From contig JAIELD010000043.1 of NCBI GenBank assembly GCA_019753285.1, positions 1-64,000 of the forward strand: 64,000 nucleotides of DNA, read 5' to 3'. Below the pieces are notes generated by a model. It saw nothing but the letters and a program-made list of their open reading frames with translations, was not told the origin of the DNA and made no database searches. Source of the DNA: Beijerinckiaceae bacterium. Its GTDB lineage: Bacteria; Pseudomonadota; Alphaproteobacteria; Rhizobiales; Beijerinckiaceae. The translations under genes were made by a program, and so were the position numbers. Positions 1 through 64,000 of this stretch are shown piece after piece. The number at the start of each line of letters is the position of its first letter. Position 1 is the first letter of the stretch.

Positions 1-417
1 GGCGAGCATGGCAATCACCGCTTCGGGAATCATCGGCATGTAGATGAGCACACGGTCGCCGGCCTCGACGCCGCGCTCCTTCAAGACCTGCGCGAAGATC
101 GCCACCTCGTCGGTCAGTTCCGCATAGCTGATGCTGCGTTTCAGCCCGGCGACAGGTGAATCATAGAGGATGGCGGCCTGCGCGCCGCGCCCGTCCCGCA
201 CCTGCCGGTCCAGGCAGTTGAACGCCGTGTTGCACACACCGTCCGTGAACCAGCGGCCATAGATACCAGCATCCGGATCGAATATGGTTTGCGGCGGCTC
301 GATCCAGTCGATCGCCGTCGCCGCGTCGCGCCAGAAGGCGACGGGATCACGCCGCCATGCATCGTAGACGCGGTGATATTCGCTTGCGCCATTCAACGAC
401 AAGGCCGTCTGATCCAT
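1..417 (-). CDS. acetyl-/propionyl-CoA synthetase, N-terminal part (truncated by window start)
   Basis: Reverse-strand translation MDQTALSLNGASEYHRVYDAWRRDPVAFWRDAATAIDWIEPPQTIFDPDAGIYGRWFTDGVCNTAFNCLDRQV... matches the ACS/PrpE N-terminal domain; open at the window edge. Confidence 0.85.
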   Translation of the reverse strand, partial: MDQTALSLNGASEYHRVYDAWRRDPVAFWRDAATAIDWIEPPQTIFDPDAGIYGRWFTDGVCNTAFNCLDRQVRDGRGAQAAILYDSPVAGLKRSISYAELTDEVAIFAQVLKERGVEAGDRVLIYMPMIPEAVIAMLA

Positions 418-500
418 CTGTTTCCGCCCGATTTCAAGGTGTTTTCATCATTATGGCAGGCTGGGCGGGCGATGCAAACCGGCCGCCCTCCCGCACGGTC

Positions 501-1298
501 TCAGGCCGCATCGGGGAGGCGGTCCTGGCGCTGGCCGATCATCAGCCGCGTGAACAGGATCGCCGCCTCCGAGCGGCGCTGCACGCCGAGCTTGCGGAAG
601 ATTTCGGAGACATGCGACTTCACTGTCGCCTCGCCGATCGAGCAGCGATAGGCGATCTGCTTGTTGAGCAGCCCCTGCCCGATCAGTTCGAGCACGCGGA
701 ACTGCATGGCCGTCAGCCGGTCGACGCCGGCCGCAGGGTGCGGGTGCGGCCGTGCGGGCGTCGCGCCGGACGGCTCCAGGGCAAGCTGCCCGATGAGGGC
801 CTCGACGGCATCGATGAAGGCGGCTTCGTCGCACTCCCGCGTCAGCATCCGCACGGAGCGGGGAAGTGCGGACGAGGCCATTGCGGGATCGGCATCGAGC
901 AGCAGCACGCCGCCATGGTGGCCGGGCGCCGGCATCGGGCCGCTATCGGCGGAGACGATCAGGATCTGCCTCGAGCTGCACGAAACCTCGTCAAGACCGG
1001 CAGCTTCCACGATCCGCGCCGAGATGCGCGATGCTGCCAAGATCGCGACGAGCCCGGCGCGGCTGAGCGGACGCGCCTCCACCACGACGATCGACACCTC
1101 TGGCACGGCTTCCGCAAACCGCTCTTCGCGGGGCCGGATATGAGCCGATGGAAACGGTTGAACCGTCCAGTTCTTCGCTTTGCCCACGCGACCCTCCCGA
1201 AGCCCGATTGCGATCATTCGCTTGCCCGGAGCCTTGCGCAAAAGGTGATTTTGGATCAACGTCGAAGTGGCGTTTTTGCAAAGTTCACATGTTAGCAA
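501..1298 (-). CDS. LuxR-family transcriptional regulator with degenerate receiver-like N-terminus (real start may be ~1217)
   Basis: C-terminal LuxR HTH: LTAMQFRVLELIGQGLLNKQIAYRCSIGEATVKSHVSEIFRKLGVQRRSEAAI. Confidence 0.8.
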   Translation of the reverse strand: MLTCELCKNATSTLIQNHLLRKAPGKRMIAIGLREGRVGKAKNWTVQPFPSAHIRPREERFAEAVPEVSIVVVEARPLSRAGLVAILAASRISARIVEAAGLDEVSCSSRQILIVSADSGPMPAPGHHGGVLLLDADPAMASSALPRSVRMLTRECDEAAFIDAVEALIGQLALEPSGATPARPHPHPAAGVDRLTAMQFRVLELIGQGLLNKQIAYRCSIGEATVKSHVSEIFRKLGVQRRSEAAILFTRLMIGQRQDRLPDAA

Positions 1299-1309
1299 GT
1301 TAACAGATC

Positions 1310-2734
1310 ATGGTTCCACGCAAGCTTTATGCTGGGGCGGTCGTCCGGCGGCTGCGCGAGACGCGGCTCCTCACCCAGGCCCAGCTTGCTGAGAAGCTTG
1401 GCCTTTCGACAGCCTATCTCAGCCAGATCGAAAACAACCAGCGGCCGCTGACCGCACAGATCCTGATCGGTCTCTCGGCCGAGCTTCAGGTGAGCGTCTC
1501 GGTCTTTTCCGCCGAGGACCCCGACAGGCTGACCTCGGACCTGCGCGAAATCCTCGCCGATCCGATGTTCCGCGCGCGCGACGTCGGCCTCGGCGACATC
1601 AAGTCGGCGGCTGTCGCCTCGCCCTGGCTGGCGCGCACCCTCATCGACCTGCACGCTTCCTATCGCCGGCTGAACGACAGGCTGCAGATCATCGACGAAA
1701 ACCTGTCGACCGGACGCGGCGAAAGCGACGCAACCGTGCCGCTTCCCTTCGAGGAGGTGCGCAACTTCTTCCACTACACGAACAATTACATCGATCCGCT
1801 CGACCGCGCGGCGGAGGCGCTTGCGGCTGAAATCCGCCCGGCGCAGGCTGGCGATGCCTGGCGAAGCCTTGGCGATTATCTCGTCGAACGCCATGGCGTG
1901 CGCATCCGTGACGGCGCTGAGAACGCCGACATCCTGCGGAGCTATGACGAAACCTCGCGCGTCCTCACCATCGATCCGGCGGTTGACGGGCCGACGCGGT
2001 GCTTCATCATCGCCTATCAGATCGGCCTGATGGAGCAGCAGGGCGTGATCGACGAGGTGATCGCGGAGGCGCGCTTCCAGAGCGAGGAGGGAGCCAGCAT
2101 CTGCCGCATCGCCCTCGCAAACTACTTCGCAGCCGCTCTGATTATGCCTTACGGAGCCTTTCTTGCGGCGGCACGCAGCACGCGGCACGATCTCGAGCGG
2201 ATGAGCCGGCTCTTCGGCGCGAGCCTCGAACAGATCGGCCACCGGCTCTCCACACTGCAGCGGCCCGGCGACAAGGGCATTCCGCTCTATTTCGTCAAGG
2301 TCGACCGCGCCGGCAACATCATCAAGCGCCACAGCGCGACGCGCTTCCATTTCGCCCGCTTCGGCGGTGCATGCCCGCTCTGGAACGTGCATGAGGCGTT
2401 CGAACTGCCGGATAGGCTGATCGTGCAGCACGCCGCGATGCCGGACGGCACGCGCTATCTCTGCATCGCCAAATGCATCGTCAAGCCCGGCGGCCGGCAC
2501 GGCGGCCCGTCGCGCCGCTACGCGATCGGCGTAGGCTGCGAGGTCGGCCATGCGGAGCATTTCGTCTATGCGGACGGGATCGATCTCAAGGCTTCGGCCA
2601 ATCCGGCCGAAATCGGCGTCAGTTGCAGGATCTGCGAGCGCCCGAAATGCCCGCAGCGCGCCCTGCCGCCGCTCGACCGCGCGCTCGTGATGAACCGCAA
2701 CCAGCGCGGCATCCTGCCCTACCACATCGTCTAG
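1310..2734 (+). CDS. XRE-family regulator of short-chain fatty acyl metabolism (ScfR/RamB-like: HTH + IrrE-like + C-terminal Cys motif)
   Basis: N-terminal HTH (RRLRETRLLTQAQLAEKLGLSTAYLSQIENNQRPLT) and C-terminal GVSCRICERPKCPQRALPPLDR; divergent to the acyl-CoA synthetase side. Confidence 0.88.
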   Translation: MVPRKLYAGAVVRRLRETRLLTQAQLAEKLGLSTAYLSQIENNQRPLTAQILIGLSAELQVSVSVFSAEDPDRLTSDLREILADPMFRARDVGLGDIKSAAVASPWLARTLIDLHASYRRLNDRLQIIDENLSTGRGESDATVPLPFEEVRNFFHYTNNYIDPLDRAAEALAAEIRPAQAGDAWRSLGDYLVERHGVRIRDGAENADILRSYDETSRVLTIDPAVDGPTRCFIIAYQIGLMEQQGVIDEVIAEARFQSEEGASICRIALANYFAAALIMPYGAFLAAARSTRHDLERMSRLFGASLEQIGHRLSTLQRPGDKGIPLYFVKVDRAGNIIKRHSATRFHFARFGGACPLWNVHEAFELPDRLIVQHAAMPDGTRYLCIAKCIVKPGGRHGGPSRRYAIGVGCEVGHAEHFVYADGIDLKASANPAEIGVSCRICERPKCPQRALPPLDRALVMNRNQRGILPYHIV

Positions 2735-2927
2735 CGGCGGCACGCGCCGCCTTCGACGCAAAGATGGGCTTGGATAAGCCTCAAGGAGCGTTGACGCGGC
2801 ATTGAAGCGCTGTCTAACCTGATACGCATAAGGCTCTGGCCGTGCATCAGAAGCCGCGTTCGGAGCGAAACCAATCGGCGGCCTGACGAACACGGTTCCG
2901 GAAAAAGGTCTCGAGACAGGACTGCTC

Positions 2928-3239
2928 ATGGTCAGCACGCCAGGCCTCTCCTCCGCGCCCGCGAGCGACCTTTCGGCGGCGATCGCATCCTTGAGCAGCG
3001 CCGTCAGCGCGCTAGAGGCCGCAAGCGCACGGCGCGCGAGCCGCAGCGAACAAACCGGCGACATGGAGACGGAACTGGCGTTGATGCGCGATGATCGGGC
3101 GAGGCTCGCTGCAGAACTCGATGCTGCGGTGGCGCGGGCCAACACGCTCGACACGGTGCGAAACGACGTGTCCGCGAGGCTCGAAAAGGCGATCGTCACC
3201 ATAAGAACCATTTTGGCCAGAGATTCAGCCAAGGAATAG
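2928..3239 (+). CDS. DUF4164-like coiled-coil protein upstream of zapA
   Basis: 103 aa coiled-coil ORF; position immediately before zapA. Confidence 0.6.
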   Translation: MVSTPGLSSAPASDLSAAIASLSSAVSALEAASARRASRSEQTGDMETELALMRDDRARLAAELDAAVARANTLDTVRNDVSARLEKAIVTIRTILARDSAKE

Positions 3240-3262
3240 AAGGCTGCGGGGCGACGGGGAGC

Positions 3263-3613
3263 ATGGCGCAGGTTCAGGTCAATATCGACGGCAAGCTCTA
3301 CCGCATGGCCTGCGACGACGGCCAGGAGGACCATCTGCGGGCGTTGGCCGACAAGCTCAACGGCAAGGTCAGCGACATGAAAGTCGCTTTCGGCGAGATC
3401 GGCGACATGCGCCTCACCGTCATGGCCGCCATCACGATCGCCGACGAATTGTCCGAGGCGCATCAGCGCATGGCCCATATGGAGAGCGAGATCGCCCGGC
3501 TGACGGCGGCGCGCGAGCATGTCGAAACACATCTCTCGAGCAAGGAGGCGGACGCCGCCAGGGCCATCTCCCTCCTCGCCGAGAAGATCGAGCGCATCGC
3601 CAAAGCGCTCTGA
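3263..3613 (+). CDS. zapA: cell division protein ZapA
   Basis: MAQVQVNIDGKLYRMACDDGQEDHLRALADKLNGKVSDMK...; followed by 6S RNA and 5-FCL. Confidence 0.9.
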   Translation: MAQVQVNIDGKLYRMACDDGQEDHLRALADKLNGKVSDMKVAFGEIGDMRLTVMAAITIADELSEAHQRMAHMESEIARLTAAREHVETHLSSKEADAARAISLLAEKIERIAKAL

Positions 3614-3659
3614 CGCAGGCTCAGGCGGAATCTCAGCCACCTCTCTAGCCTTATTCCGG

Positions 3660-3830
3660 CAAAGCACTTACATCTGGCGATGCGGGGCTGCGCGGTTCGT
3701 TTGGATACGTATTCCCCGGGCCTTATCGACCACCAGGGAGCTGTCCCTGCCTGGGTTCCTGGACCCGGGCACATGGCGCCCACCTACTTAGTAGGTTTCG
3801 TGGGATCGATTGTCCGACGGCCTATGGTGG
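3660..3830 (+). ncRNA. ssrS: 6S RNA
   Basis: Non-coding gap between zapA and 5-FCL (classic ssrS locus); contains the alphaproteobacterial 6S-like core ...CCTGGGTTCCTGGACCCGGGCACATGGCGCCCACCTACTTAGTAGGTTTCGTGGGA. Ends approximate. Confidence 0.85.
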
Positions 3831-3878
3831 CTCCGCACTTTTTGATGTGTGTATGAAACGATGAACGGCCGGAGAGCC

Positions 3879-4445
3879 ATGCTGGACAAGGCGACGATCC
3901 GGACTTCCATCCTCGAGCGACGGGACGGCAAGAGCGAGGCCTGGCGCGAGGCGGGCTCCGAAAGGCTCGCGAGCTATGCGGCCAGCATCATCCCCATGCT
4001 GCCCTCAGGTCCGGTCGCAGGCTACTGGCCGTTCGGCTCCGAGGCCGATCCGCGCCCGCTGATGCAGGCGATCGCCGCGCATGGCTTCCAGCTCTGCCTG
4101 CCCGTCATCAAGCATCCGGAGATCTTCTACCGACGCTTCGCCTTCGGCGACGAGATGGCGGATGCCGGCTGGGGCACGCGCGGCCCCTTGCCCGGCGCGC
4201 CGGAGGTGCGGCCAGGCACCCTGCTCGTGCCGCTCGTGGCGGTCGACGGCAAGGGTGGCCGCATAGGCTGGGGCAAGGGACACTACGATCGCTCTATAGC
4301 GCGCCTGATGGGCGATGGCGGCTTCCTGTTGACGATCGGCATCGCCTTCGCCTTCCAGCAGGTCGATCACGTCCCGGTCGAAGCGCACGACAGGCAGCTC
4401 GATCACGTGCTGACCGACGAAGGGTTGATTGCTGCGGCAAGATGA
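3879..4445 (+). CDS. 5-formyltetrahydrofolate cyclo-ligase
   Basis: LLVPLVAVDGKGGRIGWGKGHYDRSIARL motif; zapA-ssrS-5FCL synteny. Confidence 0.92.
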   Translation: MLDKATIRTSILERRDGKSEAWREAGSERLASYAASIIPMLPSGPVAGYWPFGSEADPRPLMQAIAAHGFQLCLPVIKHPEIFYRRFAFGDEMADAGWGTRGPLPGAPEVRPGTLLVPLVAVDGKGGRIGWGKGHYDRSIARLMGDGGFLLTIGIAFAFQQVDHVPVEAHDRQLDHVLTDEGLIAAAR

Positions 4446-4506
4446 TCTTTGTGGTCGCGGCAGCTTCCATCCGAACGTCAACGCCAGCAGCTTCAAGGTC
4501 CGCCCC

Positions 4507-5328
4507 ATGCGCATTCTCTTCCTCGGCGACATCGTCGGCAGGCCCGGGCGCGAAGCCTTCATCCGCGAGGTTCCCGCGCTGCGCGAGCGCTGGAACTTGG
4601 ATTGCGTCATCGTCAACGCCGAAAACTCCGCCGGCGGCTTCGGCATCACGGAAGTGATCTACCACGAGCTCGTCGATGCGGGCGCGGACGCCATCACGCT
4701 CGGCAACCATTCGTGGGACCAGCGCGAGGCACTCGTCTTCATCGAGCGCGCTGAACGCCTGATCCGCCCGCTCAATTTTCCGCGCGGCACGCCGGGGCGC
4801 GGCGCGGCCATGGTCGAGACGCGCGGCGGCCAGCATGTGCTCGTCGTCAACGCCATGGGGCGGCTCTATATGGACGCGATCGACGACCCCTTCACCGCGC
4901 TGGAGCGCGAGGTTGCCGCCTGCAAGCTCGGCGAGGCGGCCGACGCCATCGTGATCGACTTCCACGCCGAGGCGACCAGCGAGAAGCAGGCGATCGGCCG
5001 CATGCTGGACGGACGCGTCAGCCTCGTCGTCGGCACGCACACCCATGCGCCGACCGCCGACCACCAGATCTTTGCCGGCGGCACGGCCTATCAGTCTGAT
5101 GCCGGCATGAGCGGCAATTACGATTCCATCCTCGGCATGGACAAGCAGGAGCCGATCCGCCGCTGGATCGAGAAGACACCGGGCTCGCGCATGGAGGTGG
5201 CGGAGGGCCCGGCCACGCTGTGCGGCCTCGCTGTCGAGACCGATGACAGGACCGGGCTTGCCAAGCGGATCGCGCCGGTCAGGATCGGCGGCGTGCTGTC
5301 GGAAGCGCGTCCGGCCATGTGGGAGTGA
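4507..5328 (+). CDS. YmdB-family metallophosphoesterase (TIGR00282 type)
   Basis: MRILFLGDIVGRPGREAF...DAITLGNHSWDQREAL...VGTHTHAPTADHQI. Confidence 0.9.
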   Translation: MRILFLGDIVGRPGREAFIREVPALRERWNLDCVIVNAENSAGGFGITEVIYHELVDAGADAITLGNHSWDQREALVFIERAERLIRPLNFPRGTPGRGAAMVETRGGQHVLVVNAMGRLYMDAIDDPFTALEREVAACKLGEAADAIVIDFHAEATSEKQAIGRMLDGRVSLVVGTHTHAPTADHQIFAGGTAYQSDAGMSGNYDSILGMDKQEPIRRWIEKTPGSRMEVAEGPATLCGLAVETDDRTGLAKRIAPVRIGGVLSEARPAMWE

Positions 5329-5413
5329 GCATCGCGCAATGACGGTTGAAACAAACGGCCTTCGCCTGTAATCACAGCGTTTTCCATCAAACATAAGCAG
5401 ATCGAGTAAAACC

Positions 5414-6163
5414 GTGGCCGGTCATTCCCAATTCAAGAACATCATGCACCGCAAGGGCAAGCAGGATAAGATGCGCGCCAAGCTCTTCTCCAAATTGGCC
5501 CGCGAGATCACGGTTGCGGCCAAGGCCGGGACGCCAGACCCCGCCATGAACGCGAAGCTTCGGCTCGCCATCATCAACGCCCGCGCCGAGAACATGCCGA
5601 AGGACAATATCGAGCGCGCCATCAAGAAGGGCTCGGGACTCGACACCGAGAACTACGATGAGGTGCGCTACGAGGGCTACGGCCCGGGCGGCGTCGCCGT
5701 GATCGTCGAGACGCTGACCGACAACCGCAACCGCACCGCCCCCGCCATCCGCTCCTATTTTACGAAAGCCGGCGGCGCGCTCGGCGAAAGCAACTCGGTC
5801 GCCTTCATGTTCACGCGGCTCGGCGAGATCGTCTATCCGGCGAGCGTCGGCAGCGAGGACAAGGTGTTGGAAGCCGGCATCGAGGCCGGTGCCGACGATG
5901 TGGTGAGCAGCGAGGACGGCCATGTCATCAGCTGCAGCTTCGAGTCGATCGGTGAAGTTTCCAAAGCGCTCGAAACGGCGCTCGGGCCTGCCTCCAGCGT
6001 GAAGATCGTCTGGAAGCCGTCAACCACGACGACGCTCGACGAAGAGAAAGCCGCCTCGATGCTGAAGCTGATCGACACGCTCGAAGAGGATGACGACGTC
6101 CAGAACGTGTTCTCGAACTTCGAAGTCTCGGACGAGGTGATGGCGAAGCTGACGGCGGCCTGA
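5414..6163 (+). CDS. YebC/PmpR-family DNA-binding/translation regulator
   Basis: [39 protein letters not shown], canonical YebC N-terminus. Confidence 0.95.
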
Positions 6164-6225
6164 GCCCTCCTGTCATTTTTTACGCCCGCAGGGCGAACGG
6201 AAACGACAGCGCCAAGCAGGCAAAA

Positions 6226-6981
6226 TCAACGTAACAGGCTATCCAGCGCGGGTAGGGACAAAACGGCCGCCAGCAGGATCACCGAATAGGCCGCGCGCCT
6301 GAACGTGACCGGGCTCGCCACGCGAAAGCCATGCGTGCCGGCATAGAGCATCGCGCCATAGACCGGCATCATTGCGAGGCCGAGCAGCGCGGTGTTGACG
6401 GTCAGCACGCCATTCCAGGCGAGGATCACGCCGGAGACCACGGTCGAAAGGCCGAAATAGCTCTGCATGTCTGCTCTCATATCGACCGGCCTTTTCGCCT
6501 GGCTCGACAGCCAGAACAGTGCGAGCGGCATGCCGCTCAGACTCGCCATCCCGCCGAACAGCCCTGACAGCGCGCCGACGCCTAAGGTGAGCGGCAGGCC
6601 CGGCTTGCCATGGTAACGCCAGCCGCTCGCCAGAACCGCCACCAGAGCCATGATGGTCAGCGAGATCAACCAGCGCACGACGACCGGATCGACATGGACG
6701 AGCAGCGCGAGGCCGAGCGGAAAGACGAGCGAGGATGCGGCAAGCAGGCTGATGACGCCGCGCCGGTCGGCGGTGCGGAAGGCTTTCCAGCCGAGCAGGA
6801 GCGCGAAAGGCGCGTCGATGACCCAGATCGTCGCCAGCGCCTCCTTGGGCGACAGCACGCTGGAGGCGATCGGCATGAAGATCATCGCGAAGCCGAAGCC
6901 CGTGAACCCGCGCGTCAATCCGCCGATCGCGGCCGCCAGCGCCACGATTGCGCAGATCTCGAAGCTGAAGGACGCAAACAT
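6226..6981 (-). CDS. TSUP-family (TauE/SafE-like) membrane permease
   Basis: Hydrophobic multi-TM ORF, AAAIGGLTRGFTGFGFAMIFMPI motif. Confidence 0.85.
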   Translation of the reverse strand: MFASFSFEICAIVALAAAIGGLTRGFTGFGFAMIFMPIASSVLSPKEALATIWVIDAPFALLLGWKAFRTADRRGVISLLAASSLVFPLGLALLVHVDPVVVRWLISLTIMALVAVLASGWRYHGKPGLPLTLGVGALSGLFGGMASLSGMPLALFWLSSQAKRPVDMRADMQSYFGLSTVVSGVILAWNGVLTVNTALLGLAMMPVYGAMLYAGTHGFRVASPVTFRRAAYSVILLAAVLSLPALDSLLR

Positions 6982-7136
6982 GACGGGACCGCAGGAGAGG
7001 ATGCACAAAGTCCTAGAGCATGTGCTCAAGATGCGGCAATGCTTTTTGCTGCTGCCCGCCATCTGCCGCGGCGATGGAGCGGATGCTTGAAGAAAATGCT
7101 CTGGCGCGCCGCGAGCAACGCCGCTACCGACGATGG

Positions 7137-7682
7137 ATGGGAACGCTCACGCGAATCATCGGCATCGATCCCGGCCTCCGGAAGACGGGCTGGGGCATCG
7201 TCGAGAGCGAGGGCAGCCGCCTCAGCTTCATTGCCTGCGGCTCCATCGATCCCGACACCACGCTCGATCTCGCGGCGCGTCTCGCCCGCCTGCATGACGC
7301 CTTGAGCGCCGTGATCCACGACCACCAGCCGGATGAAGCGGCGGTCGAGGAAACCTTCGTCAACAAGGACCCGCGTTCGGCCCTCAAGCTTGGCGCGGCG
7401 CGTGGCGTCGCGCTCGTCGTTCCGGCGCTGGCAGGCCTGCCAGTCGCCGAATATGCCGCCAACAGCGTCAAGAAATGCGTCGTCGGCGCCGGCCATGCCG
7501 ACAAGGCGCAAATCCGCATGATGGTAAAGGTGCTGCTGCCCAAGGCCGAATTCCACACCGACGACGCGGCGGACGCATTGGCAATCGCCATCACCCATGC
7601 GCAGAATAGAGGCGTGCGGACGCTCGAGAGCCGCGCGTCTGGCGGCGTCTACGCGCCAAGCAGGGACACGAAACGCGCGTGA
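7137..7682 (+). CDS. ruvC: crossover junction endodeoxyribonuclease RuvC
   Basis: [18 protein letters not shown]...; followed by ruvA and ruvB. Confidence 0.96.
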
Positions 7683-8292
7683 TCGGCAAATTGAAAGGCC
7701 TCGTCGACAGCGTCGGCGACGATTTCGCAATCATCGACGTGCAGGGCGTCGGCTATGTGGTGAACTGCTCGGGCAAGACCCTGTCGGGCCTGCCGGAGAT
7801 CGGCCTCGCCGTCTCGCTCGCCATCGAGACGCAGGTGCGCGAGGACGCGATCCGGCTCTACGGTTTCCGCTCGGACCTCGAGCGCGACTGGTTCCGTATA
7901 CTGCTGACGGTGCAGGGCGTCGGCTCCAAGGTGGCTCTGGCGATCCTGACAGTGCTCGCCCCCGGCGATCTCGCCAACGCCATCGCGTTGCAGGACAAGG
8001 CCTCCGTCGCCCGCGCGCCCGGCGTCGGGCCGAAGCTCGCCGCCCGCATCGTGGCCGAACTCAAGGACAAGACGCCCGCCTACATCAACATCGATGCCGG
8101 CGCCGTGAAGCTTGCCGGCGACGTCATCGAGAAGCGCGCGCCTCAGCCGCTGCAGGACGCCGTCTCGGCGCTGGTCAATCTCGGCTATGGCCAGCCGCAG
8201 GCTTCAGCGGCGGTCGCCGCGGCGGCAAAGGCGCTGGGTGACAATCCCGAAACGGCAGCGCTCATCCGGCGCGGGCTGAAAGAGCTGTCGTC

Positions 8293-8296
<4 letters not shown>
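7679..8296 (+). CDS. ruvA: Holliday junction branch migration protein RuvA
   Basis: [28 protein letters not shown]...; 4-nt overlap with ruvC. Confidence 0.96.
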
Positions 8297-9335
<1,039 letters not shown>

Positions 9336-9339
<4 letters not shown>

Positions 9340-9515
9340 ATTGGTGGGAGATAACCTGGAGACAGCTTGCTCTCGCCATTTTTGTTATGGCGACAGCGTT
9401 AGCTGTCTTCGTTTTCATGCCCAAAGCTCCGCCTGATGGTGGACGAGGTTCTGGATGGATTTGCTCTTATCCAGGCAAGGGCGATCCGATTTGCGTCAAG
9501 CGCGCCGATCCTTGA
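9336..9515 (+). CDS. putative 59-aa single-pass membrane microprotein
   Basis: GTG start overlapping the ruvB stop: (V/M)[58 protein letters not shown]; one hydrophobic helix. Confidence 0.45.
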
Positions 9516-9531
9516 ACTTTTCGGAACACAT

Positions 9532-9666
9532 CGCCCCACCCGGCCTGCTCCGCAGGCCACCCTCCCCTCGCGGGGAGGGAGTTTTGAGTTCGATCTGAGC
9601 GCATGGAGCGCTGTAACTCCCTCCCCGCGAGGGGAGGGTGGCGCGTGCAACGCGCCGGGTGGGGCG
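9532..9666. repeat. REP/MITE-like composite palindromic element
   Basis: Perfect 27-bp inverted arms 9557-9583 / 9615-9641 (CCACCCTCCCCTCGCGGGGAGGGAGTT ... AACTCCCTCCCCGCGAGGGGAGGGTGG), plus outer arms CGCCCCACCCGG / CCGGGTGGGGCG. Confidence 0.9.
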
Positions 9667-9680
9667 CGCTCGCCAATAAA

Positions 9681-10289
9681 TCAAGCCGCAAGCATGGCCG
9701 GAACAGGCAGCCCTACCCTGCGCGCAAGCGCGACGAGCTGGTTGCGCCGCCACCAGATCACCAGCAGCGAGCTGATCCAGACCGAGCAGGCCTCCTTGAA
9801 CAGGATGCCGCCATCGCCATAAGGGTCGACGCCAAGCGGCGTGAAGATATGGAAGAAGATGGCGCCCGACATCAGCATCAGCGCACCGATGCCACCAAGG
9901 CCCTGCACGGCCGGAACCAGCAGAAAGGCGGAGGCGATGATCTCGCAGATGCCGACACCAAGGCGCATGATCTTCTCATGGCCATGGAAACCGGCCCAGT
10001 CGGTCAGCTTGGTGAAGAGATCGACGCTGCCCTCGTCGCCGGTCAGCTTGTACTGCTCGTACCAGAGCAGGATGAAGGCGATGTAGAGCGCCGCCGTCCA
10101 GCTCAAGACCGAACGGACCCGCGCCGGCGGCAGGTCGGACCTGCCGAGAAAAGCAAGAAGCGCCAGCGCGACGAGCGCCGGCAGAATGATCGACGGAACT
10201 CCGAAATCCGCATAAGCAGGATTTCCCGTCGCGATCGCGGCACCCAGCAGCAGGGCGCCTATGAAGTCTCGGCCATCGACATGTACCAT
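9681..10289 (-). CDS. DoxX-like/uncharacterised multi-pass membrane protein
   Basis: ALLLGAAIATGN..., multiple TM helices; EKIMRLGVGICEIIASAFLLVPAVQGLGGIGALMLMSGAIFFH. Confidence 0.65.
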   Translation of the reverse strand: MVHVDGRDFIGALLLGAAIATGNPAYADFGVPSIILPALVALALLAFLGRSDLPPARVRSVLSWTAALYIAFILLWYEQYKLTGDEGSVDLFTKLTDWAGFHGHEKIMRLGVGICEIIASAFLLVPAVQGLGGIGALMLMSGAIFFHIFTPLGVDPYGDGGILFKEACSVWISSLLVIWWRRNQLVALARRVGLPVPAMLAA

Positions 10290-10482
10290 CGTTCTGTCTC
10301 GCTTGGTTCGCTTTGATCATACGCAAGCCCGGGAGATGGGCCGCAGCACGCTTAACGCAGCAAATCGCATGTCGAGCCGTCACATAGAAATCAACTTCGC
10401 GAGACGGGCGTATGACTATTGCGGACTTGAACGGATCGGCGACCGTTGCCTCCTGGCTGCAAGCGACCTGAAAAACGGCAAT

Positions 10483-10510
10483 AAAAAAGGCTGCCCGCAG
10501 GCAGCCTTTG
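10483..10510 (-). terminator. intrinsic terminator of rpmE
   Basis: Minus strand AAAGGCTGCCTGCGGGCAGCCTTTTTTAT hairpin plus U-tract just after rpmE. Confidence 0.85.
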
Positions 10511-10532
10511 ATCACGATGAACGTGAAGACGC

Positions 10533-10763
10533 TTACTTCTTCGCGAGGTTGAGGCCCGCAAACTTGGCGTTGAACTTGGAAAGACGGCCGCCGCGATCGA
10601 GATTGGTGTGCGAGCCGCCGGTCCATGCCGGATGGGTGTTGGGGTCGATGTCGAGGTTCAGCGTATCGCCGGGCTTGCCGAGCGTGGAGCGCGTCTGGAA
10701 CTTCGTGCCATCCGTCATGACGACATTGATGAAATGGTAATCGGGATGCGTATCGGCCTTCAT
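10533..10763 (-). CDS. rpmE: 50S ribosomal protein L31 (C-minus type)
   Basis: [50 protein letters not shown]... Confidence 0.95.
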
Positions 10764-10948
10764 GTCTCTCAAGCTCCTGGTGCTCCGCCTCTCATGCCTG
10801 GTTGCCGGCATGATGACGACGGATTTCGCGTCGATCTCGTATCTGTGCAAAAAGAAGCCGCCCCTATACGTCAAGCGCGGCATCGAGACAAGCGCCTTGC
10901 CTCGATTGGCGCTCGCAAAACATTGGAATAGCTATTAAGTAGCGCGCC

Positions 10949-12766
10949 ATGACACGCGCCGCCACCGACCAGCCCACAAAGCCCGCCACCGTAAAGAAAG
11001 AACGCGCGCCGCTTTCGGCGCTTGCGCCGCTGCTGCCGATCGCGCTTCGACACAAGGGCCGCATCGCTCTTGCCCTCGTTGCTCTCCTTCTCGCTTCGGT
11101 CGCCACGCTGATCGTGCCGGCCGCGGTGCGTCGGATGATCGATTACGGTTTCAGCAAGGAGAACGCCGATCTGATCAGCCAGTATTTCGCTGGCCTCGTG
11201 CTCGTCGTCACCGTGCTCGCCGTTGCGAGTTCCGTGCGGTATTACCTCGTCATCACCATCGGCGAGCGCGTCGTCGCGGATTTGCGCACGGCCGTGTTCA
11301 GTCATCTCACCGCGCTCGACGCCAAGTTTTACGATACCGCCAAGGCGGGCGAGATTGTCTCGCGCCTCACCGCCGATACGACGCAGATCAAATCGGCCTT
11401 CGGGGCCAGCGCCTCGATTGCCTTGCGCAACATCGTGCTGTTCCTCGGCGCGATCGCGATGATGGTCTATTCGAGCCCGAAGCTCGCCTCGCTCGTGCTC
11501 ATCGCCATTCCGCTCATCGTGCTGCCCTTGGTGCTGGCGGCGAAGGGCGTGCGCAACCGCTCGCGGATTGCGCAGGACACGTTGGCCGACGCCGCCGGCT
11601 TCGCCACCGAGCAGATCAGCGCTTCACGCACCATGCAGGCCTTCGGAGCGGAGGCCCGCGCCCGCACGCGGTTTTCTGAAGCCTCCGAACGCTCATACGA
11701 AGCGGCGCGGCTCTCGACCCAATGGCGCGCCTTTCTGTCGGGCGTCGGCATTTTCCTCGTCTTTTCGAGCGTCGTCGGCGTGCTCTGGGTCGGCGCGCAG
11801 GCCGTCATCGCCAACGAGATCAGCGCCGGGCTGCTATCGCAGTTCGTGCTTTACGCCGTGTTCGCGGCAAGCTCGCTCGGGCAGCTTTCAGAGGTCTATG
11901 GCGAGATCAGCCAGGCCGCCGGCGCGGCCTCCCGCCTTTCCGAGTTGCTCGCCGAGCAGGCCTCCGTCACCGACCCGGTCAATCCGGTGGCGCTGCCAGC
12001 CGAGACGCGAGGTGAAATCGCTTTCCACAATGTGAGCTTCGCCTATCCGACCCGCAGCGACGAGCGTGTGGTGACGGGCCTGACCTTCACCGTGAAGCCA
12101 GGCGAGCGCGTCGCGATCGTCGGCCCGTCAGGCGCGGGCAAGAGCACGATATTCCAGTTGCTGCTGCGCTTCTACGATCCCGTCGCGGGCAGCATCACGA
12201 TCGATGGCGTCGACATCCGGACGGTGACGCTGACGGATCTGCGCAGCAGGCTGGCGCTCGTCGCGCAGGAGCCGGCGATCTTCGCGACGACGATCGGCGA
12301 CAACATCCGATATGCCAAGCCCGATGCCAGCGACGAGGACGTGCTGCTCGCCGCGCGGCAGGCCGCGGCCGATGCCTACATCAACCGGCTGCAGGACGGC
12401 TACGAGACGCTGATCGGCGAGCGCGGCATCACGCTTTCGGGCGGCGAACGCCAGCGCCTCGCCATCGCGCGGGCGATCCTGAAGGACGCACCGATCCTGC
12501 TGCTCGACGAGGCGACCTCAGCCCTCGATGCGGAGAACGAGCACATCGTCCAGGATGCGCTCGAAGGGTTGATGAAAGGCCGCACGAGCCTCGTCATCGC
12601 GCACAGGCTCGCGACCGTGCTCAATGCCGACCGCATCATCGTGATGGACCATGGCCGCATCGTCGAGGAAGGCACGCATCAGGAACTGGTGCAGAAGCGT
12701 GGCCTTTACGCGCGCCTCGCAGCATTGCAGTTCGGCGACGGCGAGGTTCGCGACGCGGCCGAGTGA
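10949..12766 (+). CDS. ABC transporter, fused permease/ATP-binding (MsbA/LplABC-like exporter)
   Basis: ABC_membrane domain plus Walker A GPSGAGKST, signature LSGGERQRLAIARAIL. Confidence 0.93.
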   Translation: MTRAATDQPTKPATVKKERAPLSALAPLLPIALRHKGRIALALVALLLASVATLIVPAAVRRMIDYGFSKENADLISQYFAGLVLVVTVLAVASSVRYYLVITIGERVVADLRTAVFSHLTALDAKFYDTAKAGEIVSRLTADTTQIKSAFGASASIALRNIVLFLGAIAMMVYSSPKLASLVLIAIPLIVLPLVLAAKGVRNRSRIAQDTLADAAGFATEQISASRTMQAFGAEARARTRFSEASERSYEAARLSTQWRAFLSGVGIFLVFSSVVGVLWVGAQAVIANEISAGLLSQFVLYAVFAASSLGQLSEVYGEISQAAGAASRLSELLAEQASVTDPVNPVALPAETRGEIAFHNVSFAYPTRSDERVVTGLTFTVKPGERVAIVGPSGAGKSTIFQLLLRFYDPVAGSITIDGVDIRTVTLTDLRSRLALVAQEPAIFATTIGDNIRYAKPDASDEDVLLAARQAAADAYINRLQDGYETLIGERGITLSGGERQRLAIARAILKDAPILLLDEATSALDAENEHIVQDALEGLMKGRTSLVIAHRLATVLNADRIIVMDHGRIVEEGTHQELVQKRGLYARLAALQFGDGEVRDAAE

Positions 12767-12777
12767 TCGAGCCGCGA

Positions 12778-13242
12778 CTACTGCTGCTGCGCCTGACTCT
12801 GCTCGTCCGCCAGCCAGCGCAGCGAAATCAGCGGCAGGCCGCTGCGATCGCTGATGCGCCGCCCGATTTCGAAAAACCCGTTCCTCTCGTAAAACCGCCT
12901 CGCGCGCGGGTTATGCTCGTTAACGTCGAGTTCGAGCCGCTGCGGTGACAGTCGCTTCGCCTCGTCGAGCAAGGCCTGCGCCACGCCGCGCCCCTTGGCC
13001 TCGACCGAGACGGCCAGCTGATCGATATAGCATTCGGCGGGCTTGATGCTGATGAAGCCAAGCAACTTGCCGTCGAAAGCCGCGAACAGGCGAGCCTTGT
13101 CCTCGACGAGTTCGCCAAGATGGCCGAGCAGCCAGCCGCGACGCGACGCGAAATCGAGCGTCGGCATCTCTTCGAGCCATGTCGCCACCCAGAGGTCCGC
13201 AGCCTCTTCGTAGTGCTCGGGCAGCAGCGTGGAAATCCGCAC
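12778..13242 (-). CDS. GNAT-family N-acetyltransferase
   Basis: IDQLAVSVEAKGRGVAQALLDEAKRLS...NPRARRFYERNGF. Confidence 0.9.
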   Translation of the reverse strand: MRISTLLPEHYEEAADLWVATWLEEMPTLDFASRRGWLLGHLGELVEDKARLFAAFDGKLLGFISIKPAECYIDQLAVSVEAKGRGVAQALLDEAKRLSPQRLELDVNEHNPRARRFYERNGFFEIGRRISDRSGLPLISLRWLADEQSQAQQQ

Positions 13243-13256
13243 CGGCGTTCCTCTCG

Positions 13257-14045
13257 TCAGGCCGACTTCACCAGCTTCAACACATCCGCCTGGATCGCCT
13301 CGTTGCCGGCGACGATCTCACCGGAGGCGATGAACTCTTCGCCACCCTTGGCGTCCGTCACGAAACCGCCGGCCTCGCGCACCAGCACGATTCCGGCCGC
13401 CATGTCCCATGAATGGATGCCGCGCTCCCAATAGGCGTCAAGCCTGCCGGCCGCGACGAAGGCGAGGTCGAGCGCCGCCGCGCCAGCCCGCCTGATGCCG
13501 GAGCATTTCGGCATAAGCGCGCCGAGTTCCGCCATGAAGCGCTGATGCCCGCCCTTGGACAGCGTGGGAATGCCGCAGCCGATCACCGCATCGTGCAGAT
13601 CGACCCGGCCCGAAACGCGCAGGCGCTGGTTGTTGAGATAGGCCCCCTGGCCCTTCTCGGCCATGTAAAGCTCGTCATTCGCCGGATTGTAGATCACGCC
13701 GGCGACCATTTCGCCATTGCGCTCCAGCCCGACGGAAACCGCGAATTGCGGGATGCCGTGAAGAAAGTTGGTGGTGCCGTCGAGCGGATCGACATGCCAG
13801 GTATGCGTGCTGTCGGCGCCGGCGATCACGCCACTTTCCTCCATCACGAAGCCATAGCCGGGCCTGACACGGGAAAGCTCGTCATAGAGCACCTGTTCGG
13901 CGCGCTTGTCGGCGAGCGAGACGAAGTCTCCGGGGCCCTTGCGCTGCACCTGCAGCATCGAGACCTCGCCGAAATCGCGCTTGAGACCACGCCCGGCCTT
14001 CAGCACGGCGGCGGTCATCACATTCATCAAGGGTGTGCGTATCAT
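13257..14045 (-). CDS. suhB: inositol monophosphatase family protein
   Basis: THTWHVDPLDGTTNFLHGIPQFAVSVGL and WDMAAGIVLVREAGG motifs. Confidence 0.93.
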   Translation of the reverse strand: MIRTPLMNVMTAAVLKAGRGLKRDFGEVSMLQVQRKGPGDFVSLADKRAEQVLYDELSRVRPGYGFVMEESGVIAGADSTHTWHVDPLDGTTNFLHGIPQFAVSVGLERNGEMVAGVIYNPANDELYMAEKGQGAYLNNQRLRVSGRVDLHDAVIGCGIPTLSKGGHQRFMAELGALMPKCSGIRRAGAAALDLAFVAAGRLDAYWERGIHSWDMAAGIVLVREAGGFVTDAKGGEEFIASGEIVAGNEAIQADVLKLVKSA

Positions 14046-14061
14046 CTAGCGTTCCAGAAAT

Positions 14062-14628
14062 TCACTCGGCGCGGCGCACATAGGTGACCTCGGTGGTATC
14101 GACCAGCACCTTCTCGCCCGCGGCGATGAAGGGCGGCACCAGGATCTTGAGGCCATTCTCGAGCACGGCGTTCTTGTAGGAGGACGAGGCGGTCTGCCCC
14201 TTGATGACGGGGTCGGCCTCGGCCACTTCGAGCACGACCTGCTCTGGCAGGCTGATCGAGATCGGCCGGTCGACATGCATGCGCAGCGTCACTTCCATGC
14301 CATCCTGCAGGAAGGCGGCGCGCTCGCCGACGAAATCTTCCGACAATTCGATCTGCTCGTAGCTCGTCGTATCCATGAAGACGAGCGCCTCGCCCTGCTT
14401 GTAGAGAAACGAGACGTCCTTGTAGTCGAGCTTGATCTCCTCGACCTTCTCGTCGGTCGAAAAGCGATTGTTGAGCTTGCGACCGTCCATGACGTTCTTG
14501 AGCTCCGCCTGATTATAGGCGGGCCCCTTGCCGGGCTTGACCTTGACCGATTTGACCACGGCCCAGAGGCTGCCGTCATATTCGATCATCAGGCCGGGCT
14601 TGATGTCGACGCCGCTGATTTTTGCCAT
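14062..14628 (-). CDS. efp: translation elongation factor P
   Basis: [46 protein letters not shown]... Confidence 0.95.
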
Positions 14629-14703
14629 TGGGAAGCTCGCATGGGGAGCGCGCATCGCGCCGCGATTGTTGCTGCGCGGTAGTGCCTGCCCGAGCGCGCA
14701 AGG

Positions 14704-15528
14704 TCAAGGCCGTTGCGTCGCCGGGCTCTTACCAAGGTGATGAAGCACGATGCCGCTCGTCGTAGCGACATTGAGCGAATCGAAGCCGCCATGCATCGGA
14801 ATGGCGAGCCGCCGGCAGCGGGCCAGCACGGCGTCAGGCAGGCCAGGCCCCTCCGCACCGAGATAGATCGCGACGCGGTCCGCCCGGCGGTAGTCGGCGA
14901 GCCTCTCGGATGCGGATGGCGTCAGCGCGAGCTGCTCGAAGCCATGCGCCGCCAGAATGTCACCCGCATTTGCCGGAAGGCGAGCGAAGGGCGTCTTGAA
15001 GACGCCACCGACCGAAACGCGGATCGCTTTTCGATAGAGCGGGTCGCAGGAGGTCGGATCGATCAGCACCGCATCCGCACCGAAGGCGGCGGCGTTGCGG
15101 AAGATGCCGCCCATATTGTCGTGATTGGCGATGCCGACCGCCACGACGATCACGGCCTGCTGCGGGAGAGCGGCCAGAAACGCGTCGACATCAAGCTTCG
15201 GCGGGCGCTCGCCAAGCGCCAATACGCCTCGATGAACGTCGAAGCCTGCGACGCTCTCGATCACCGCGCGGCTGGCAACGATGACCTGACAATCATCAGG
15301 AAGGGTGTGCAGCAGCGGTGCAAGCGCCTCGACCCGGTTTTCGGCGATGAGGCAGGAGCGGATGTGAAACCGTGGGAAGCGCGCCAGCACGCGCAAGACA
15401 ACTTCGCCTTCCGCGATGAAATGCCCCTGCCGCCCGACGAGATCGCGCTCGCGAATGTCGCGATAGGGCGCGAGGCGGTCGTCGCTTGGATTTTGAATGG
15501 CCGTATGATCGTACATCGCTTGCGTCAT
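14704..15528 (-). CDS. TrmH/SpoU-family RNA methyltransferase
   Basis: GIANHDNMGGIFRNAAAFGADAVLIDPTSCDPLYRKAIRVSVG and IYLGAEGPGLPDAVL. Confidence 0.9.
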   Translation of the reverse strand: MTQAMYDHTAIQNPSDDRLAPYRDIRERDLVGRQGHFIAEGEVVLRVLARFPRFHIRSCLIAENRVEALAPLLHTLPDDCQVIVASRAVIESVAGFDVHRGVLALGERPPKLDVDAFLAALPQQAVIVVAVGIANHDNMGGIFRNAAAFGADAVLIDPTSCDPLYRKAIRVSVGGVFKTPFARLPANAGDILAAHGFEQLALTPSASERLADYRRADRVAIYLGAEGPGLPDAVLARCRRLAIPMHGGFDSLNVATTSGIVLHHLGKSPATQRP

Positions 15529-15545
15529 TGCGAGGGCAACGACGG

Positions 15546-16187
15546 CTATACCGCCAGTGTCTTCGCAATCGCCTCGAGCGCGGCGTTCACCGCGGCCTCA
15601 GGCCCCTCCGGCGCGTTCCACACCGCGTCTTCGAGCGCGATGAACTCGGCCCGCGCCTCCGCGAGCGCCGTGACGTCTGCGAGCGTCGGGGCATAGGCGA
15701 CGCAGGGTGTGAGGAACGTCTCGGTCCACCACGAGACACGATCGAGAACCCCGGCGAAATCCGGCAACACGCCGTCAGGATAGGGTTCGCCGAACATGAG
15801 ATAGTCCGCGCCGGCCTCGCCGGCACTCATCGCGGCGTCGCGCGTCTTCAAGCCCTGAACACCGACAATGCGGTCCGGCTTCTGCGCTTCCAGCGCCTCA
15901 TCCAGCGCCGCTTCGCTGTAGCGGATGTGGATGCCGTCCGCCCCGGCGCGAGCGGCAAGACGCAAATCGGCCGTCGGCTCGATGAGGACAGCCGCGCCCT
16001 GCTGCTGCACAACAGGCACGAGCGCCTGCACGATGCGCTTCACCTCACGCTCATCGCTGGACGCGATGCGCAAGAGCACGGAGTCGATCCGCCCGCCCTT
16101 GAACGCGGCTTCGAGCTTGGGCGCAAACGCATCTACATCGCTGACCGGCGGCGTGATGAGATAAAGGCGGGGATGGATTTCGGACAT
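15546..16187 (-). CDS. thiE: thiamine phosphate synthase-like protein
   Basis: LYLITPPVSD...AGADGIHIRYSE...MSAGEAGADYLMFGEPYPDG. Confidence 0.85.
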   Translation of the reverse strand: MSEIHPRLYLITPPVSDVDAFAPKLEAAFKGGRIDSVLLRIASSDEREVKRIVQALVPVVQQQGAAVLIEPTADLRLAARAGADGIHIRYSEAALDEALEAQKPDRIVGVQGLKTRDAAMSAGEAGADYLMFGEPYPDGVLPDFAGVLDRVSWWTETFLTPCVAYAPTLADVTALAEARAEFIALEDAVWNAPEGPEAAVNAALEAIAKTLAV

Positions 16188-17251
16188 TATCCGAACTTCG
16201 GCTCGAGCTCGCCCTTGGCGTAGCGCTTCGCCATCGCCGCCACAGAGAGCGGCTTGATCTTGCCGGCATGGCCTGCCGTGCCGAATTCCTCCAGCCGCTG
16301 CTTGCAGAGCTTGGTCATCGCCTCCATGGCGGGCTTCAGATATTTGCGCGGATCGAACTCGCCCTTGTGCTCGGCGAGAACTTTCCTGATCTGGCCGGTC
16401 ATCGCCATGCGGTTGTCGGTGTCGATGTTGATCTTGCGCACGCCGTGCTTGATGCCGCGCTGGATCTCCTCGACCGGTACGCCCCAGGTCTGGGGCATCT
16501 CGCCGCCATACTGGTTGATGATATCCTGCAGATCCTGCGGCACGGAGGAGGAGCCGTGCATCACGAGGTGCATGCTCGGCAGCTTCTTGTGGATCTCCTC
16601 GATCACATGCATGGCGAGGATCGCACCATCCGGCTTGCGGCTGAACTTGTAGGCGCCGTGCGAGGTGCCCATGGCGATGGCCAGCGCATCGACCTTGGTG
16701 GCGCGTACGAATTTCACGGCTTCGTCAGGGTTGGTCAGAAGCTGGTCGTGGCTGAGCTTGCCCTCCGCGCCGTGCCCGTCCTCCTTGTCGCCCTCGCCCG
16801 TCTCGAGCGAGCCGAGCACGCCAAGTTCGCCCTCGACCGAGACGCCGCCCCAATGCGCCATGTCGACAACCGCCTTGGTGACACGGACATTGTAGTCGAA
16901 ATCGGCCGGCGTCTTTCCGTCGGCTTTCAGCGAACCATCCATCATCACGGACGTGAAGTTCGACTGCATGGCGGTGACGCAGGTCGCTTCCTCATTTCCG
17001 TGGTCGAGATGCACGCAGACCGGGATATGCGGATAGATTTCAACGACCGCATCCATCATGCGGGTGAGCATGATGTCGTTGGCGTAGGAGCGCGCACCCC
17101 GCGAAGCCTGGATGATCACCGGCGCATCGACCGCATCCGCCGCTGCCATGATGGCGAGCGCCTGCTCCATATTGTTGATGTTGAAGGCGGGAACGCCATA
17201 ACCGTATTCGGCTGCGTGATCGAGAAGCTGGCGAAGGGTGATGCGGGCCAT
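16187..17251 (-). CDS. fba: class II fructose-bisphosphate aldolase
   Basis: [35 protein letters not shown]...[12 protein letters not shown]... Confidence 0.95.
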
Positions 17252-17315
17252 CGAGGTCGAGCTCCATTTTGTCGATTTGAACGAATGCGTCAGGCTTGCC
17301 GCCTCAATAGGACGA

Positions 17316-18509
17316 TCAGTTCCGTTTTTGCAAGGCCTCCACCCCCGGCAAGGGCTTGCCTTCCATCCATTCCAGAAACGCGCCGCCCGCCGTCGAGACA
17401 TAGGTCATGTCGCCAACCACGCCCGCATGGTTGAGCGCCGAGACGGTGTCGCCCCCGCCGCCGACAGCGACGAGCTTGCCGCTTCCGGCGCGGGCCGCCG
17501 CGTGCTTCGCAATTCCCACCGTGCCGGCATCGAAAGGCGTCAGCTCGAACGCGCCGACCGGGCCGTTCCATACCAGTGTTTTCGCAAGATCGAGCTTGGC
17601 GTTGATGAGCCGGACTGTCTCAGGCCCTGCATCAAGGATCATCTCGTCATCCTCAACGTCATCAACCGCGACGACTCGCGAGGGAGCCTGCGCCTTGAAT
17701 TCGCGGGCGGCGACAGCATCGACCGGCAGGATGATCTCGCAGCCGATCGTCTTCGCCTTCGCCATGATCTCACGCGCGGTCTCGGCAAGATCACGCTCGC
17801 AGAGCGATTTGCCGACTGGGCTGCCTTCAGCGAACAGGAAAGTGTTCGCCATGCCGCCACCAATGATGAGGATGTCGACCTTGGCGATGAGATTGCCGAG
17901 GAGATCGAGCTTGGACGACACCTTCGCGCCGCCAACGATCGCCGCAACCGGGCGGGCCGGATCGCCAAGCGCCTTGTCGAGCGCTTCGAGCTCGGCCTGC
18001 ATGGTGCGGCCCGCATAGGCCGGCAGGTGGTGCGCGAGACCCTCTGTCGAGGCATGAGCGCGATGCGCCGCCGAAAACGCGTCGTTCACGTAGGCGTCGC
18101 CGAGTTTCGCCAGCGCGGCGACGAAATCGGGATCGTTCTTCTCCTCGCCCTTGTGGAAGCGGGTGTTCTCGAGGCAGAGAATCTCGCCGCCGCTCAGATG
18201 GGCGACGGCGGCCTCAGCCTTCTCGCCGATGCAGTCATCTGCGAACGCGATCGGCCTTCCGAGCGCGGAGGCAAGCGCGGCCGCGATCGGCTCCAAGGTT
18301 TGCGAAAGGTCGACGCCCTTCGGCCGACCGAAATGCGACAAGAGGATGACTTTGCCGCCCTTGTCGGCGAGTTCCCTGATCGTCGGGATGATGCGTTCGA
18401 TCCGCGTGGCGTCGCTGACCTTACCATTCTCCATCGGCACATTGAGATCGATGCGGACGAGGATGCGCTTGTTCTTGGGGTCAAGCTGATCGAGCGTCTT
18501 GAACGGCAT
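17316..18509 (-). CDS. pgk: phosphoglycerate kinase
   Basis: [31 protein letters not shown]...[13 protein letters not shown]. Confidence 0.96.
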
Positions 18510-18536
18510 GGCAATCCTTTCGTGAGAAGGGTGTGA

Positions 18537-19760
18537 TCAGGCGCGGGACATCGTCTCTGCTTTTGGCAGGAAGACGGTGAGGATGCCGATCGCGGGCAGG
18601 AAGCTGCAGACCATGTAGACGAAGTCGATGCTCGTGTGATCCGCGAGGATGCCGAGCAACGCCGCGCCGACGCCGCCCGCGCCAAACGCGAAGCCGAAGA
18701 ACAACCCGCCGACGAGGCCGACACGGCCCGGCATCAGTTCCTGCGCGAAGACGACGATGGCCGAAAAAGCCGACGACATGACGAAGCCGATAACGACCGA
18801 CAGCGCGAGCGTGACAGGCAGGTTCGCATAAGGCAGCGCCAGCGAAAACGGCAGCACCCCGAGGATCGACACCCAGATGACCACGCGGCGGCCGAAGCGA
18901 TCGCCGATCGGGCCGCCGAGAAAGGTGCCGAGCGCCGCCGCCGCCATGAACACGAACAGGAAGAGTTGCGAGTCCTGCACCGACACGTTGAATTTATGGA
19001 TGAGATAGAAGGTGTAATAGGAGGTGAGGCTGGCGATGTAGAAATTCTTCGAGAAGGTCAGCACCAGCAGGATCACGATCGACGCCGTCACCTTGCGCCG
19101 GCTGAGGCTCATCAAGCCGGCGGCGCGGCTACCCTTCGACGCCGCCAGGACCATGATCCGTGGCCTGTACCAGCGACCGATGTTGTAAAGCAGCGCGATG
19201 CCGATGAGCGCCGCAATCGCGAACCACGCGATGCTCCCCTGTCCGCGCGGCACGACGATCAAGGCCGCGAGCAGCGGGCCGAGTGCCTGCCCGCTATTGC
19301 CGCCCACCTGGAACAGCGACTGCGCGAAGCCGTGCCGCCCGCCCGAGGCGAGGCGGGCCACGCGCGATGCCTCCGGATGGAAGATCGAGGAGCCGGTTCC
19401 GATGACGCCGGCTGCGATCAGCACGAGGCCGAAGCTGGTGGCGGAGGAAAGGAGCAGCAGCCCCGTGAGCGAACACGCCATGCCAAAGGCGAGCGAAAAC
19501 GGCTTCGGGCTGCGGTCGGTATAGAGGCCGACAATGGGTTGCAGCAGGCTCGCCGTCACCTGAAACACGAAGGTGATGAGCCCGATCTGGCTGAAATCGA
19601 GCACCAGCGTGTCTTTGAGCAGCGGATAGATTGCCGGCAGCAACGACTGGATGAGATCATTGAGGCCATGCGACAGGCTGAGAGCGAACAGGATCGGCAG
19701 CGTCGCACCCCTCGCCGGGGCGCGCTTCAGATCGATGCCGCCGTCTGTCTGAACCGTCAT
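18537..19760 (-). CDS. MFS transporter, fosmidomycin-resistance (Fsr)-like
   Basis: LSLSHGLNDLIQSLLPAIYPLLKDTLVLDFSQIGLITFVFQVTASLLQPIVGLYTDR, Fsr-family signature region. Confidence 0.88.
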   Translation of the reverse strand: MTVQTDGGIDLKRAPARGATLPILFALSLSHGLNDLIQSLLPAIYPLLKDTLVLDFSQIGLITFVFQVTASLLQPIVGLYTDRSPKPFSLAFGMACSLTGLLLLSSATSFGLVLIAAGVIGTGSSIFHPEASRVARLASGGRHGFAQSLFQVGGNSGQALGPLLAALIVVPRGQGSIAWFAIAALIGIALLYNIGRWYRPRIMVLAASKGSRAAGLMSLSRRKVTASIVILLVLTFSKNFYIASLTSYYTFYLIHKFNVSVQDSQLFLFVFMAAAALGTFLGGPIGDRFGRRVVIWVSILGVLPFSLALPYANLPVTLALSVVIGFVMSSAFSAIVVFAQELMPGRVGLVGGLFFGFAFGAGGVGAALLGILADHTSIDFVYMVCSFLPAIGILTVFLPKAETMSRA

Positions 19761-19767
19761 GACGTCC

Positions 19768-20778
19768 CTAGAGCAGCTTCCCCATCGCGACCGCCGTATC
19801 GGCCATGCGGTTCGAGAAGCCCCATTCGTTGTCGTACCAGGCGAGCACGCGGACGAACTTCTCGTCGAGCACCTTGGTCTGATCGAGCGCGAAGGTGGCG
19901 GACGCCGGATCGTGGTTGAAGTCGATCGAGACGTTCGGCTGGTCGGTGACCGCGAGAATGCCCTTCAACGGCCCGCGGCGCGCGGCCTTCATGATCGCTT
20001 CGTTGACCTTCTCGACGCTCGTCTTGCGGCGCGAGTTGAACTTGAGGTCGATCACCGACACGTTTGCGGTCGGCACACGCACCGAGGAGCCGTCGAGCTT
20101 GCCGGCAAGCTCGGGGATCACGAGGCCGATCGCCTTGGCCGCGCCGGTCGAGGTCGGGATCATCGACATGGCGGCGGCGCGTGCGCGATAGAGGTCCTTG
20201 TGCATCGTATCGAGAGTCGGCTGGTCGCCGGTATAGGCATGGACGGTGGTCATGAAGCCACGCTCGATGCCAACCGCGTCATGCAGCACCTTGGCAACCG
20301 CCGCGAGGCAGTTGGTGGTGCAGGAGCCGTTCGAGATGACGATATGGTCCTTGGTCAGCAGGTGGTGGTTGACGCCGTACACGACCGTGATGTCGGCCTT
20401 GTCTGCAGGTGCCGAGACGATCACGCGCTTCGCGCCGGCTTTCAGATGCGCGGCGGCCTTGTCTCGGCTCGTGAAGATGCCGGTGCATTCGAGCGCGATG
20501 TCGACGCCGAGCGCCTTGTGCGGCAATTCGGCCGGATCGCGAACGGCCGTCACCTTGATCGGGCCGCGGCCGACATTGATGGTGTCGCCCTCGACCGTGA
20601 CGGTGCCCTTGAAGCGGCCATGCACACTGTCGAAGCGGAAGAGATGTGCGTTGGTCTCAACCGGCCCGAGATCGTTGATCGCCACGACCTCGATGTCCTT
20701 GCGGCCGGACTCGATGATGGCGCGCAGTATGTTGCGGCCGATGCGGCCGAAGCCATTGATGGCAACCTTGACGGTCAT
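19768..20778 (-). CDS. gap: type I glyceraldehyde-3-phosphate dehydrogenase
   Basis: [21 protein letters not shown]...[19 protein letters not shown]. Confidence 0.97.
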
Positions 20779-20899
20779 GGGCAATTTCCTTTCAAAACAC
20801 GCGTATTCTTCGCTTATGCGCGTCGTAATCGAGCGAATGGCGGGCAAAAGCAAGCGTTTAAAGCCCGTTCGCCTGCCGAAAACCTCAATTTTTTAAATC

Positions 20900-22891
<1,992 letters not shown>

Positions 22892-22961
22892 GAGAAACCC
22901 CAGAAAACATTGAAAACGCGGTCGCAAAGGCTCGAAGCGGCTCCCGGCGAATGTCGGGCTT

Positions 22962-23005
22962 CTAGAGCATTTCTTGCAAAAGTGAAATTCGGTTTGTGGG
23001 AAAGT
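22962..23005. repeat. degenerate Rhizobiales TCTAGAGCAT-type interspersed repeat (half element)
   Basis: TCTAGAGCATTTCTTGCAAAAGTGAAATTCGGTTTGTGGGAAAG resembles one arm of the widespread TCTAGAGCAT...AAAAGTGG...CGGTTTT repeat. Confidence 0.45.
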
Positions 23006-23066
23006 AAGGAGGGATTGGCCCGCGCCGCATCCCGTGAGCTGCCCAACGGCTGCTTAAAAACACAAA

Positions 23067-23087
23067 CGCGCCGCTTGGGACGGCGCG
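23067..23087 (-). terminator. intrinsic terminator downstream of the minus-strand DUF465 gene
   Basis: CGCGCCG-TCCCAAG-CGGCGCG followed by TTTGTGTTTTT on the minus strand. Confidence 0.7.
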
Positions 23088-23224
23088 CGAGCTCTGGAGT
23101 TCATGGTTTGCCGGCCTATTCCGCCGTCATACTCTCGTTGGAGCCGGACGGCGATCGCTGCCGACAATTCGCTTTCCGCACGGCCTGAGATTGCACTTGG
23201 CAGCCATTCAGGGTCGGTGACGGG

Positions 23225-23413
23225 TCAGTGGACGCTCGGCGTCGCCTTCGGCTGCTTGATGCGGCTGATGCTGTCCTTGAGTTGCAGTTTCTTGCGCTTC
23301 AGGGCCTGGAGCTTGACCGTGTCCGCGTTGGGATGGGTCAGTTCCTGTGCGATTTCATGTTCGATCGCACGGTGTTTGTTTTCAAGCGAAGTAAGATGCG
23401 CGTCAATCGACAT
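23225..23413 (-). CDS. YdcH/DUF465-family small protein
   Basis: MSIDAHLTSLENKHRAIEHEIAQELTHPNADTVKLQALKRKKLQLKDSISRIK. Confidence 0.88.
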   Translation of the reverse strand: MSIDAHLTSLENKHRAIEHEIAQELTHPNADTVKLQALKRKKLQLKDSISRIKQPKATPSVH

Positions 23414-23703
23414 TGGCGTCTCCCTTGGTTTCAACACTCTCCACGATGACACAATCATGACGATAGACAAGGCCCGAATATGACGGAGCCGAGCCTTGCA
23501 GACAAAAATTTCCAACTCGCTATTAACGATGTGTGAAGCAAGGATCGGCGAGGCTGCAGCGGCTCCTGCACCGCCTTCGAGGCCCGGCCGACGCCGCTTG
23601 CGGCCATACCATGAGCATCGCGATGCGGCATGCGAGATTGCATCGCGAGGCCGGTATCGCGTAGGAAGAACAGGGTCGTCCAAGCAGGGATACGGCGGAA
23701 CGG

Positions 23704-23922
23704 ATGCGCAGGGAATTATCGGCTGAACAGCTCGAGGCACAGGAGCGGGAGTTGGAACGGCTGAGGCAGGAGCATCGCGACCTCGACGCGGCGATCCTCG
23801 CGCTCGAGCAGGTCGGCACGCCCGATCAGCTCCAGATCCAGCGTTTGAAGAAGCGCAAGCTGCTGATCAAGGACAGGGTCGCCGAGATCTCCGACCGCAT
23901 CACGCCCGACATCATCGCCTGA
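23704..23922 (+). CDS. YdcH/DUF465-family small protein (second, divergent copy)
   Basis: ...RLRQEHRDLDAAILALEQVGTPDQLQIQRLKKRKLLIKDRVAEISD. Confidence 0.85.
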   Translation: MRRELSAEQLEAQERELERLRQEHRDLDAAILALEQVGTPDQLQIQRLKKRKLLIKDRVAEISDRITPDIIA

Positions 23923-24051
23923 CGCCGCGAGACAATCATCGATGTGCCGGATCACGCGATAAATCGTTCCCATTGGCGGATGGAAGGCCTTGCCGCGCAA
24001 CTTCCAACTGAATAGAAGCGCGTTTTCCCTGTTATGCCATAGGCCGTCTTC

Positions 24052-24573
24052 ATGAACGCGCGGGTAGCACGAACCAATGTCGAGACCCGCCCGCCGGCGG
24101 TCGCCATCATCATGGGCAGCCAGTCGGATTGGGCGACCATGAAGAACACCGCCGACATTCTCGACGCGCTCGCCATCCGGTATGACGCCAAGATCGTCTC
24201 CGCCCACCGCACGCCCAAACGGCTCGTCGAGTTCGCGACCGGCGCCAAGGCGGCTGGTTACAAGGTGGTAATCGCGGGGGCGGGCGGCGCGGCGCACCTT
24301 CCCGGCATGACAGCCGCCATGACGACGCTGCCCGTGCTCGGCGTTCCGGTCGAGTCGAAAGCGCTTTCAGGCCAGGACAGCCTCCTCTCGATCGTGCAGA
24401 TGCCGGGCGGCATTCCGGTCGGCACGCTGGCGATCGGCAAGGCCGGCGCGATCAACGCAGGGCTTCTCGCCGCGGCGATCCTCGCGCTTGCAGACGAGGC
24501 GCTCGCTGCCCGTCTGGACGCCTGGCGTGAGGCGCAGACGGCGGCAATCGCGGACGTTCCGCACAATGATTGA
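24052..24573 (+). CDS. purE: 5-(carboxyamino)imidazole ribonucleotide mutase
   Basis: [24 protein letters not shown]...[13 protein letters not shown]. Confidence 0.96.
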
Positions 24574-25681
24574 CGGCCAGCCGCAGCGCCGGAAGGGCGC
24601 GCCCGTGCTTCGGCCGAGCCTCACCCTCGGCATTCTCGGCGGCGGCCAGCTTGGCCGCATGATGGCGATGGCTGCGGCGACGCTCGGAATCAGGACGCAT
24701 GTCTATGCGCCAGAAGCCGAGAGCATCGCGTTCGAGGTCTGCGCCGAACACACCTGCGCGCCCTATCTCGACAAGGCCGCGCTCAAAGCCTTCGCCGAAC
24801 GGGTGCAGGTCGTCACGTTCGAGTTCGAGAACGTGCCGACCGCGACCCTGGAGCGCCTGCAACACTATGCTCCGCATCTCCGCATCCACCCGAGCGCCAG
24901 CGCTCTGTCGATCACGCAGGACCGCATCAACGAAAAGACCTTCATGGCGGGTCTCGGGCTCGAGACCGCGCCGTTCCGCGCCGTCGATTCCCTCGAGACG
25001 CTTGAAGAGGCGGTGCGCGCGATAGGCGCACCCTCGATCCTGAAGACGCGCCGCATGGGCTATGACGGCAAGGGCCAGGCGCGCATCATGACGCCTCACG
25101 GTGCTGCCGAGGCCTATGAGGCAATCGGCCGCCAGTCGGCCATCCTCGAAGGCTTCGTCTCCTTCTCGCGGGAGGTCTCCGTACTCTGCGCGCGCAGGGC
25201 GGATGGCGCGGTCGCGACCTATGACGTCTGCGAGAACGAGCACCGCAACCACATCCTGTCGCGCACGACCCTGCCCTCCTCCATCCTGCCAGCGACCGCG
25301 CGGCAGGCGCGCGAGGCTGCGATCGCCATCGCCGGCGCGCTCGACTATGTCGGTATTCTGGCGGTTGAGATGTTCGTCGTCGGCGAGGGCGCGGGCGAGC
25401 ATGTCGTGATGAACGAGATCGCGCCACGGGTGCATAATTCCGGCCACTGGACGATCGAGGGTGCCGAGACCTCCCAGTTCGAGCAGCATGTGCGGGCGGT
25501 GATGGGCCTGCCGCTTGGCTCGACCGTGCGGCGAGGCGCGATCGAGATGGACAACCTTCTCGGCGAGGACATGCGCCGCGTGCCGGACCTGCTGGAGACA
25601 CCGGGCGCGCATCTGCACCTCTACGGCAAGAAGCTCGCGCTCAAGGGCCGCAAGATGGGGCATGTCACGATCGTGCGCTGA
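24566..25681 (+). CDS. purK: 5-(carboxyamino)imidazole ribonucleotide synthase
   Basis: [30 protein letters not shown]...; overlaps purE. Confidence 0.96.
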
Positions 25682-25869
25682 CCAGCCTGCGCCGACGCCG
25701 CCACGCGCTTCGCCGAAAAACGCCGACGGCCGGCAATTCCGCCATTTCAGCAGTGGACAAGGCAGGATCGTTTTGGTATCGCGTCGATCCTTGGAATGCG
25801 TCGATTGCGGCGCGAAAACTCATTTGTCTGCCGGGAGCCGCCGGCAACTCAACCGAATAGGAATTCTGC

Positions 25870-26115
25870 GTGCAGGTACTCGTCCGCGACAATAATGTCG
25901 ATCAAGCGCTCCGCGCCTTGAAGAAGAAGATGCAGCGCGAAGGCATTTTCCGCGAGATGAAGCTCCGCGGCCATTACGAGAAGCCGTCCGAGAAGAAGGC
26001 CCGCGAAAAGGCCGAAGCCGTCCGCCGCGCTCGCAAGCTGGCCCGCAAGCGGTTGCAGCGCGAAGGCCTGCTGCCCGCAACGCCGAAGGTCGTTCGCCCG
26101 GCCCGCACGGCCTGA
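25870..26115 (+). CDS. rpsU: 30S ribosomal protein S21
   Basis: [60 protein letters not shown]. Confidence 0.96.
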
Positions 26116-26173
26116 TCGGCCGGTTGAGTTTCAAACCTCGACTGGCGCCGTCGAGGTCATGACGAAGTTGACG

Positions 26174-26206
26174 AACGCTCGTGCTGGCTCATGAGCGTTT
26201 TTTGTT
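26174..26206 (+). terminator. intrinsic terminator of rpsU
   Basis: AACGCTC...GAGCGTT followed by TTTTTGTTTT. Confidence 0.75.
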
Positions 26207-26342
26207 TTATGGCAACCCTATGGTAACCAGAATTGCCGAATAAGATGAGGCATGGAGCGTTACCGCGACCGCCTGCCGCCGCAAGGCCGGTCGTCCGGCT
26301 CCAGTCTTCGAATTCAGTGCAATGCGGGATGAGATCGACACG

Positions 26343-27194
26343 ATGAAACGTTCGAGCTTTGTAAGATCGGGATTGTTGCTGACGGCTCTGCTGGCGCTCG
26401 GCGGCTGCGACACGGTCGGCTCGCTCGGCAGCACCTCGCCAGCCGCGCAGGCCCCCAGTCCGGATAGGATCGCAGCGGCGGAAACCAACATCAAATCGCT
26501 GACCGAAGTGATCCAGCGCAACAAGAACAATGCCGACGACTACAATACGCGCGGCAGTGCCTATGCTGGCGTCGCACGCTATCAGGAGGCGATCGCCGAT
26601 TTCACCAAGGCGATCCAGATCAATCCCAACCTCGCCTCCGCCTACGCCAACCGCGCCACCGCCTACCGCGCCCTGAAGCGCGACGACATGGCGCTCGCCG
26701 ACTACAACCGCGCGATCGAGGTCGGCCCCAACTATGCGCAGGCCTATCTTGGCCGTGGCAACCTCTATCGCCAGCAGAACGATCTCACCAGCGCGCTCGC
26801 CGACACCACGAGGGCGATCCAGCTCGCCCCTGAGCTTGCCGAAGGCTACCATGCGCGCGGCCTGATCTATCAGCGTAACGGGCAGGATCAGCTTGCCCTG
26901 TCGGATTTCGAATCCGCCATCGACCGCAACCCGCAGGTCATCGCCCCTTACCTCGCACGTGGCCAGAGCCTGATCGCGGTCAACAAGAATGCGCTGGCGA
27001 TCGAGGATTTCAACCGGGCGCTCAACATCAACAATCAGAATCCCGAAGGCTGGGCGTGGCTTGGCCGCGCACAGGAAAACTCCGGAATGTTCAAGGATGC
27101 GTCCGAGAGCTACCAGCGCGCGCTCTCGCTCGACCCGAACAACCAGATCGCGCGAGACGGCGTCAGCCGCGTGAGCCGCAGCGCGCGGCTCTGA
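26343..27194 (+). CDS. tetratricopeptide-repeat lipoprotein (NlpI-like)
   Basis: Signal peptide and lipobox LLALGGC; repeated TPR units (AIADFTKAIQINPNLASAYANRATAYRAL...). Confidence 0.88.
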   Translation: MKRSSFVRSGLLLTALLALGGCDTVGSLGSTSPAAQAPSPDRIAAAETNIKSLTEVIQRNKNNADDYNTRGSAYAGVARYQEAIADFTKAIQINPNLASAYANRATAYRALKRDDMALADYNRAIEVGPNYAQAYLGRGNLYRQQNDLTSALADTTRAIQLAPELAEGYHARGLIYQRNGQDQLALSDFESAIDRNPQVIAPYLARGQSLIAVNKNALAIEDFNRALNINNQNPEGWAWLGRAQENSGMFKDASESYQRALSLDPNNQIARDGVSRVSRSARL

Positions 27195-27201
27195 TGCCGC
27201 G

Positions 27202-28032
27202 CTACCGGTTTTCGCTATCGAGCGGACGAGCGATTTCGGCAATATAATCGATCACCCGGTCGAGCACCGCCATATCCCGTGTCGAGACATGCGTGCCGCC
27301 GGGAATCTCCCAGAACAGCTTCGGCTGGTTTGCTAGCGCGAACAGCGCCCGACCTGACTCGATCGGCACGATCGCATCCGCTGTGCCGTGGATGACGAGA
27401 AGCGGAGCCTTGATCGATCCGATCAGAAGATCGGACCGGAACTGGTCCTTCATCAGCCAATCGACCGGGAAGATCGGGTATCTGATCTCGGCGACATGCC
27501 GGGCGGATAGAAACGGCGAATCGAGAATGAGCGCCGCGGGCCGGTGCCGCGCCGCCAACGCGACAGCAACGCCTGTCCCCAGCGAGTCACCCATCATGAT
27601 GATCGATCGCGGCGAGGCACCATCAGCCAGCGCCTGGCGGTAGGCGGTCTCCGCATCCTCGATGAGGCCTGTTTCGCTCGGTGAGCCCGTCGATGCGCCA
27701 TAGCCGCGATAGCTGACGGCGATGAGCCCGTTGCCGCTGGCGGTCATCCTCGCGAAGCGCCGTCCGTAATATTGCAGGCGGCCACCATTGCCGAAGAAAT
27801 AGAGGATGGTCGGCTTGCCCGGCTGCGCCTTGATCGACCAGGCGGAGAGCGTCTCCCCGTCCGCCGTCCGCAGCGTCACGGTCGCAGCGCCGGGAAGCCC
27901 GGCCGCGGCAGGGACGACCACATCACCGCCGGGGAAATACTGCAGGCGGCGCTGTAGCGCGTACATGAACAGCGTCGCGGCAAGGTAGAGGCCAATCAGG
28001 CCAATGAGAGAGTATTTGAAGAGCCGCTTCAT
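27202..28032 (-). CDS. alpha/beta hydrolase
   Basis: TILYFFGNGGRLQYYGRR..., IIMMGDSLGTGVAVALAARH nucleophile elbow. Confidence 0.9.
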   Translation of the reverse strand: MKRLFKYSLIGLIGLYLAATLFMYALQRRLQYFPGGDVVVPAAAGLPGAATVTLRTADGETLSAWSIKAQPGKPTILYFFGNGGRLQYYGRRFARMTASGNGLIAVSYRGYGASTGSPSETGLIEDAETAYRQALADGASPRSIIMMGDSLGTGVAVALAARHRPAALILDSPFLSARHVAEIRYPIFPVDWLMKDQFRSDLLIGSIKAPLLVIHGTADAIVPIESGRALFALANQPKLFWEIPGGTHVSTRDMAVLDRVIDYIAEIARPLDSENR

Positions 28033-28130
28033 ATCGGTAACGGGGATGGCGAAAAGATGAGGCCGGCACCGAGCACCGGTCTCCTCATCCCTACGCCAGC
28101 CAACGCCGCGGCGAAACTCAAACAGCCGTG

Positions 28131-29543
28131 TTAATGCGCCATCGCCTTCACGATCTGCTCTGTCACCTTCTTGGCGTCGCCGAACAGCATCATCGTGTTG
28201 GGCATGAAGAACAGCTCATTCTCGACGCCTGCATAGCCCGAGCCCATGCCACGCTTGATGAACAGCACGGTCTTCGCCTTCTCGACGTCGAGGATCGGCA
28301 TGCCGTAGATGGCTGAGGTCTTGTCCGTCTTGGCGGCTGGGTTGGTCACGTCGTTCGCGCCGATCACGAAGGCGACATCGGCCTGCGCGAATTCGGAGTT
28401 GATGTCCTCAAGCTCGAATACCTCGTCATAAGGCACGTTCGCCTCGGCAAGCAGCACGTTCATGTGGCCCGGCATGCGGCCCGCGACGGGGTGGATAGCG
28501 TATTTGATGTCGACGCCGGCCTTTTTGAGAACGTCCGACATTTCGCGGAGCGCGTGCTGAGCCTGCGCAACAGCCATGCCGTAGCCAGGCACGATGATCA
28601 CGCGTTCTGCGTTCTGCATGATGTAGGCAGCATCATCAGCCGAGCCCTGGCGCACCGGGCGATCATCCTTTGCGCCGCCGCCTGCCGCGGCCGTCTCGCC
28701 GCCGAAGCCGCCGAGAATGACCGAGATGAAGCTGCGGTTCATGCCCTTGCACATGATGTAGGACAGGATCGCGCCGGACGAGCCGACGAGCGCGCCGGTG
28801 ATGATCAACGCGAGATTGCCGAGCGTGAAGCCGATGCCGGCGGCCGCCCAGCCGGAATAGGAATTGAGCATGGACACGACGACCGGCATGTCCGCCCCGC
28901 CGATCGGCACGATCAGCAGGAAGCCGAGCCCGAAGCTGACGACCGCGATCATCCAGAAGGCGAGCTTGGCCTCCGTCGCGACGAAAATCACGATCAGCGC
29001 GAGCAGCAGCACGCCGAGGCCGATATTGATCGCATGGCGGTTCGGCAGCAGGATCGGCTTGCCGCTCATCCGCCCGTCGAGCTTCAGGAAGGCGACGACC
29101 GAGCCGGTAAAGGTGATAGCGCCGATGGCGACGCCGAGCGACATTTCAACGAGGCTCTGGCCGTGGATATGCCCGAGGCCATCGATGATACCGAAGGCTT
29201 TCGGCGCGTAAAGCGCCGCCGCAGCGACAAGCACCGCCGCGAGACCGACGAGCGAATGGAAGAACGCGACGAGTTGCGGCATCGACGTCATCTGCACGCG
29301 CCGCGCCATGGTCGCGCCGATGCCGGCCCCGATGCCAAGGCCGCCAATGAGAAGGATCCAGCCGAGGAACGTTGCGGGCGGCGAGAGAATCAGCGTCGTC
29401 ACGACGGCGATGCCCATGCCGATCATGCCGAAACGGTTGCCCTGCTGCGAGGTCGTCGGGTGCGACAGACCCCTCAGCGCAAGGATGAACAGGACGCCGG
29501 CGACCAGGTAGAGAAAATTGGCGAGGTTTGGACTCAACATCAA
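28131..29543 (-). CDS. pntB: NAD(P) transhydrogenase subunit beta
   Basis: GYGMAVAQAQHALREMSDVLKKAGVDIKYAIHPVAGRMPGHMNVLLAEANVPYDEVFELEDIN. Confidence 0.97.
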   Translation of the reverse strand: MMLSPNLANFLYLVAGVLFILALRGLSHPTTSQQGNRFGMIGMGIAVVTTLILSPPATFLGWILLIGGLGIGAGIGATMARRVQMTSMPQLVAFFHSLVGLAAVLVAAAALYAPKAFGIIDGLGHIHGQSLVEMSLGVAIGAITFTGSVVAFLKLDGRMSGKPILLPNRHAINIGLGVLLLALIVIFVATEAKLAFWMIAVVSFGLGFLLIVPIGGADMPVVVSMLNSYSGWAAAGIGFTLGNLALIITGALVGSSGAILSYIMCKGMNRSFISVILGGFGGETAAAGGGAKDDRPVRQGSADDAAYIMQNAERVIIVPGYGMAVAQAQHALREMSDVLKKAGVDIKYAIHPVAGRMPGHMNVLLAEANVPYDEVFELEDINSEFAQADVAFVIGANDVTNPAAKTDKTSAIYGMPILDVEKAKTVLFIKRGMGSGYAGVENELFFMPNTMMLFGDAKKVTEQIVKAMAH

Positions 29544-29544
29544 C

Positions 29545-29988
29545 TCAGCCCTTTTTCTTGTACATGGAGAGCATGCGTTCGGTGACGAGGAAGCCGCCGA
29601 ATATGTTCACGGAGGCGAGGATCAACGCCAGAAAACCGAAGATCTGCGCCAGACCCGAGGACTCGCCCGCAACGAGTTGCGTGCCAACGGCGAGCAGCGC
29701 GCCGACCACGATGACGGAGGAGATGGCGTTTGTGACGGACATCAGCGGCGTGTGGAGCGCCGGCGTCACGGACCAGACCACGTAATAACCGACGAAGATC
29801 GCCATCACGAAGATCGCAAGCCTGAACACGAACGGATCGACGGCACCACCGGTCGCCGCGTGCGCCACGGCGCCGGCCCCCGTTGCGATCTGGTCGACAT
29901 AGGCCTGCGCTTCCGCCGCGGATTGTGCGGCGGCGCGGGCAGCGAGCCTTGCCTGCTCGAGCGCCTGTTCTGGAGTGAGAGTCGCCAT
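29545..29988 (-). CDS. pntAB: NAD(P) transhydrogenase subunit alpha, TM part
   Basis: FVGYYVVWSVTPALHTPLMSVTNAISSVIVVGAL. Confidence 0.95.
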   Translation of the reverse strand: MATLTPEQALEQARLAARAAAQSAAEAQAYVDQIATGAGAVAHAATGGAVDPFVFRLAIFVMAIFVGYYVVWSVTPALHTPLMSVTNAISSVIVVGALLAVGTQLVAGESSGLAQIFGFLALILASVNIFGGFLVTERMLSMYKKKG

Positions 29989-30000
29989 GTGCGTGTCTCC

Positions 30001-31197
30001 TTAACCGTTCTGCGCCGCGCCATCGGGCGCAGGGGCGGCCGGCGATGGGTCGGGCTTTGAAGGTGTCTTGGGCTGGAAATTGGGGTGAACGACGAGGCCA
30101 TCGCGCGTCAGGCAGGTGGCTTTGACGAGTTCATCCTCGGGGTTGATCTCGAGCGCCTTCGTCTCCTTGCTGATCAGCGTCTCGGCGAAGGCATAAAGGT
30201 TCTTGGCGTAAAGGCTGGACGCGGTCGCGGCCATACGACCGGGCACGTTCTCGTAGCCGACGATCTTCACGCCGTTATGATCGACGATCTCGCCGGGGCG
30301 CGACAATTCGCAATTGCCACCGCGCTCGACCGCGAGATCGACGACGACCGAGCCGGGGCGCATCGATTCCACCATTGCGGTGCTCACGAGCTTCGGCGCA
30401 GGGCGGCCGGGGATAAGCGCGGTGGTGATAACCATGTCCTGCTTGGCGATGTGGGTGGCGACCAGCGCCGCCTGCTTTGCCTGGTACTCTTTCGACATCT
30501 CCTTGGCGTAGCCGCCGGATGTCTCGGCCTGCTTGAATTCCTCGTCCTCGACCGCGACGAACTTAGCGCCGAGCGACTCCACCTGCTCCTTGGTGGCGGG
30601 GCGCACATCGGTTGCGGTGACGACCGCACCGAGGCGGCGGGCGGTGGCGATCGCCTGGAGGCCGGCGACGCCGACACCCATGATGAAGACGCGCGCGGCG
30701 GGCACTGTACCTGCGGCCGTCATCATCATCGGAAAGGCGCGACCATAGACCGCCGATCCGTCGATGACAGCGCGATAGCCCGCGAGATTGGCCTGGCTCG
30801 AGAGCACGTCCATCACCTGGGCGCGCGTGATGCGGGGCATCAGTTCCATCGCAAAACTGATGATGCCAGCCTGCGCGATACGGGCAAGCTCTGCCTCATT
30901 GCCATAGGGGTCCATGATGGCGATGGCGGTCGCGCCGCTCTTGATCAGCGCGGTTTCCGCAGCGGTTGGCCGACGGACCTTGAGGACGAGGCCGGCGTCC
31001 TTCAGGGCCTCCTTGGCGGTCTTCGCGATGGCCGCGCCGGCCGCTTCATACTCCGCATTCGAGATGCCGGACGCTTTTCCGGCGTTAGACTGGACGGAGA
31101 CGCTGGCGCCGAGACCGATGAATTTCTTGACTGTTTCCGGAGTGGCGGCAACACGCGGTTCCCCGGCGGCGCTTTCGTCCACGATCGCAATTTTCAT
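30001..31197 (-). CDS. pntAA: Re/Si-specific NAD(P)(+) transhydrogenase subunit alpha
   Basis: MKIAIVDESAAGEPRVAATPETVKKFIGLGASVSVQSNAG... Confidence 0.96.
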   Translation of the reverse strand: MKIAIVDESAAGEPRVAATPETVKKFIGLGASVSVQSNAGKASGISNAEYEAAGAAIAKTAKEALKDAGLVLKVRRPTAAETALIKSGATAIAIMDPYGNEAELARIAQAGIISFAMELMPRITRAQVMDVLSSQANLAGYRAVIDGSAVYGRAFPMMMTAAGTVPAARVFIMGVGVAGLQAIATARRLGAVVTATDVRPATKEQVESLGAKFVAVEDEEFKQAETSGGYAKEMSKEYQAKQAALVATHIAKQDMVITTALIPGRPAPKLVSTAMVESMRPGSVVVDLAVERGGNCELSRPGEIVDHNGVKIVGYENVPGRMAATASSLYAKNLYAFAETLISKETKALEINPEDELVKATCLTRDGLVVHPNFQPKTPSKPDPSPAAPAPDGAAQNG

Positions 31198-31484
31198 TTC
31201 ACCCCCGTCATCGCCTGGAGAGCCGTTCATCATGCAAGACCATGACGGGCCAATTCCGGCTGGATCGCTTCATATCGTTGATTGGATTATCTAAATGCGA
31301 TGAGCGCGATTGTCTTCAGATCCTTTTGGTCGCTTCCGTCAAGAGGGAATTAAGTCCCCCTGCCAAAACCGGCCGCAGTCATAAACACATTATTTTGCGG
31401 CCTGCGCAAGAGAGCGGGACATTCGCCATCCGGCCGGAGCAGCGCCCGCTCAGCAGCACGCCCGACACGCAAGGTCCGGCCCGT

Positions 31485-31637
31485 TCAGCGCAGGAAAACG
31501 GCCATGAGGATCAACAGCACGACCACCGCAACCGATCCATACTTCACAAGGGTCGTGAAGCGGGCATAGGTCTTTTCGTGCTCCGCGTAATCCATTCCGT
31601 CGTCTCCGTGCGCCGGCGCGTGGTTGTGGTCGGCCAT
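31485..31637 (-). CDS. aa3-type cytochrome c oxidase subunit IV (50 aa)
   Basis: Not in the ORF track. Minus strand: MADHNHAPAHGDDGMDYAEHEKTYARFTTLVKYGSVAVVLLILMAVFLR*, matching the small COX4_pro_2 family. Confidence 0.85.
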   Translation of the reverse strand: MADHNHAPAHGDDGMDYAEHEKTYARFTTLVKYGSVAVVVLLILMAVFLR

Positions 31638-31776
31638 CAATCGTCTCCAGTATCGCGAGGGCCCCGCCGCCCCCGTTCGGCCGGAGCGATAGCGTATCGG
31701 CGCGGCGGAGGCAATCGGCCATCAATCGCGGCGACAAACCACGCTTTCAGCGCTGCCGGGGCGTACCGCGCCACAC

Positions 31777-33138
31777 TCAGGAGAGCGGTCGCAATCCCGC
31801 CGTGGCGAGCGCCTGTGCTTGCCGCGCCTCGACCTCGGCCAGCGAGAAACTCTCGATGGCCTCGTTGAAGAGGCGGAAGAAATTGAGCCGCGCATCGAGA
31901 TGGAGGAAGACGCCGCCGAGGCCGATCGCCGCCCGATCCATGAACACGAACTCGCGCGGCACCGTCACCGGCCCCTTGACCTTCAGCGCCTGATGCACCT
32001 GGAACGCTTCGCGCCTGCCATATTCGCCAGGACTCACGCCGTCAGCAATCGTCCGCACACGATCATCGAGGATCGGGCCGTAGATGAATCGCGCCCAGAT
32101 GTTCAAGACGTCGATGAGGTCGTTGCTGAGTTTGCGGAACCCCCATGTCTCGTAGGCATGGACGATGCGGGCGCGGTCGTCGTTGAGAAGCCCGCGATAG
32201 AGGTCGACGACCCCACCGACGAATTTCGGCGGGAAGATGCGGATGCAGCCATAATCGAGCAGGTTGATGCCCTGTGGCGCTCCATCCGCCTCGAACACCG
32301 TGTAGTTGCCGAGATGCGGATCGCCATGGATGACGCCGAAATGCGAGAACGGACCCCACCATGCCTTGAACATGGCGGTGGCCAGCCGGTTGCGGTTCTC
32401 CTCCGTGTCGTCCTTGAAGGCGAGGATCTTGCGGCCTTCCAGCCAATCGAGCGCCAGGAGCCGGTGCGTCGACAGCTCAGGCCAGACCTTCGGCACCCGC
32501 ACCAGCGGCTCGTCCTTCAAAATGGCAGCATATAGCCGCGCATTGGCGGCCTCGTGGACATAGTCGAGCTCTTCGCGCACGCGCTCGCCGATCTCCTGCG
32601 AGATTTCACGCGTGTCGATGGCGCGGTCCATCTGGCGATGGATGGCGAACAGCACCTGCAACTGCTTGATGTCGGCTTCAACGGCGGACTGCATATCGGG
32701 ATATTGCAGCTTGCAGGCGATGGGCATGCCGGATTTCGTGACAGCCCTGTGGACCTGCCCGAGCGAGGCAGCGGCCGCCGGCGTCTTCTCGAAGCTCTGG
32801 AACCGGCTTTCCCACTGGGGCCCAAGCTCGGACATCATGCGCCGCTTGACGAAGGCCCAGCCCATGGGCGGCGCCTCGGACTGCAGCTTCTGCAGTTCCT
32901 CCGCGTATTCGGGCGGCAGCGCATCAGGGATGGTTGCGAGCAATTGCGCGACCTTCATAAGCGGGCCCTTGAGGCCGCCGAGCGCCTGGCTCAGCGCTGC
33001 CGCGCTGGAGGCGGCGTCCGATCCGCCGCCGAAGAGTCTGGCTCCCGCCATGCGCGCGGCCACACCGCCAATATTGACGCCGACATTGGCGTAACGCGCG
33101 GCGCGCGCGGAGAAACGGTTGCGTTCGTCATCCGTCAT
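31777..33138 (-). CDS. ABC1/UbiB (AarF)-family atypical kinase
   Basis: LGQVHRAVTKSGMPIACKLQYPDM..., GVIHGDPHLGNYTVF, LLDYGCIRIFP. Confidence 0.92.
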   Translation of the reverse strand: MTDDERNRFSARAARYANVGVNIGGVAARMAGARLFGGGSDAASSAAALSQALGGLKGPLMKVAQLLATIPDALPPEYAEELQKLQSEAPPMGWAFVKRRMMSELGPQWESRFQSFEKTPAAAASLGQVHRAVTKSGMPIACKLQYPDMQSAVEADIKQLQVLFAIHRQMDRAIDTREISQEIGERVREELDYVHEAANARLYAAILKDEPLVRVPKVWPELSTHRLLALDWLEGRKILAFKDDTEENRNRLATAMFKAWWGPFSHFGVIHGDPHLGNYTVFEADGAPQGINLLDYGCIRIFPPKFVGGVVDLYRGLLNDDRARIVHAYETWGFRKLSNDLIDVLNIWARFIYGPILDDRVRTIADGVSPGEYGRREAFQVHQALKVKGPVTVPREFVFMDRAAIGLGGVFLHLDARLNFFRLFNEAIESFSLAEVEARQAQALATAGLRPLS

Positions 33139-33242
33139 TCAATCATCACCAAGGTTGCCTTCGACATGGGCCCAAGTTGGTATCACGAGACGTGGAAGCG
33201 CCATGGGCTCGCGACACCAGGCCGCATGCGAAGCTGGATGCG

Positions 33243-33875
33243 TCAGGCGATGTTCGCGCACGCGGTGCGCACGACGCCGCTCGTCTCCATTCCCCGCCAC
33301 GCAACGGCGAGCGACCCGTTCATGTCGATGGCACGGCAGGCATCTTCGATGACATACGTCGCAAAGCCCGCTCGCCGCGCATCGATCGCGGTCCAGGCGA
33401 CGCAATAATCGGTGGCGAGCCCCGCACAGAACACACGCCTGAAGCCCCGCTCGTTCAAATATCCCGCCAATCCCGTGGGCGTGCGTCTATCGGCCTCCAT
33501 GAAGGCCGAATAGCTGTCGATGCCGGCATGATGTCCCTTGCGGATGACGAGTTCGGCCCGCGCTGTTTCCAGCCGGTCGGAGATCGCTGCGCCGCGCGTT
33601 CCCTGCACGCAGTGGTCCGGCCAAAGCACCTGCGTCCCATAGGATAGTTCGACTGTCGAAAACGGCATCGTTCCCGCATGCGAAGACGCGAAGGAGATGT
33701 GGCCCGGCGTGTGCCAGTCCTGCGTCAACACGACATGCGCGAAACGCCGCATCAATCCGTTGATCGGGTCGATCACCTCGTCCCCGTTCGCCACGGCCAA
33801 GGCGCCACCGGGCAGGAAATCGTTCTGCACATCGACAACGATCAGAACGTCGGCGTCATCGAGATCGATAATCAT
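33243..33875 (-). CDS. pncA: nicotinamidase
   Basis: ADVLIVVDVQNDFLPGGALAV..., DYCVAWTAIDARRAGF. Confidence 0.93.
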   Translation of the reverse strand: MIIDLDDADVLIVVDVQNDFLPGGALAVANGDEVIDPINGLMRRFAHVVLTQDWHTPGHISFASSHAGTMPFSTVELSYGTQVLWPDHCVQGTRGAAISDRLETARAELVIRKGHHAGIDSYSAFMEADRRTPTGLAGYLNERGFRRVFCAGLATDYCVAWTAIDARRAGFATYVIEDACRAIDMNGSLAVAWRGMETSGVVRTACANIA

Positions 33876-33944
33876 GGCGCTTGCAAATCCCTGATCGTGT
33901 TGGAGGCGCAGCGGTTGCGAGGCCTACCGTGAGGTAACGCTTGT

Positions 33945-33982
33945 TTGTCTGACCAGACAATGTTATTACATGTGTAAGAACA
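33945..33982 (+). promoter_or_regulatory. two palindromes in the pncA / toxin-antitoxin intergenic region
   Basis: TTGTCTG-AC-CAGACAA (33945-33960) and TGTTATTACA-TG-TGTAAGAACA (33961-33982, one mismatch). Confidence 0.6.
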
Positions 33983-33991
33983 GGAAATGCT

Positions 33992-34249
33992 ATGAACAAT
34001 CTACATGACGCGAAGGAACGCGACCACACCACTTTGAAGGTGGTTCAGATCGGCAACTCGCTCGGAGTAGTACTGCCGCGTGACGTGCTGGACGAACTCA
34101 ACGTCGCAAAGGGCGACAAACTGTTCATCACACGGTCTCCGGAGGGCTATCGCGTCACCCGTACCGATCCTGATTTCGAACGCCGAATGGCTCTTGCCCG
34201 CGAGATCATGCGTCGCCGGCATGCTGTTCTGCGAGAACTCGCAAAATAA
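33992..34249 (+). CDS. AbrB/MazE/SpoVT-family antitoxin
   Basis: TTLKVVQIGNSLGVVLPRDVLDELNVAKGDKLFITRSPEGYRVT, swapped-hairpin AbrB fold. Confidence 0.9.
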   Translation: MNNLHDAKERDHTTLKVVQIGNSLGVVLPRDVLDELNVAKGDKLFITRSPEGYRVTRTDPDFERRMALAREIMRRRHAVLRELAK

Positions 34250-34261
34250 TTCGAGCCAATT

Positions 34262-34684
34262 ATGGTCAACTGGAACTGGCTCGACCGGGAGATTATCCTG
34301 GCGATCCATGAAGAGCAGCTGGCTCAGCATGGAGGCGGCGTCGGCCTGCGTGATGACGGTCTTCTCATGTCTGCGCTGTCGCGGCCGATCAATTTCGCCA
34401 GTTACGAACCTGACGCAACCATCTTTCGGCTGGCAGCCTCCTATGCTTATGGGATCGCTCGCAACCATCCCTTCATCGATGGAAACAAGCGCACCGCCTT
34501 CGTAGCGATGGAACTTTTTCTTCTCGATCATGGCTGGCTGCTGACGGCCGAGGATGGAGACGCGGTCCTCACTTTTCTCGCGCTTGCGTCAGGCGAGCTT
34601 GAAGAGGATCGTCTTGCCGATTGGATCGAGCACCATGCGCGCCGGATCGATCAGCGGCTTACTCCATCCCTTCAAGCTCAATGA
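34262..34684 (+). CDS. doc: Doc-type (Fic-fold) death-on-curing toxin
   Basis: HPFIDGNKRTAFVAMELFL, Doc-like Fic motif; directly follows the antitoxin. Confidence 0.9.
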   Translation: MVNWNWLDREIILAIHEEQLAQHGGGVGLRDDGLLMSALSRPINFASYEPDATIFRLAASYAYGIARNHPFIDGNKRTAFVAMELFLLDHGWLLTAEDGDAVLTFLALASGELEEDRLADWIEHHARRIDQRLTPSLQAQ

Positions 34685-36497
34685 TCATGCCCTCGATCAG
34701 GTTGAGGCCCACCTGCCAGAAGCCCGGATCCTTCGCATCGAGCCCGAACGGCGCGAGCAGTTCGGAGTGGTGCTTCGTGCCGCCTGCAGCGAGCATGGCG
34801 AGATAGCGCTCTGCAAAGCCGGCATCGGCCTTCTGATAGACGCCGTAGAGCGAGTTCACGAGGCAATCGCCGAAGGCGTAGGCATAGACATAGAACGGCG
34901 AGTGGATGAAGTGCGGAATGTAGGACCAGAACACCTCGTAGCCGTCATGGAAACGGATCGCCGGGCCGAGGCTTTCCGCCTGGACGCTCATCCAGATGTC
35001 GTTGATGCGCTCCGCCGTAAGCTCTCCATCCTTGCGCGCGACATGGATCTTGCGCTCGAAACTGTAAAAGGCGATCTGGCGCACGACCGTGTTGATCATG
35101 TCCTCGACCTTGCCGGCGAGAAGCGCCTTGCGGGCTTTCCTGTCGCTGGTATTGGCGAGGATCCGCCGGAAGGTCAGCATCTCGCCGAACACGCTCGCCG
35201 TCTCGGCGAGCGTCAGCGGGGTTGGGGCCATCAGCGCACCCTGCCCGGCGGCCAGCACCTGGTGCACGCCATGGCCGAGCTCATGCGCCAGCGTCATCAC
35301 ATCGCGCGGCTTTCCCTGATAATTGACGAGCACGTAAGGATGGCTCGACGGCACGGTCGGATGCGCGAAGGCGCCCGGTGACTTGCCCGGGCGAACAGGA
35401 GCATCGATCCAGCCCTCGTTGAAGAAGCGCATGGCGATGTCGGCCATCTGCGGGCTGAAGCCGCGATAGGCGGTGAGCACCATGTCGCGCGCCTCGGCCC
35501 ACGGGATCACCTTCTGTTCGACCTTTGGCAGCGGCGCATTGCGGTCCCAATGGTCGAGCTGCTCCTTGCCGAACCAGCGGGCCTTCAACTTGTAATAGCG
35601 GTGTGACAGCCGCGGATAAGCCTCGTGCACCGCGCCGACCAGCGCATCGACCACCTCGCGCTCGACACGGTTGGCGAGATGCCTGCTGTCGGCGACATCC
35701 TCAAAGCCGCGCCAGCGATCGGCGATCTCCTTGTCCTTGATCAGCGTGTTCGTGATGAGCGAGAAGGTCCGCGCATTGGCCTTCAGCGTTTTCGCGAGCG
35801 CTTCCGACGCTTTCCTGCGCGTCACGGCATCCGTGTCCTGAAGCCTGTTCAAGGTCGGCTCCAGCGCGAGTTGCTCGCCGTCGATCTCGAAGCGGAGCGA
35901 CGACATCGTCTCGTCGAACAGCCTGTTCCACGCAGCCCTGCCTGTCACAGATTTTTCGTGCAGCAGTTGCTCGAGCCGGTCGTCGAGTTGGTAGCGCTTT
36001 TCCTTGCGGATGTCCTCGAGCCAGGGGCGGTAGTGCGACAGAGGCTCTTGCGCCGCGAGCGCGTCGAGCAGCGCATCTTCGATCCTGTTGAGTTCGAGCG
36101 TCAGGAACAGCAGGTCGGAGCTCGCCGCGGTCACCTTCTCCTGCGCGTCACCATAGAATTTCCCGCGCTTTGGATCGCTGGTGTCGACGGCGTAGTTCAA
36201 GCCGGCATAGGACATGATCCGCCCGAGCCTGTCCTCGATCCGCTCATAGTCGGCGATGGCGTCGAACAGGCGCTGGCCGCCGTCGGGCGCGCGGGCGATC
36301 TCCTCGAGCCGACCCTTATAGGTCGTGAAGAAGCGCTTTGATTCGCTCAGCCCCTGTTCGAGGTCGAGAGCGAATTCGGCCGACTCCATTCCCGGATAAA
36401 GATGCTCCAGCTTCCATTCCGGCAAAGGCCCGATGGCGCCGGCGCTCGTTTCGGCGGGCTGGCTCGGGGCAAAAACGGAAACGGGCGACCGATGCAT
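34659..36497 (-). CDS. pepF: M3-family oligoendopeptidase
   Basis: VMTLAHELGHGVHQVLA zinc motif; full-length M3B architecture. Confidence 0.93.
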   Translation of the reverse strand: MHRSPVSVFAPSQPAETSAGAIGPLPEWKLEHLYPGMESAEFALDLEQGLSESKRFFTTYKGRLEEIARAPDGGQRLFDAIADYERIEDRLGRIMSYAGLNYAVDTSDPKRGKFYGDAQEKVTAASSDLLFLTLELNRIEDALLDALAAQEPLSHYRPWLEDIRKEKRYQLDDRLEQLLHEKSVTGRAAWNRLFDETMSSLRFEIDGEQLALEPTLNRLQDTDAVTRRKASEALAKTLKANARTFSLITNTLIKDKEIADRWRGFEDVADSRHLANRVEREVVDALVGAVHEAYPRLSHRYYKLKARWFGKEQLDHWDRNAPLPKVEQKVIPWAEARDMVLTAYRGFSPQMADIAMRFFNEGWIDAPVRPGKSPGAFAHPTVPSSHPYVLVNYQGKPRDVMTLAHELGHGVHQVLAAGQGALMAPTPLTLAETASVFGEMLTFRRILANTSDRKARKALLAGKVEDMINTVVRQIAFYSFERKIHVARKDGELTAERINDIWMSVQAESLGPAIRFHDGYEVFWSYIPHFIHSPFYVYAYAFGDCLVNSLYGVYQKADAGFAERYLAMLAAGGTKHHSELLAPFGLDAKDPGFWQVGLNLIEGMIIELEGME

Positions 36498-36772
36498 CAG
36501 TTCATTCTCTCCGCAGTGATGGACTTGCCGTTCTTATGTGGCGTCCCTCCTGTCCGTTGCAACCTTTTTTGCCCGTCGCAACCTTTTTCGGGAGCCGCCT
36601 GCGCCCGGTTTTTCTTTTCGGCCCTTCGTCGGCAAAAACGTTGGTGCATTTAACAGCCTGTTTACGGCTTTTGCGCAGGATGCACCAATTCGACACACAT
36701 GATGCCCGATAGAATTCGCCGCATAAAACAAATTGTTAGCAAAAAGCTACAGCGTTCAAGGACTTCTGGCCG

Positions 36773-38299
36773 ATGGCCTCGACTATCCTGATTGCGGATG
36801 ACGACCCCATTCAGCGCCGACTGCTGACGGAAATGGTAAAACGGTTCGGTTACGAGCCGATCACTGCGGAAAACGGCACGATCGCCCTTGAGATTCTCAA
36901 AAGCGACAGCGGCCCCAAGATCGACGTTGCGATCCTCGACCTCGTGATGCCGGAACTCGACGGCATGGGCGTGCTCACCGCCATGCGCCAGCAGGACATC
37001 GCGGTACCCGTCGTCGTGCAGACCTCGCATGGATCGATCGAGGCGGTGATCTCGGCGATGCGGGCCGGCGCGACCGATTTCGTGGTGAAGCCGGTCGGTG
37101 CGGAGCGGCTGCAGGTTTCGATCAAGAACGCGCTGCGCGTCGAAGCGCTCGAAGGCGAGATCCGCCGCATCAACCGGCGCGCCGCCGGCCTTCTTACCTT
37201 CCGCGATCTCGTGACGCGTTCGGCCGAGATGGAGCGCGTGATCAGGCTCGGCGAACGCGCCGCCAAATCCGCGATCCCCGTGCTGCTCGAGGGCGAGTCA
37301 GGCGTTGGCAAGGAGGTGATCGCGCGGGCCATCCAGGGTGGCTCCGACAGGCGCGGCAAGCCGTTCGTCATCGTCAATTGCGGAGCGATCCCGCAGAATC
37401 TGATCGAGAGCATCCTGTTCGGCCACGAGAAGGGCTCGTTCACCGGCGCAACCGAAAAGCATGTCGGCAAATTCGTCGAGGCGAATGGCGGCACGCTGTT
37501 TCTCGACGAGGTCGGCGAATTGCCGCTGGAGGCGCAGGTCAAGCTCCTGCGCGCCATTCAGGAAGGCGAGGTCGATCCGGTCGGCGGCCGCAAATCGATC
37601 AAGGTCGATATCAGGCTCATATCGGCGACCAACGCCAACCTGATCGAGGCGGTGAAGCAGGGCCGGTTCCGCGAGGACCTCTATTACCGGCTCAATGTCT
37701 TTCCCATCGGCATCCCGCCGCTGCGCTTCCGCCGCGATGACATTCCGGACCTTGCCCGCCGCTTCCTGGCACGCTTCGCCGCGGAAGAAGGCAAGGCCAT
37801 TCGCGGCATCTCCGCGGAAGCGCTCGCCCTCATCACGCAGTTCTCCTGGCCGGGCAATGTGCGCCAGCTCGAGAACGCGATGTTCCGCGCCGTGGTGCTC
37901 TGCGACAGCGACGAACTTTCGGTGCTCGACTTCCCGCAGATCGCCGCCCATGTCGACGGCTTCGACGTTCGCATTCCGGCGCTCCCCACCCCGAAGGCTC
38001 CGCCGGCCTACGAGCCGATGCGGGAGGTCGTGCAGGTGCCGGTCCGCGATCCCAACGCCGTCGCGCTCATCGACGTGAAGGGCGATCTTAGAAAGCTCGA
38101 CGATGTCGAGGGCGAGACAATCAAATTCGCGATCGACTATTATCGCGGGCAGATGTCGAAGGTGGCGCGCAAGCTGGGCATCGGCCGCTCGACGCTCTAT
38201 CGGAAATTGAAGGAGCTCGGCCTCGCCGACGACATCCCCGATCTTGCCGGCGAAAGCGATGCAGATCAGCCACGCAGCGACAAAACCCGCGCGGCCTGA
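36773..38299 (+). CDS. sigma-54-type response regulator (receiver-AAA+-Fis HTH) with GSFTGA loop
   Basis: Receiver DLVMPELDG; Walker [20 protein letters not shown]-terminal [21 protein letters not shown]. Confidence 0.93.
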
Positions 38300-38377
38300 A
38301 CGCAAAATCCGGCGGGACGCCTTGTGCGCCCCGCGTCTTGGATTATCGAATGAATCGAAATCGTTGGGAGAGTCGGC

Positions 38378-40216
38378 ATGCGCCTCGGCGGCCTGAATAT
38401 TCGTCTGCTTCTGCTGGCCGGCTTATCCCTGCCTGCGCTGGCTCAGGCGGCCCCTGCCCTCGCCGACGAGATCAACCAGAATGAGAGCGCCGTTCCCGCG
38501 CTGATAGAGGACGCTTCGAAGACGCCAGCCGCACTGGAGGTGATCGCAGCGCGGCCGGTCGCACTATCGCCTGCTCGTCAAGCGGATGACGCTGCGGCAC
38601 AGGCGATCCAGGATCAACTGCCGCTGATCGAGCCAGCGCCCTTGAGCCTCAACATCGACGCGTCAATCCCGAGTGAAACGGCTGCAGGCGTCGAGACCGA
38701 TGAGACGACGACAGCCGCTTTGAAGCGCGGCGCGGCGCGCGGCGGCGCAGGCGGCGAACTGCCTTCGGCGCTCGCCTCGGCTCCGAGCGCGACGACAGCT
38801 CTTCCCGAGCCCGCCGGGGAAAGCCCGCCTCCGCCTGCCCTCTTCGCCTCCTCCGAAGGCGCAGCCGCCAAGCCGGTGGCGAGCGAGCCTGCCCTTGCCG
38901 CTGAATCGCCGACATTCGCCTCGGCCACGCCAGGCGGGGAGGTCGCTGGACCGGAGCTGCCGGACGCCGAGATCGCCAGGGCGATCTTGCGCAAGCTCTC
39001 CCTGCGCAAGGGCAAGCTCGACGAGGCCATCGCCCAATTCTACGAAGGCCGGGCCAACCGGCCGCTCTGGATCGAGAAGGACGGGCTGAAGCCGCAAGTG
39101 ACAGGCGGCCTCGCCACCCTCGCGCAGGCATCCGACCATGGCCTGAAGCCTGAAAGCTACGCCGTCGCGGTCAAGCTCGACACGCTGGAGGCAAGGGCCG
39201 AGACCGAGATCGATCTCACGCGCGCAATGCTCAAATATGCCCGCGACGCACGCGGCGCACGCATCAATCCGCGGAAGATTTCCCCGCTCATCACGGCCGA
39301 GCCGACGCTGCCCGACACTGCCGAGGCGCTCGCGAAACTGTCCACCGCCGCCGACCTTGGCGAAGCGCTCGAATCGTTCCAGCCGCAGCAGGCCGGATAC
39401 AAGGCGCTACAGCACAAGCTCGCCGAGCTGCTCAGGACGGCCGATGGCGGGCAGGCCGCCGCGCGGCTCGAGGCCGATATCGTCGCCAACATGGAGCGCT
39501 GGCGCTGGATGCCGCTATCGCTCGGCAACGCCTATGTGATGGTCAACGTCCCGGATTATGAGCTCAAGGTCATCCGCGACGGCAGGATCGTGCATCAGAC
39601 GAAGGTGATCGTCGGCAAGCCGCAGACGCCGACGCCGATTTTCTCGCACGCGATGGAATACCTCATCGTCAACCCCTACTGGAACATCCCGCCCTCGATT
39701 GCGCTGAAGGAAATGCTGCCGCAACTGCGCAGCGACCCTTACGCGCTGCAGCGCAAGGGCTTCGAGATCATCAAGGGTGGCAAGGCGGTCGATCCCGCCG
39801 GCGTCGACTGGACCGGCAGCATCAGGAATGTCCGCATTCGCCAGCTGCCCGGCGAGCGCAATGCGCTTGGCTTCATCAAATTCATGTTTCCGAACGATCA
39901 TTCGGTCTACCTGCACGACACCCCGTCACGCGGATTGTTCGCAAGAAGCATGCGGGCCTTCAGCCATGGCTGCGTGCGCGTGTTCGAACCCTTCGCGCTC
40001 GCCGATATCCTGCTCGATCATCAGAATGGCCTGAATGAGCGCCAGCTTCGCGCCATGATCGGATCGGGAGAGCGATACATCTATCTCCAGAACAAAATTC
40101 CGGTGCACATCGCTTACTTCACGACCTTCATGGACGACGATGGCACTCTTCAGTCGCGGCCGGATGTCTATGGCCATAACGCCAAGGTGAAGATGGCGCT
40201 TCAGGCTGCCGAATGA
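38378..40216 (+). CDS. L,D-transpeptidase family protein (YcbB/LdtD-like)
   Basis: Signal peptide, PG-binding region, YVMVNVPDYELKVIRDGRIVHQTKVIVGKPQTPTPIFSH, catalytic SHGCVRV. Confidence 0.92.
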   Translation: MRLGGLNIRLLLLAGLSLPALAQAAPALADEINQNESAVPALIEDASKTPAALEVIAARPVALSPARQADDAAAQAIQDQLPLIEPAPLSLNIDASIPSETAAGVETDETTTAALKRGAARGGAGGELPSALASAPSATTALPEPAGESPPPPALFASSEGAAAKPVASEPALAAESPTFASATPGGEVAGPELPDAEIARAILRKLSLRKGKLDEAIAQFYEGRANRPLWIEKDGLKPQVTGGLATLAQASDHGLKPESYAVAVKLDTLEARAETEIDLTRAMLKYARDARGARINPRKISPLITAEPTLPDTAEALAKLSTAADLGEALESFQPQQAGYKALQHKLAELLRTADGGQAAARLEADIVANMERWRWMPLSLGNAYVMVNVPDYELKVIRDGRIVHQTKVIVGKPQTPTPIFSHAMEYLIVNPYWNIPPSIALKEMLPQLRSDPYALQRKGFEIIKGGKAVDPAGVDWTGSIRNVRIRQLPGERNALGFIKFMFPNDHSVYLHDTPSRGLFARSMRAFSHGCVRVFEPFALADILLDHQNGLNERQLRAMIGSGERYIYLQNKIPVHIAYFTTFMDDDGTLQSRPDVYGHNAKVKMALQAAE

Positions 40217-40413
40217 GTCGCTTGACGAACATCGTCTGCCGATAGGCCGCTCTGCCGGCCGTGGCAGGAAAGCCACAGCGAAGTGGCAGCGAGGGGCCGG
40301 CCGGTCAGAATTGCGTCATGGTTTGGCCACATTTAAAGTGGATCGAGTGGTTTGACAGCAACGCAGCTCGCTGCAATGCTGGCTCCGTGAAAAGTAGAAA
40401 TTTGTCCATGCGT

Positions 40414-40429
40414 TTAACCGGCGCTTAAC
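40414..40429 (+). promoter_or_regulatory. full CtrA-type box TTAA-N7-TTAAC
   Basis: TTAACCGGCGCTTAAC in the ~500-bp intergenic gap upstream of the DUF882 gene. Confidence 0.55.
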
Positions 40430-40716
40430 TCTCTTGGCGGAGAGTCACGAGATGTTACCGACTGTAACTTTTCGGCACCGGTCCTAGAAAAATTTGATTG
40501 GGTCGCGTCTGCAAGCCAATCAGGCCACATTTGGTGATCAACAATCGTTTGCGCGAGGCTTCGACTGTCGAGGTTGAGTGCTTGAGGTCAGGTCGCCATC
40601 AATGGTGATGACGGTGTTTCCATAAAGGGTCCGTACGTCTCAAAGTGTCAGTCAGCAGATCAGTCCGTTCGAAATCCCGCGTTCAGTTTTGGCCCTAGGC
40701 TGCATAGCCGCTGCAG

Positions 40717-42468
40717 ATGGTGAGATTTATTTTGTTTTTGAAACAAGGACATCTGCGCGAACCGAAAGCCCAGCGTTTCAAGGTCGCCCCCCGGGCGGGC
40801 CGCATCGCCAAGTCCTTTTCCGCGTCCGTCGTCATCGCCGCCTCGTTCGTCGGGCTGGGCGCGTTTTTCGAGCAGGATGCCACTGCCGTCGGCGACAGCC
40901 GCTCCCTCTCTCTGTTTTATGTCCACACCAAGGACACGCTCAACATCACCTACAAGCGCAACGGCTATTACGACCGGGACGCGCTGAAGCAACTCAATTA
41001 CTTCCTGCGGGACTGGCGGCGCGACGAGCCGACCGAGATGGACCCCAAACTGTTCGATGTACTGTGGGAAGTCTATCGCGAGGCCGGCTATGAGGGCGAC
41101 ACCATCACCGTGATGTCCGCCTATCGCGCGCCTGAGACCAACGAGATGCTCCGCCGGCGCTCCCGCGCGGTCGCCAAGCACTCGCAGCACACCTTCGGCA
41201 AGGCGATGGACACCAGCATGCCTGGCGTCAGCATGTCCAAGATCCGCGAGATCGGGATGCGCCTGCAGCGCGGCGGCGTCGGCTATTATCCGACCGCAGG
41301 CACGCCCTTCGTCCATCTCGACGTCGGCAGCGTCCGTTCGTGGCCGCGCATGAGCACGGCGCAGCTCGTGAGCCTCTTCCCGGATCAGAAGACCGTGCAC
41401 CTGCCGTCGGACGGCCCGCCGCTCGCCGGCTATCAGGAGGCCTTGGCCGAAATCCAGCGCAATGGCGGCTCGGTCGGCGGCTCGGGTGACGAGGAGGAGG
41501 GCAGCATCCCCAACTTCTTCGCGGCTCTGTTCGGCGGCGGTTCGGCCTCGAAGGGCCGTACGCAGGTCGCTTCGCGTGGCCGCAGCGACGCGCAGCAGCA
41601 GCTTGCCTATGCGCCGTCAGGCGGTGACGACACGGGCGTGCGCGCCTTCCTCGCCAATGACGGCATCGTTGCTCGCAACGAGCCACCTTCCACAGGCCGC
41701 GGCCGCCCGGCGCGCGCCCGGGCCGAAGCGCCGATCGTCGTGGCGAGCAATGCTCCGGTCGCGCCGACCCCGGCCCCCGCGCCGCCACCGGCCGAGCAGG
41801 AGCCGATCGCCCTGCAGCCGCGTCCGCAGCCGGTCGTAGAGATTGCGCAGCCGCGCCCGCCGCAGGATTTGATCGTTCCGAAGGACGCCGTGCCGATGCC
41901 GCCGCGCCGGCCGACCGACCTTCTCATCGCCTCGCTTCCAGTCAGCAATGCGCCGATGCCGCCCTCGCGGCCAGCCGAACTTGCGGCAGCGCCGGCGTCA
42001 GGCCTGCAACTGGCTTCGGCTGAACCGCGGCAATCAGAGGCTCGCGAGCCGGTTCCCCTGCCTCCCATCATCGATCGTCAGCAGGTGCCGGTGCAAGCGC
42101 TCGGCTATGCGACGACCGCGAATGTCGCGAGCTTCATCCCGCTGCCGCCGCTGCGCGGAACCTCGCAGCCTCAGGCCCCCGCCATCAAGCTCGTACCCGT
42201 GGCGCAGCCTGCCGCGCCCGCTCCGAAGCCGGTTCAGACAGCGGCGCTTTCCGAGCCGCAGACGACGGGCTCCGCCAATGCAGGCCCGTCAAATGCAAGG
42301 ATCGCCGCTCGCCGCCCCGCGCAATTTCAGGTGGCCGCGCTTATCAAGGACGGCATCGTCGCAACCCGTTTCGAGACCTCCGGGTCGGAAAAGCTTGCCG
42401 TTGGCAAGTTCACGAGCGGTATGACGAAGCCTCTCGGAGCCTCCTTCGTGAAGGCCAGCGCCGACTGA
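40717..42468 (+). CDS. DUF882 (YcbK-like, peptidase M15 fold) protein with proline-rich C-terminus
   Basis: SLSLFYVHTKDTLNITYKRNGYYD...SAYRAPETNEMLRRRS...SQHTFGKAMDTSMPGVSMSKIREIGMRLQRGGVGYYPTAGTPFVHLDVGSVRSWPR. Confidence 0.92.
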   Translation: MVRFILFLKQGHLREPKAQRFKVAPRAGRIAKSFSASVVIAASFVGLGAFFEQDATAVGDSRSLSLFYVHTKDTLNITYKRNGYYDRDALKQLNYFLRDWRRDEPTEMDPKLFDVLWEVYREAGYEGDTITVMSAYRAPETNEMLRRRSRAVAKHSQHTFGKAMDTSMPGVSMSKIREIGMRLQRGGVGYYPTAGTPFVHLDVGSVRSWPRMSTAQLVSLFPDQKTVHLPSDGPPLAGYQEALAEIQRNGGSVGGSGDEEEGSIPNFFAALFGGGSASKGRTQVASRGRSDAQQQLAYAPSGGDDTGVRAFLANDGIVARNEPPSTGRGRPARARAEAPIVVASNAPVAPTPAPAPPPAEQEPIALQPRPQPVVEIAQPRPPQDLIVPKDAVPMPPRRPTDLLIASLPVSNAPMPPSRPAELAAAPASGLQLASAEPRQSEAREPVPLPPIIDRQQVPVQALGYATTANVASFIPLPPLRGTSQPQAPAIKLVPVAQPAAPAPKPVQTAALSEPQTTGSANAGPSNARIAARRPAQFQVAALIKDGIVATRFETSGSEKLAVGKFTSGMTKPLGASFVKASAD

Positions 42469-42514
42469 CCGGCGTTTCGGCGCTAGCACCGGGCGAAGCG
42501 GCGGAGCGCTCGCT

Positions 42515-42784
42515 TCAGAAGGTCATTCCAAGCGCCGCCATGTAGGTTTCGAGCAACGCGTCCTGCTCCTGGCGCTCGGCGAGATCCTGTTTCCTCAGCG
42601 ACACGATCTTCCGCAAAATCTTCGGATCGAAGCCGGTCGCCTTGGCTTCGGCGAATACGTCACGAATGTCCTCGGACAGCGCCTTCTTCTCTTCCTCGAG
42701 CCGCTCGATGCGCTCGATGATCGACTTCAACTGCCCGGCGGTCGTCTGGCTCATGCTTTCGGTCGCGTCGGTCATGTCGTTCAT
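42515..42784 (-). CDS. gapR: GapR/DUF2312 nucleoid-associated protein
   Basis: [52 protein letters not shown]. Confidence 0.94.
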
Positions 42785-42919
42785 GGCGGTCTCTTCAGCG
42801 TGGGTTGATCGAAAGAGGTCTTCTGCATGGCGGCGGCGGTCGAGGTCAAGCGCATAGCGCGCAAGGGCCATGACTTCGCCGTCATCTGTCGCCGATCCGC
42901 GGCATTCAATGAGCGGCGT

Positions 42920-43216
42920 TCAATGGCCTTTCGCGGCGGATTGGAAGCGCGCCATGTCCTGCGGGCTCGCCTCGCTCTGGTGCAGCGCCTTCCACGTCTC
43001 ATAGGGCATGCCGTAAACGGCCTCGCGGCTTCCATCCTTGGTCATCGGCAAACCGGCTTCGTCGGCCGCATCCTTCAGCCAGTTGGAGAGGCAGTTGCGG
43101 CAGAAACCGGCCAGGTTCATCAGATCGATGTTCTGAACGTCGGTGCGCGCCCTCAGATGCTGGACAAGACGGCGGAACGCCGCCGCTTCAAGCTTTATCC
43201 TGTCGTCTTCTGTCAT
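42920..43216 (-). CDS. DUF1244 family protein
   Basis: AAAFRRLVQHLRARTDVQNIDLMNLAGFCRNCLSNWLKDAADEAG...YGMPYETWKALHQ. Confidence 0.92.
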   Translation of the reverse strand: MTEDDRIKLEAAAFRRLVQHLRARTDVQNIDLMNLAGFCRNCLSNWLKDAADEAGLPMTKDGSREAVYGMPYETWKALHQSEASPQDMARFQSAAKGH

Positions 43217-43242
43217 GGTCGGCCTCCTCGAATGGTGGTGGT

Positions 43243-44106
43243 TCAGCGCGGCCTGATGCGCTCGCTTGCCCGGCTTCCTGCATGAACGATGCGGCGAAGA
43301 TCGGGCGCTTCCAGCAAGGGCGCAAGCAAGGAAGCGAGCCGCCTGCCCCAGCTTTCCGCTGCGGCTTCGGTCGCGATGAGATCGTTGCGCACCTCGATCA
43401 GCGTATTGGCGAGGCCGCGCCGCGTCGCGTGCTGGTCGATCGTATCGCCCTGAAGCGCGCCGTCATAGGGCTCGTTGTCGCCGACGACGAGATCAGGCTC
43501 GGCGCGCAGCCGCTCGATCAGCGGAACCGAGAGACGCGGATCGGCGTCCCAGAGCACCCCGACATGCCACGGCCGGGCGATGCCTTTCATCTCGGGCACG
43601 AAGGAATGCATCGAGACGATGGCAGGGATGACACCGGCCAAAAGAGCGCGGTCCACCACGCTCGCAATGGCCCGGTGATAAGGCGCGTGGAAGCGCTCGA
43701 TGCGCGCTGCGATGCCGGCCTCGTCGATCCGCGCATTGCCTTCGATCAGCGCGCCGTCCGATATGCGCATGACGAGCGTCGGATCATCTGCCCCGCGATT
43801 GGGATCGATCAGCAGGCGCGAGAAGCGCGAGAACACCGCCGGCGCGCCGAACGCCGCGGCCAACACGCGCGTCATGGTCGCCGTGCCGATATCGTAGGCG
43901 ATATGGCGTTCGAGTTCGGCGCGCGGCAGGCCAAGGCTGCCAAATTCGGGTGGTATGCTGTTCGAGGCGTGGTCGCACAGGAAGATGACGCCGGGCTCGA
44001 GCGAGCCGCCGGCGATGCTGAACGCCTCGTGCTCTGCGCTTTCGATCACGGGACTGCCCGCCCTTCGCTCCAATGTCGTCATGCCCGTGTCAATCTTACC
44101 GTTCAC
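43243..44106 (-). CDS. N-formylglutamate amidohydrolase family protein
   Basis: VIFLCDHASNSIPPEFGSLGL...ERHIAYDIG...MHSFVPEMKG. Confidence 0.9.
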   Translation of the reverse strand: MNGKIDTGMTTLERRAGSPVIESAEHEAFSIAGGSLEPGVIFLCDHASNSIPPEFGSLGLPRAELERHIAYDIGTATMTRVLAAAFGAPAVFSRFSRLLIDPNRGADDPTLVMRISDGALIEGNARIDEAGIAARIERFHAPYHRAIASVVDRALLAGVIPAIVSMHSFVPEMKGIARPWHVGVLWDADPRLSVPLIERLRAEPDLVVGDNEPYDGALQGDTIDQHATRRGLANTLIEVRNDLIATEAAAESWGRRLASLLAPLLEAPDLRRIVHAGSRASERIRPR

Positions 44107-44316
44107 GCTTGGTGTGAGCTATTGCAGATGGCCGAGGTTTCGCAATCAAAACCTCCGTCGCGATCGCAAATGGCGGCGCTTCACTTTTTCGCCGTCCGTC
44201 TCGAGCGCGCTTGTGTTCCTTGGTGTCTCGGCGCAAAACGAAGCCTCGCCGCGATCGAGCCGCCGGCTGCGGCTTGACGAACCGACCGGCGACCATGACA
44301 GGCCAGCAGGCCGGGG

Positions 44317-44889
44317 ATGCGAATGGGTGGACGCAAGAACGTGTCGAGAGTAGCCGCGCTTTTGATCATGGCTCTTGCCTCGTCGATGTCAAACAGCGGC
44401 TCGGCCCTGGCTGAATTCCGCGTCTGCAACAAGACGACAGGGCGCGTCGGCCTCGCCATCGGCGTGAAGGAAGGGCCGATCTTCATCACGCAGGGCTGGT
44501 TCAACCTGAAGCCGAATTCCTGCGAGACGCCGATCAGGGACGATCTCAAGGCCGGCCCCTATTACATCTACGGCATCGATTACGACCGTGGTGGCGAATG
44601 GAGCGGAACCGAACTCCTCTGCGTCGGCGACCGCGAATTCTATGTCGAGGGAAGCGCGGATTGCTATGCGCGCGGCTACGACCGCGCCGGCTTCCGTGCC
44701 ATCAACACGAACGCGCAAAAGACATGGACGCTCGACATCACCGACGATCCGGCCGGGCTGCCTGCGCTCGCCAAACCCGAGACCCCGCCATTGACGCCCA
44801 CGCCGCCCACCGCAGCCGTGCCCGGCATTGCGCCAACGCCATCGCTCGGAAAGACGCCACCCAAAGCGGGCGCCAAGACCAATCCTTGA
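44317..44889 (+). CDS. DUF1036 domain secreted protein
   Basis: Signal peptide then EFRVCNKTTGRVGLAIGVKEGPIFITQGWFNLKPNSC..., Cys-rich DUF1036-like. Confidence 0.85.
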   Translation: MRMGGRKNVSRVAALLIMALASSMSNSGSALAEFRVCNKTTGRVGLAIGVKEGPIFITQGWFNLKPNSCETPIRDDLKAGPYYIYGIDYDRGGEWSGTELLCVGDREFYVEGSADCYARGYDRAGFRAINTNAQKTWTLDITDDPAGLPALAKPETPPLTPTPPTAAVPGIAPTPSLGKTPPKAGAKTNP

Positions 44890-44917
44890 CCCTTCAACCA
44901 GCCGATCGGACCGCCTG

Positions 44918-46336
44918 ATGAGACGCCTTCGCCGCACCAAGATCATCGCGACACTGGGTCCGGCGAGCGAGGACGCCGCGACGGTCGAGCGGCTGCACAG
45001 GGCGGGGGTCGACGTCTTCCGCATCAACATGAGCCATTCGACGCACGACATCCTGCGTAGCCGCGTCGAGCAGATCCGAGCGATCGAGAAAAGCTGCGGC
45101 CGCCCGATCGGCATTCTCGCCGACCTGCAAGGCCCGAAACTTCGCGTCGGCGCCTTCGCGGACGGGGCCGTGATGCTGAAGCCCGGCGATATCTTCACCC
45201 TCGACAGCGATGAGACACCGGGCGACGCGACGCGCGTATTCCTGCCGCACCCGGAAATCCTGAAGCCGTTGCAGGTCGGTCACACGATCATTCTCGACGA
45301 TGGCAAACTCAGGCTGAGAGTGATCGCCGAAACCGAGACAGCAGCGACGACCGAGGTGGTGGTCGGCGGCAAACTTTCCAACCGCAAGGGGGTGAGCCTG
45401 CCGGACACCATCATCCCCGTCTCCGCGATGACGCCGAAGGACCGCTCCGATCTCGATGCGGCGCTCGACGCAGGCGTCGACTGGATCGCGGTATCCTTCG
45501 TGCAGAGGCCGGAGGATGTCGCCGAGGTGCAGAAGATCTGCCGTGGCCGCGCACTGGTCATGGCGAAGATCGAAAAGCCGCAGGCCGTGACGCGGCTCAT
45601 CGAGATCATCGAGGCGGCGGACGCGCTCATGGTTGCGCGCGGCGATCTCGGCGTCGAGATGCCGCTCGAAAAGGTGCCCGGAATCCAGAAGCAGATCACA
45701 CGGCTGGCGCGGCGCTACGGCAAGCCGGTGGTCGTGGCAACGCAGATGCTGGAGTCGATGATTTCGAGCCCGGTGCCGACCCGCGCCGAAGTCTCGGACG
45801 TCTCGACCGCCGTATTCGAAGGGGCGGACGCCGTGATGCTTTCGGCTGAAAGCGCCGCCGGGCAATACCCGTTCGAAGCCGTCGTCACGATGAACCGCAT
45901 CGCGGAGGAGGTCGAGAACGATCCGAACTACTACACGATCCTGCACAACCAGCGTCTCGATCCCGAACCGACAGGCGCGGACGCAATCGCCGCCGCTGCC
46001 CGCACGGTCGCCGAAACGCTCGATCTCAAGGCCATCGTCGCCTGGACATCCTCAGGCTCGACCGGGATGCGCATCGCGCGCGAGCGCCCGCAAATCCCGA
46101 TCATGGCGCTCACCACCAGCCTCCAGACGGCGCGGCGGCTGGCGCTCGTCTGGGGCATTCACTCCGTGATCGGCCCAGACCCCAAAAACACCGGCGACAT
46201 GGTCTCGAAAGGCTCGGCAATCGCGATCAGGGACGGGTTTGCCAAGGCCGGCGACCGCATCATCATGGTGGCGGGCGTACCCTTCGGAACTCCGGGCGCG
46301 ACCAACATGCTGCGCATCGCCTTCGTCGGGCATTGA
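44918..46336 (+). CDS. pyk: pyruvate kinase
   Basis: MRRLRRTKIIATLGPASEDAATVERLHRAGVDVFRINMSHS. Confidence 0.96.
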   Translation: MRRLRRTKIIATLGPASEDAATVERLHRAGVDVFRINMSHSTHDILRSRVEQIRAIEKSCGRPIGILADLQGPKLRVGAFADGAVMLKPGDIFTLDSDETPGDATRVFLPHPEILKPLQVGHTIILDDGKLRLRVIAETETAATTEVVVGGKLSNRKGVSLPDTIIPVSAMTPKDRSDLDAALDAGVDWIAVSFVQRPEDVAEVQKICRGRALVMAKIEKPQAVTRLIEIIEAADALMVARGDLGVEMPLEKVPGIQKQITRLARRYGKPVVVATQMLESMISSPVPTRAEVSDVSTAVFEGADAVMLSAESAAGQYPFEAVVTMNRIAEEVENDPNYYTILHNQRLDPEPTGADAIAAAARTVAETLDLKAIVAWTSSGSTGMRIARERPQIPIMALTTSLQTARRLALVWGIHSVIGPDPKNTGDMVSKGSAIAIRDGFAKAGDRIIMVAGVPFGTPGATNMLRIAFVGH

Positions 46337-46364
46337 CGTCCTCGGGGCATTGACGTCCTCGGCC

Positions 46365-47357
46365 TCAGGGTTCGAGCCGGTTCAAGAACCGTTCGATGGC
46401 CTCCAGCGTCTCGCGCGGCTTGGAGTGCGGCGGCACATGGCCTGACCCGTTGAGCGTCACGAGTTCGACGCCCGCCACGTCCCGCACCATGCCGCGCGCA
46501 TGGAGTTCAGGCGATACGATCCCGTCCGTATCGCCGGTGATGACGAGGATGGGCAGGGCGAGCGCGGGATACCGCGTCACCTGCTCGGCGATCTGCGGCG
46601 CGAGATCGACGAGGTCCTCGGCATTCGCCTTGAAGTCAGACGGTCGCAGCACGAGCTTGACGCCCGTCACCTCGGCGAAGTCAGCCGGCGGAACGGCGGG
46701 CGCGAATACGGCCTCCATCGCCTTGCCGATGAGACGCTCGCCCACCGGCGCGATGATGGACTGGAGGAGAAGCGTGCCGACGATAGGCATCACCGAGATT
46801 TCATTCGCTGCGCCGACGCCGCCCGGCCAGGGATGGGTGACGGGGGAGACGAGGATCAGAGCGGCGACCTTCTGACGATGATCGAGCGCAAGCCGCAGCG
46901 CGAGCGCCCCGCCCCATGAATGCCCCAGAACCACGGCCCGGCCGATCCCAAGCCTCTCGATCAGCCCGATGACGATGTCGCCCTGCCGGCTTAGCTTCGC
47001 ATCCTCGCGGCCCGCATTGCGCGAACTCCAGCCATGGCCCGGGCGATCGAGGGCGATGAGGCGATAGCGCGTCGAGAGCGGCTCCTTCAGCGGCGTCAGG
47101 ATATCGCGGATATTGGCCGATGCGCCGTGAATGAGAACGATCGTGCGCTCGGGCGGCGCATCGCGCGGCCCGACATCGACATAGTGCACCCGCTCGCCGA
47201 GAATCTCGGCGAAGTCACCGATCGGCGGAAATTGCGCCTCGACCTCCTGCACGATGATGCGCGTGCGAATGAAGCCATAGAGGATGATGGCGGCGACCGG
47301 AGTGACGAGAACAAGCAGGAGAATGGTGGCAATGCGCAAAGGATCAGCGCCCCGCAC
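46365..47357 (-). CDS. alpha/beta hydrolase
   Basis: IVLIHGASANIRD..., VVLGHSWGGALALRLALDH. Confidence 0.9.
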   Translation of the reverse strand: MRGADPLRIATILLLVLVTPVAAIILYGFIRTRIIVQEVEAQFPPIGDFAEILGERVHYVDVGPRDAPPERTIVLIHGASANIRDILTPLKEPLSTRYRLIALDRPGHGWSSRNAGREDAKLSRQGDIVIGLIERLGIGRAVVLGHSWGGALALRLALDHRQKVAALILVSPVTHPWPGGVGAANEISVMPIVGTLLLQSIIAPVGERLIGKAMEAVFAPAVPPADFAEVTGVKLVLRPSDFKANAEDLVDLAPQIAEQVTRYPALALPILVITGDTDGIVSPELHARGMVRDVAGVELVTLNGSGHVPPHSKPRETLEAIERFLNRLEP

Positions 47358-47377
47358 GGGCTTGGGACGACATCACG

Positions 47378-48007
47378 CTACAGATTTTCGCCGTCGACCT
47401 CGCGGGCGTGCCGCTCGACATAGCCCTGCGCGCCCTCCATGTGCGGATAGATGGAAAGAGCGGCCTTTGCGGCTTTGAAAGCATGCTTCGTGTCGTCCAG
47501 CGCCTGATAAATGAGGCTCATGCCGGCAATGGCGCCGTAGTGACGTGGTTCCAGCGCGAGGGTCTGGCGAATGTCGCGCATCGAGCCGTCGTAATCCTCA
47601 CGCATGAACAGCACGGTCGCCCGCCTGTTCCATCCCTCCGCCCATTGCGGCTCGAGCGTCACCACCGAATCGAGCAGGTCGAGCGCGAGATCGAGGTTCT
47701 GCGCCTTCACAGCCTGACCGACCCGGGCCATCAGGAAATCGACTGTGTCGCTGCCGGATTTTGCCCAGATGCGCTCGATCTGATCGGCGATGCCCTTCGC
47801 CTCCACGCCATCCTGCGCCTTGGCAAGGCGTGCGAACAGCGCATCAAGCGTCGCCTGCGGCGAGAGTTTGGGCTGCGGCACGGAAGCGCCCTTGGGCGCG
47901 GCGGGCGGCGCTGCCTGCGAAAGGGAGGACTGTGCGAAGACAGGCTGCGGGGCAAGCAGTGCTGCGGCGCTGAGGACAGCAAGGAAGGCGTGGCGAAGGA
48001 CCAACAT
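47378..48007 (-). CDS. secreted TPR-repeat protein
   Basis: Signal peptide MLVLRHAFLAVLSAAALLAPQPVFAQ; TPR-like repeats. Confidence 0.75.
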   Translation of the reverse strand: MLVLRHAFLAVLSAAALLAPQPVFAQSSLSQAAPPAAPKGASVPQPKLSPQATLDALFARLAKAQDGVEAKGIADQIERIWAKSGSDTVDFLMARVGQAVKAQNLDLALDLLDSVVTLEPQWAEGWNRRATVLFMREDYDGSMRDIRQTLALEPRHYGAIAGMSLIYQALDDTKHAFKAAKAALSIYPHMEGAQGYVERHAREVDGENL

Positions 48008-48101
48008 GTTGCAAAGGCTAGGAGCACATGGCGGCGCGGTCAACCACGCATGACGCGGCCCATGCTGCGGCGCGTTCGCGCAACGTGGCGGCGAACAAAC
48101 G

Positions 48102-48130
48102 AAAAGGGCCCAGCGGCGAGCCGCGGACCC
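48102..48130 (-). terminator. probable intrinsic terminator of rpmJ
   Basis: Minus strand GGGTCCGCGGCTCGCCGCTGGGCCCTTTTC imperfect hairpin plus U-run. Confidence 0.6.
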
Positions 48131-48154
48131 TCGTCTAACCTCGAATTGAAGAGA

Positions 48155-48280
48155 TCAGCCCTGGCGAGCCTTGAAGCGCTTCTGCGTCTTGTTGATGATG
48201 TAGACGCGGCCGCGGCGGCGGACGAGCTGGTTGTCGCGGTGGCGCTTCATGAGCGACTTCAGCGAATTACGGATTTTCAT
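48155..48280 (-). CDS. rpmJ: 50S ribosomal protein L36 (C-minus/YkgO type)
   Basis: Not in the ORF track. [41 protein letters not shown] on the minus strand. Confidence 0.95.
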
Positions 48281-48467
48281 CGCGATCTTCCAAAAGCTGT
48301 TCAAAACGAATGAGAGCCCGTCCGCGAAACGGTGTGGCCCCTGACGAAACGAAAAGGAAAGTCGGTGGCGGGCCGCAAGAGCGTTCCGCCTGCCGACATG
48401 TGACTGCTCTATGACCGAAACGGCGTTTCAAATCAACCTTGAAAATGCCGAGCCGCCGCCGCTGCCC

Positions 48468-48848
48468 TCACGCCTGGCCCGGCCGGTCGCGGCTGAGACC
48501 CTTTTCCGTCAGTTCCCTTTCATACCGCCGCCAATGGTCGGCGGCGTTGCAGCCAAGATCGGCCAGCAGGCTCCATGTGTAGATTCCGGTCGCGTGCGTG
48601 TCGTCGAAACCGATCCGCACCGCATAATTGCCGATCGGCTCGACCGACAGGATCTTGACGGTGCGCTTGCCGCCCACGGTCTTGCGCTCGGCCTCCGAAT
48701 GGCCGCGCACCTCCGCCGACGGGCTCATCACCCGCAGCAGTTCGGCCGGCAGGTCGTAAACCGCGCCATCGTCGAAGCTGACCTTCAACGCGTCACGCGC
48801 CTTCGTCAGCCTGATCTCGACCGGCCAGGCTTTTAGGTCGTCTGTCAT
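48468..48848 (-). CDS. DUF971 domain protein
   Basis: KAWPVEIRLTKARDALKVSFDDGAVYDLPAELLRVMSPSAEVRGH... Confidence 0.92.
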   Translation of the reverse strand: MTDDLKAWPVEIRLTKARDALKVSFDDGAVYDLPAELLRVMSPSAEVRGHSEAERKTVGGKRTVKILSVEPIGNYAVRIGFDDTHATGIYTWSLLADLGCNAADHWRRYERELTEKGLSRDRPGQA

Positions 48849-49078
48849 GGGGTCTGCTTCCTGTCTGCCTTGACGATGACGAAGACGAGCGTGTCGCCCG
48901 TGCGCTTGCTGCTTTCAAGCAGATCGCCCTCCTCGCGCACCACGTTCGGTATGTCGATCGCCGCCAGCGGATCGGTGCAGTGCACCTCGAGGACGTCGCC
49001 GGCTGCCATCCCGCGCAGCGCCTTGCGCGTGCGCAAGGCAGGCAGCGGGCATTTCAGATGGGACAGGTCGAGCAGCAT
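48845..49078 (-). CDS. tusA: TusA-family sulfurtransferase
   Basis: LLDLSHLKCPLPALRTRKALRGMAAGDVLEVHCTDPLAAIDIPN, with CPLP motif. Confidence 0.92.
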   Translation of the reverse strand: MLLDLSHLKCPLPALRTRKALRGMAAGDVLEVHCTDPLAAIDIPNVVREEGDLLESSKRTGDTLVFVIVKADRKQTP

Positions 49079-49080
49079 GA

Positions 49081-49641
49081 TCAGGCTCGCTCAAAAGCAG
49101 CAAGTCGCGGTATCGCCGAGGCAAGACTCTCGGCGCAAGCGAGCGCCATATCGGCGATCGCCGCCACATCGCCGAGCGGCAGCACCGGCAGCGCCGTGGC
49201 CGGCACATCACCATCCGCCGCGATGGCGCGAATGTAGGGGTCGCCGGGGAACAGAGGCGGCTTGCCATTCGCCGCGCGGAAGACCTCGATTTTCGGATAG
49301 GGCGACGCCTTGAAGCCCTCGACAATGATGAGATCGACCGGCGACAACCGGGCGAGCAGGTCGGCAAGGGATGGTTCCGGCGCATCGCGCAACTCGTGCA
49401 GCAGGGCCCAGCGCCGGCTTGAGGCGATCAGGACCTCGTGAGCCCCGGCCTCGCGATGCTGATGCGAATCCTTGCCCGGCCGGTCGATGTCGAAGCCATG
49501 ATGCGCATGCTTCAGCGTCGAGACCGCAAGGCCACGCGCCCGAAGAACCGGAATGAGATTGACGATGAGCGTCGTCTTGCCCGCACCGCTCCAGCCGGCA
49601 AAACCGATGATCCGCGTGCGCTCGGCATCGAGTGATTGCAT
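49081..49641 (-). CDS. mobB: molybdopterin-guanine dinucleotide biosynthesis adaptor MobB
   Basis: IIGFAGWSGAGKTTLIVNLIPVLRARGLAVSTLKHAHHGFDIDRPGKDSHQHREAGA. Confidence 0.95.
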   Translation of the reverse strand: MQSLDAERTRIIGFAGWSGAGKTTLIVNLIPVLRARGLAVSTLKHAHHGFDIDRPGKDSHQHREAGAHEVLIASSRRWALLHELRDAPEPSLADLLARLSPVDLIIVEGFKASPYPKIEVFRAANGKPPLFPGDPYIRAIAADGDVPATALPVLPLGDVAAIADMALACAESLASAIPRLAAFERA

Positions 49642-49780
49642 GGCCATCCCATCCTTCGCGGGTGAGGGGAAGTCAAGCCGCGCTCGAGCCATGCGCTTTT
49701 TTCTTTACAGCGCCATGGAATGCGCGGAATTGACAGCGAGCCGGCCAAGACGGAGAGGCCCGGCGAAGGGAGATCGGACA

Positions 49781-50941
49781 TTGCCCTCGAAATCAGAAGT
49801 GCTCAGGGCGCTCGAACTGGTGAAGCTGCCTGACGGATCGCAATCGCTCACCGCGTCCGGGCGCTTGACGGAGATCGCGATCGATAGCGGCAAGGTGATG
49901 TTCTCGATCGGCATTCACCCTGCGGAGGTGAGCCGGTTCGAGCCAGTGCGCCTTGCGGCGCAATCGGCAGTCGAGGCGATCCCCGGCGTGACGCAGGCGC
50001 TCGTCGGGCTCACCGGCGAGCGCAGGAGCGAGGGAGCGGCCAATAGCGGCCTCGCCGGCGGGCCTCCTCAGCCCCCGCCGCAGTCACCGCGCCCGCAGCC
50101 ACCTCGCGCGGCAACACAAGGCGGACCGCCCAAGGCGATCGCAGGCATCCGCCACGTTGTTGCCGTGGCGTCCGGCAAGGGCGGGGTCGGGAAATCCACC
50201 ACCTCATGCAATCTTGCGCTCGGCCTCGCCCGGCTCGGCCTCAAGGTCGGCATTCTCGATGCGGACATCTTCGGCCCATCCCAGCCGCGCCTGTTCGGCT
50301 TGAAGGGCAAGCCAGAGACGGTCCCCGGCGACAAGCTGCTTCTGAAGCCGATGGAGCGCTACGGCGTGAAGGTGATGTCGATCGGCTTCCTCGTCGATGA
50401 GGAGACGCCGATGATCTGGCGCGGACCGATGGTGATTTCTGCGATCACCCAGCTTCTGAAGGACGTGTCGTGGGGCGAACTCGATATCCTCGTCGTCGAT
50501 ATGCCGCCCGGCACCGGCGACGCGCAACTCACGATGGCGCAGCAGACGCCGCTCGCCGGCGCGGTGATCGTCTCGACGCCGCAGGATCTTGCATTGATCG
50601 ACGCGCGTCGCGGCATCGCCATGTTCCAGAAGGTGGAGGTGCCGGTTCTCGGCGTCATCGAGAACATGTCGTCCTTCTGCTGCCCGAATTGCGGGACGAT
50701 CACGCCGATCTTCGGCACGGGCGGCGCACGGGACGAGGCGACGCGGCTCGGCGTGCCGTTCCTCGGCGAGATGCCGCTCGACATGGCAATCCGCAGCACC
50801 TCGGACGACGGCGCGCCGATCGTCGTCTCGCAGCCGGACAGTCACCACGCAACGCTCTACGCGTCGATGGCCGCGGCCATCTGGGCCGGACTTGAAAGCG
50901 GCGGCGCACGGCGGCCACCACCCCGCATCGTGATCGAATGA
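49781..50941 (+). CDS. Mrp/NBP35-family ATP-binding Fe-S carrier protein
   Basis: VVAVASGKGGVGKSTTSCNLALGLARLGLKVGILDADIFGPSQPRL; TTG start likely. Confidence 0.95.
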   Translation: MPSKSEVLRALELVKLPDGSQSLTASGRLTEIAIDSGKVMFSIGIHPAEVSRFEPVRLAAQSAVEAIPGVTQALVGLTGERRSEGAANSGLAGGPPQPPPQSPRPQPPRAATQGGPPKAIAGIRHVVAVASGKGGVGKSTTSCNLALGLARLGLKVGILDADIFGPSQPRLFGLKGKPETVPGDKLLLKPMERYGVKVMSIGFLVDEETPMIWRGPMVISAITQLLKDVSWGELDILVVDMPPGTGDAQLTMAQQTPLAGAVIVSTPQDLALIDARRGIAMFQKVEVPVLGVIENMSSFCCPNCGTITPIFGTGGARDEATRLGVPFLGEMPLDMAIRSTSDDGAPIVVSQPDSHHATLYASMAAAIWAGLESGGARRPPPRIVIE

Positions 50942-51534
50942 CGCAGACGCTGGGGATCATCCTGGCGGGCGGCCTCTCCACCAGGATGGGCGGCGGCAAC
51001 AAGGGACTGCGCCTGCTCGCCGGCAAGCGGCTGATCGATCATGTTGCGGATCGGCTGAGACCCCAATGCGCGGGGCTCGCGCTCAATGCCAATGACGACG
51101 CCGAATTCGACGGCACGCTGCTGCCGGACGAGACGCCCGGCCTTCCCGGCCCGCTCGCTGGCGTAGAGGCGGGCCTTGCCTGGGCAAGCATCAAGGGCTG
51201 CGGCTGGCTCGTCAGCGCGCCCGCCGACTGCCCCTTCCTGCCGCGCGATCTCGTCGAGCGGCTGCAGGCCCGTCAAGGTGCAACCGGTGCATCCTGCGTC
51301 GTCGCATCATCCGGCAGAAGCGATCATCCGACGGTGGCGCTCTGGCATGTGGGGCTGCTCGACGATCTGAGGCGAGCCCTGCGCGACGAAGGGCTCCGCA
51401 GGGTGCGGTTCTTTCTGGAGCGGCACGGCGCGGCCCGCGCCGAGTGGGACGCAGCGCCTGTCGATCCGTTCCTCAACGTCAACACCGCCGCCGATCTCGA
51501 AGCGGCGGAAGACCTCCTGCCGCTGCTCAGGTAA
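50938..51534 (+). CDS. mobA: molybdenum cofactor guanylyltransferase MobA
   Basis: TLGIILAGGLSTRMGGGNKGLRLLAGKRLIDHV; ATGA overlap with mrp. Confidence 0.95.
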   Translation: MTQTLGIILAGGLSTRMGGGNKGLRLLAGKRLIDHVADRLRPQCAGLALNANDDAEFDGTLLPDETPGLPGPLAGVEAGLAWASIKGCGWLVSAPADCPFLPRDLVERLQARQGATGASCVVASSGRSDHPTVALWHVGLLDDLRRALRDEGLRRVRFFLERHGAARAEWDAAPVDPFLNVNTAADLEAAEDLLPLLR

Positions 51535-52768
51535 GCACCACCGATTGTTCGGCTTCGCGCAGCGCGTCCTCCGCCTTGCCGATATAGTCCCGCGTCAACG
51601 GCGCGTTTTCCTGGCGTTTGGCGATCTGGAGCTGGAAGACCACCGCGTCCTCGTAAAGGAAGGCGGTTTCGGACATCGAAAGATACATCTCCCACATCCG
51701 GCAGAAGCGGTCGTCATAGAGTTTCACCGCCTCGTCGCGCCTTGCGAGGAAGCGGTTGCGCCAGTGGCGCAGTGTTTTCGCGTAGTGCAGCCGCAGCACT
51801 TCGACATCGGTGATGATGAGCTTCGCCCGCTCCGCCGAGGCCGCGATGTCGGAGAGCGACGGAATGTGCCCGCCAGGAAAGATGTATTTGACGATCCAGG
51901 GGTTGGTGAAGGACGGCACGTCGGAGCTGCCGATGGTGTGGAGCAGCATCACCCCGTCATCGGTGAGAAGATCGGCGACCTTGCGGAAGAAAGCGTCGTA
52001 ATAATTGAGGCCGACATGCTCGAACATGCCGACCGAGACGATGCGCTCGAATTTGGCGTCAAGCTCGCGATAATCCTGCAACTGGAAGCGGATGGTGTCT
52101 GCGACGCCCGCCTCCTCCGCCCGGCGCTTGGCGACGGCGAGTTGCTCCTGCGACAGGGTGATGCCCGTGACCTCGCCAGCTTGAGCGACGCGATGCAGGT
52201 AGAGCGCCATGCCGCCCCAGCCGCAGCCAATGTCGAGCACGCGGTTGCCAGGCTCCAGCAGCAGCTTCGCCGCGATATGGCGCTTCTTGGCGAGCTGCGC
52301 CTCCTCAAGTGTCGCGTCATCATGCTCGAAATAGGCACAGGAATATTGCCTGTCCTTGTCGAGGAAGAGATCGTAAAGCCGGTCGTCGAGATCGTAGTGA
52401 TGGGCGACGTTGCTCCGCGCCCTGATCACGCCGTTGTTCTGCAGGAAGCGCCGGGTGATAAAGCGATAGCGCATAACGAGCGCCGTCACGGCCGGCAGGA
52501 TCGAGACCTTGCGTTCGCGCAGCACGAGCGAGAGAAAATCGAAAACGGTGCCTTCCTCGACGAGGATGCGGCTGTCGACATAGAGTTCGCCGAATTTGAG
52601 GTCGGGATCGAGCAGGAAGGCGATCTCGGCCGCACGGTCGACGAAGCGGATGCGCACCGCTCTCCCGGTGCCATCACCGAATTGGTGATGCCGGCCATTC
52701 GCGGTCACGAGTTCCAGCGAGCCCGTCGTGACGAGCTGCCGGAAGACGAATTTCAGCAGGGTGTCCAT
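51527..52768 (-). CDS. cfa: cyclopropane-fatty-acyl-phospholipid synthase family protein
   Basis: NVAHHYDLDDRLYDLFLDKDRQYSCAYFE...VLDIGCGWGGMALYL...FPGGHIPSL. Confidence 0.93.
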   Translation of the reverse strand: MDTLLKFVFRQLVTTGSLELVTANGRHHQFGDGTGRAVRIRFVDRAAEIAFLLDPDLKFGELYVDSRILVEEGTVFDFLSLVLRERKVSILPAVTALVMRYRFITRRFLQNNGVIRARSNVAHHYDLDDRLYDLFLDKDRQYSCAYFEHDDATLEEAQLAKKRHIAAKLLLEPGNRVLDIGCGWGGMALYLHRVAQAGEVTGITLSQEQLAVAKRRAEEAGVADTIRFQLQDYRELDAKFERIVSVGMFEHVGLNYYDAFFRKVADLLTDDGVMLLHTIGSSDVPSFTNPWIVKYIFPGGHIPSLSDIAASAERAKLIITDVEVLRLHYAKTLRHWRNRFLARRDEAVKLYDDRFCRMWEMYLSMSETAFLYEDAVVFQLQIAKRQENAPLTRDYIGKAEDALREAEQSVVLT

Positions 52769-52921
52769 GCCGTCCCCGTTCTGCAGTTGCGGTTTACAAG
52801 CTGAGCCTTCCACCACCGGACAAGGGGCAGTTTCGCCTGCCTCGCCAGTCGGGGCAAGCGTGCGGCGTCGGCCGATGTCAACCGTCGCGCGATGCGTGCT
52901 GCGAGCCTCGGCACAATCTCT

Positions 52922-52962
52922 CCATTTGTTCCAGCAGAATTGAAATAAATCTTAACAAATGG
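52922..52962. promoter_or_regulatory. perfect 9-bp inverted repeat, candidate upstream activator site
   Basis: CCATTTGTT (52922-52930) N23 AACAAATGG (52954-52962). Confidence 0.5.
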
Positions 52963-53035
52963 TGCTTCCTCCATTTTTTGGAGCTTCACGCATGGCCAAT
53001 GAAATAATAATTCAACGTTTTCAATCAGTTGAATT

Positions 53036-53051
53036 TGGCACATCGCTTGCA
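53036..53051 (+). promoter_or_regulatory. sigma-54 (-24/-12) promoter
   Basis: TGGCACATCGCTTGCA: GG-N10-GC spacing exact; predicted TSS ~53062, first start codon at 53089. Confidence 0.8.
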
Positions 53052-53088
53052 AAATCTTGCTTAGCTCCATGAACGCGTTGGAATTTTT

Positions 53089-53784
53089 ATGAATTGGCAA
53101 TTGATCGTCGATTTCGACGGAACGATTTCGCTCGAAGACACCACCGATCTCATCCTTCAGACATTCGCGGAGCCTGCCTGGCAGGAGATCGAGGATGAAT
53201 GGCTCGCCGGCCGCATCGGCTCGCGCGAATGCATGGCCCGTCAGGTTGATCTGCTGCGCGTCAGCCCCGCCGAGCTTGACGCCTTCGTCGACGGCATCCG
53301 CATCGACTGGCACTTCAAGTCATTCGTGCGCCAATGCCAGCGGCTCGAACTGCCGCTGACCATCGTATCAGACGGCCTCGACCTCGTCATCGCCTCGGTG
53401 CTGCGCCGAGCAGGGCTCGAGAACCTGCCGATCACCGCCAACCATCTCGAACATTCGGGTGGAAACCGCTGGAAACTGTCGTCGCCACATGCCTCCAATG
53501 CCTGTCTTGCCCTCAGCGGCACCTGCAAATGTGCGGTCGCCGCGCAGCGGCAGGGTCTGCTGACGCTGGTTATCGGGGACGGGCGCTCCGATCGCTGCGT
53601 CGCCCAGCAGGCTGATTTCGTCTTCGCCAAATCCGGCCTCGTGCGCTTCTGCGAAGAAAAGCAGCTTCCCTACCAGCCCTTCGCGGACTTTGCCCAAGCA
53701 TCGCGCCTTCTCTCCAACCTCCTCGAAATGACACCGGCACAGGGCCTCATCCCAGCCGTCTCCAAGGAATCGATCTATGGATAA
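53089..53784 (+). CDS. MtnX-like HAD-IB family phosphatase
   Basis: MNWQLIVDFDGTISLEDTTDLIL..., LPLTIVSDGLDLVI, LVIGDGRSDRCVAQQADFVFAK. Confidence 0.88.
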   Translation: MNWQLIVDFDGTISLEDTTDLILQTFAEPAWQEIEDEWLAGRIGSRECMARQVDLLRVSPAELDAFVDGIRIDWHFKSFVRQCQRLELPLTIVSDGLDLVIASVLRRAGLENLPITANHLEHSGGNRWKLSSPHASNACLALSGTCKCAVAAQRQGLLTLVIGDGRSDRCVAQQADFVFAKSGLVRFCEEKQLPYQPFADFAQASRLLSNLLEMTPAQGLIPAVSKESIYG

Positions 53785-55228
53785 TCTCACGCTCGACGGC
53801 CGCGATCCCGCCGTCGCCTCCGCCATTCCCGCTCCCTTCCGGCCCGGCACGCATAGCGAGGCCGAACTGCTGGCCCTGGAAGAGCGCTATTGCTCGCATG
53901 GCGACACCGTCCACTACATGAACCCGCCGAAGATTTTTTCCGGCTGCGAAGGCTCCTACATGCTGGACGAGGCGGGCAATCGCTTCCTCGACCTGCAGAT
54001 GTGGTATTCAGCCGTTAATTTCGGCTACAAGAACAAGCGTCTTTCCGATGCGCTGCATCGCCAGATCGACACGCTGCCGCAGGTCGCATCCCAGTATCTG
54101 CATCGCGAGAAGATCGAGCTTGCGACGATGATCGCGCAGGACGCCGAGCGCAAGTTCGGCCATGAGGGCCGCGTCCATTTCAATGTCGGCGGCGCGCAGG
54201 CGGTCGAGGATTCACTGAAAGTCGTGCGCAATGCCTGCAACGGCAAGAGCCTGATGTTCGCCTTCGAGGGCGGCTATCATGGCCGCACATTGGGCGCCTC
54301 CGCCATCACCTCGTCCTACCGCTATCGCCGCCGCTTCGGCCATTTCGGCGACCGCGCGCAGTTCATCGAGTTCCCCTATCACTTCCGCGGCCCCAAGGGC
54401 ATGAGCAAGGAAGAATATGGCGAGCAGTGCGTCGCCAAGTTCGAGCGCCTGTTCGAAACCGAATATAACGGCGTGCTCGACGTGAAGACCGGGCAGGCCG
54501 AATACGCGGCGTTCTATGTCGAGCCGATCCAGGGCACCGGCGGCTACGTGATCCCGCCGAGGAATTTCTTCAAAGGCATCAAGAAGGTTCTCGACCGCTA
54601 CGGCATATTGATGGTGGTCGACGAGATTCAGATGGGCCTCTACCGGACCGGCAAGCTCTGGTCGATCGAGCATTTCGGCGTTCAGCCGGATATCATCGTC
54701 TTCGGCAAGGCGATCACCAACGGGCTCAACCCGCTCTCTGGCATCTGGGCGCGCGACGAGTTGATCAACCCGACGATTTTCCCGCCCGGCTCCACGCACT
54801 CGACCTTCAACGCCAATCCGCTCGGAACCGCCGTGGCGCTGGAAGCGATGAAGATGTTCGAGGAAGAGGATTACGAGACGATGGTCGCCGAGAAGGGTGC
54901 ATATTTCCTTCAAGGCATTCAGGAGCTGAAGCGCCGGCATAAATGCATCGGCGATGTCGACGGCCTCGGCATGGCGCTGCGCATCGAGGTCTGCGAGCCG
55001 CATGACAGCTTCACGCCGTCGAAGGCCCTGGTCGACCGTATGTGCGACGAAGGCATGAAGGCCGACCTCGTCGTCGACGGCAAGCGTTATGGCCTCGTGC
55101 TCGACATTGGCGGCTATTATAAGAACGTCATCACGCTCGCGCCCGCCCTCACCATGACGAGGCAAGAGATCGATCTTGCAATAACCCTGCTCGATCAACT
55201 CTTCACGCGCGTCTCCAAGGCGGCCTGA
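53777..55228 (+). CDS. class III (aspartate aminotransferase family) PLP aminotransferase
   Basis: FYVEPIQGTGGYVIPPRNFFKGIKKVLDRYGILMVVDEIQMGLYRTGKLWSIEHFGVQPDIIVFGKAITNG. Confidence 0.92.
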   Translation: MDNLTLDGRDPAVASAIPAPFRPGTHSEAELLALEERYCSHGDTVHYMNPPKIFSGCEGSYMLDEAGNRFLDLQMWYSAVNFGYKNKRLSDALHRQIDTLPQVASQYLHREKIELATMIAQDAERKFGHEGRVHFNVGGAQAVEDSLKVVRNACNGKSLMFAFEGGYHGRTLGASAITSSYRYRRRFGHFGDRAQFIEFPYHFRGPKGMSKEEYGEQCVAKFERLFETEYNGVLDVKTGQAEYAAFYVEPIQGTGGYVIPPRNFFKGIKKVLDRYGILMVVDEIQMGLYRTGKLWSIEHFGVQPDIIVFGKAITNGLNPLSGIWARDELINPTIFPPGSTHSTFNANPLGTAVALEAMKMFEEEDYETMVAEKGAYFLQGIQELKRRHKCIGDVDGLGMALRIEVCEPHDSFTPSKALVDRMCDEGMKADLVVDGKRYGLVLDIGGYYKNVITLAPALTMTRQEIDLAITLLDQLFTRVSKAA

Positions 55229-55576
55229 GTGTCTCTCGAACTCGTCTTATGGTTCGCGCTCTCCGTTCTGACCGATGTTTCCGGCCAGATCTGCTTCAAG
55301 ATGGGCGCGAACCGGACTGGCGATGGCGGCTGGAAGGACGTGTTGTCCGATCAATGGACGCTCATCGGCGTTCTCATCTACGCGATCGAACTGGTCGTCT
55401 GGCTGCGGATTCTCTCGATCGCGCCGCTCAGCCTCGCCTATCCGGTCGCCAGCCTCAATTTCCTTGGCGTGGTCATCGCGTCGCGGATTTTTCTGAAAGA
55501 GCCCGTCGGCCGCCGCAGGCTGATTGGCTCCAGCCTCATCACCCTTGGCGTCGCCCTCGTCGCCGTAACCGCGTAA
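55229..55576 (+). CDS. SMR/EamA-type half-transporter (4 TM)
   Basis: 115 aa, 4 TM; VVWLRILSIAPLSLAYPVASLNFLGVVIASRIFLKEPVGRRRLIGSSLITLGVALV. Confidence 0.88.
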   Translation: MSLELVLWFALSVLTDVSGQICFKMGANRTGDGGWKDVLSDQWTLIGVLIYAIELVVWLRILSIAPLSLAYPVASLNFLGVVIASRIFLKEPVGRRRLIGSSLITLGVALVAVTA

Positions 55577-55590
55577 GATCAGAAGCCGTC

Positions 55591-56484
55591 ATGACCAGCT
55601 CGACCATCCCCGACAAGTCCATCCATTTCGAAGGCGGCAGGATCGGCATCCTGCTGATCCACGGGCTCGGCGGCACGCCGGTCGAGATGAAGATGACGGC
55701 GCGCGGTTTCGCCAAGGCCGGCTATACCGTGTCGTGCTGCCAGCTCGCGGGCCATTGCGGCAGCGAGGCCGATCTCGTCGCGACAAAGTGGCAGGATTGG
55801 TATGCCAGCGTTGAAAATGCGCTGATCGAGCTGCGCAAGAGCTGCGACATCGTCTTTACGGGCGGCCTCTCCATGGGCGCGATGCTGGCGATCCTCGCCG
55901 CCGCAAGGCACCCCGACAAGGTGGAGGGCGTCCTCAGCTTTGCGCCCACGCTCTGGTATGACGGCTTTTCCCTGCCCTGGACGCGCGTGCTGCTGCGCCC
56001 CCTTTACTGGACGCCGATGGGCCAGCGCTTCCGTTTCGTCGAGAAGGAGCCCTATGGCCTGAAGGACGAGCGCGTGCGCGCCGCGATCGTCAAGGCGATG
56101 CTGGCGGGCGACAGCGCCGAGGCTGGCCTGCTCGGCACGCCGTCGCAATGCCTCAACCAGTTCTGGCGCATGATCGACGTGATCCGCAAAGAGCTGAAAA
56201 CCGTGAAAACGCCTGTCTTCATCGCCCATGCCCGCGAAGACGACATCGCCTCGTTGAAGAACACAATCTATCTGCAGAAGCATCTGGGCGGCATCGTCGA
56301 GACGCTGGTGCTCGACGACAGCTATCATCTGGTGACGATCGACCGCCAGCGCGACATCGTGGTCGAGCGGGCGCTCTCCTTCGTGCGCTGGGTATCGGAG
56401 AAGATCGAGACGAAACGCACGCGCGATCTGCTCAGCGCCAGCCGCACCGGCGGCAATGTCGTGCCGCTGAGAGCCTCCGAATAG
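55591..56484 (+). CDS. alpha/beta hydrolase (carboxylesterase-like)
   Basis: IGILLIHGLGGTPVEMKMTARGFAKAGYTV..., GGLSMGAMLAILAA. Confidence 0.9.
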   Translation: MTSSTIPDKSIHFEGGRIGILLIHGLGGTPVEMKMTARGFAKAGYTVSCCQLAGHCGSEADLVATKWQDWYASVENALIELRKSCDIVFTGGLSMGAMLAILAAARHPDKVEGVLSFAPTLWYDGFSLPWTRVLLRPLYWTPMGQRFRFVEKEPYGLKDERVRAAIVKAMLAGDSAEAGLLGTPSQCLNQFWRMIDVIRKELKTVKTPVFIAHAREDDIASLKNTIYLQKHLGGIVETLVLDDSYHLVTIDRQRDIVVERALSFVRWVSEKIETKRTRDLLSASRTGGNVVPLRASE

Positions 56485-56492
56485 GCGGGACC

Positions 56493-57656
56493 GTGCCCTT
56501 CGAAGCGGAGATCGTTCCGCGCATCGGTGAGATCGACCGGGCGGACTGGGAGCGCTGCCTGCCGAACGAGGCCGAGAATCATGATTATTATCGCGCCTGC
56601 GAGGAAAGCCCGCACGCGTCATACGCCATCATGGCTGGCGTGGTGCGGCGGGCCGGAACGGTCGTCGCGGTCGCGCCGGCCTTCGTGCTGACATACAGGC
56701 TCGACACGCCGTTTCAGGGCGCGCTGCGGCGGATGAGCGAGCGTATCTATCGCGCCGCGCCACGCCTCATCTCCTTCAAGGTGCTGGCGCTCGGCTCTCC
56801 GCTGGCCGAACGCTGCCATCTCGGCTTCGCGCCCGAGCTTTCGCCGCCGGAGCGGGCCGAGGCCTTCGACGCGCTGCTCGGCGCGCTCGGTCGCGAAGCG
56901 CGCTCGCTGAAAGCCGGCCTCGTCGCCCTGAAAGACCTCGACGGCAGGGATGCAGAGCGCCATGCCGAGACGCTTCGGCAGCGGGGCTTCGCCCGCGTCA
57001 ACAGCCTGCCGGTGGCGGTGCTCGATCTCCCTTCGAGCGAAGAGGCCTATATTGCGCGCCTGTCGACCAATACCCGCAGCTCGTTCAGGCGCAAACTCAA
57101 ATCCGCAAAGCATCTGCGCATCGAATACCGCGAGGCGATCGACGGCCTCGAGGACGAGATCATGTCGCTCTACGAGGAAACGCGCACCCAGAGCGGGCTC
57201 GACTATGGCGATCTTGAAACCTTGCCGGCCGGCTATTTCGGCGCGGTCATGCGCAATCTCAATCAAACTGGAAACGAGCCAGCCCGGGCCGGCATTCTTC
57301 TCTTCTGGCTGGAGGATCGCCTGATCGGTTTCAACCTGCTGCTGTTCGAACCGGGCCGGGTCATCGACAAGTTCATCGGCCGGCGATATCCTGTCTCGAA
57401 AGACTATCACCTGTTCTTCGTCGGTTGGATGGAGAATGTCCGTGTGGCCTTGAAGCGCGGCGCGAGCACGCTCCAGTCCGGACAGACTCATTACGCCGTG
57501 AAGGTGCGGTTGGGCAGCCGGCTCGAACCTTCGTTCCTCTATTTTCGTCACCGCAACCCGCTCATCAACCGGGTGCTGCGGCTGATCAGCGGGCTGATCG
57601 CGTTCGACAAGCTCGATCCCGATCTCCGCGAGCTTCGCAAGGCGGACAAGGCGTGA
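56493..57656 (+). CDS. FemAB/BioF2-like GNAT-fold acyltransferase
   Basis: GTG start; STNTRSSFRRKLKSAKHLRIEYREAI...GILLFWLEDRLIGFNLLLFEPGRVIDKFIGRRYPVSKDYHLFFVGWMENVRVALKRGASTLQSGQTHYAVKVRLG. Confidence 0.82.
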   Translation: MPFEAEIVPRIGEIDRADWERCLPNEAENHDYYRACEESPHASYAIMAGVVRRAGTVVAVAPAFVLTYRLDTPFQGALRRMSERIYRAAPRLISFKVLALGSPLAERCHLGFAPELSPPERAEAFDALLGALGREARSLKAGLVALKDLDGRDAERHAETLRQRGFARVNSLPVAVLDLPSSEEAYIARLSTNTRSSFRRKLKSAKHLRIEYREAIDGLEDEIMSLYEETRTQSGLDYGDLETLPAGYFGAVMRNLNQTGNEPARAGILLFWLEDRLIGFNLLLFEPGRVIDKFIGRRYPVSKDYHLFFVGWMENVRVALKRGASTLQSGQTHYAVKVRLGSRLEPSFLYFRHRNPLINRVLRLISGLIAFDKLDPDLRELRKADKA

Positions 57657-58057
57657 CGACCGATCCAAGACCGCAGCTCTCCCGGCCGAAGCTCGCGAGA
57701 TCTGACCTGCTGCGCATGTGGGTCGCCTTCATCGGCCTCGCGACGCTCGTCCAGCTCCTGTTCAAGAAAGCCGGCGAGGCGCTGGAGCATGTCGACGGCG
57801 TCTCGGGCTTTGCCTCCACCGCGTTGCACTCGCCCTGGGTCTGGGCGTCCATCGTATGTTACATCGTCGTCTTTTTGTTCTGGATCAAGATCCTGCAGCG
57901 CATGGATCTGGCGCAGGCCTTCCCGATGACCGGCCTCACCTATATGACGGTGCCGCTGAGCGCGACCGTGCTGTTCGGCGAACGCATCGATCTGGCGCAC
58001 GGTATCGGCATCGGGCTCATCCTCGCCGGGGTATTCGTGCTCGGGAGCGAGGAATGA
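57653..58057 (+). CDS. SMR/EamA-type half-transporter (second)
   Basis: GTG start overlapping the previous stop; IVVFLFWIKILQRMDLAQAFPMTGLTYMTVPLSATVLFGERIDLAHGIGIGLILAGVFVLGSEE. Confidence 0.87.
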   Translation: MTTDPRPQLSRPKLARSDLLRMWVAFIGLATLVQLLFKKAGEALEHVDGVSGFASTALHSPWVWASIVCYIVVFLFWIKILQRMDLAQAFPMTGLTYMTVPLSATVLFGERIDLAHGIGIGLILAGVFVLGSEE

Positions 58058-59811
58058 TCGTCTCGCTCCGCTCCCTGCGCGCCAGGCTCATTCTCGCCTT
58101 CGTGCTGGTGAGCGTGCCGCCCATGCTCACCGCAACCTATATCGGCGCGCGGCTGATCTCGGACGCGTTCGAAGCCAATGTCGAGCAATGGCTGGAGGAG
58201 ACCTCGCGCTTCTTCGCCTATGGCGTGACGGATGCCGAGAACGAGGCTGAGCGCGCCTCCAAGGTCATCGTACGCCGGCTGGAGACGACAAACATTGCGG
58301 ACGAAACCGGACGCGAGGACATGCGCCAGGATTTCGAGCTGCTGCAGTCTGTCGGCTATGATCTCATCTTCGTTTATGACGAAAACCATCAGACCGTCTT
58401 TTCGAACAGCAGCTTCGAGGGCGTTGACGCGCTGCCGCTCGAACGCAAGCGCGGCATTTTCGAAGTGACCATCGAAGGCGTGCCGCTTCTGCTTGCAGGA
58501 TCGATCGCGCCCGTCACCTCCGGCGACCGCCAGCTCTATCTGTTGATCGGCACCCGGCTCGACCAGAGCTATCTCAGCAACATCAAGGTCATCACCTCGC
58601 TCGACGTTCGGCTGTTCCGGCGCACGCCCGGCGGCTTCGAGGCCTTCAGGAGCAATGGTTCGAACGCTCCGCTGCCAAAGCTGCCGGACGCCATCATCTC
58701 CAAGCTCGCCGCCGGAGACGAAATCGTGTTCGACCAGACCGTCGCCGAAGGCACGTTCAGGGCGGTCTACGCGGCGCTGCGCGATTTCAACGGCGCTCTC
58801 GTCGGCGTGCTGTTCATCGGGCTGGAGACAAGCGAGAGCTTCTTCGAGCAGATCGGCCAATGGCAGCTTTTCTCCGGCATCTTCCTATTCGGCTCGCTCA
58901 TCTCCATCGTCACGGGCCTCTGGATGTCGGGCCTGCTCGTCAAGCCGCTGAAAGCCTTGACGAAAGGCGTGCGCGCCATCACGTCGGGCGACTATCAGAG
59001 CCGCGTCGAGGAGGTCGGCAGCCGCGAAATCCAGGAACTCGCCATCGGGTTCAACGGCATGACGGCCGAGCTCGAAAAACTGCGCGGGCTCGAGGAGGAG
59101 CTGAGGCGGCGCGACCGCCTCACTGCGCTCGGCGAGGCGGCGATGGTCATCGCGCATGAGGTGCGCAACCCGCTCGGCATCATCAAGACATCGGCGGAAG
59201 TGGTGCGCAAACGCGCGCAGATGAGCGCATCCGACGAGCGCCTGCTTGGCTACGTCGTCGACGAGGTTCGGCGCATCGAGAGGCTGATCCGCGAATTCCT
59301 CGATTTCGCGCGCCCGAAAGTTCCGGCGAAGATCGCCATGGACGTGCGCACCCTCGTCGACCGCGTCACCGCCGTCGCCAAGGTGGAGTTACAGAAACAG
59401 AACGTCTCTCTTGAAATCATCGAGAAGGCGAGCGACGTGCAATGCCTGTTCGACATGGACCAGTTGCACCAGGCGCTGCTCAATCTCGTGCTGAACGCAC
59501 TTGACGCCATGCCGGGCGGCGGCCATCTCACCATCACGATCGCAGCAACCGAACATGAAGCCTCGATCACGGTCGCCGATACGGGAACCGGCATCGCGCC
59601 GGACATCGCCGAGAAGATCTTCAACCCGTTCTTCACCACCAAGGCGAAGGGCACGGGCCTCGGGCTCGCCAAGGTGCAGCACGTGGCAGAAGCGCATGGC
59701 GGTGCGGCGGCCTGCCAGAGCGTGCCGGGCAAGGGCGCAGCCTTCACCATCACCCTGCCGCTGGTGGAAGCGGAGCCGCAACGGAAGAAGCCGGCCCTGG
59801 AGCCTGCGTGA
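58054..59811 (+). CDS. sensor histidine kinase (periplasmic Cache-like sensor, HAMP, HisKA, HATPase)
   Basis: Two TM flanking a ~270 aa sensor; LGEAAMVIAHEVRNPLGIIKTSAEVV H-box; LVLNALDAMPGG; GTGLGLAKV. Confidence 0.93.
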   Translation: MIVSLRSLRARLILAFVLVSVPPMLTATYIGARLISDAFEANVEQWLEETSRFFAYGVTDAENEAERASKVIVRRLETTNIADETGREDMRQDFELLQSVGYDLIFVYDENHQTVFSNSSFEGVDALPLERKRGIFEVTIEGVPLLLAGSIAPVTSGDRQLYLLIGTRLDQSYLSNIKVITSLDVRLFRRTPGGFEAFRSNGSNAPLPKLPDAIISKLAAGDEIVFDQTVAEGTFRAVYAALRDFNGALVGVLFIGLETSESFFEQIGQWQLFSGIFLFGSLISIVTGLWMSGLLVKPLKALTKGVRAITSGDYQSRVEEVGSREIQELAIGFNGMTAELEKLRGLEEELRRRDRLTALGEAAMVIAHEVRNPLGIIKTSAEVVRKRAQMSASDERLLGYVVDEVRRIERLIREFLDFARPKVPAKIAMDVRTLVDRVTAVAKVELQKQNVSLEIIEKASDVQCLFDMDQLHQALLNLVLNALDAMPGGGHLTITIAATEHEASITVADTGTGIAPDIAEKIFNPFFTTKAKGTGLGLAKVQHVAEAHGGAAACQSVPGKGAAFTITLPLVEAEPQRKKPALEPA

Positions 59812-59920
59812 AGGGACGCCCCGCTTCAGCCGGGCAATCGCGCCTTGCACGCTTCCTGCTTCCAGACCATGGCCTTACCCGCCTTGTTCCTGCACCGATA
59901 GCGCTTTATGGACATCTCCG

Positions 59921-61300
59921 ATGAAGCACAGAATTCTTGTCGTCGATGACGAGGTGCGCCTTGCGGACGTTTTGACGGTCGCGCTCGAAGACCTCGGCTA
60001 CAGTGCTGTCGCCGCCGAAAATGCCGCCGACGCGCTCGACGTGCTTTCACGCGAGCCGATCGATCTCGTGCTCACCGATCTGCGCCTGCCGGGCATGGAC
60101 GGGCGCGGCCTGCTTGCCGAAATTCGCAGGCTCTATCCGGAAGTTCCGGTCGTGCTGATCACGGCCTTTGCCTCCGTTCGCGATGCCGTCGACCTGATCA
60201 AGGAAGGGGCGTTCGACTACATAGCGAAGCCCTTCGAGATGGAGGACGTGGCGGCGACGGTGGTGCGCGCGCTCCGCCTCAACGAGGTCGTCAAGGACAA
60301 TGAGCGCCTTCGCGCGGAACTCGAGGGCCGCTACAGCTTCGACCATCTGATCGGCACCAGCGCGCCGTTCCGCCGCGTGATCGAACAGGTGACGGAGGTC
60401 TGCGAAAGCCGCGCCACCGTGCTGCTCACCGGCGAAAGCGGCACCGGCAAGGAGGTCGTGGCGCGGGCCATCCACTTCAACAGCCCGCGCAGCAAGCGGC
60501 CCTTCATCGCGGTCAATTGCGCGGCGATCCCGGCGGGGCTCCTCGAGAGCGAGCTGTTCGGCCATGTGAAGGGTGCATTCACCGGCGCACTGGCAAACCG
60601 GCAGGGCCGCTTCGCGCTCGCCAATGGCGGCACGCTGCTCCTAGACGAGATCGGTGACATGCCTGTCGCCATCCAGGCGAAGATCCTGCGCGTGCTGCAG
60701 GAGCGCACCTTCGAGCCTGTCGGCGGTACGCAGACGATCGAGACCGACGTGCGCATCATCGCGGCGACGCACAAGGACCTGCTGCAGGCTGTCGGCGAAG
60801 GGGCCTTCCGCGAGGACCTTTATTACCGGCTGAACGTCTTTCCGATCGAACTGCCGGCGCTGCGCGAACGGCGCGAGGACATTCCGCTCATCGCGAGCTA
60901 TTTTCTCGGCCAGTTCGTGACCGACATGGGCAAGCGCATCACGGGTTTCGCGCCGAAGGCGCAGGCCGCGATGATGGCCTATCGCTGGCCCGGCAACATT
61001 CGCGAGTTGCAGAACTGCGTGGAGCGGGCGGTGATCGTCGCGCGCGGCGCGCTCATCGAGATGCAGGACCTGCCGCGCTACGTGCTGGAGGCCGGCGGCG
61101 GCGCGGACGGTCCGGCGACCCTGCCGGCCGACATCGACGCCGAACTCATGCGGCAGGAGCGCAATTTCATCATGCGGGCGCTCGAGGAAAGCGGCGGCGT
61201 GCAGATCAGGGCGGCCGAGATTCTCGGCATCTCGGAACGGAGCCTCTGGCACCGCATCAAGAAACACGACATCAGGATCGTGAAGCGCACCACGCCCTAG
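59921..61300 (+). CDS. sigma-54-dependent response regulator (NtrC family)
   Basis: Receiver LTDLRLPGMDG; TGESGTGKE; GHVKGAFTGA; AAEILGISERSLWHRIKKHDI. Confidence 0.95.
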   Translation: MKHRILVVDDEVRLADVLTVALEDLGYSAVAAENAADALDVLSREPIDLVLTDLRLPGMDGRGLLAEIRRLYPEVPVVLITAFASVRDAVDLIKEGAFDYIAKPFEMEDVAATVVRALRLNEVVKDNERLRAELEGRYSFDHLIGTSAPFRRVIEQVTEVCESRATVLLTGESGTGKEVVARAIHFNSPRSKRPFIAVNCAAIPAGLLESELFGHVKGAFTGALANRQGRFALANGGTLLLDEIGDMPVAIQAKILRVLQERTFEPVGGTQTIETDVRIIAATHKDLLQAVGEGAFREDLYYRLNVFPIELPALRERREDIPLIASYFLGQFVTDMGKRITGFAPKAQAAMMAYRWPGNIRELQNCVERAVIVARGALIEMQDLPRYVLEAGGGADGPATLPADIDAELMRQERNFIMRALEESGGVQIRAAEILGISERSLWHRIKKHDIRIVKRTTP

Positions 61301-61302
61301 AT

Positions 61303-61348
61303 CATTTTGCTTTCCTTTTGACGGGATCGTCAAAACGAAAGCAAAATG
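61303..61348. repeat. 46-bp near-perfect palindrome (bidirectional terminator or REP)
   Basis: CATTTTGCTTTCCTTTTGACG-GGAT-CGTCAAAACGAAAGCAAAATG, 20/21 arm match. Confidence 0.85.
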
Positions 61349-61402
61349 GTCAGAGTCAATAATTCAGACCATGCTCTGAGGGCGTGGCCATTCGGCCCGC
61401 CC

Positions 61403-64000
61403 CTATTCAGCCGCCTTAGGCATCGGCTCCATCGATCCATGCCCGCCATCGCTGTCCATGCGCGTCGGCGTATCCCCCGGCGTCTTCTTGCGCTCGCCGA
61501 ACGAAGCGATCCAGCGCGCCACCACATAGAAGACCGGGGTGAAGATCAGCCCGAAGAAGGTGACGCCGAGCATGCCCGAGAACACCGCGATGCCGAGTGA
61601 CTGCCGCATCTCGGCGCCCGCGCCGACCGCGATGGCGAGCGGAAGCACGCCGAGAATGAACGCGAACGACGTCATCAGGATCGGCCTGAGCCTCGTCTTT
61701 GCCGCCGCGACTGCCGCATCGTAACGGCTCATGCCCTCGTCCTCGGACTGCTTGGCGAATTCGACGATCAGGATCGCGTTCTTGGCCGCAAGGCCGACGA
61801 GCACGACGAGGCCGATTTCGACGAGGATGTTGCGGTCGAGCCCTGAGAAATTGACGCCGATCATCGCGGCGAAGATACACATCGGCACGATGAGGATGAC
61901 AGCGAAGGGCAGCGTCCAGCTTTCATAAAGCGCCGCGAGCAGCAGGAACACGAACACGACGGCAAGGATGAAGGCGACGGTCGAGCTGTTGCCGGCGAGC
62001 TTTTCCTGCAGTGCGATCTCGGTCCATTCGAAGCCGAAGCCCTGCGGCAGCTTCTCGGCGGCGATCTTCTCCATCGCCGCGATGCCCTGACCAGATGAGA
62101 AGCCACGGTTGAGGCCGACCTGCACCTCGGCCGCCGGATAGAGGTTGTAGCGCGGCACACGGAACGCGCCGGTTATGTTCTCGAACTTGGCGACCGCGCC
62201 GATCGGCACCATGTCGCCATTGACGTTGCGGGTCTTCAGATTGGCGACGTCGCGCACGTCGGTGCGGTAGGGATTGTCGGCCTGGGCGGTGAGGCGATAG
62301 GTACGGCCGAGCAGGTTGAAATCGTTGATATAGGCCGAACCCATATAGACCGACAGCGTGTCGAACACGCGGCTGATCGGCACGCCGAGCATTTCGGCCT
62401 TGGTGCGATCGATATCGGCGAAGACCTGCGGCGTCTTGGTGTTGAACAGCGTGAAGGCGAGCGCGAAGCCCGGCGTGCGACCGACCGTGCCGGCGACCGC
62501 CCAGGTCGCGCCTTCGAGCGCCGCAAGACCGCGCCCGCCGCGATCCTGAACATAGCCCTTGAGGCCGCCGCCCGTGCCGATGCCGGGCACGGAGGGCGGC
62601 TCGAAGACGAGCGCATAGGCATCGTCGATCGCGCCGAGCTTCTGACGGACGCTACCGAGGATCTTGGCGGCGCTGAGATTGTCCTTCACCCGCTCCTCGA
62701 ACGGCTTCAGAGATACGAAGATCACGCCGGCATTGGGGGCATTGGTGAAGGTCGCGCCGTCGAAGCCGACGAAGGCGACAGATTTGTAGACGCCAGGCTC
62801 CTTGACGAGGATTTCCGTACCCTTCTGCACGACCGCGTCCGTGCGCGCCAGCGAGGAGCCGGGAGGAAGCTGGAACGCTGCGATCAGATAGCCGCGGTCG
62901 AGCTGCGGGATGAGGCCGGTCGGCGTGTTGGCGAGCCGCTGATAGGTGAGGAAGATGAGCCCGGCATAAACGACCAGCAGAATGGTGACGAGCCGCACCG
63001 CGCGGCGCGTGAAGCCGGCATATCCGGAGGAGAGCTTGTCGAACACCCAGTTGAAACCACCGAAGAACCAGCGCAGCGGCGCGGAGATCGTGTGCATGAA
63101 CCCGCGCTGCGGCGTGTGGTCATGCGGCTTGAGGAGAATGGCGGCAAGAGCGGGCGACAGCGTCAGCGAGACGAAGCAGGAGATCGCGGTCGCGGCGGCG
63201 ATGGTGATGGCGAATTGCTTGTAGAACGAGCCCTGCAGGCCGGTGATGAAGGCGGTGGGGATGAACACGGCGCACAACACCAGCGCGATGGCGATGAGGG
63301 CGCTGCCCACCTCGTCCATCGTCTTGTGCGCGGCCTCCTTCGCGGACATGCCCTGGGCGAGATAGCGCTCGACATTTTCAACGACGACGATCGCATCGTC
63401 GACGACGATGCCGATGGCGAGCACGAGGCCGAACAGGGAGAGCGTGTTGAACGAGATCCCGACCGCCGCCATCACGAGGAAGCAGCCAACCAGCGAAACC
63501 GGAATGGCGATGACGGGGATGATCGCCGCGCGCCAGGTCTGCAGGAAGACGATGACGACCACCACGACGAGGATTACCGCCTCCCACAGCGTCTTCACAA
63601 CCTCATCGACGGATTGCTGGATGAATTCGGTCGGGTTGTAGACGACGGAATAGTCGAGGCCGGGCGGGAAGTCCTTCTTGGCGTTGTCCATCGCCTCGCG
63701 CACCGAGGCGGCCGTCGAGAGCGCATTCGATCCCGGCCGCTGGAAGATGACGATCGCGGTCGCCTTGTCCGAATTCAAATACGCGTTGACCGTGTAATCC
63801 TGCGAGCCGAGCTCGACCCGCGCGATGTCGCGGATGCGCACGACGCTGTCGCCCTCCGCGCGCACCACGATGCTGCCGAACTCATCCTCGGTCGTAAGGC
63901 GTCCGAGCGTCTGCACCGAAAGCTGGAACGCGCCCGGGGCCGCTGCCGGCGGCTGGTTGATCGCACCCGCCGCGACCTGGAGGTTCGCCGCCCGGAGCGC
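61403..64000 (-). CDS. RND-family efflux transporter permease (AcrB/HAE1), 5' end beyond window
   Basis: LTLSPALAAILLKP..., GIVVDDAIVVVENVERYLAQG, FEWTEIALQEK..., AKNAILIVEFAKQSEDEG. Confidence 0.95.
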   Translation of the reverse strand, partial: ALRAANLQVAAGAINQPPAAAPGAFQLSVQTLGRLTTEDEFGSIVVRAEGDSVVRIRDIARVELGSQDYTVNAYLNSDKATAIVIFQRPGSNALSTAASVREAMDNAKKDFPPGLDYSVVYNPTEFIQQSVDEVVKTLWEAVILVVVVVIVFLQTWRAAIIPVIAIPVSLVGCFLVMAAVGISFNTLSLFGLVLAIGIVVDDAIVVVENVERYLAQGMSAKEAAHKTMDEVGSALIAIALVLCAVFIPTAFITGLQGSFYKQFAITIAAATAISCFVSLTLSPALAAILLKPHDHTPQRGFMHTISAPLRWFFGGFNWVFDKLSSGYAGFTRRAVRLVTILLVVYAGLIFLTYQRLANTPTGLIPQLDRGYLIAAFQLPPGSSLARTDAVVQKGTEILVKEPGVYKSVAFVGFDGATFTNAPNAGVIFVSLKPFEERVKDNLSAAKILGSVRQKLGAIDDAYALVFEPPSVPGIGTGGGLKGYVQDRGGRGLAALEGATWAVAGTVGRTPGFALAFTLFNTKTPQVFADIDRTKAEMLGVPISRVFDTLSVYMGSAYINDFNLLGRTYRLTAQADNPYRTDVRDVANLKTRNVNGDMVPIGAVAKFENITGAFRVPRYNLYPAAEVQVGLNRGFSSGQGIAAMEKIAAEKLPQGFGFEWTEIALQEKLAGNSSTVAFILAVVFVFLLLAALYESWTLPFAVILIVPMCIFAAMIGVNFSGLDRNILVEIGLVVLVGLAAKNAILIVEFAKQSEDEGMSRYDAAVAAAKTRLRPILMTSFAFILGVLPLAIAVGAGAEMRQSLGIAVFSGMLGVTFFGLIFTPVFYVVARWIASFGERKKTPGDTPTRMDSDGGHGSMEPMPKAAE

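Follow-up and report, generated by a model that had tools for sequence, protein, structure and literature searches.

Introduction

The closest described relatives of the system presented here are NtrC and the AtoC/ZraR activators. NtrC, as it acts at glnA and nifLA, is a response regulator with a sigma-54 activator domain and a Fis-type helix-turn-helix (HTH), and has paired palindromic dimer sites upstream of a -24/-12 promoter; a passage of PMC7408454 citing Minchin et al. 1989 reports that its action at nifLA depends on the face of the helix. Our locus resembles NtrC in all of these respects but differs in its palindrome (consensus CTMCAAAWTTTGKAG), the 19-bp tandem spacing, and a single dedicated target operon, and its regulator scores 430.8 bits against the NtrC equivalog TIGR01818 (NCBIfam), below the cut-off of 558.6 bits. 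The regulator's best family score is with the AtoC equivalog NF008469 (504.1 bits, again below the cut-off of 714), and as with AtoC and ZraR a two-component activator lies beside its putative target operon, with a kinase closest to AtoS/ZraS; unlike in those systems, neither cut-off is reached and the operon content differs. Local sigma-54 regulons predicted in Desulfovibrio (PMC4641369) and Clostridiales (PMC6615313), where a local activator, a conserved palindrome, and a sigma-54 promoter were likewise deduced by comparison, involve other operons and other motifs.

Organization of the operon

The window is the whole 64,000-nucleotide stretch of Beijerinckiaceae DNA that was analysed. The operon and its divergent neighbor are as follows.

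51527-52816, - strand: cfa, cyclopropane-fatty-acid synthase-like, divergent to the operon
53089-53784, + strand: MtnX-like HAD-IB phosphatase, first gene of the operon
53777-55228, + strand: class III aminotransferase
55229-55576, + strand: ArnE/SMR-like small transporter
55573-56484, + strand: alpha/beta hydrolase (start codon approximate)
56481-57656, + strand: conserved protein, GNAT-like by inspection only (start codon approximate)
57650-58057, + strand: ArnF/SMR-like small transporter
58054-59811, + strand: sensor histidine kinase with HAMP, HisKA, and HATPase domains and a weak CHASE4 match
59921-61300, + strand: NtrC-type response regulator with receiver, Sigma54_activat domain with GAFTGA, and Fis-type HTH; predicted to bind the palindrome described below

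Among the NCBIfam matches of the enzymes and transporters, only those of the phosphatase, to its subfamily and superfamily, pass their cut-offs; the transporters closest to ArnE and ArnF score below theirs, and the protein encoded at 56481-57656 has no match in Pfam or NCBIfam. The contents point weakly to envelope lipid or glycolipid modification, possibly with an amine-bearing product, and we found no characterised counterpart of the combination of phosphatase, aminotransferase, hydrolase, and transporters (53777-58057). A cfa gene is divergent to or near the operon at four other loci (L002, L016, L023, and L173), and at two Rhizobium loci (L096, L104) and one from Variovorax (L036) it lies close to the phosphatase gene, a recurrent proximity hinting at a common membrane role. 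We also note that the 109-bp gap between the kinase and regulator genes contains TTGCACGCTTCCTGC (59845-59859), which resembles a weak sigma-54 element with two mismatches and may be chance.

A conserved palindrome upstream of the operon

The intergenic region between cfa and the operon contains the following elements.

52920-52934, + strand: weak palindrome copy CTCCATTTGTTCCAG, matching perfectly in its left half and poorly in its right; contains the left arm of the dyad
52922-52962, arms 52922-52930 and 52954-52962: inverted repeat (dyad) CCATTTGTT-N23-AACAAATGG; real, not conserved
52950-52964, + strand: imperfect second palindrome copy TCTTAACAAATGGTG; precedes the main one by 19 bp, a tandem spacing seen across loci
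52969-52983, + strand: main palindrome CTCCATTTTTTGGAG; the operon's NtrC-type regulator is predicted to use it as its high-affinity enhancer site
53019-53031, + strand: IHF-like sequence TTTCAATCAGTTG, one mismatch to WATCAANNNNTTR, just upstream of the -24 element
53036-53050, + strand: sigma-54 promoter (-24/-12) TGGCACatcgcTTGC, a perfect match to the consensus TGGCAC-N5-TTGC, conserved across loci

Orthologues of the first gene were collected from relatives and from named genomes, and three duplicate contigs (Bosea, Camelimonas, and a Hyphomicrobiales MAG) were dropped from the counts. Comparison of the loci yielded the palindromic pattern CTMCA-W5-TGKAG, which in the window lies just downstream of the dyad and is easily missed because its strict arms are only 5 bp long. 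It was first noticed in 23 orthologous upstream regions, 5' of the sigma-54 element, and was then recovered in a further, largely independent set of loci comprising Bosea, Camelimonas, Ancylobacter, Azospirillum, Oleisolibacter, Rubritepida, and many Pseudomonas. In the one genome of the same genus that was compared (G001), the palindrome (CTACATTTTTTGTAG) and the promoter are present and the dyad is absent.

The window's own genome (3.47 Mb, 82% complete) has a single copy of the strict motif, and none of 20 relatives with the operon has more than two. Together with TGGC at the right distance the motif is found in 17 of the 298 genomes of the family, 14 of which carry the HAD phosphatase gene, and a reversed control pattern has one match in the same 298 genomes. 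Extra genome-wide matches in G116, G006, G118, and G001 (C25) lack both neighboring operon genes and a complete -12 element, and were set aside as probable chance occurrences. No obvious covariation is seen between the recognition helix and the C/A difference that separates CTCC from CTAC half-sites, and an alignment of four operon-upstream regions beside cfa, one of them (G144) misaligned, adds no other clearly shared block to these two elements, the palindrome and the promoter. A search of the open-access literature for three forms of the motif letters, or for the operon, gave no match.

Co-occurrence of the palindrome and the regulator

The palindrome and a sigma-54 promoter are present together at all 48 loci with a linked regulator gene and at one of 44 without (Fisher p about 1e-25, uncorrected for kinship); nominal p-values are too small because the loci are related. 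This count covers 92 distinct loci, those without a linked regulator being included only with at least 8 kb of downstream sequence, and the pattern extends over two classes. At the regulator-less loci (e.g. in Stenotrophomonas, Rhodanobacter, Dyella, and Acinetobacter) the same phosphatase gene is arranged differently. The one exception, L006 (G031), has the palindrome and a degenerate sigma-54 element with no linked regulator within 10 kb; either its regulator is encoded elsewhere or the site is a relic. With its domain set, a -24/-12 promoter, rpoN in the genome, and the palindrome at 52969-52983 tied to the regulator, the system has these features of an NtrC-type bEBP system, and it is this palindrome, not the dyad, that has the character of an upstream enhancer linked to the regulator.

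One relative, G011, has a second perfect palindrome (L173:5825-5839) 2.5 kb upstream of the operon. It is followed by TGGCACggaggTTGC and precedes another aminotransferase-like gene, and is likely a second target of the regulator.

Helical phasing with the sigma-54 promoter

From the sigma-54 element, a transcription start site is expected near 53061. The main palindrome is 67 bp upstream of this element in the window, and across 42 dereplicated loci the distances from the start of the palindrome to TGGCAC cluster at 67-71, 78-80, and 88-92, with single cases at 98, 102, and 113. A period of 10.5-10.7 bp describes these distances with R=0.79 (n=42), a fit equalled by none of 20000 random sets; the phasing persists without Pseudomonas (0/4000) and when each distance is counted once (1/4000). 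Palindrome and promoter lie on almost the same face of the helix; dependence on the helical face is already known for NtrC at nifLA. Pseudomonas alone shows distances of both 68-69 and 78-80, and so the site has shifted by one turn among close relatives.

In 13 of the 42 loci, where 2.4 would be expected, an IHF-like sequence with at most one mismatch lies between the palindrome and the promoter; most of these sequences begin 17-18 or 29-31 bp before TGGCAC. Beside the -24 element of the window there is also an 8-bp inverted repeat, AATTCAAC-N11-GTTGAATT (53009-53035), which overlaps two IHF-like matches and which the IHF-like sequence at 53019-53031 may explain.

A tandem copy at 19 bp

When the surroundings of the main site are scanned with the motif, a single offset stands out, 19 bp (z>5), reached by none of 20000 permutations among 25 collapsed loci. 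The second copy is upstream of the main site in most loci and downstream of it in the Bosea group. In the window it occupies 52950-52964, where the right half alone matches the motif, and this half is the right arm of the dyad.

The inverted repeat and alternative readings

The first-pass annotation had proposed the dyad as the binding site of the operon's own regulator. The repeat is exact as described, with perfect 9-bp arms and an N23 spacer, and its placement about 120 bp from the sigma-54 start site is borne out, the dyad center being ~119 bp from the predicted start. Comparison of orthologous upstream regions, the check suggested there, finds the dyad at none of 103 other loci, the same-genus genome included, nor any dyad-like sequence with up to 4 mismatches and a spacer of 18-28. 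When 41 other promoters are anchored on the palindrome, 2.3 of 9 bases pair at the dyad position, as in slid controls (1.8-2.5), and the dyad was rejected as a conserved site. The dyad-specific claim falls because the repeat is not conserved, one half of what the annotation itself had named as telling against it; the part that the operon's own regulator binds in this region is probably right, with the adjoining conserved palindrome as the site in place of the dyad.

The dyad is real, yet it is no more than chance readily yields. When the 272-bp intergenic region was dinucleotide-shuffled 400 times, 29 of the shuffles (~7%) had at least one perfect inverted repeat with arms of at least 9 and a spacer of at most 40, and 19 such repeats occur in the window; the zero expectation for the exact dyad pattern is that of a pattern picked post hoc and is no valid test. 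These counts, with the lack of conservation, favor somewhat the reading that the dyad as such arose by chance in an AT-rich spacer and that its left arm has no role, which is compatible with enhancer function of the palindrome. Against it, the right arm falls at the 19-bp offset that is conserved, and each arm resembles CTCCATTT, the conserved half-site.

That resemblance could instead mean, more doubtfully, that the arms are additional species-specific half-sites strengthening the enhancer upstream of its tandem core, which is equally compatible with that function. By motif score the copy at 52920-52934 ranks second in the intergenic region, and the right arm belongs to the 19-bp copy; two extra CTCCATTT-type half-sites recur in 20 of 1500 shuffles (~1.3%), in a test chosen after looking at the sequence. 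The left-arm copy, however, is offset from the main site by 49 bp, which no other locus shows, and the left arm is on the opposite helical face. On these comparisons we regard the dyad as a by-product of putative regulator half-sites, or as chance.

Co-occurrence could also reflect a different DNA-binding protein that moves together with the operon. The palindrome, lying in the divergent region with cfa nearby in several relatives, might be the operator of some other protein (e.g. a repressor or a cfa regulator). We think this improbable: the palindrome is present at many loci without an adjacent cfa, it tracks the regulator, and it is phased to the sigma-54 promoter.

A single NtrC-type dimer site spans about 15-17 bp in all. 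The dyad as the regulator's main site is very improbable despite its perfect arms, their likeness to the half-site, and a suitable distance from the promoter, since no other locus has it, about 7% of local shuffles have an equal repeat by chance, arms 32 bp apart center to center do not fit one dimer, and a conserved palindrome adjoins it.

Discussion

NtrC-type activation at a dedicated two-site enhancer of the sigma-54 operon is very probably the best explanation of these observations, on the basis, from sequence and comparison, of the palindrome, the promoter, the regulator co-occurrence, the helical spacing, and the 19-bp tandem copy. The tandem palindrome, rather than the dyad, is the most likely enhancer. 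Stimulation of the sensor kinase would lead to phosphorylation of the regulator encoded at the end of the operon, a dimer of which would bind CTCCATTTTTTGGAG (52969-52983), with a second dimer joining, presumably cooperatively, at the imperfect copy (52950-52964). The oligomer would then contact sigma-54 polymerase at 53036-53050, possibly assisted by IHF bending at 53019-53031, and the open complex would form. The dyad would be no separate site: the right arm would belong to the second copy as its half-site, and the left arm would be either chance or a half-site particular to this species. Because the operon encodes its own kinase and regulator, it is probably self-amplifying. Counting against this explanation, the second copy in the window is weak, a spacing of 19 bp falls between whole helical turns, L006 has site and promoter with no regulator gene linked to them, and the C/A difference between half-sites follows no obvious change in the recognition helix.

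The palindrome is a new and well-supported predicted site in a kind of system that is already known. Whether the regulator is an undescribed two-component sigma-54 activator of one envelope-modification operon in the Alpha- and Gammaproteobacteria, with a two-dimer enhancer at a fixed 19 bp in which either site may be the strong one and which slides by whole turns, we consider evenly balanced. The spacing reads as a natural experiment, suggesting that the face-of-helix constraint on sigma-54 enhancers is kept in evolution, with shifts by single turns. A precise candidate enhancer takes the place of a non-conserved guess. Its presumed activator, so far uncharacterised, occurs in several lineages of Proteobacteria, among them many Pseudomonas species in which the enhancer would be readily testable.
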